This document shows, in pieces, positions 1-34,181 of a stretch of DNA of 34,181 bases (positions are counted from its first letter, which is position 1; each line of letters begins with the position of its first letter). The translations under genes were made by a program, and so were the position numbers. The DNA lies in the NCBI GenBank assembly GCA_014380485.1, contig JACMJU010000140.1:1-34181 (forward strand), given 5' to 3'. This stretch comes from Methyloceanibacter sp. Lineage in GTDB: Bacteria; Pseudomonadota; Alphaproteobacteria; Rhizobiales; Methyloligellaceae. The notes below the pieces were generated by a model that made no database searches, was not told the DNA's origin, and saw only the letters and a program-made list of their open reading frames with translations.

Positions 1-2
1 CG

Positions 3-212
3 GCAGAGCCCGAGGCGCCGGCAGCACAGGACGCCGCGCCTTCGGCGGAGTCACCACCCGCTGCGGAAACGCCGGCGGCAAAGCCCGAGACGCCGGCAGC
101 ACAGGAGACCGCACCTTCGGCCGAGACACCTCCCGCTGCGGAAACGCCGGCGGCAGAGTCCGAGGCTCCGGCAGCGCAGGAGGCCGCGCCTTTAACCGAG
201 ACGCCTCCCGCA
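3..212 (+). repeat. Tandem 75-bp (25-codon) repeat, about 2.8 copies
   Basis: Units at 3-77, 78-152 and 153-212 (partial) encode A(E/K)(P/S)E(A/T)PAAQ(D/E)(A/T)AP(S/L)(A/T)E(S/T)PPAAETPA. Confidence 0.85.
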
Positions 213-317
213 CCCGAAGGGGAGTCCGCCCCTTCAGAGCCCTCGATGGGCGAGGGACCGTCGCCATCGCAGCCGCAGCCGGTCTATCCCGAAGGGCCGC
301 CGGAAGGCGTCGAATAG
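3..317 (+). CDS. C-terminal fragment of a Pro/Ala/Glu-rich repeat protein (5' end outside the window)
   Basis: Frame 3 is open from the window edge to TAG at 315-317 and reads AEPEAPAAQDAAPSAESPPAAETPA... ending ...PQPVYPEGPPEGVE*. Not in the ORF track because it has no start in the window. Confidence 0.6.
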   Translation, partial: AEPEAPAAQDAAPSAESPPAAETPAAKPETPAAQETAPSAETPPAAETPAAESEAPAAQEAAPLTETPPAPEGESAPSEPSMGEGPSPSQPQPVYPEGPPEGVE

Positions 318-533
318 GCCGCTCCCGAAGCGAACCGAAATGGTCCGCGCGCGATCGCCTGAGGGCACTTGAGGGACATCGCCTCGCCTTCCCGGCGCGG
401 CGAGATGGCCGATAATTCATTTAGCCAATGGGCTTGCCATGCTAGGTTTTGGCGGCTTTGCGCCTTCAGCCCCTGCCTGCGGGGGCCGGTTTCGGCAAAC
501 CATTTCCATTCAGATGGAGCCCATGTCCCCGCC

Positions 534-2387
534 ATGACTTTGCCTCGCCTCGCCCTTGCGATTCTCTTAGCCTGCCTCCTCCCCTCTCTCGCAGGGGCCG
601 AGGATGCGCCCCGCCACCACCACGCGTTCTCGCTCATCGGCGAGCCGCGATACAAGGCCGATTTCTCCCATTTCGATTTTGTGAATCCCGACGCGCCCAA
701 GGGGGGGCTCGTGCGGCTCGGCGATATCGGCGGTTTCGACAGCCTCAACCCGGTGCTCTACAGGGGCGAGCAGGCCGGAGGACTGGGGCTCGTGTTCGAA
801 ACCCTGATGTCCGACAGCTTGGATGAGCCCTCGACCTCTTACGGACTGATCGCCGAATGGGCGTCCTACCCCGAAGATTACTCCTCGGTCACCTTCAAGC
901 TCCGCGACGCGGCGCGCTGGCACGACGGCAAGAAGATCACGCCCGAGGACGTCATCTATAGTCTCGAGGTGAACAAGGCCGCCAACCCACGCATGGGCCT
1001 CTACTACAAGAATGTGTCGCGCGCCGAAGCCACGGGCGACAACGAGGTAACCTTCTATTTCGACGCCAAGAACAATCGCGAGCTGCCGATGATCATGGGA
1101 CAGCTCACCATTCTGCCCAAGCATTACTGGACGGGGACGGATGCGAGCGGCAATCAGCGCGACCCGATGAAGACGACGCTCGAGCCGCCGCTCGGCTCGG
1201 GCCCCTACCGCATCAAGGACGTCAAGCCCGGCCGCGCGATCAGCTATGAGCGGGTGACGGATTATTGGGCCAAGGATCTGCCCGTGAATGCCGGGCAATG
1301 GAACTATGACGAGATCCGCTTCGAATATTACCGGGACGAGACCGTCGCCTTCGAGAGCTTCAAGGCGGGGAACCTCGACTACTGGCAGGAGACGAGCGCC
1401 AAGAACTGGGCGACGGCTTACGACTTCGCTACGGTGAAAAACGGGTTCATTCGGCGCCAGGAGGTCCCGGTCGAGCGGACGCACGCCATGCAGTGCTTCG
1501 TCCTCAATCTGCGGCGCCCGCAATTCGAGGACCGCCGCGTGCGGCAAGCCTTCAATCTCGCCTTCGACTTCGAGTGGGCCAACAAGAACCTGTTCTATAA
1601 CCAATATGCGCGGGTGGGGAGCTACTTCGAGGGGGGCGAGCTCGCTGCGCCCGACGCCGCACCCGAAGGTCGCGAGCTCGAGATCCTGGACGAGGTCAAG
1701 GACGGCGTGCCCCCCGAAGTGTTCAACGAAATCCACCGCAACCCCGTGAACGACAACCCCGACGCGATGCGCGGCAATCTGCGCAAAGCGGTGACGCTGC
1801 TCGAGGAGGCGGGCTGGGAGATCAAGAACGGCGCGCTCACCAACGTCAAGACCGGTCAGCAAATGAAGGTCGAGTTCCTGCTCGTGTCGCCGCTGTTCGA
1901 GCGCATCGTGCAACCTTACTTGCGTAATCTCGAGCGGCTCGGCATCAAGGGCACGATCCGCATGGTGGATTCAGCGCAATACACGCGGCGGCTCGACGGG
2001 TTCGACTACGACATCGTGGTCGGCAATTTCGCTCAGTCCGACTCGCCCGGCAACGAGCAGCGCGACTTCTGGGGTTCGGAGGCCGCCGACCGGGAAGGCA
2101 GCACCAACCTCATCGGCGTCAAGAGCCCGGCGATCGACAAACTGATCGATCGCATCATCTTCGCCAAGGATCGCGCCGAGCTCGTCGCCGCCACGCGCGC
2201 GCTGGATCGCGTGCTGCTGTGGAACGATTTCGTGGTGCCGCAATGGTATTCGCCGACCGTGCGGATCGCCTATTGGGACCGCTACGGCCAGCCCAAGGTG
2301 CTGCCGCGGCTCACGCCCGGTTTCCTTCAGGTCTGGTGGTTCGACCAGACGCTCGCCGCGCGCCTTCCGGGATCGTCGCAACTCTGA
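534..2387 (+). CDS. yejA: Extracellular solute-binding protein family 5, YejA-like (peptide/muropeptide ABC transporter), paralog 1
   Basis: In ORF 369..2387. The ATG at 534 gives a signal peptide (MTLPRLALAILLACLLPSLAGAED) followed by a typical YejA start (HAFSLIGEPRYKADFSHFDFVNPDAPKGG...). The upstream in-frame start at 369 is less likely. Confidence 0.85.
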   Translation: MTLPRLALAILLACLLPSLAGAEDAPRHHHAFSLIGEPRYKADFSHFDFVNPDAPKGGLVRLGDIGGFDSLNPVLYRGEQAGGLGLVFETLMSDSLDEPSTSYGLIAEWASYPEDYSSVTFKLRDAARWHDGKKITPEDVIYSLEVNKAANPRMGLYYKNVSRAEATGDNEVTFYFDAKNNRELPMIMGQLTILPKHYWTGTDASGNQRDPMKTTLEPPLGSGPYRIKDVKPGRAISYERVTDYWAKDLPVNAGQWNYDEIRFEYYRDETVAFESFKAGNLDYWQETSAKNWATAYDFATVKNGFIRRQEVPVERTHAMQCFVLNLRRPQFEDRRVRQAFNLAFDFEWANKNLFYNQYARVGSYFEGGELAAPDAAPEGRELEILDEVKDGVPPEVFNEIHRNPVNDNPDAMRGNLRKAVTLLEEAGWEIKNGALTNVKTGQQMKVEFLLVSPLFERIVQPYLRNLERLGIKGTIRMVDSAQYTRRLDGFDYDIVVGNFAQSDSPGNEQRDFWGSEAADREGSTNLIGVKSPAIDKLIDRIIFAKDRAELVAATRALDRVLLWNDFVVPQWYSPTVRIAYWDRYGQPKVLPRLTPGFLQVWWFDQTLAARLPGSSQL

Positions 2388-4342
2388 TGACAGGCGCCCG
2401 GGCCTGGCGGTCGATCGCTGGCGGCGCGGCTCTCGCTCTTGCGCTGATCGTGGAGCCCGCTGCCGCCACCGAGGGGCGGCATGGGCTTTCAGCCTTCGGC
2501 GACCTCGCCTACCCCGCCGATTTCACGCATTTGTCCTATGCCAATCCCGAGGCGCCCAAGGGCGGCACATTCTCGCTGATCGGCTGGGGGGGCGTGACGA
2601 CCTTCAACAGTCTCAACAACTACATCCTCAAGGGCGACGCGGCGCAGGGGCTCGAGCTCTTGTTCGATTCGCTGATGGCGCGGGCAGCCGACGAGCCCGA
2701 CGCGGTCTATGGGCTCGTTGCCGAGAGCGCCGAAATCGCCCCCGATGGGAAGTCGGTCACTTTCCATTTGCGGCCTGAGGCAAAGTTCGCCGACGGGACG
2801 TCGCTCACCGCCGAAGACGCGGTGTTCTCCTTCGACACGCTCAAGACCAAAGGCCACCCGATCTTCCATCAGATGCTTCAGGACGTGGTCAAGGCCGAGG
2901 CGCTCGACCCCGCCACGGTGCGCTACAGTTTTTCCGGCGAGCTCGTGCGCGACCTGCCGCTGACCGTCGCCGCCCTTCCGATCTTCTCCAAGACCTATTA
3001 CGCGGACCGGCCATTCGACGAAACCACGCTCGATCAGCCGCTCGGCTCGGGTCCCTACGTCGTCGATCAATTGGCGCAAGGCCGCAGCATCGTCTATCGC
3101 CGCGATCCGAACTATTGGGCCAAGGATTTGCCGGTCAATCGCGGGCGCTGGAACTTCGACAAGATCCGCTACGAGTATTTTCGCGATCGCACCGCGGCGA
3201 TGGAAGCGTTCAAGGCCGGCACTTACGATTTCCGCGAGGAGTTCACCTCGAAGGTCTGGGCCACGGAGTACGACTTCCCGGCGATCCGGGCGGGAAAGGT
3301 CAGGAAAGAAATTCTTGCCGACGAGACGCCGTCGGGAACGCAAGGCTTCTTCCTCAACAGCAGACGGGAGAAGCTGAAGGACCCGCGCGTGCGAAAGGCG
3401 CTCGACCTTGCCTTCGACTTCGAGTGGACCAATCGGAACCTCTTCTACGGACTCTATGACCGTACCACGAGCTTCTTCGAGAACTCGCCGATGGAGGCGG
3501 TGGGCGAGCCGTCCGAGGCGGAGCGGACGTTGCTCACGAGCCTCGGCGCGCCGGTCTCAGATGAAGCGCTGGGCCCCGCTTATCTCCCGGCCAAGAGCGA
3601 CGGCTCGGGGCAAGACCGGAATCTCTTGCTGCAAGCCGGGAAGTTTCTCGATGAGGCGGGCTTAACCGTCAAGAACGGCGTGCGCGTCGATGCCAAGGGC
3701 GAGCCGGTCACTCTCGAGATCCTGACCTTCGAGCCCGTCTTCGAGCGGGTGATGGCGCCCTACGTGAAAAATCTCAAGTTGCTCGGCATCGACGCCCGCA
3801 TTCGCATGGTCGATCCCGCGCAGTATCAGCAGCGCCTCAAGGATTTCGACTTCGACATAACCACCCAGCGCTATGTCATGCGCAACACCCCCGGCGTCGA
3901 GCTCCGGAGCTATTTCAGTTCGGCCGCAGCGGAGATGGACGGCTCGCTCAATCTTGCCGGCACTTCCGATCCCGCAATCGATGCGCTGATCGAGCGGGTC
4001 CTCTCCGCCAAGAGCCGCGAGGAGCTCGAGACGGCCGCGCGGGCGCTCGACCGTGTGCTCAGGGCCGGTCACTATTGGGTACCGCACTGGTACAAGGCCT
4101 CGAACAATGTGGCCTATTGGGACAAGTTCTCGCGGCCCGAGACCAAACCGCGCTTCGATCGTGGCATCCTCGACACGTGGTGGTATGACGAGGCCAAAGC
4201 TGCCAAACTGGCGAATGAAGCAGGCCCCGCCCCGGCCGATTCGACCGGCCGGCGCCCGCTGCTGATCCTCGCCGCCCTGATGGGGCTTGTGCTCGCGGTT
4301 TATTTTGTCGCGCGATTGAGAAGGTCCGCCCGAACCGAATGA
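2387..4342 (+). CDS. yejA: Extracellular solute-binding protein family 5, YejA-like, paralog 2, with predicted C-terminal TM segment
   Basis: ATG at 2387 overlaps the previous stop (TGATG). Signal peptide-like N-terminus, then HGLSAFGDLAYPADFTHLSYANPEAPKGG. The C-terminus is RRPLLILAALMGLVLAVYFVARLRRSARTE. Confidence 0.85.
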   Translation: MTGARAWRSIAGGAALALALIVEPAAATEGRHGLSAFGDLAYPADFTHLSYANPEAPKGGTFSLIGWGGVTTFNSLNNYILKGDAAQGLELLFDSLMARAADEPDAVYGLVAESAEIAPDGKSVTFHLRPEAKFADGTSLTAEDAVFSFDTLKTKGHPIFHQMLQDVVKAEALDPATVRYSFSGELVRDLPLTVAALPIFSKTYYADRPFDETTLDQPLGSGPYVVDQLAQGRSIVYRRDPNYWAKDLPVNRGRWNFDKIRYEYFRDRTAAMEAFKAGTYDFREEFTSKVWATEYDFPAIRAGKVRKEILADETPSGTQGFFLNSRREKLKDPRVRKALDLAFDFEWTNRNLFYGLYDRTTSFFENSPMEAVGEPSEAERTLLTSLGAPVSDEALGPAYLPAKSDGSGQDRNLLLQAGKFLDEAGLTVKNGVRVDAKGEPVTLEILTFEPVFERVMAPYVKNLKLLGIDARIRMVDPAQYQQRLKDFDFDITTQRYVMRNTPGVELRSYFSSAAAEMDGSLNLAGTSDPAIDALIERVLSAKSREELETAARALDRVLRAGHYWVPHWYKASNNVAYWDKFSRPETKPRFDRGILDTWWYDEAKAAKLANEAGPAPADSTGRRPLLILAALMGLVLAVYFVARLRRSARTE

Positions 4343-5451
4343 TCGCCTATATCCTTCGCCGCCTCCTGCTGATCGTCCCGACGATATTCGGGATCATGCT
4401 CGTGACCTTCGTCGTGGTGCAATTCGCGCCGGGCGGTCCGGTGGAGAAGCTGATCGCGCAGCTCAGCGGCACCGATCCCGGCGCCACGTCCATGTTCAGC
4501 GGCGGGGGTGGCGACTTCGCGGGTAAGCCCGGCCAAGGCGGCGTGCCTGGCGACGTGTCGGCGCCGTCGAAATATCGCGGTGCGCAAGGGCTCGACCCGG
4601 AATTCATCAAGAGTCTGGAAAAGCAGTTCGGCTTCGACAAGCCGGCCTACGAGCGCTTCTTGCTGATGATCAAGAACTATCTCCTGTTCGATTTCGGCGA
4701 GAGTTACTTCCGCGACACCAGCGTGCTCGGGCTGATCGCCGAAAAGATGCCCGTCTCGATCTCGCTCGGTCTGTGGATGACGCTGCTATCCTACGCGATC
4801 TCGATCCCGCTCGGCATTCGCAAGGCGGTGCGCGACGGCTCGCGTTTCGATATCTGGACCAGCACCGCCATCGTCATCGGCTACGCCGTTCCCGGTTTTC
4901 TCGTCGCCGTATTCCTGATCGTGCTGTTCGCCGGCGGGTCGTTCATCCAGATTTTTCCGTTGCGCGGGCTGGTATCGGAAAACTGGCAAGAACTGCCTTG
5001 GTATCTGAAGATCGCCGACTATTTCTGGCATCTCGTGCTGCCGATCATCGCGATGGCGTTGTCGGCCTTCGCCACAACCACTTTCCTGACCAAGAACTCG
5101 TTCCTGGAGGAAATCAGAAAACAATATGTGATGACGGCGCGGGCCAAGGGCCTCGCCGAGCGCCAGGTGCTCTACGGTCATGTGTTCCGCAACGCCATGT
5201 TGATCGTCATCGCCGGCTTCCCCGGTGCCTTCATCGGCGCCTTCTTCGCCGGCTCACTTTTGATCGAGACCATCTTCTCGTTGGACGGGCTGGGGTTGCT
5301 CGGCTTCGAATCGGTCGTGAATCGCGACTACCCGGTGGTGTTCGCCACGGTCTACATCTTCTCGCTGCTCGGCCTCCTCATCAACCTCCTCTCCGACCTC
5401 ACCTATACCTGGGTCGATCCGCGCATCGATTTCGAGACGCGCGAGGTGTGA
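4339..5451 (+). CDS. yejB: ABC transporter permease, YejB-like
   Basis: Start overlaps the previous stop (ATGA). MIAYILRRLLLIVPTIFGIMLVTFVVVQFAPGGPVE... with the inner-membrane permease loop FLEEIRKQYVMTARAKGL. Confidence 0.92.
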   Translation: MIAYILRRLLLIVPTIFGIMLVTFVVVQFAPGGPVEKLIAQLSGTDPGATSMFSGGGGDFAGKPGQGGVPGDVSAPSKYRGAQGLDPEFIKSLEKQFGFDKPAYERFLLMIKNYLLFDFGESYFRDTSVLGLIAEKMPVSISLGLWMTLLSYAISIPLGIRKAVRDGSRFDIWTSTAIVIGYAVPGFLVAVFLIVLFAGGSFIQIFPLRGLVSENWQELPWYLKIADYFWHLVLPIIAMALSAFATTTFLTKNSFLEEIRKQYVMTARAKGLAERQVLYGHVFRNAMLIVIAGFPGAFIGAFFAGSLLIETIFSLDGLGLLGFESVVNRDYPVVFATVYIFSLLGLLINLLSDLTYTWVDPRIDFETREV

Positions 5452-5455
5452 GACC

Positions 5456-6619
5456 ATGGACGCCCCGACCGACACGGCAATCGTCGAGGAGGTGACGGCG
5501 CAAGGACTGCCGAAGACGCAGCCTTGGCTATCGGTCCTTCAGCGGCGCCGCTGGGAGGTGTTCAGGGCCAATCGGCGCGGCTTCTGGTCGTTGTGGATCT
5601 TTCTGGTGTTGTTCACGATCAGCCTGTTCGCGGAGTTCATCGCCAACGACAAGCCGATCCTCGTCTCCTACAAAGGCGGCCTGTACATGCCGATCTTCAA
5701 GTCCTACCCCGAGACAAGCTTCGGCGGCATCTTCGAGACCGAGGCCGATTACCGCGACCCCGCCGTCAAGACGATGATCGCCGATGGCGTTGGCTGGGTC
5801 CTGTGGCCTCCGATCCGCTTCTCCTACAACACCCAGAACAAGAACCCGCCGATGGCCTTTCCGGTGAAGCCGACCTGGCTTCTCACCGAGCAAGATTGCA
5901 AGTTGGCGGTCGAGCGCGGCTTCCATCCGTGCAACGCCGAACTCGAATGGAACTGGCTTGGAACCGACGACCAGGGCCGCGACGTGGTCGCGCGCGTCAT
6001 CTACGGTTTTCGCATCTCGGTCCTGTTCGGGCTCGTGCTCACCTTGTTCTCATCCCTGATCGGCGTCGCCGCCGGCGCGGTTCAGGGCTATTTCGGCGGC
6101 TGGACCGACCTCCTGTTCCAGCGCTTCATCGAGATCTGGACGAGCGTGCCGCAGCTCTATCTGCTCATCATCGTCGCCGCGGTGATCGAGCCGAATTTCT
6201 GGATCCTGCTCGGCATCCTGCTCGCCTTCTCCTGGGTGGCGCTGGTCGGGGTGGTGCGTGCGGAGTTCCTGAGGGCCCGCAATTTCGAATATGTCACGGC
6301 GGCGCGGGCACTCGGCCTCTCCAATCTCCGCATCATCTTCAAGCATCTCCTGCCCAATGCCATGGTGGCGACGCTCACCTTCATGCCCTTCATCTTGAAC
6401 GGCTCGATCACGACGCTGACCTCGCTCGACTTTCTCGGATTCGGATTGCCGCCGGGATCGGCTTCGCTCGGCGAGCTGCTGGCGCAAGGCAAGGACAATC
6501 TCCAGGCGCCGTGGCTCGGGCTGACCGCCTTCTTCGTAATCGGCATCATGCTGAGCCTGCTTATCTTCGTCGGCGAGGCGGTGCGGGACGCGCTCGACCC
6601 GCGCAAGACATTGGCGTGA
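5456..6619 (+). CDS. yejE: ABC transporter permease, YejE-like
   Basis: Multi-TM protein with WNWLGTDDQGRDVVARVIYGFRIS and FEYVTAARALGLSNLRIIFKHLLPNA, typical of DppC/YejE permeases. Confidence 0.92.
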   Translation: MDAPTDTAIVEEVTAQGLPKTQPWLSVLQRRRWEVFRANRRGFWSLWIFLVLFTISLFAEFIANDKPILVSYKGGLYMPIFKSYPETSFGGIFETEADYRDPAVKTMIADGVGWVLWPPIRFSYNTQNKNPPMAFPVKPTWLLTEQDCKLAVERGFHPCNAELEWNWLGTDDQGRDVVARVIYGFRISVLFGLVLTLFSSLIGVAAGAVQGYFGGWTDLLFQRFIEIWTSVPQLYLLIIVAAVIEPNFWILLGILLAFSWVALVGVVRAEFLRARNFEYVTAARALGLSNLRIIFKHLLPNAMVATLTFMPFILNGSITTLTSLDFLGFGLPPGSASLGELLAQGKDNLQAPWLGLTAFFVIGIMLSLLIFVGEAVRDALDPRKTLA

Positions 6620-6625
6620 GGTAAG

Positions 6626-7555
6626 ATGCACGGCTCCCATTCGCATCGTCACGGCCCAGCAGGCCACGCGCATGGTGGCGCCGACAAGAACGAGCGGCGC
6701 ATGGGGCTCGCCGCTTTCTTGACCGGCGCCTTCATGTTCGCCGAGGTGGCCGGCGGCATCGCCGCAGGCTCGCTTGCGCTGCTCGCCGACGCCGGCCACA
6801 TGCTCACCGACTTCGCCTCGCTCGCGCTCGCCTGGTTCGGATTTCGGCTCGCGCGGCGCCCCGCCGACTGGAAGCGCACTTACGGCTTCGACCGCTTCCA
6901 GGTGCTGGTCGCCTTCGCCAATGGCTTGGCGCTGCTCGCCATCGCCGCATGGATTTTCTATGAAGCGATCGAGCGCCTGACGACCGCGCAAGAAGTTTCG
7001 GGCGGCATCATGGTGGTGATCGCGGTGCTTGGACTGCTCGTGAATATGGCCGCCTTCGCTCTGTTGCAGGGGGCCGATCGCGAGAATCTCAATGTCCGCG
7101 GCGCTGCCATCCACGTTCTCGGCGACCTGCTCGGTTCGGTGGCGGCGCTTGTTGCCGGGGCCGTAATTCTCTTCACCGGCTGGACACCTATCGATCCCCT
7201 GCTCTCTATCCTTGTCGCCGCCATCATCGTGCGGAGCGGCTGGCGCGTGGTGGTTGACGCCGGGCATATTCTGCTCGAAGGCGCTCCGGAAGAGGTCGAT
7301 ACGCGGGCGATCGGGCCCGACCTCATCGCCAACGTCAAGGGCGTGGAGGAGGTGCATCACGTTCATGTCTGGTCGATCACCCAGAGCCGGCGCATGGTCA
7401 CGCTGCATGCCTTGATCTGCGAGACCGAAGATTCCGATCGCATGGTCCGAAACATCAAGGCGCGGCTCAAGGAGCGCTTCGGCCTCGACCACGCTACCGT
7501 CGAAACCGAGCGGGGGACTTGCGCCGACGCTCCTGCCGCGAAGCGCAAGGCGTGA
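6626..7555 (+). CDS. Cation diffusion facilitator family transporter (CzcD/ZitB-like)
   Basis: His-rich N-terminus (MHGSHSHRHGPAGHAHGG), ALLADAGHMLTDFASLALAWFGFRLARRPAD..YGFDRFQVL and HVWSITQSRRMVTLHALI, all CDF hallmarks. Confidence 0.93.
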   Translation: MHGSHSHRHGPAGHAHGGADKNERRMGLAAFLTGAFMFAEVAGGIAAGSLALLADAGHMLTDFASLALAWFGFRLARRPADWKRTYGFDRFQVLVAFANGLALLAIAAWIFYEAIERLTTAQEVSGGIMVVIAVLGLLVNMAAFALLQGADRENLNVRGAAIHVLGDLLGSVAALVAGAVILFTGWTPIDPLLSILVAAIIVRSGWRVVVDAGHILLEGAPEEVDTRAIGPDLIANVKGVEEVHHVHVWSITQSRRMVTLHALICETEDSDRMVRNIKARLKERFGLDHATVETERGTCADAPAAKRKA

Positions 7556-7567
7556 TAGAGTGCAGCC

Positions 7568-7795
7568 ATGAACAAGATCGTCAAAGAGCACTACCCAGCC
7601 GCCAAGCTTCCGGTCGAGCTTCGGGAGGGGATCGATCCTGCCGGCCATGTCACCGTGACGGTGGTCGAGGAGGAGAAGCCACCCGAGCATGTCATGACGC
7701 TCGAGGAGATTATCGCTTCCCGCCGTCCTCCGTATCTTAGCGCGAAGGAGATAGACGAAATGATCGATGAATTACGCGGGGATCGGGATGCCTAA
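7568..7795 (+). CDS. Antitoxin of a VapBC-type toxin-antitoxin pair
   Basis: 75-aa ORF whose 3' end overlaps a PIN-domain ORF; MNKIVKEHYPAAKLPVELREGIDPAGHVTVTV... is antitoxin-like in size and placement. Confidence 0.7.
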   Translation: MNKIVKEHYPAAKLPVELREGIDPAGHVTVTVVEEEKPPEHVMTLEEIIASRRPPYLSAKEIDEMIDELRGDRDA

Positions 7796-8248
7796 CGATG
7801 GTCCAGTCTATCTGGACTCGAATGTATTCATAGATTTCATAGAAGGTGACGAAACGATTTCAGCTCCCATTGGCCCGCTCGTGCATAAGTTGCGGCAGAA
7901 ACCGGGGCAGGCAGTTACGAGCGAACTCACTTTGGCTGAGGTTCTCGCTCCGTCGAAGGGACGCAAGCGACCTCCTCACATAAGGCGCCTGTACTTGAAC
8001 CTCCTCGTTTGGGGTCGGTTCATTGACCTACACCCTATAAGTCGGGGCGTGCTCTATGAAACGGCCAAGCTCAGAGCCACCAAGGCAACCTCTAGGATGA
8101 AACTGCTCGACGCCATTCACCTTGCCACCGCAGTGCTGGGCGGTTGTCGCATCTTTATTTCCCGCGACCGCGACATTCGAGTCCCGCAAGGGATGCTTCT
8201 GATGGAGCCAAGCACCGGATCGGTGAGGAAGGTCATCGAGGCGCTGAA

Positions 8249-8252
<4 letters not shown>
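7788..8252 (+). CDS. PIN-domain toxin, VapC-like
   Basis: ORF 7767..8252. The ATG at 7788 overlaps the antitoxin stop. PIN acidic residues are in YLDSN, LTLAE, LLDAIHLATA and SRDRD. Confidence 0.83.
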
Positions 8253-9883
<1,631 letters not shown>

Positions 9884-10043
9884 CGAACCACTGGACTTGA
9901 GAACCACTGGAACCCTCGAACGGTCCGGACGTTGTAAGAGCGTCACCCCCGGACACGGAACAGTGGACCACGAGCGGTGCGCTGACCGGGACTTCTCTCG
10001 CGATTGTCGTCCCGCTCGATCTGTTCCGCAATCTTAGCTTGCA

Positions 10044-10922
10044 TCAAATGCGGGGCTGCCGGCGACCCGGCAGCCGCCGCACGCAACTCACCTCATAACC
10101 CGCCGCCTTGATGCGTTTCTTAGCGCGCGCGAAGGGCTCGGCCTCGACCGCCATGTGGAACGCATTGGCGTGGAGGAAGTCCTTGGCGCTCGTCATGATG
10201 CCGACATGGCCCTCCCAGAAAACGAGATCGCCGCGGCGAAGCCTCGCGCCTCCTCTCCATTCGATGGCGCGGCCGAGCTCCGCCGCCTGCATGTCGGCAT
10301 CGCGTGGTGCTGATTGGCCTGCCGCCTCGAGGGCGAGCTGCACCAGACCCGAGCAGTCGAGGCCGATGCTTGTGCGTCCGCCCCACAGATAGGGGGTGCC
10401 GAGAAACGCCTCGGCCACCGCGACAAAATCGGGTTCGGTTGAGCCGATCGGCGCGGCATGAGCGGCGAAGACATAGCCGCCGCCGGCAAGGGCGAGGAAT
10501 TTGCCCTCCGCGCGTTCGCAGGCGATGCGCGCGTTCACGCTGAGCAAGGCCAAAGGCGGCGTCTTGCCGTCGGGCTCCGGGTAGACATAGCTGCGCAGTG
10601 CCGCGATCCGATGCGTCGGCGTCACCAGGTGCCGCGTCAAGCCTTCGCTCGGCACGTAGCCGACATAGAAGTCGCGGGAAAGCTGAACCCAGGCCCAGCC
10701 CTCGCTCTCGTCGTAGACGGTCGCGGTCTCGCCGAGCAGCACCTCGGTGTCGAGCCTCGCATCGAAACGCGGTTCCCGGCGCAGAGGCAGGAAGGGGGCG
10801 CTGACTTGGCGGGGCTCCCCCTTAGCGAAGCGCGGGGCCTCGACCAGCCCTCGCAAGGACTCGGCCGCGAGATCGCCGCGATAGGCATGGCGGCGCGGAT
10901 CGGGCAGCGCGGTGTCGCTCAC
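10044..10922 (-). CDS. NlpC/P60 (C40) family peptidase with N-terminal SH3-like region, no obvious signal peptide
   Basis: FLGTPYLWGGRTSIGLDCSGLVQLALEAAG and GDLVFWEGHVGIM (Cys/His catalytic context). N-terminus MSDTALPDPRRHAYRGDLAAESLRG is not hydrophobic. Confidence 0.9.
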   Translation of the reverse strand: MSDTALPDPRRHAYRGDLAAESLRGLVEAPRFAKGEPRQVSAPFLPLRREPRFDARLDTEVLLGETATVYDESEGWAWVQLSRDFYVGYVPSEGLTRHLVTPTHRIAALRSYVYPEPDGKTPPLALLSVNARIACERAEGKFLALAGGGYVFAAHAAPIGSTEPDFVAVAEAFLGTPYLWGGRTSIGLDCSGLVQLALEAAGQSAPRDADMQAAELGRAIEWRGGARLRRGDLVFWEGHVGIMTSAKDFLHANAFHMAVEAEPFARAKKRIKAAGYEVSCVRRLPGRRQPRI

Positions 10923-12346
10923 GCGTTTTCAAGCTCTCGGCGGAAAAAGTGGAACAGCGCGCGGGCCGCCTGCGGCTCGCCGCCTTTCGGCCGGCCAGGC
11001 TGCTCGCTCGGGACCCAGCCGAAAATGTCGAGATGGGCAAAGCGCTTGGCATTGCGCACGAAGCGCTTGAGGAACAGGGCGGCGATGATGGACCCGGCGA
11101 ACGACCCCTCGGCGATATGGCTCACATCGGCGACGGCGCTTTTGAGCAGCTTGTCATAGGGCGCCCAGAAGGGCATGCGCCAGAGAGGATCGCCGACTTC
11201 GCGCCCCGCGGCGAGAAGGCGCTGGGCCAAGTCGTCGTCGTCGGTATAGAGAGGCGGCAGATCGGGTCCGAGCGCGACCCGCGCCGCGCCGGTAAGCGTG
11301 GCGATGGTGACGAGATAGTCCGGCGCCTCCTCGTCGGCGAGGCTGATGGCGTCGGCGAGCACAAGGCGTCCCTCGGCATCGGTGTTGCCGATCTCGACCG
11401 TCATGCCATTGCGGCTCGGCAGCACGTCGCCCGGCCTGAAGGCATTGCCGGCGATACTGTTCTCGGCGGCGGGGATCAGCACGCGGAGCCGCACCGGCAG
11501 CTTGGCGCGCATGGCGAGGAGCGCAAACGCAAGCGCCGAAGCCGCGCCTCCCATGTCCTTCTTCATCAAAACCATGGCGCTTGACGGCTTGATATCGAGC
11601 CCCCCGGTATCGAAACAGATACCCTTGCCGACGATCGTCACCTTGGGAGCGTGCTCGGAGCCCCAGCGCAGATCGATGAGACGGGGGCTGCGGTCGCTCG
11701 CCCGTCCCACGGCGTGGATCATCGGGAAATTGTCCGAGAGCAGGCCCGAGCCTTCGGTGACCTTGACGCTGCCGCCGAAGGCGGTGGCTAGCTCGCGGGC
11801 GGCGCCCTCAAGCTCGGCGGGGCCGAGATCGTTGGCCGGCGTGTTGATGAGATCGCGGCCGAAATAGAGCGCCTCGGCAAGCGCGAGCACTTGGTCGCGG
11901 TTCGCACCCTCCGGCAGCACCAGGCGTCTCTGCTTGTGCGCGTTTGCCGTCTTGTAGCGGGTGAAGGAATAGCTTCCGGCGAGGAAACCCAGGGCCGCAA
12001 GCTCGGCATCGGGAAGCGGCGAAGCGAAGCGATAGTCGCCCTCAGGCAGCTTCGCGGCAAGGACGCCGGTCAGAAGCGGAACTTGCGCCGCCCAGTCGTG
12101 GCCGCCGGTCCCGAGCAAGACCCCGCCGATGCCGCCGCGCCCGTCCGGAAGAAGGAGCACCGAGCCCTGCTTGGCGGTCCAGCCTTGCGCCTCGACCCAG
12201 CTGCGATCGGCCTCACTCAACCCGTCCAGCGCGGGGTCGTCGGCGGAGGCGATGAGGCGGCACGGCACGGAAGCGGCGCCCGCCGGAAGAAGCAGGTTCT
12301 CCAATCCGCGGCGCGTTGCCTCGAGCGTCGTCGCTTTGCTGGTCAT
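10919..12346 (-). CDS. M17 family leucyl aminopeptidase
   Basis: GKGICFDTGGLDIKPSSAMVLMKKDMGGAA and NTDAEGRLVLADAI are M17 metal/active-site motifs. Its stop overlaps the start of the NlpC/P60 gene. Confidence 0.93.
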   Translation of the reverse strand: MTSKATTLEATRRGLENLLLPAGAASVPCRLIASADDPALDGLSEADRSWVEAQGWTAKQGSVLLLPDGRGGIGGVLLGTGGHDWAAQVPLLTGVLAAKLPEGDYRFASPLPDAELAALGFLAGSYSFTRYKTANAHKQRRLVLPEGANRDQVLALAEALYFGRDLINTPANDLGPAELEGAARELATAFGGSVKVTEGSGLLSDNFPMIHAVGRASDRSPRLIDLRWGSEHAPKVTIVGKGICFDTGGLDIKPSSAMVLMKKDMGGAASALAFALLAMRAKLPVRLRVLIPAAENSIAGNAFRPGDVLPSRNGMTVEIGNTDAEGRLVLADAISLADEEAPDYLVTIATLTGAARVALGPDLPPLYTDDDDLAQRLLAAGREVGDPLWRMPFWAPYDKLLKSAVADVSHIAEGSFAGSIIAALFLKRFVRNAKRFAHLDIFGWVPSEQPGRPKGGEPQAARALFHFFRRELENA

Positions 12347-12405
12347 GGCTGGGCTTTAGAACCGGACTTGATGGGGCGGCGCATTAATGGCAGGGGAGGC
12401 TTGGC

Positions 12406-13119
12406 ATGACAATGGCGGAAGCTCGGGGCATGACGGCGTTTGGCTACACGCTCGTGATCGGCGACAAGAACCTCTCTTCATGGAGTTTGCGGCCCTGGCT
12501 CGCGCTCAAGCAGTGCGGCATCCCTTTCGCCGAGGCGCGCATCAGGCTGAGGCAGCCGGACAAGAAGACCGAGATCTTGCGCCACTCGCCGTCGGGCAAA
12601 GTGCCCGCGCTCAAGACCAAATGGGGCGTCATCTGGGATAGCATCGCCATTCTCGAATTTCTCGCCGAGCGTCATCCCGAATGTGCGCTGTGGCCGCGCG
12701 AAGAGGAGGCGCGCGCGGTCGCGCGCAGCATCTCCGCCGAAATGCATGCGGGTTTCGCCACGCTCCGCCATGAAATGCCCATGGACCTTCTCGGCCGATT
12801 ACCCTCCCCGCCCGTCGATGCCGTGCTCGAATCCGAGATCAGGCGGATCGCCGCGATCTGGACGGACACGCGAGCGCGTTTCGGCAAGGGTGGCCCGTTC
12901 CTGTTCGGCGCCTTCTCCAATGCCGACGCCATGTACGCGCCGGTGGCGACGCGCTTCCGCACCTACGGCGTCGATCTCGCCCGCTATGGCGATGACGGCA
13001 CGGGCGCGGCTTACGCGGCCGCCCTCCTCGCGCTTCCGGCGATGGAAGAATGGACCGAAGGCGCGGTCGAGGAGACCCGAAGCCGCTTGCGTCAGACCGA
13101 GGACGAAGCACCAAAATAG
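12406..13119 (+). CDS. Glutathione S-transferase family protein
   Basis: YTLVIGDKNLSSWSLRPWLALKQCGIPFAEARIRL...SPSGKVPALK...IWDSIAILEFLAERHPE, a thioredoxin-fold GST N-domain. The start could be the ATG at 12406 or 12430. Confidence 0.85.
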   Translation: MTMAEARGMTAFGYTLVIGDKNLSSWSLRPWLALKQCGIPFAEARIRLRQPDKKTEILRHSPSGKVPALKTKWGVIWDSIAILEFLAERHPECALWPREEEARAVARSISAEMHAGFATLRHEMPMDLLGRLPSPPVDAVLESEIRRIAAIWTDTRARFGKGGPFLFGAFSNADAMYAPVATRFRTYGVDLARYGDDGTGAAYAAALLALPAMEEWTEGAVEETRSRLRQTEDEAPK

Positions 13120-13121
13120 GG

Positions 13122-13628
13122 TCAGAAGCCGAGCGCGGCCATGAAGGCGGTATCCGGATAAACCAGCAGGCCGGAGGCTGCGAGCGCGATACCGTAGGGG
13201 ACGCCCTCATTTGGACTGTGCAGCCGGACCAGCCAGCCTTGGGAACTGAGCATCACCGGCAGGGGAAGGCCCCGCCAGAACAGGAGCAGGAGCGTGAGCG
13301 CGCCGCCGATCAAGGCGGCGTAGATCGTATAGGAGAGGACCGCTTCCGGACCGAGCCAGAGACAGGTGGCCGCAAACAGCTTGGCATCGCCCCCGCCGAT
13401 CAAGCCAAAGGAGAAGAGGACGAAAGCGACAGCGAGCGCGACGAGCGCGAGGGCGACATGGAGGCCGATATCCTGCCAGTCGAGGCCGGCCAGCGGCGCC
13501 ACCAAGAAGAAAAGAGCGGCCAGAGCCAAAGCGAGCCGGTTCGGAACCGTCATGGTCAGGAGGTCGGTGGCCGCTGCCAAGGCCATGGCGCCGGGAAAGA
13601 TCGTCAAGATGAGGAGATCTTTGATCAC
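13122..13628 (-). CDS. A24 prepilin peptidase, CpaA-like
   Basis: Multi-TM small protein with AAATDLLTMTVPN and GLIGGGDAKLFAA, the two aspartate motifs of prepilin peptidases. Confidence 0.87.
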   Translation of the reverse strand: MIKDLLILTIFPGAMALAAATDLLTMTVPNRLALALAALFFLVAPLAGLDWQDIGLHVALALVALAVAFVLFSFGLIGGGDAKLFAATCLWLGPEAVLSYTIYAALIGGALTLLLLFWRGLPLPVMLSSQGWLVRLHSPNEGVPYGIALAASGLLVYPDTAFMAALGF

Positions 13629-13693
13629 CGACGGTTCTTAGCGCTGATCGTTAGGCAAGGCCCGAGTGTGACGGCCGAGCGCTGAACGCAGCG

Positions 13694-15091
13694 TTAATGC
13701 GCGCGTCCCTGCGGCGCCCCGGCGGCGTGCCGCCCTACTTCAGGCGACTTGGTGCCTGCGCGGACCCGCCGGGCGAAAAGATCGTAAGGGTCGGCTCCCT
13801 CGACCAGCACGCTCAGGCGGTCCCCCGGTCTTAGGTCTTTCTCCCCGTTGAGATAGACATTCCCGTCGATTTCCGGCGCATCCCAATGCGAGCGGGCGAT
13901 GGCGCCCTCCTCGTCGATGCCGTCGATGAGGACCTCGATGGTCTTGCCCACGCGGCCGGCGAGCAGCTCTGCGCTGATCTTTTGCTGGTGCTCCATGAGG
14001 CGGTCATAGCGCTCGGCCTTGATCTCTTCCGGCACCTGAAGGGCAAGCGCATTGGCGGCGGCGCCGGCGACGTCCTCATATTTGAAGCAGCCCACCCGTG
14101 CGAGTCTCGCCTCGGCGAGCCAATCGAGAAGCTGCGCGAAATCGTCCTCGGTCTCGCCGGGGAAGCCGACGATGAAGGTCGAGCGTATGGCAAGGTCGGG
14201 ACAGATCGCCCGCCAGCGCGCGATGCGCTCCAACGTCTTCTCTTGATGGGCGGGGCGCCGCATCGCCTTCAATACCGTGGGGCTCGCATGCTGAAAGGGA
14301 ATGTCGAGATAAGGCAGCACTCTGCCCTCCGCCATCAGCGGCAGAACGTGGTCCACATGGGGATAGGGATAGACATAGTGCAGCCGCACCCACACGCCGA
14401 GCGAGCCGAGAGCTTGGGCAAGACTGAGAAAGCGCGTCTCGTAATCCTGGCCGCGCCACGCACTCTTGGCGTAACCGAGGTCGAGCCCATAGGCGCTCGT
14501 ATCCTGCGAGATGACGAGAAGCTCCTGGACGCCGGCGGCAACGAGGCGCTCGGCCTCTCCCATGACGTCGCCCAGCGCCCGGCTCTTGAGCCGCCCGCGC
14601 AAGCTGGGAATGATGCAGAAGCTGCACGCATTGTTGCAGCCTTCCGAAATTTTCACATAGGCGTAGTGGCGGGGCGTGAGTCTCACCCCTTGCGGCGGCA
14701 CGAGATCGAGGAAAGGGTCGTGCGGCCGCGGCACCGCCTTATGGATCTCCTCGACCACGGCTTCATATTGGTGCGGGCCGGTGATGGCGAGGACTTGCGG
14801 ATGGGCCGCGCGAATGCGCTCGGACTCGACGCCGAGGCAACCGGTGACGATGACGCGGCCGTTCTCGGCCAAGGCCTCCCCGATCGCCGCAAGCGATTCC
14901 TCCTTGGCGCTGTTGAGGAAACCGCAAGTGTTGACCACGACCGCGTCGGCGCCCTGATAGCTCGCGGAGAGCTCATAGCCTTCGGCGCGAAGCCGCGTAA
15001 TGATGCGCTCGGAATCGACCAACGCCTTGGGGCAGCCCAGGCTGACGAAGCCGATCTTTGGCGCCGCCGCTCTTTCGGGAGTATCGCTCAT
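13694..15091 (-). CDS. rimO: Ribosomal protein S12 methylthiotransferase RimO
   Basis: [26 protein letters not shown], radical SAM motif [22 protein letters not shown] and [32 protein letters not shown]. Start taken at [15 protein letters not shown] (15091). Confidence 0.95.
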
Positions 15092-15304
15092 TGGGGCGCT
15101 TATAAGCGAGCGGCGCGGTCCCGTCGACTGAGGAAAGTTTCGGTGAGACGGGAAGCAGATGGGCTTCAATTATGGGCCCGAACAGCCCTGGAATGTGATC
15201 GTGGGTTTCGTCACCGAACGATAATGGTTCGACCGCGTTAGTTCAGATAACCCTAGGCCCATCAGCCGGTTCTTGCCCGCTCCTGAGCAGCGAATGGCGG
15301 CCAT

Positions 15305-15505
15305 ATGGATCCCTTCCCCACAGTCTACCGCGGTTATGACATCCAAATTGTAGGCAAACACGCCTCCTGGAGCTTTCGGGCTCGACCGCAAAGACCCGAA
15401 TCTCCCATCCTGTCCCAAGCAGTCTTATCGTTCTACGCATCACGGGAGGCCGCCCTGACAGCGGCCAAGAAACGCGTCGACCATCTGCTGACGAATTATC
15501 CATAA
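15305..15505 (+). CDS. Small hypothetical protein (66 aa)
   Basis: MDPFPTVYRGYDIQIVGKHASWSFRARPQRPESP... has plausible protein composition and no competing ORF on that strand. No family recognised. Confidence 0.45.
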   Translation: MDPFPTVYRGYDIQIVGKHASWSFRARPQRPESPILSQAVLSFYASREAALTAAKKRVDHLLTNYP

Positions 15506-15520
15506 ACCGCTGCGGTGAAG

Positions 15521-15745
15521 CTAGGCCACGCGGCGCGAGGAACTCTTGGGAGGCGAGGCATTCGAGTTCGACATCCCACCCCACGTATGGAGCAATGCGC
15601 GATCGGCCTCAAACTGGTCAGCCAGTTTCAGCCAGACGTGGGCAAGTTTCGTGAAGTCATCTCGGGATTTTGGACTGGTCGCAGCCTGAGCAAATCGAAA
15701 ACACTCGGCCGCTTGGCGGCGGCATTCCTGGGGATCACCGGACAT
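15521..15745 (-). CDS. Small hypothetical protein (about 74 aa)
   Basis: MSGDPQECRRQAAECFRFAQAATSPKSRDDFTKLAHVWLKLADQFEADRALL..., a helical small protein of a type common in Bradyrhizobium-like genomes. Start at an internal Met of ORF 15521..15799. Confidence 0.55.
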   Translation of the reverse strand: MSGDPQECRRQAAECFRFAQAATSPKSRDDFTKLAHVWLKLADQFEADRALLHTWGGMSNSNASPPKSSSRRVA

Positions 15746-15860
15746 CGCTCCTACCTCCTCGTATTGCAGGCGGGAGTGCGACTTACCTCTCTCAGCCACC
15801 GGACGCCTGGGGGATAGTGCCGATGGTCCTTAAAACTTAGCAGGCCGGCATTCCGGATGT

Positions 15861-15878
15861 CGGTAATGTAGATTACCG
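15861..15878. promoter_or_regulatory. Perfect inverted repeat CGGTAAT-GTAG-ATTACCG, candidate operator
   Basis: Two perfect 7-bp arms with a 4-bp spacer, lying between the Crp/Fnr-type gene and the small downstream gene. Confidence 0.4.
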
Positions 15879-15898
15879 GTAGTGCAATTTCGAGGGTC

Positions 15899-16612
15899 TT
15901 ACTGGTAGGTTTTTGGAAGACGAAAGGCGATCCGCTTCCGGACCAGCTGGTAGCATTCGCAAGACGCTTTCAGGAGACCTTCCCGGTCTAGCACGACGAT
16001 TTGCCTCTGGCCGGGCGCAACCAGGCCGGCCTTTTCCAACTCGCGCACAGCGTTCGTAATTGTCGGACGCTGTACTCCCAACATGTCAGCGAGCAGAGTC
16101 TGCGTGATCCGCATAACGTTGTCATCGGTTCGGTCATCCATCATGAGCAGCCATCGCGCCAGCCGCTGTTTCAGGCTATGTGTGCCGTTGCATGCGACCG
16201 ACACCAGCACTTGCTCCATGAAGGCTTCCACGTAGGCGTGCATCAGATTGCGGAAGGCCGGCATCGCCTTCATGGCTCGCAGGAATGCGCTGCGCGACAT
16301 CCTCGCGGCGCTGCCGGGGATCTGCACAAGAAACCGCACCGACGACTCTTCGTCGCCAAAGATGGCTTGAAACCCGGTGCAGCCCTCCCTACCGATCGTC
16401 GCCATCTCGATAATGCTCCCGTCCTCGTAAACCGCCACCACCGAAATAACGCCGCTGTCGGGGAAGAAGATTTCGTCAAGCGCACTGTCGGCGTCGAGGA
16501 GCACTTGGCCGCGCTCGCAAGGAACGGGATCGAGCTGTGTCATAATTCTCTTGAGATTGCTGGCGGAAAGCGCGAGCAGCAATCGGTTCCGGGGCCAGTT
16601 TGGCGGGCTCAT
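15899..16612 (-). CDS. Crp/Fnr family transcriptional regulator
   Basis: Cupin-type sensor half (LDEIFFPDSGVISVVAVYEDGSIIEMATIGREGCTGF) and C-terminal HTH (MRITQTLLADMLGVQRPTITNAVRELEKAGLV). Start taken at MSPPNWPRNRLLLALS. Confidence 0.88.
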   Translation of the reverse strand: MSPPNWPRNRLLLALSASNLKRIMTQLDPVPCERGQVLLDADSALDEIFFPDSGVISVVAVYEDGSIIEMATIGREGCTGFQAIFGDEESSVRFLVQIPGSAARMSRSAFLRAMKAMPAFRNLMHAYVEAFMEQVLVSVACNGTHSLKQRLARWLLMMDDRTDDNVMRITQTLLADMLGVQRPTITNAVRELEKAGLVAPGQRQIVVLDREGLLKASCECYQLVRKRIAFRLPKTYQ

Positions 16613-16952
16613 AAGCGATAAATGCGGTCGACCCCAGTCCGGTTGCGCAATGACCCACGGAGGCCGCTCTGCCCATTGCACTAAACTCCCGAGAGGTTCC
16701 TGCCTGAACGCGCGTACCCACGCGGACAGCGATGTTTTGGGCGCCCCCCCGCCCCCTCATACGACGAACAGGAACGGCGATGTATGCCCGGATGCGGATC
16801 CTAAAAACACCGGAAATTGGTGGGGTGAGGTGCCATTCCCGGGGGTGGGTCTACATCGGCGCAAACACCACGCCGGCTCGAGCGCCGCCAGATCCCGCAC
16901 GAGATGAACGCCCGCAAACATAGTTAAGGGCCGGGGCACATCTCTTTTGCGA

Positions 16953-19328
16953 TCAGCGCAGGAGACGGTCGATCTCGGGATCTTCGGGTTCGGCTGCGTC
17001 GCCCTGCTCCGCCGCGCCGGCATTCGGACCGGGCTTCACTTGCGGCGCTTCTTTCTTGCCGGAGCGCTGCCGGTTTTCCTCAGCCTCGCTCCCGCCGCTT
17101 TCGCCGTCACCGCGCTGCTCGATCTGAATATCGCCGAGAAAACGGCCGAGCGCCTCGCCGACCGGCTTCCCCTTGAACTTCTTTTGCAGCGCCTTGCCGA
17201 TCTGGTTGACGGCCTTGCCGGCCTTCTCGGGATTGGCGAGCAGCGTCTTGATCTCTGGACTTATGGTGGGCCGGTCGAGCGGCCCCTCGATGCGTATCGG
17301 CACGGAGAGCCCGGCAAGATCGTTGGCACCCCGTTGCCCTTCGGGTCCGGCGACGATCTCGGGATTGGCGAGGAGGTCGATCGTGCCTTGCACCAGGTTC
17401 ACGGTCCCGGCGGCCGCCACCTTGAGCAGCGGACTCGTCGCTGTGAGATTGTCGGTCTCGGCGATGCCGTTCTTGATGGTGAAGCTCCCGCCGAGATCGG
17501 TGAACGCGGTCTTGGCGCCCGGTCCCTGGCGCAGGTCCGGTATCTCGCCCGCCCCGAGCTGCCCGATCATCTCGCTGAGGTTGACGCCGTCGATCGCACC
17601 ATTGCTTACGGCGATACTACCCTGTCCGGCGAGCGAGGATTTGATCTCCTCGGCGCTTCGGCCCATGCCGCTGATCTCAAGCGCGAGCTTTGTGTGGCCC
17701 TCAAGCAAGCTGAACTGGGCCGCATCGGAGAGCAGGGTCTTGGCCTGCACGCCGTCGAGCAGAAAGTCCCCGGTGAAGGCGGGAACCGGTTTGGTGGCGT
17801 CGAGCACGAGCTTCCCGCTGGCATGACCGTCATAGAGGTCCATGCCGCCGAGCGTGGCGTTCAGCACGCCGTCGCGGAAGGCAAGACCGAGCGAGCTCGG
17901 CCCGAGCTCGAGATGAAAGACGCGGGTCTTGCGCACATTGAGATTGACGTCGGCGTCGAAGGAGGCGGGCGAGGCCGTCTTCGCCGGCACGGGAGCGGCG
18001 GGAGCGGTTTGCGGAGCCGGACTTGCGGATTCGGACGGGGCGGTCTCGGCCGGGGCGGTCTCGACCGGGACGCCGGGCTCGGCGTCTTGCACGCCTGCAC
18101 CTGCGCTCCGGTCCGCTTCCGGCTTGGTGAACCAGTCTTTCGCTCCTTGAGCGTCAGCAGGCGTGCCACTCTCGGCCCGGGGCGCAGCGCTTGGCTCGGA
18201 AGGCGACGGCTTGCGGTCCGCTTGCTCCGCCTTCGGCCCCGCCGCAAGAAATGGATTGAGGTCGAGATAGTCGAGCGCCAGCGCCGCCCTGATATGAGGT
18301 CGCGGCGCGCGAAAGGCGACCACCGCTTGCCCTTGGCCGCGCGCGTGCTCGAGCGCAAAGCGGGCGTTGCTGAAGGTGATTTCATCGTTCTTCCACGCGA
18401 CATGGCTGGCAAGCTCGCCATCGCCGATGCCGGTGGTGGCGGCGGGCTTTTCCCGCATCCAGGCGAGGAGCGAAGGAACCGAGTGGGCCTTGGCGGACAG
18501 TTCGCCCTGCCCGGTCAGGCTCGGCCGGGTCAGCAAGCTGCCATCGAAGCGCGCGGCGAGAGAAGGAGTGTCCAAAGCAAGCACCAGTCTCGCCGGGCGC
18601 TTCTCGCGGAGGTCGGCGACGGAGGTCAGCTCGAAACTGAAGTCGACCGTCTGCTCTTTCCAGTCGAACTTGCCCGATCCGGTGAAGGGCGCGGTGAGCG
18701 TCGGCAGGCTGAGACTAGCGGCGATGTGTTCGACGCGACGCGCGGTGCCTTTCGCGTCGTAAACGATGTTGACCGTGCCGTCCTCGATACGCACGTCCCT
18801 GAGCTTTACGTCGCGGCGGGGCTTGGCGCTGGGATCTGTGGCTTTGGCCGTTTTGGGCTTCTTTGGCTGCCGGTCGTCATCGCCGAGGCGCAGCGTCAGC
18901 ACCGGCCGCTCCAGCACGATGCGCTCGGCATCGATGTTACGGCTCATCAGCTCCATCAGACTGACATCGATGACCAGTCGCGCCACGGAGAAGTCCGTCG
19001 TGCCCGCGCGCGCCTCGGGATCGACAAAGGTCGCGTCGGTGATGACGACGTGGGGACCCGGGGTAAAGAGGAGCGCAGTCGTGCCTTTGACTGTGAGTTC
19101 GCGCCCCGTTTGCTCCTTGATGCGATTGGCCACGCGGTCGCGGACCCAATCCGCCGAAATGAGGAGATTGACGGCAACGAGGACGAGCAAGGCTGCGCCG
19201 ACAATCGTTCCGGCAACGATCAGCAAGAGCCGGGTGCGCCGGTTCATGGCCGGTTGCGCGGGGCGCTTTGGCGCCGGCGCGTTTCGATGCTCCTGAGACG
19301 GCGGTGTGGGGGGTTGGTGGCTGTGCAT
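16953..19328 (-). CDS. AsmA family protein
   Basis: N-terminal TM (RTRLLLIVAGTIVGAALLVLVAVNLLI), GRELTVKGTTALLFTPGPHVVITDATF, and C-terminal SAEEIKSSLAGQGSIAVSNGAIDGVNL...PIRIEGPLDRPTISPEI. An alternative start is at 19247. Confidence 0.9.
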   Translation of the reverse strand: MHSHQPPTPPSQEHRNAPAPKRPAQPAMNRRTRLLLIVAGTIVGAALLVLVAVNLLISADWVRDRVANRIKEQTGRELTVKGTTALLFTPGPHVVITDATFVDPEARAGTTDFSVARLVIDVSLMELMSRNIDAERIVLERPVLTLRLGDDDRQPKKPKTAKATDPSAKPRRDVKLRDVRIEDGTVNIVYDAKGTARRVEHIAASLSLPTLTAPFTGSGKFDWKEQTVDFSFELTSVADLREKRPARLVLALDTPSLAARFDGSLLTRPSLTGQGELSAKAHSVPSLLAWMREKPAATTGIGDGELASHVAWKNDEITFSNARFALEHARGQGQAVVAFRAPRPHIRAALALDYLDLNPFLAAGPKAEQADRKPSPSEPSAAPRAESGTPADAQGAKDWFTKPEADRSAGAGVQDAEPGVPVETAPAETAPSESASPAPQTAPAAPVPAKTASPASFDADVNLNVRKTRVFHLELGPSSLGLAFRDGVLNATLGGMDLYDGHASGKLVLDATKPVPAFTGDFLLDGVQAKTLLSDAAQFSLLEGHTKLALEISGMGRSAEEIKSSLAGQGSIAVSNGAIDGVNLSEMIGQLGAGEIPDLRQGPGAKTAFTDLGGSFTIKNGIAETDNLTATSPLLKVAAAGTVNLVQGTIDLLANPEIVAGPEGQRGANDLAGLSVPIRIEGPLDRPTISPEIKTLLANPEKAGKAVNQIGKALQKKFKGKPVGEALGRFLGDIQIEQRGDGESGGSEAEENRQRSGKKEAPQVKPGPNAGAAEQGDAAEPEDPEIDRLLR

Positions 19329-19406
19329 GGGCCTAGGGACCGAACTCTTGGACTCTAGCCCGACAATTAAGGTGAGAATAGGAATTGGAGGGGCGGGCGG
19401 CGCCGG

Positions 19407-20496
19407 TCAGCGCACCAGAATGGCGTGATTATCCCAATGAAATTGTGAAGCCCGGCGCGACACGGCACCGCGCGGGCCGGCGGTGACGAGCCACCCCTCG
19501 CCGCTGGTGAGGAGGAAGCTCGCGCTGCGATGCGTCGGCGCCAGTCCGCACCCGTCCCTCAAGTCGCAGGCGCCGAGATAGCGCCGGCTTGCCACGTCCC
19601 AATAGGTGACGTGGCCGCCTTTGGGCGCCGAAGCGGCGACGATACCGCCGCTCCGGTCGGCAGCCACCGACCCGATATAGTTGCGCAACGCGCTCTGCAT
19701 CGGCCCGGGCGCCTCGACGATGACCGGCGTCTCTCCCCTGCGGTGAAAGCCGATCAACGCCGGCGCATCTCCTTCAGGCCCGCGATACTGGCAGCCGAAT
19801 ACGACCGTATCGTCCGCGCCGAGGGCGAGATGGCGGATCGAGAGCTGATGCAGCTCGGGGGCGAGACGATGTTCCTCCAGGAGATCGCCGGTCGCCACAT
19901 CGACATAGACGAGCGAAGGCTGCATCTCGGCGAGGTTCAACTCGTCGGCGCCGCGATGGGGATGGGTGCGGATGCCGCCATTGGCGATCGCCATGACGCG
20001 GCCATCTGCAAGAAGCGCGATATCGTGGGGCTCCATGCCATAAGCCGGGAATTCGCCGATCTGCTTGTAGCCGCCGGTCGCGTCACGCACGCCGATCATT
20101 CCGGCGGCGCTCGTAATCGTTCTCCGTGGCGTAAAGCAGCCTGCCATCCGATGAGAAGGTGCCGTGGCCGAAGAAATGACGCTCAGGTTTCGAGGCGAAC
20201 CAGATCGGGGGCTCTGACCGGAGCGACACCGCCACGCCGAACCGGCCGGCACGCCGCGCGAAGGCGACCCACTCGCCGCCGCCGGGCCTGAGCGCGATAT
20301 CGTGGCCGCGTCCCGGAAGCTCGATCGCCTGCTCGTCGCCCGCAAGGGTGAACAGTGCGGCCTGAAAATTTCCCCTGTCGTCCTTGCGCGAGGCGGCGAA
20401 GCACTCGGGCTCAAACGGGACGGCACGCCGCGGACAAGACAGCGCAACGGCGCCGCCGGCAAGGCCGGCCAGAAGCGCGCGGCGGTCGAGCGTCAT
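19407..20496 (-). pseudogene. DUF1513-family protein with an apparent frameshift near 20100-20112
   Basis: The N-terminal half is in ORF 20083..20496 (MTLDRRALLAGLAGGAVALS...GRLLYATENDYE). The rest is in a different frame within ORF 19407..20462 (AAGMIGVRDATGGYKQIGEFPAYGMEPHDI...). Confidence 0.7.
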
Positions 20497-20499
20497 GGC

Positions 20500-21570
20500 C
20501 TAATCTCCATCCATGGCATTGAAGCCGAAGGCGAGGCCCGCACCTCGTGAAATCGCATCGGCAGCCGTTTGCGCCGCGCTCTTGAGCGAGACACGCAACG
20601 CCTCGATCTTGTCGCGCGACGCCGCATCTTGGACCACCTTCGCCATGGGCTCGTCGATACCGCTCAAGACATCGATGGCATGGTCGAGGTCGAACAGAAT
20701 AGAGCTCTCGACGCCGGGCGCGTCCTTTGCCACGACTTGCGCGAAGCCGCTTTTGAAGAGTGCGCGCACGCCTTCAAGATTGCCGGCAGCATTGGCGAGG
20801 CTGAGACCGCTCCGCCAGAAGGAAGCGAGCCTGGGCTTGGCCTCAGTGGCGGCGGCGCCGAGGGGCTTGGCGAGTTTCTGGTCGCGTACCAGCTCGATGC
20901 CAGAGGTGAAGGATTTGAACAGGTCGAGCGTGACCTCTTTCGGCGCGCGATAGATTGAATCTTCGGGGCCGGGACTGAGGAACGCTTTGTCGTAGCGCGA
21001 GCCCTCGCGCCAATCCTCGACCACCGACTTGGCGATACGATCGATATTGACGGCGACGGCGAGAGCGAAGGCACAGCGAAAGGCGCCGTCGCCCGCGGGT
21101 GCGGAGAGCGTTTCCGCGCCGTCGCCGAAAAGCAGATATTCGAGGGCGGGCAGGCCCTGCAATGCCACGCTCTTGCCGGGAAGCGCGTCGGGGAGCGTTA
21201 CGGCTTCGTCGCGGCCGGCGAGGGCGGCTTGTATTTGCCTTTGTCCGAGTCCCTTGGGATCTGGCCAGTAGAAGAGACGCTCATAACGGTTTCCCTCGGT
21301 GATCGGACCGAAGCGCAGGATCTCGACTTTGCTCCATGCCCTCACCGCTGCCGCGAATGCGGCCCTGCTTGCTTCGAGGGACGAAGCTGAGGGCTCTCGG
21401 CAAAGCGAGCCGACCTTGTCGTTGAGAGCAGCGGCCTGTTCGGCAAGCGCGGCGTAGCCCGGGCGAATGACCTCCCTCAGCGTGGCTAGGGCAATGGCGG
21501 AATGATCGGCCTCGGCATAAGCGAGCGTCGTGCTCGTGCAGAGCAGCGCTGTCGCGAGCACGTGCCTCAT
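20500..21570 (-). CDS. Imelysin family protein, second paralog (periplasmic)
   Basis: Start at MRHVLATALLCTSTTLAYA (21570), overlapping the upstream stop (ATGA). GKSVALQGLPALEYLLFGDG aligns by eye with the imelysin motif region. Confidence 0.85.
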   Translation of the reverse strand: MRHVLATALLCTSTTLAYAEADHSAIALATLREVIRPGYAALAEQAAALNDKVGSLCREPSASSLEASRAAFAAAVRAWSKVEILRFGPITEGNRYERLFYWPDPKGLGQRQIQAALAGRDEAVTLPDALPGKSVALQGLPALEYLLFGDGAETLSAPAGDGAFRCAFALAVAVNIDRIAKSVVEDWREGSRYDKAFLSPGPEDSIYRAPKEVTLDLFKSFTSGIELVRDQKLAKPLGAAATEAKPRLASFWRSGLSLANAAGNLEGVRALFKSGFAQVVAKDAPGVESSILFDLDHAIDVLSGIDEPMAKVVQDAASRDKIEALRVSLKSAAQTAADAISRGAGLAFGFNAMDGD

Positions 21571-23138
21571 AGCGAGTTCACGAAGGCAAGCAGGGCGTCG
21601 CGGTCGGCTTTGGGGAGGCTTGCGAATTTGTCGCGCGCGCCCTCTCCCTCGCCGCCATGCCAAAGAATGGCCTCGGTCAGGTTCCGCGCCCGTCCGTCGT
21701 GCAGAAACAGCGTATGCCCGCTCACGGTCTCGGTGAGCCCGATGCCCCAGAGCGGCGGCGTGCGCCATTCGCTCCCGGTCGCCGCACCTTCGGGCCTGCC
21801 ATCGGCAAGACCTTCGCCCATGTCGTGCAACAAGAGATCGGTGTAGGGCCAGATCAGTTGATGCGACAGATGGGGCTGGCCCGGCACCTCGCCGGTCACG
21901 AATTTCGGCCGGTGACAGCCTGCACAGCCGATGGCGTAGAAGATCTCCTTGCCCTTCAGCACTTCGAGGTCGCCGGGCTTACGCCGCGCGGGCACGGCGA
22001 GATTCTGGGCGTAGAAAGTCACGAGGTTGAACAGCGCGTCGCCCACTTCGACATTCTGATGTTTGGGCGAGTTGCCGTTCGGCGCCGCGAAGCATGCAAG
22101 CTGTTTTTCGGTGCAGTCGCCGGAGCCATGCGGAAGCATGGTGGTGGACAGGCCGAGATCGCCGCTGAAGGCCTCGGCGTCCTGCTGGGCGATGGTGGGA
22201 ATGCCTGCCTTCCAGCCGAAGCGGCCGAGCATCACCTTGTCGTGCTCGCGCGACCAGACGCGATTGGGTCTGCCGGAGACACCGTCCTTGCCTGGGCCAT
22301 CGGGAGCGGCGTTGGCCAGGATCTGCTCCTCGGGAACGGCTTCGAGCAATCCCAAGCCGATCATCGGCGGGGCCACCCGGGGCGAGAGCATGATTTCGGG
22401 GTTCGTCGGTCCATAAGCGAGATCGGCAATCGCGTAGCTCGGTTCGCGCAGAGAGACGGTTTCGCCGCCGGCAAGGTCCACTTGGCGCTCTCGGTATTCG
22501 ATCTTGAGCTTGCCCTCGGACGCGATGCCTTGAATGGCGAAATCCTGGAGCTGCCCACCATAGACCGGATCGGGAAGCGCGTTCACGCGATGGGCTGCGA
22601 TCTTCTCCCTCTCCTCTCCTGTCGCGGCGGGGACGGAGAGCCTGACCAGCATCGAGCCCGAATCGTCGGAGACATCGGATGAGAACGGCGGATGGCCGCG
22701 GCCATCCTTCAGATGGCAGTTCTGGCAGGCGCGGGCGTTGAACAGCGGCCCCAGTCCATCGGAGGCATCGGTCGAGGACGGCGCCGATATCCAGCTCTTG
22801 CGGAAGATGCCGTTGCCGACCTTGAAATCGAGTTCGCGCTTGAAATCCATGTTGCCGGAGGAGAGCGAGAAGGCGTTGGCGGTCGAGGTCGAGCCGCGCG
22901 ACGTGGCGCCGCCGCCGGGTTTATCCTCTCCCCCTTCGAGCTTGGTGAAGTCCGTGGTGGGTCGAACCAAGTTTTCGGCGGCTTCATCGGCGCCTTCGCC
23001 ATGAGTCTGGAGGACGCCGGCAAAGAGCGGCAGAGCCGCGCCGAAGAGGATTGCGCCAATCAGGCACGCAGGGCGCCCCCGTCTCGACGTTCGGCTCTCC
23101 GGCGACTCTGCTTTGGAACTGGAATGGGGTGAGTGCAC
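21567..23138 (-). CDS. Di-heme oxidoreductase family protein (DUF1111)
   Basis: Two c-type heme motifs, CQNCH (GPLFNARACQNCHLKDGRGHP) and CAGCH (FYAIGCAGCHRPKF), plus LAYGPTNPEIMLSPRVAPPMIGLGLLEAVPE. Confidence 0.92.
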   Translation of the reverse strand: MHSPHSSSKAESPESRTSRRGRPACLIGAILFGAALPLFAGVLQTHGEGADEAAENLVRPTTDFTKLEGGEDKPGGGATSRGSTSTANAFSLSSGNMDFKRELDFKVGNGIFRKSWISAPSSTDASDGLGPLFNARACQNCHLKDGRGHPPFSSDVSDDSGSMLVRLSVPAATGEEREKIAAHRVNALPDPVYGGQLQDFAIQGIASEGKLKIEYRERQVDLAGGETVSLREPSYAIADLAYGPTNPEIMLSPRVAPPMIGLGLLEAVPEEQILANAAPDGPGKDGVSGRPNRVWSREHDKVMLGRFGWKAGIPTIAQQDAEAFSGDLGLSTTMLPHGSGDCTEKQLACFAAPNGNSPKHQNVEVGDALFNLVTFYAQNLAVPARRKPGDLEVLKGKEIFYAIGCAGCHRPKFVTGEVPGQPHLSHQLIWPYTDLLLHDMGEGLADGRPEGAATGSEWRTPPLWGIGLTETVSGHTLFLHDGRARNLTEAILWHGGEGEGARDKFASLPKADRDALLAFVNSL

Positions 23139-23148
23139 GCGTCCTTCT

Positions 23149-24552
23149 TCAGAAGCCTATCGTGGTGCGTGCCCCCACAACCGTTGCGTCCTCGACGCCC
23201 GCCACGTTGCCGCCGGGCTGGAAGATATACTGGAAGTTCGGCTGTAGCGACCAGCCGGGATTGATTTGATAGGTGTAACAGATTTCGATCAGCGCCTCGT
23301 AGTTACGCGGCACGGGCTCGCCGAAATCGACATCGAAGGCCGAGACCCGATCGGAAATGTTGGTGTAGGCGAAGCCGACGGCAAAGGCATCGTCGGGACG
23401 GCCGGGGATCATGCCGGTGAAGGTGACGCCGCCATCGGCATAGAAGTCGATGAGATTGCGGTCTTGTGGCGCGCCGACGAAGCGGGCAAAGATGCCGACG
23501 CCTTTTGTCTCCTCGCTTCCCGGCACGCGCCAGACAAGTTGATCGATGATGCCGTAGAGGCCCCAATTGTGGTCGAGCGGCCTTCCGTCATTGGCCGTGA
23601 CGGCAATGAGCGCGCCGCCCGAATCGAAGCGCTGGTCTTGGAACGTGCCGAAGTGATCCCATCCGCCGATCTTGACGGCGCCGGGAAGCCTGCCCTTCTG
23701 ATTGTAGCGATAGACGCCTTCGACCATCAGCAGAGGGTCGTCGTCGAGCTCGAAGTCGAGACCGTGGTCGTTACACCGCTGCGGATCTTCATTGGCGCAA
23801 GCCGGAGCCGGATCGCCGTTATAGACGCCGATCATAAGGCCGAGCCTCTCGTTCGGATTGATGGCGACGCGGACGCCGGGCGTGGCCAAGGGATAGGCGG
23901 GCCCGCCGCTCGGCAGGTCGGCTGCGGTGATCGAAGGCCAGCCCCAGGTGCCGTTGAGAAAATATCCGCCACCATCGCTGGTGACAAACTCCTCATCGGC
24001 GGCAAGCTGGCCGATGCGCACGGACAGCTTCTCGTTGAACATGGTCTGCTGGAACCACAGCTCGAACAGGCGGGTGGCGTCGGTCGCTTCGAGATTGGAG
24101 ACCGGCATGAGCGAGCCGATATTGGCAGCGGTGATCGAATTGCCGTGGATTTGATAACCGTTGGCGTGGAAGCACAGGCCCCGCCAAAAGCCAAGCTTCT
24201 TCATGTCGGCATTGATATAAAGCTCGAGCACGCCGTCATACTCGCCGCCTTGGTCGAAGCCGCCCCAGTTGTAGAACGTCTCGCCGTAGTAATAGCCGCC
24301 GATGCCGATGCCTGCCCGGGCAAGCCCCTGGCGCACGCCGCCTGCGTCGAGCTTGAAGGCTGCGTCGTCGGGAATGCCGGTATCGGTCACGTCGCAATCG
24401 GCCCTCGCCTCGGCGGGAAGGGCGAAAAGCGCCATGGCCACGGCGAGGGCGCCCATGGCTTTGGAAAGGCTTGCGCGATAAGCGCCCCGGTTCAGTTCGT
24501 GGCCCGATCGTGATCTTGCCAAATCGCTCGGCGCGATCTGCGTCTTCCGCAT
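23149..24552 (-). CDS. Carbohydrate porin, OprB-like outer membrane protein
   Basis: Signal peptide (GALAVAMALFALPAEARA), YNWGGFDQGGEYDGVLELYINADMKKLGFWRGLCFHANGYQIHG and C-terminal PGWSLQPNFQYIFQPGGN...GARTTIGF (terminal Phe). Start at MRKTQIAPS. Confidence 0.87.
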   Translation of the reverse strand: MRKTQIAPSDLARSRSGHELNRGAYRASLSKAMGALAVAMALFALPAEARADCDVTDTGIPDDAAFKLDAGGVRQGLARAGIGIGGYYYGETFYNWGGFDQGGEYDGVLELYINADMKKLGFWRGLCFHANGYQIHGNSITAANIGSLMPVSNLEATDATRLFELWFQQTMFNEKLSVRIGQLAADEEFVTSDGGGYFLNGTWGWPSITAADLPSGGPAYPLATPGVRVAINPNERLGLMIGVYNGDPAPACANEDPQRCNDHGLDFELDDDPLLMVEGVYRYNQKGRLPGAVKIGGWDHFGTFQDQRFDSGGALIAVTANDGRPLDHNWGLYGIIDQLVWRVPGSEETKGVGIFARFVGAPQDRNLIDFYADGGVTFTGMIPGRPDDAFAVGFAYTNISDRVSAFDVDFGEPVPRNYEALIEICYTYQINPGWSLQPNFQYIFQPGGNVAGVEDATVVGARTTIGF

Positions 24553-24604
24553 TTTCGGCCCCCCAAGGCTCTGGCTGTCCTCGTCCCCTGTCTCACCTGC
24601 CCCG

Positions 24605-25927
24605 TCAATTGGGATTTCCCGCTCCCCCGTCGCTCGTGGCCTTGTTTTCGGCTTGCACCTTCTCCGGACTATCGAGACTGTCGGACCCTTCGAACGCAAT
24701 AGCTTTCAGGTCGAGAGTGGCCACGGCACGCTCGATCGCCTTCGTCTGGCCGAGCAGAGCCGAGATCGCGCGCTCGACCACTTCGTTTCCGGCCTCGTTC
24801 CCCTCCCCGATCATCTGATCGTAGGATTCGGTCGTGAGCGCCCGCAAATAGAGCGCGTTCATCGCCTCCATGGTGGCGTCGAGCTTGGCCCTTAACTCCT
24901 CATCGATCTCGGGCGATTTGGCCCTGACCAGTTCCGAGATGCTCGGACCTGACACCAGAGACCTGTCGATTCGGCGATAGGCGCCGAGATAGACATTGCG
25001 GACGCCGAGCGCGTCGAAGAAATGGGAGGCGTGGGTGGTGTCGGAGAAGCAATCGTGCTCCTCCTCGGGATCGTGGATCATCAGCCCGAGCTTCATGCGC
25101 TCTCCGGCGAGCTCCCCGTAAGAAAGGCTGCCGAGACCGGTCATGATCGCGGTGAGGCCGGCCTCGTCGCCGCCCTGCTCGATCGTTCGGCGCGCCTCGC
25201 CGCCCCGTCCCCATTGCCCCGCCATCCAAGCGAGATCGTCGACCAGCAGCTCGGTCACGGCGCGGAGATATTCGGCGCGCCGCACACAGTTGCCGTTCGT
25301 GCATTTCGCGATGTCGAAGTCGCTCGCCCGGCGGGCGCCGTTGCCGGGGCCGGTGCCGTTCAAATCCTGGCCCCAAAGAAGAAATTCGACCGCGTGATAG
25401 CCCGTGGCGACATTGGCCTCGACGCCGCCGGCCTCTTGCAGCGTGTCGGCGAGCAGCTCTTTGCTGATCTTGCTCGCCTCGAGCGTCTTGCCGCCTATGG
25501 TGAGCTTGGCGTTGGCGATCACATTGGCGGCGTAGAGCTCGTTTTCGGGCGACTCGGTGCCGTAGGCCGAAGCGACATAGTCGATCAGTCCCTCGTCGAG
25601 CGGCCAGGCGTTCACCTTGCCTTCCCAATCGTCGACGATGGCGTTGCCGAAGCGATAGGCCTCGGTCTGCATGTAAGGAATGCGGGCGGCGATCCAGGCG
25701 GCGCGCGCGGCGCGAAGGTTGTCCTCCGTCGGCCTGGCGAGCAAGGCGTCGATGGCGAGCTTCAGCGTCCTCGCCGTATCGAGCGAGTCGGTGTAGGCGG
25801 CCTGCGCGATGTCCGCATAGACTTTCAGCACTTCGTTGGGGGCTGGCGCGGGCTCGGCGATGGCAGGCGCGGCAAGACAGATCGCGAGCGTGGCGACCGG
25901 CACAACAGTCGATAGCCGTCTTATCAT
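24605..25927 (-). CDS. Imelysin family protein (IrpA-like)
   Basis: Signal peptide MIRRLSTVVPVATLAICLAAPAIA, NAWPLDEGLIDYV and the GxHxxE motif in ATGYHAVEFLLWGQDLNGTGPG. Confidence 0.93.
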   Translation of the reverse strand: MIRRLSTVVPVATLAICLAAPAIAEPAPAPNEVLKVYADIAQAAYTDSLDTARTLKLAIDALLARPTEDNLRAARAAWIAARIPYMQTEAYRFGNAIVDDWEGKVNAWPLDEGLIDYVASAYGTESPENELYAANVIANAKLTIGGKTLEASKISKELLADTLQEAGGVEANVATGYHAVEFLLWGQDLNGTGPGNGARRASDFDIAKCTNGNCVRRAEYLRAVTELLVDDLAWMAGQWGRGGEARRTIEQGGDEAGLTAIMTGLGSLSYGELAGERMKLGLMIHDPEEEHDCFSDTTHASHFFDALGVRNVYLGAYRRIDRSLVSGPSISELVRAKSPEIDEELRAKLDATMEAMNALYLRALTTESYDQMIGEGNEAGNEVVERAISALLGQTKAIERAVATLDLKAIAFEGSDSLDSPEKVQAENKATSDGGAGNPN

Positions 25928-26061
25928 CGGCGCCCCTTTGTCGTTAGAAGCCCAGAGCCCGGGCCCTCTCGTGGTCTTGGCCGGCAAGGCGTGCACGGCA
26001 AAGAGGAAATTGCGGCGGCCTTTGGGCCGGGACCCTCAGGCCACCGCAAGGTTGAGACGAG

Positions 26062-26095
26062 GAAACGTCCAAAGGCTTATGCCGCGGGACGTTTC
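26062..26095. promoter_or_regulatory. 9-bp perfect inverted repeat GAAACGTCC-N16-GGACGTTTC in the divergent imelysin/LysR intergenic region
   Basis: Arms 26062-26070 and 26087-26095 are exact reverse complements. They could be an operator or an RNA hairpin. Confidence 0.5.
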
Positions 26096-26192
26096 AGACC
26101 TCCGGGCTGGGCAGCCGGATGCCTTGTCATGACCCTAGTGCCAAAGGTAACATGCACAAAGTGAACTCTTTTCAGCAGAATTATTGCAAGCA

Positions 26193-27113
26193 ATGCACCT
26201 AAGGGAAGTTGACGCCAATCTCCTGGTGACGCTTGACGCGTTGCTCGTCGACGCCAGCGTTACCCGCGCCGCCGAGCGGCTCGGGCGGAGCGCCTCGGCG
26301 ATCAGCCATGCGCTGGCGAAGCTCCGCGAGATCTTCGCCGACGAGCTGTTCGTGCGCGCGGGCCAGCGGCTCGTGCCGACGGCGAAGGCGCTCGAGCTTG
26401 CGCCCACGGTCCACGTCATTCTCGCCGGCATGGAGAGTTTGCTGCGGCCGAGCAAGCCGTTCGATCCCTCCGAGACCTCGCGCGACTTCGCGATCGCCAC
26501 GAGCGAAGCGGGGGAGCTGATGCTGGTGCAACCGCTGCGCCGGCGGCTCCAACAGCTTGCGCCGAGCGTACGGGTCGGGTGGACACCCTCGAATCGCGAG
26601 GACAACACTGATGCGCTCCGCAGCGGACGATCCCATTTCGTGATCGACATCGAGGGCACGCCGCTCCAGGCGCCCGACATCCGCGTGCTCAAGCTTCGCG
26701 ACGACACCCTCGTCACGCTGGCGCGCCCGGGCCATCCGCTCGCGCGAGCGAAGCCGAAGGCCGCGGCGTTCGCCGCCTCCGGCCACATCGCCGTCCATGG
26801 GCTTCCCGCCATCGCCCTGATCGATGGCGAACTGGCCGCGCAGAAGATCGTCTGCACCGTCACAGCGCGCGTCTCCTCGATGCTGGTTGGGCTGCTGCTC
26901 GCGCTCAACAGCGACGCGTTGCTCACGGTTCCGGCGTCGCTTGCGGCGATTCTCGAGAGGCAGTTCGGGCTTAACCGGGTTCGTCAGCCCTTCAGGCCGA
27001 TCGGCTTTCCGTTGAGGCTGATGTGGCATTCGAGCTACGACCGCGACGAATGCCATGCCTGGGTGCGCGCGGAGCTTGCCAATCTGGTCCACGCGATGGA
27101 AGGCAGCGCGTGA
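26193..27113 (+). CDS. LysR family transcriptional regulator
   Basis: N-terminal HTH MHLREVDANLLVTLDALLVDASVTRAAERLGRSASAISHALAKLREIFADELFVRAGQRLVPTAKA. The ATG at 26193 is preferred over the TTG at 26184. Confidence 0.92.
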   Translation: MHLREVDANLLVTLDALLVDASVTRAAERLGRSASAISHALAKLREIFADELFVRAGQRLVPTAKALELAPTVHVILAGMESLLRPSKPFDPSETSRDFAIATSEAGELMLVQPLRRRLQQLAPSVRVGWTPSNREDNTDALRSGRSHFVIDIEGTPLQAPDIRVLKLRDDTLVTLARPGHPLARAKPKAAAFAASGHIAVHGLPAIALIDGELAAQKIVCTVTARVSSMLVGLLLALNSDALLTVPASLAAILERQFGLNRVRQPFRPIGFPLRLMWHSSYDRDECHAWVRAELANLVHAMEGSA

Positions 27114-27123
27114 AGGTATCGCC

Positions 27124-28290
27124 ATGAGCGTCGCGTTGCGGCCGCCTCTCCACCGCGCCCTGATCGGCATCTTGATTGCCATCGCTCTTGTCCCGGGCGC
27201 GCCGGCGCTCGCCATCGAGCCCTCGGAGCTCGAGAGCAACCTCACCATCACGGTGGACGGGGTGGCGAAGACGCTGAACCTCGAAGCCGGGATGGAGGCC
27301 CTCAAAATTCCCTCGGTCAGCTTCGCACTGATCGATGGCGACCGCATCGAATTCGCCAGCGCCTACGGTGCAAGCGCCACGCTTGAGACACTCTATCAGG
27401 CGGCGTCGCTGTCGAAATTCGTGGCGGCTGTCGGCGCCATGCGGCTCGTCGAAGCGAAGCGGCTCGATCTCGACGCCGACGTCAACACCAAGCTCACCTC
27501 ATGGAAAGTGCCGAGCAACGGGTTCGACCAGGCCCACCCGGTCACATTGCGCGGGCTGCTGAGCATGACGGCGGGGATCGGCGTGCCCGGATTCCTCGGT
27601 TACGAGATAGGGGTGCCGGTGCCGAACCTGACGCAGATCCTCTATGGCGCACCGCCCGCCAACTCGCCGCCGGTCACGGTGATCGCCGAGCCCGGCAGCG
27701 TCTACCGGTACTCCGGCGGAAGCTACGAGGTCGCCGAGGCACTGATGGTCGACACTATGCAAACGTCCTTCCCCGATCTGATGAGTGAAATCGTGCTGAA
27801 GCCTGCCGGCATGGCGCGCAGCACCTTCGCGCAAGAGCTGCCGGCCGATCTCGCCCGTCAAGCCATGCGCGGCCATTTGACCGATGGCAGTAAACTGCCC
27901 GGCGGCTACCACCTCTTTCCCGAGCATGCCGCGGCCGGCCTGTGGTCGACGCCCACCGACCTCGCCAATCTGCTGCTTCTGATTGGCCGCTCCTGGCGCG
28001 GCGAGAGCCAACTCTTTCTTCGGCCCGAGACGGCGCGCCAGATGCTGACGCCGCAAAATGATAGCCCTTATGGGCTCGGCGCCGCCATCGGCGAGGCCGA
28101 GGGCGCGCTCGCCGTCATGAAACGCGGACAGAATGTCGGCTATCAGGCCTATCTCATCCTGCTCCCCGCCGAGGGCAAGGGCATGGTGGTGATGACCAAT
28201 TCCGACAATGGCGCGATCCTCGCCGAGGCCTTGATCCGCCGCGCCGCCAAGCTTTTTGGCTGGCCCGCTTTGGGGACGCTTGCCGATTAA
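27124..28290 (+). CDS. Serine hydrolase, beta-lactamase/penicillin-binding protein-like fold
   Basis: Signal peptide, SxxK motif in YQAASLSKFVAAVGAMRLVE, YSGGSY in the YxN region and LLSMTAGIGVPGF. Confidence 0.9.
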   Translation: MSVALRPPLHRALIGILIAIALVPGAPALAIEPSELESNLTITVDGVAKTLNLEAGMEALKIPSVSFALIDGDRIEFASAYGASATLETLYQAASLSKFVAAVGAMRLVEAKRLDLDADVNTKLTSWKVPSNGFDQAHPVTLRGLLSMTAGIGVPGFLGYEIGVPVPNLTQILYGAPPANSPPVTVIAEPGSVYRYSGGSYEVAEALMVDTMQTSFPDLMSEIVLKPAGMARSTFAQELPADLARQAMRGHLTDGSKLPGGYHLFPEHAAAGLWSTPTDLANLLLLIGRSWRGESQLFLRPETARQMLTPQNDSPYGLGAAIGEAEGALAVMKRGQNVGYQAYLILLPAEGKGMVVMTNSDNGAILAEALIRRAAKLFGWPALGTLAD

Positions 28291-28291
28291 G

Positions 28292-28310
28292 GGGAGGCCC
28301 AAGACCTCCC
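28292..28310 (+). terminator. Hairpin GGGAGG-N7-CCTCCC just after the serine hydrolase stop
   Basis: Perfect 6-bp stem with a 7-nt loop starting 2 nt after the stop at 28290. The T-tract is weak (TCTGGTTT). Confidence 0.35.
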
Positions 28311-28381
28311 TCTGGTTTCCGTCACAAGCCTCGACTACCATAGGGTCTTGCACCCGTCTGCCGAGTACGGGTCCCCGGAGG

Positions 28382-31300
28382 ATGTCCATGTCCGCATGGT
28401 TTCGCGCCGGCCTGTTCGCCGCGCTGCTTGTTTTCGCCACCACCCCTTCCCACGCCGCCCCCAAGACCTTTCACGACGACGCTTTCGACGACGCCGCAAT
28501 CACGCTCGAGGCCGACCTCAAGCAGGAAGCGGGGACCGTCGCCAAGCCGATCGTCAAGTTGAAGCAGGAGGCCGACGCGCTGCTCAAGCGCCAAGACCTC
28601 GAAGGCGCCGCCAACCTTTATGTGCAGATCGTGACGATCGCGCCCGACGACGCCAAGGCTTGGCGCCGGCTGGCCGATATCTGGCTGCTCGTTCCCGCCA
28701 CCGAGGAAGATGACGGCTCGACGCGGATCGAGCGGGCGCGCACGGCCTCGTATATCGCCTATCAGCGATCGACGACGCCGGAGGAGGAATCCACCTCGCT
28801 CGTGACTCTCGCCAATGCCCTCGCCAAACGCGAGGAATGGCGGCTGATGCTGAATGCGCTGAAGCTCGCGCTCGATCTTCACGAAGCACCCGAGCTCAGG
28901 ACAACCTACGAGGCGCTGCGCGAGAAATATGGCTTCCGCGTTTCGAATTTCAGCGTCGACTCCGATGCGGCGAGCCCGCGCGCCTGCTTCCAGTTCACCG
29001 AGACCTTGCCCAAGCGCACCGACTTTTCGCCTTACGTATCGGTCGCCGGGCAAGACAAGCCGGCACTGTCGGTCGATGCGCAGCAAATCTGCGTCGAGGG
29101 ATTGAAGCACGGCGAGAGCTACGCCGTCGCGCTCCGCGCGGGGCTGCCCTCAACCGTCGGAGAAGACCTGCTCAAGAATGCGGAATTCAATATCTATGTG
29201 CGGGACCGGAGCCCGTCAGTGCGGCTCTCGGGCAAGGCCTATGTGCTGCCGCGTACCGGCCAGCAGGGCATCCCGCTCATCACCGTCAATACCGACCTGG
29301 TCAAGGCTACCATCTACCGGATCGGCGACCGAAGCCTCATCGACAACGTGCTCGGCTACGATTTCGAGCGCAATCTCAACAGTTACACGCTCGACGAGAT
29401 CGCCGACCAGAGGGGCGAGAAAGTGTGGACCGGCGAGCTCAAGGTGGAGAAGGAGCTCAACCAGGAAATCACCACCGCCTTTCCGATCATGGAAGCGGTC
29501 CCCGAGATGCAGCCCGGCGTCTACCTGCTGGTAGCGCGGCCGGGCAACGTCCCGGGCGACGATTATGGCGAGCGCACCACGCAGTGGTTCATCGTCTCCG
29601 ATCTCGGACTGACTGCGTTCTCCGGAACCGACGGCATCCACGCTTATGTCAACTCGCTGGCGACGACGGCGCCGCTTGCCGATGTCGAGATCCGACTGCT
29701 CGCCCGCAACAACGACGTGCTCGCGATCAAAAAGACTGACGTCAACGGCGCCGTCACGTTCGCACCCGGCCTTGCGCGCGGCGAAGGCGGGCTGGCGCCG
29801 GCGCTGATCGTGGCGTCGGGCGACGGCGGCGATTACGCCTTCCTCAGTCTGAAGCAATCGGCGTTCGACCTGACCGACCGGGGCGTGGCCGGACGTGACG
29901 CGCCGCAAGGGCTCGATGCCTTCGTATTCACCGAGCGCGGCGTCTATCGCACCGGCGAGACGGTGTATGTGACGGCACTTCTTCGCGACGCCGCGGGCAT
30001 CGCCGTCCCCGGCGTCGACGTGACCCTGGTGGCGGAACGCCCCGATGGCGTCGAGTATCGCCGCACCGTCGTGCCGGACCAGGGGATCGGCGGACGCTCG
30101 CTCGACCTGCCGATCATCGCCTCGGCGCCGACCGGAACATGGCGCGTTTCCGTCTATGCCGACCCCAAGGGGGCGGCGATCGGGACCGCCACCTTCCTGG
30201 TCGAGGACTATGTGCCGGATCGGCTCGAATTCGATCTCACCACCAAAGCCACCGCGATCTCGCCCACCTCTCCTGTCGAAGTGATGCTCGACGGCCGTTT
30301 CCTCTATGGCGCGCCGGCGGCGGGGCTCGGCATCGAAGGCGAGATCAATATCGCCAAGGCCGCCGAACGGCCGGGCTACCCGGGCTATTCGTTCGGCCGT
30401 GACGCGTCCGACGGGGCCGACCAAGACGAGGACGTGGGCACCGAGAGCATTCCTCTGGCCGATCTGCCTCTGACCGATGCCGACGGCAAAGCAATTTTTC
30501 CGGTCGCCCTCGGCACGGTACCCGCCTCGACCAAGCCGCTCGAAGCCAATGTCGTGGTGCGGCTCGCCGAGCCGGGCGGAAGGGCGATCGAGCGCAAACT
30601 CACGCTTCCCATCGTGCCGAACGCGCCGATGATCGGGGTGAAGCCGCTCTTTGCCGGCAAGTCTCTCAGCGACAACGACACCGCCAAGTTCGATGTCGTC
30701 ATGGTCGCGCCCGACGGCCAACAGATCGCAGCCGCCGGACTCAAATGGCAGCTGCTCAGCATCGAATCCAAATATCAGTGGTACCGCAGCAGCGGCTATT
30801 GGAGCTACGAGCCGATCAAGGTGACGCGTCGCGTCGCCGACGGCATTATCGACGTTGCGGCCGACCGGCCGGGCTCGATCTCGGTCCCCGTCACCTGGGG
30901 ACGGTACCGCCTCGAAGTGTCGAGCCCCGCGCCGCAGGGACCCGAAACCACGATCGGTTTCGATTCCGGATGGTACGCGGAAGCCTCCGCCGACACGCCC
31001 GATCTGCTCGAGATCGCGCTCGACAAGCCGGAATATCGGCCCGGCGACACCATGATTGTCGCCGTCACCGCGCGAAGCGCAGGCAAGGTGACGGTATCGG
31101 TGATCGGCGACCGGCTCATCACCCAGACCACGACCGATGTCGAGCCCGGCCTCGTGAAACTTCCGCTCACCGTGGGCGAGGATTGGGGAACCGGCGCCTA
31201 TGTGCTTGCTACGCTCAGGCGTCCGCTCGATGAGGTGGAAAAGCGGATGCCCGGCCGCGCCATCGGCGTGCAGTGGTTCAGCGTGAACAAGCAAGCCCAC

Positions 31301-33607
31301 ACGATCGGGGTTGCTCTCGATCTGCCCCAATCGATCAGGCCCCAGACGACGCTGCGCGTGCCGGTTAAGCTTGCGGGACTGGTCGCGGGCGAGGAGGCGC
31401 GCATCGTCGTTTCCGCGGTCGATGTCGGCATTCTCAATCTGACCAACTACAAAGTTCCGGCGCCTGATGACTATTATCTCGGGCAACGCAAGCTGTCGGC
31501 CGAGATCCGCGATCTTTACGGCCAGTTGATTGACGGCATGCAGGGCACCAAGGGCCAGATCCGCACCGGCGGCGATGCCGGCGAAGGCGCACTACAGGGA
31601 AGCCCGCCGACCCAACCTCCGCTTGCCCTCTATTCCGGCATCGTCACCGTCAACCCCGACGGCACCGCCGAGATCAGCTTCGACATTCCCGCCTTCTCCG
31701 GAACGGTCCGCGTCATGGCGGTCGCCTGGAGCCAGGACAAGACCGGGCATGCCTCGGGCGATGTCGTGGTGCGCGATCCGGTCGTGGTCACCGCCACCCT
31801 GCCGCGCTTTCTCTTGACCGGCGACCGGAGCACGCTCCGCCTCGATCTCGACAATGTCGAGGGGGCGAGCGGCGACTATGAAATCGCCGTGACCGCCGAC
31901 GGACCGTTGCGCGTCGAGGGCGCAGACCACAGCATCGCGCTCGACGCCAAGAAGCGCAACGCGGTCACAATGCCGGTCTCCGCGACCGGCGTCGGACCCG
32001 GCACCGTGGCGGTTGCCGTCACCGGGCCTCAAGGCTTCAAGCTGTCGCGTACCTATCCTCTGACGGTGAAGCCGGCGACGCAGATTCTCGCGCGGCGAAC
32101 GGTAAAACCCCTCGATCCCGGCCAGAGCATCACGGTTGCGAGCGAGGTCTTCTCCGACCTCGTGCCCGGGACCGGCAAAGTCGCGCTCTCGGTCACGCCG
32201 ACGGCCGCGCTCGACGTGGCGACGCTGCTCGCCGCGCTCGACCGCTATCCGCTCGGCTGCACCGAGCAGATCGTGAGCCGGGCGCTGCCGCTCCTTTATG
32301 TCAGCGAGTTGTCGGCCGATACGCAACTCGCGGTCGATACCGGCGTCGACGAGCGCATCGCCAAGGCCATCGCGATTGTTCTTGCCCGTCAGGGCTCTGA
32401 GGGCGCTTTCGGCCTGTGGTCGCCCGGAGGGGACGATGCCTGGCTCGACGCTTATGTGACGGATTTCCTCACGCGGGCGCGGGCGCGCGGCTTTTCCGTT
32501 TCCGACGATCAGTTCAAGCTCGCGCTCGATCGCTTGCGCAACTATGTGAGCACGGCGCCCGATGTCGCGACCGATGGAGGGCTTGCGCTGTCCTATGCAC
32601 TCTATGTGCTGGCGCGCAACGGCCTGGCGCCGGTGGGCGACCTCCGTTACATCGCCGACGTCAAGCTGAACGATCTGTCCACGCCGGCGGCAAAGGCAGA
32701 GATCGCCGCCGCGCTCGCCATGCTCGGCGACCGCGTGAGGGCGGAGAAGACATTCGATGCCGCGCTCGGCTCCCTGCCGCAGGACCCGAAATTCGAGGGC
32801 GGCCGCACCGATTACGGCTCGCCGTTGCGCGATGCCGCCACCCTCGTCACCCTTGCGGCCGAAGGTGACGCCCCGCAAGTGATCTTGGTGAGCGCAACGG
32901 CGCGGATCGAGACGGCGCGCGATCGCGTTACCCAGACTTCGACGCAAGAGAATGCCTGGCTTGTGCTCGCCGCGCGCGCGCTCGGCAAGCAGAACATCAG
33001 GCTGACCATCAATGACAGCGCCGAAGAGGGCCCGCTCTATCGAAGCTTCACCGAGCACGAGCTTGCCGCGAGCCCGCTCGTGGTGGCCAATACCGGCAAC
33101 GCACCGCTCGACGCCGTCATCTCGGTGAGCGGCGCGCCGACCACGCCGGAACCGCCCGCCGAGCATGGCTTCAAAATCGAGCGCAGCTTCCACACGCTCG
33201 ACGGCGCAGAGGCCGACGTGAGCAAGGCGAGGCAGAACGACCGCTTCGTGGTGGTGCTCACGGTCATCGAGCCGCAGCCCCAATTCGCGCGAGTGGCGCT
33301 GACGGATTACGTGCCGGCCGGTTTCGAGATCGACAATCCGCGGCTGGTATCGTCGGGCGACACGGGCACGCTCGGCTGGATCGAGAACGCGGGCTCGCCC
33401 GTCCATACCGAGTTCCGGGACGACCGCTTCACTGCGGCCTTCGAGCGGCGAAAGGACAACCCCACCACTTATAGCGTGGCCTATGTCGTCCGCGCTGTTT
33501 CGCCGGGAAGCTACGTGCTGCCTCAGGCGGTGGTCGAGGACATGTACCGGCCCGACCGGTTCGGCCGGACCGATACCGGCGCGGTCGAGGTCGCTCCGGC
33601 AAGATGA
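28382..33607 (+). CDS. Bacterial alpha-2-macroglobulin family protein with intact thioester motif
   Basis: About 1740 aa with signal peptide (MSMSAWFRAGLFAALLVFATTPSHA), MG-type domains (DAFVFTERGVYRTGETVYVTALLRD) and thioester motif YPLGCTEQIVSRALPLLY. Confidence 0.95.
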   Translation: MSMSAWFRAGLFAALLVFATTPSHAAPKTFHDDAFDDAAITLEADLKQEAGTVAKPIVKLKQEADALLKRQDLEGAANLYVQIVTIAPDDAKAWRRLADIWLLVPATEEDDGSTRIERARTASYIAYQRSTTPEEESTSLVTLANALAKREEWRLMLNALKLALDLHEAPELRTTYEALREKYGFRVSNFSVDSDAASPRACFQFTETLPKRTDFSPYVSVAGQDKPALSVDAQQICVEGLKHGESYAVALRAGLPSTVGEDLLKNAEFNIYVRDRSPSVRLSGKAYVLPRTGQQGIPLITVNTDLVKATIYRIGDRSLIDNVLGYDFERNLNSYTLDEIADQRGEKVWTGELKVEKELNQEITTAFPIMEAVPEMQPGVYLLVARPGNVPGDDYGERTTQWFIVSDLGLTAFSGTDGIHAYVNSLATTAPLADVEIRLLARNNDVLAIKKTDVNGAVTFAPGLARGEGGLAPALIVASGDGGDYAFLSLKQSAFDLTDRGVAGRDAPQGLDAFVFTERGVYRTGETVYVTALLRDAAGIAVPGVDVTLVAERPDGVEYRRTVVPDQGIGGRSLDLPIIASAPTGTWRVSVYADPKGAAIGTATFLVEDYVPDRLEFDLTTKATAISPTSPVEVMLDGRFLYGAPAAGLGIEGEINIAKAAERPGYPGYSFGRDASDGADQDEDVGTESIPLADLPLTDADGKAIFPVALGTVPASTKPLEANVVVRLAEPGGRAIERKLTLPIVPNAPMIGVKPLFAGKSLSDNDTAKFDVVMVAPDGQQIAAAGLKWQLLSIESKYQWYRSSGYWSYEPIKVTRRVADGIIDVAADRPGSISVPVTWGRYRLEVSSPAPQGPETTIGFDSGWYAEASADTPDLLEIALDKPEYRPGDTMIVAVTARSAGKVTVSVIGDRLITQTTTDVEPGLVKLPLTVGEDWGTGAYVLATLRRPLDEVEKRMPGRAIGVQWFSVNKQAHTIGVALDLPQSIRPQTTLRVPVKLAGLVAGEEARIVVSAVDVGILNLTNYKVPAPDDYYLGQRKLSAEIRDLYGQLIDGMQGTKGQIRTGGDAGEGALQGSPPTQPPLALYSGIVTVNPDGTAEISFDIPAFSGTVRVMAVAWSQDKTGHASGDVVVRDPVVVTATLPRFLLTGDRSTLRLDLDNVEGASGDYEIAVTADGPLRVEGADHSIALDAKKRNAVTMPVSATGVGPGTVAVAVTGPQGFKLSRTYPLTVKPATQILARRTVKPLDPGQSITVASEVFSDLVPGTGKVALSVTPTAALDVATLLAALDRYPLGCTEQIVSRALPLLYVSELSADTQLAVDTGVDERIAKAIAIVLARQGSEGAFGLWSPGGDDAWLDAYVTDFLTRARARGFSVSDDQFKLALDRLRNYVSTAPDVATDGGLALSYALYVLARNGLAPVGDLRYIADVKLNDLSTPAAKAEIAAALAMLGDRVRAEKTFDAALGSLPQDPKFEGGRTDYGSPLRDAATLVTLAAEGDAPQVILVSATARIETARDRVTQTSTQENAWLVLAARALGKQNIRLTINDSAEEGPLYRSFTEHELAASPLVVANTGNAPLDAVISVSGAPTTPEPPAEHGFKIERSFHTLDGAEADVSKARQNDRFVVVLTVIEPQPQFARVALTDYVPAGFEIDNPRLVSSGDTGTLGWIENAGSPVHTEFRDDRFTAAFERRKDNPTTYSVAYVVRAVSPGSYVLPQAVVEDMYRPDRFGRTDTGAVEVAPAR

Positions 33608-34181
33608 GCGCGGATATTTCAGCGAGCGGATTTCCCGCCTCCCGCCTCGAGCGGGAAGGGGGTGGTCCAAATTCCAGAGCCGAGCCATCGGCACGCAAAT
33701 GGCGAAGCCGGGCCATTTACGCTGCGATCAGCGCGGTCTGGCTCATCGCCGCGCTGGCCGGCATGATTGCCGGACTGGTCGAGGCCTATGGGCCGCCGCC
33801 GCTCGGGCGCGATCTCGATCTCTCGCGCGTTGTTCTCGACCGCAACGGCACGCTGCTCAGGGCCTACCTCACGCGCGAAGGCCGATGGCGGCTTGCCGCC
33901 ACCCGCGATGATGTCGATCCACGTTACCTCGAGGCTCTGCTCGCCTATGAGGATAGACGCTTCTTCGCGCATCACGGCGTCGATCCGCTCGCGACGGGGC
34001 GCGCCGCCTTCCAGCTCCTAAGCCAGGGCCGCGTCGTATCGGGCGGCTCGACGCTTACCATGCAGGTGGCGCGCTTGCTCGAGCCCCGGCAGCTTCGCTC
34101 TCTCGACGCCAAGATCAGACAGGGGCTGCGTGCGGTTCAGCTCGAATGGGCGCTCGGCAAGGACGAGATCCTCAAGCTCTA
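33604..34181 (+). CDS. pbpC: Penicillin-binding protein 1C, N-terminal part (runs off the window)
   Basis: ATG at 33604 overlaps the A2M stop (ATGA). Reads ...YGPPPLGRDLDLSRVVLDRNGTLLRAYLTREGRWRLAA...LLAYEDRRFFAHHGVDPLA...VSGGSTLTMQVARLLEPR (GT51 motifs). Absent from the ORF track because it is open at the window end. Confidence 0.9.
   Translation, partial: MSADISASGFPASRLEREGGGPNSRAEPSARKWRSRAIYAAISAVWLIAALAGMIAGLVEAYGPPPLGRDLDLSRVVLDRNGTLLRAYLTREGRWRLAATRDDVDPRYLEALLAYEDRRFFAHHGVDPLATGRAAFQLLSQGRVVSGGSTLTMQVARLLEPRQLRSLDAKIRQGLRAVQLEWALGKDEILKL

Follow-up and report, generated by a model that had tools for sequence, protein, structure and literature searches.

A porin embedded in an imelysin/di-haem gene cluster of Methyloceanibacter, placed behind a cobalamin riboswitch in several relatives

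Results

The locus and its genes

The window, by which we mean the whole stretch of 34,181 nucleotides analysed here, belongs to a Methyloceanibacter-like metagenome-assembled genome (MAG) of 1.88 Mb. Between positions 19407 and 25927 it holds five genes, all on the minus strand, in the order imelysin, OprB, DHOR/DUF1111, imelysin and DUF1513, just as the earlier note had read them. Imelysin 1 (24605..25927; PF09375, E 3.8e-82) is of the ICMP/IrpA type, and its closest solved structure is IcmP (7xrx, E 3.5e-117). It is followed by an OprB-family outer-membrane porin (23149..24552) and by a di-haem oxidoreductase (21567..23138; PF06537, E 1.7e-93), whose assignment to DHOR rests on the Pfam domain together with two CXXCH haem motifs, CQNCH and CAGCH. 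Imelysin 2 (20500..21570; PF09375, E 5.3e-51) is of the IPPA/PA4372 type. The GxHxxE motif is present in the first imelysin (GYHAVE) and absent from the second, whose motif lacks the histidine and reads GLPALE, a GxxxxE form. A GxxxxE variant with proline at the histidine position has been described for IPPA (PMC9174327), and GLPALE matches it. A GxHxxE imelysin and a GxxxxE imelysin with DUF1111 between them make up the icmP/irpA-type layout. The last gene, encoding a DUF1513 protein (19407..20496), is split by a frameshift near 20110 (20090-20120 of the window), so that PF07433 is spread over two frames; in a MAG, a real frameshift and an assembly error look the same. Broken DHOR or OprB frames, or lost cluster parts, are also seen in several relatives, and in one relative (L157, 8492-9073) a PF00127 cupredoxin-like gene is inserted between DHOR and imelysin 2.

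The genes are tightly packed, with gaps of 52 nt between imelysin 1 and OprB, 10 nt between OprB and DHOR, and 3 nt between imelysin 2 and DUF1513, while DHOR and imelysin 2 overlap by 4 nt (ATGA). This spacing fits a single operon and a common transcript of all five genes. Downstream, the cluster is bordered by an AsmA-family gene (16953..19328, minus strand; PF05170), a border also present in relatives that lost the cluster. Upstream lies a divergent LysR-type regulator gene (26193..27113, plus strand; PF00126 and PF03466), which in relatives adjoins either imelysin 1 or the structured RNA described below. In other genera (L155, L156, L157, L161, L162), a short conserved hairpin (CCGGGGC-TTGAACCCCGATTATTGGGGGA) lies by the ribosome site just before imelysin 1, and stretches resembling it occur in L040 and L165; this hairpin is possibly a translational switch.

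A structured RNA between LysR and imelysin 1

The interval between LysR and imelysin 1 contains a structured RNA of ~130 nt (26001..26135, minus strand; 125 bits with our model R1), which forms three helices: two hairpins and a terminator-like hairpin. Across 20 sequences, whose alignment was fitted to the model and whose slid controls fail, 14 of 29 pairs have both partners changed with pairing preserved; shuffles gave a mean of 7.4, and none of 500 reached as high. An independent alignment of nine sequences gave 6 such pairs versus 1.4. None of the 4227 Rfam families matched the window RNA at E values up to 5, and a second copy gave sub-threshold Rfam matches only. In six genomes (L281-L285, L275) this second copy faces what looks like an ilvE gene in convergent orientation, and the ilvE-side copies mostly have a clean T-run. 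The RNA was found in 8 of the 298 genomes of the order sample, from only two genera, Methyloceanibacter and one sister genus. We regard it as a candidate new RNA family, of which several species have two copies per genome. A small RNA is the favoured reading, since the RNA survives without imelysin genes and has a second copy; the cluster copies could serve as attenuators.

Loss of cluster parts in relatives

Several relatives have lost parts of the locus. In G021 it consists of LysR, the RNA, OprB and AsmA, with no imelysin genes, and in G020 of LysR, the RNA and AsmA, while G010 retains a DUF1513 remnant as a deletion scar. In G015, imelysin 1 is missing between LysR and OprB, after which the contig ends; its genome, which is incomplete, yielded no imelysin match. 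Because the porin is kept in G021 and G015, it does not depend on the imelysins in all relatives.

The porin and its occurrence

The porin covers PF04966 in full (profile positions 2-372 of 372, E 4e-85). Its only solved relatives are the OprB structures 4gf4 and 4gey (E 2e-10), chains named Porin B, which we take to be the OprB of P. putida. Relatives of the porin are present in 16 of 30 genomes of the family. Ten genomes of the genus, counting that of the window, share the order imelysin 1-OprB-DHOR, so the arrangement is not due to chance. A tree of OprB sequences unites the porins of this locus in a single clade (97/97), with the exception of that of G014, which groups with another OprB lineage and so indicates a second recruitment of OprB in one genome.

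How often an OprB-type porin lies inside imelysin clusters, a survey proposed in the earlier note, was addressed with two sets: 80 named relatives of imelysin 1 and a phylum-wide sample of 51 loci. In these samples the co-occurrence seen within the genus does not extend beyond it: OprB stands between imelysin 1 and DHOR in one of the 80 relatives, Methyloceanibacter itself, and in none of the 51 loci. OprB is thus a lineage trait and not part of the general cluster, and most of the clusters surveyed have no porin of any kind. We found no paper on a porin inside an imelysin cluster in the open-licence literature.

The slot between imelysin 1 and DHOR is itself variable. Its commonest state among the survey loci is imelysin 1 directly beside DHOR, followed by bfd-bfr (23 of the 80 named relatives, with bfd alone in one more) and then by other genes, among which are a MauG/MbnH-like protein (L039) and two that were judged by eye, an ApbE-like protein in L169 and an apparent multicopper oxidase in L188. 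Two further porin-like families also occupy the slot: P2 in L035, L040, L043, L157 and L165, of which L043 and L165 appear to be one genome, and P3 in L051, L155 and L156. A relationship of P2 or P3 to OprB or to each other was rejected, as no profile alignment joins any of the three, and an identification of P3 as an LbtU-type siderophore porin was rejected for want of an NCBIfam or Pfam match. AlphaFold gave only poor models for P2 (pLDDT 41) and P3 (pLDDT 44), so that their structural matches, chiefly to porins and with porins as the best PDB matches, identify only a porin-class barrel. Judging from these predicted families, porins of two unrelated types entered the slot independently in other Hyphomicrobiales, as did a second OprB lineage in one genome. 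The repeated entry of porins, together with the frequent bacterioferritin in the same slot, supports a metal-linked role for a porin placed there. The idea that the porin is an outer-membrane partner of the cluster hence gains from the repeated arrival of porins between imelysin and DHOR, which favours a functional partner, and loses from the absence of OprB itself in the 51 loci.

Iron control

Before imelysin 1 of the window, patterns for Fur, Irr (ICE) and RirA scored no better than in shuffles, and an Irr-type box had no match there in the window or its genus mates; an iron regulator of another kind may act at this site. Farther afield, an Irr box with at most two mismatches was found in 26 of 147 regions upstream of imelysin 1, against 0 of 2940 shuffles, in loci that are mostly from Mesorhizobium and Roseibium, many of them closely related. 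In Rhodobacter sphaeroides, hemP-irpA-bfd-bfr-RSP_1545-1543 has been reported to be co-transcribed, with a two-haem protein and two hypothetical genes after bfr (PMC4618611). Under low iron, expression of Rhodobacter irpA goes up 4- to 20-fold (PMC3413700), and OxyR influences its induction (PMC4176601). Taken together, the Irr boxes in relatives and the published induction in Rhodobacter bear out the link to iron that had been proposed for the imelysin/DHOR/imelysin/DUF1513 cluster. In addition, an OprB-domain porin, Slr1908, supports iron uptake in Synechocystis (PMC8707739). No TonB receptors were found in the genome of the window, an absence that we set aside, given that this MAG has a completeness of 86% and yielded no ExbD/TolR match either.

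Cobalamin riboswitches before the porin

In the window, no RF00174 aptamer precedes oprB, and the gap to imelysin 1 is only 52 nt. In relatives, RF00174 lies directly upstream of eight OprB copies: four within an imelysin cluster (G006, G008, G009, G018), one at the same locus lacking imelysin 1 (G015), and three elsewhere in the genome (G004, G005, G009). A promoter-like TTGAC sequence before the aptamer is kept in all eight, and five porins at this locus therefore carry a cobalamin riboswitch and a promoter-like sequence of their own. Several cluster copies still show, upstream of the riboswitch, the former ribosome site and start region of oprB that the window has, and the tree places most riboswitch-less cluster copies as basal, although G004 and G016, which lie inside the derived clade, lack the riboswitch. 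From the remnant and the tree, it is more likely that the riboswitch was inserted in a derived clade and that the window shows the ancestral state. Depending on its mode of action, the riboswitch may also influence DHOR and imelysin 2.

OprB in several relatives is probably switched by vitamin B12. Further riboswitches in these genomes precede genes that, judged by eye, appear to encode cobalamin synthesis, CbiM, HupE, CbtA-like cobalt import and btuB. Among 20 loci with OprB homologues from elsewhere in the class, a single riboswitch lay nearby, and it reads away from the porin gene (L120 3037-3264, another alphaproteobacterium); none was found near P2 and P3 porins in the six loci scanned. 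Stand-alone riboswitch-OprB copies in L152, L153 and L261 have apparent genes for heavy-metal RND efflux in their neighbourhood, joined in L153 and L261 by one for a TonB-dependent receptor.

Discussion

We read the locus as an iron cluster of a known kind, in a variant with an exchangeable porin that B12/cobalt partly controls. Because the porin is probably switched by B12 in several relatives and sits in an iron cluster, it may admit metals such as iron or cobalt. Our working explanation, to which we give about an even chance, is that a periplasmic irpA/icmP-type iron-acquisition cluster recruited a metal-permeable outer-membrane porin. The porin would act as a passive channel for small hydrophilic complexes of iron, and probably also of cobalt or for corrinoids; the GxHxxE site of imelysin 1 would capture the metal, the di-haem DHOR would handle electrons for its redox chemistry or release, and imelysin 2 would be a non-catalytic partner. 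As the cluster includes no inner-membrane permease, the metal would go to one encoded elsewhere. In the lineage of the window the porin would simply be co-transcribed with imelysin 1, while in the derived clade of the genus, where the riboswitch occupies the 5' end of the porin gene, an ample supply of B12 should reduce the amount of porin. The analysis and the literature establish the genes and their order, their conservation, the repeated recruitment of porins, the riboswitch matches and the iron regulation of homologous clusters, from which we infer co-transcription, the nature of the substrate, the path of the metal and any redox step.

Several observations count against this explanation: no Fur, Irr or RirA box was found before imelysin 1 of the window, OprB is missing from the sampled imelysin clusters outside the genus and outlasts imelysin genes in G021 and G015, the riboswitch suggests B12 or cobalt and not iron, and the DUF1513 gene of the window is broken and cluster parts are lost in several relatives. 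In the form given in the earlier note, a dedicated iron route independent of TonB is not supported, as OprB was found in 0 of 51 loci, persists without any imelysin gene at the locus in G021 and without imelysin 1 in G015, and in five of the copies at this locus has its own cobalamin riboswitch and promoter-like sequence; some such route may nonetheless exist.

The main rival, which we hold to be possible but on balance unlikely, is that the porin is an independent, B12-regulated porin for cobalt or corrinoids which merely shares the locus, and that the imelysins work without it. The riboswitch lies upstream of the porin in four cluster copies and in four copies outside intact imelysin clusters, the conserved TTGAC suggests a promoter of its own, the porin persists where imelysin genes or imelysin 1 are gone, and any porin is missing from most imelysin clusters. 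However, the window and several other cluster copies have no riboswitch, most of them basal in the tree, and plain neighbourhood does not explain why unrelated porins sit in the same slot of other genera. The recruited channel and the independent porin could both be partly true, since more than one kind of metal complex may go through a passive porin.

It is improbable, in our view, that the main task of the cluster lies with a different metal or with redox stress, such as copper or peroxide, and that iron is secondary. The cupredoxin-like gene in L157, the apparent multicopper oxidase and the MauG/MbnH-like protein in the slot, and the effect of OxyR on Rhodobacter irpA induction (PMC4176601) would all suit such a role, but bacterioferritin and its ferredoxin are the commonest slot genes, and both the Irr boxes and the published induction under iron limitation speak for iron. 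Least probable is an ordinary carbohydrate porin in a fortuitous place, comparable to Pseudomonas OprB and glucose, which has on its side the Pfam family name and solved relatives that are only Porin B chains, but a family name does not fix the substrate, no recognised sugar uptake or catabolism gene was among the neighbours examined, and the riboswitches found are cobalamin riboswitches, not sugar-responsive ones. The earlier note had named a sugar-responsive porin that does not co-occur with imelysin clusters as the outcome contrary to its proposal; co-occurrence is seen, and the porin does have regulation of its own in relatives, but by cobalamin.

A broader and more speculative proposal, which we consider doubtful as a whole, is that Hyphomicrobiales imelysin clusters carry an exchangeable porin module, with at least three unrelated barrel types in the same position, for TonB-independent entry of iron and cobalt, that B12 controls the porin in some members of the genus, and that the whole locus is preceded by a new LysR-linked regulatory RNA. 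Returning to the recruited metal channel, the repeated unrelated porins and the riboswitch make it a concrete and testable candidate for outer-membrane metal entry of imelysin/di-haem clusters, and the riboswitch before the porin links an imelysin cluster to cobalt/B12 supply.

Comparison with known systems

The closest known counterparts are PA4370-PA4373 (icmP) of Pseudomonas aeruginosa and irpA of Rhodobacter, which share with the window a GxHxxE imelysin, a di-haem DUF1111 protein and a GxxxxE imelysin, and which are Fur-regulated or induced by iron limitation (PMC3143127, PMC4618611). Unlike the window, neither cluster has a porin, and the Rhodobacter slot holds bfd-bfr where that of the window holds OprB. 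The ferrous iron transporter EfeUOB is alike in combining an M75-domain periplasmic protein with a haem protein; however, EfeB is a DyP-type peroxidase (PMC9174327), whereas the DHOR of the window is a c-type di-haem protein, and no EfeU permease gene was among the genes identified in the window cluster and its borders. Pseudomonas OprB and Synechocystis Slr1908 belong to the same Pfam family (OprB) as the window porin. Slr1908 has an additional SLH domain that the window porin does not, and in contrast to both, OprB in relatives is under a cobalamin riboswitch. In this respect the riboswitch-OprB copies resemble BtuB, which likewise serves entry at the outer membrane and is encoded right after an RF00174 aptamer, with the difference that OprB belongs to a passive porin family and is not TonB-dependent.
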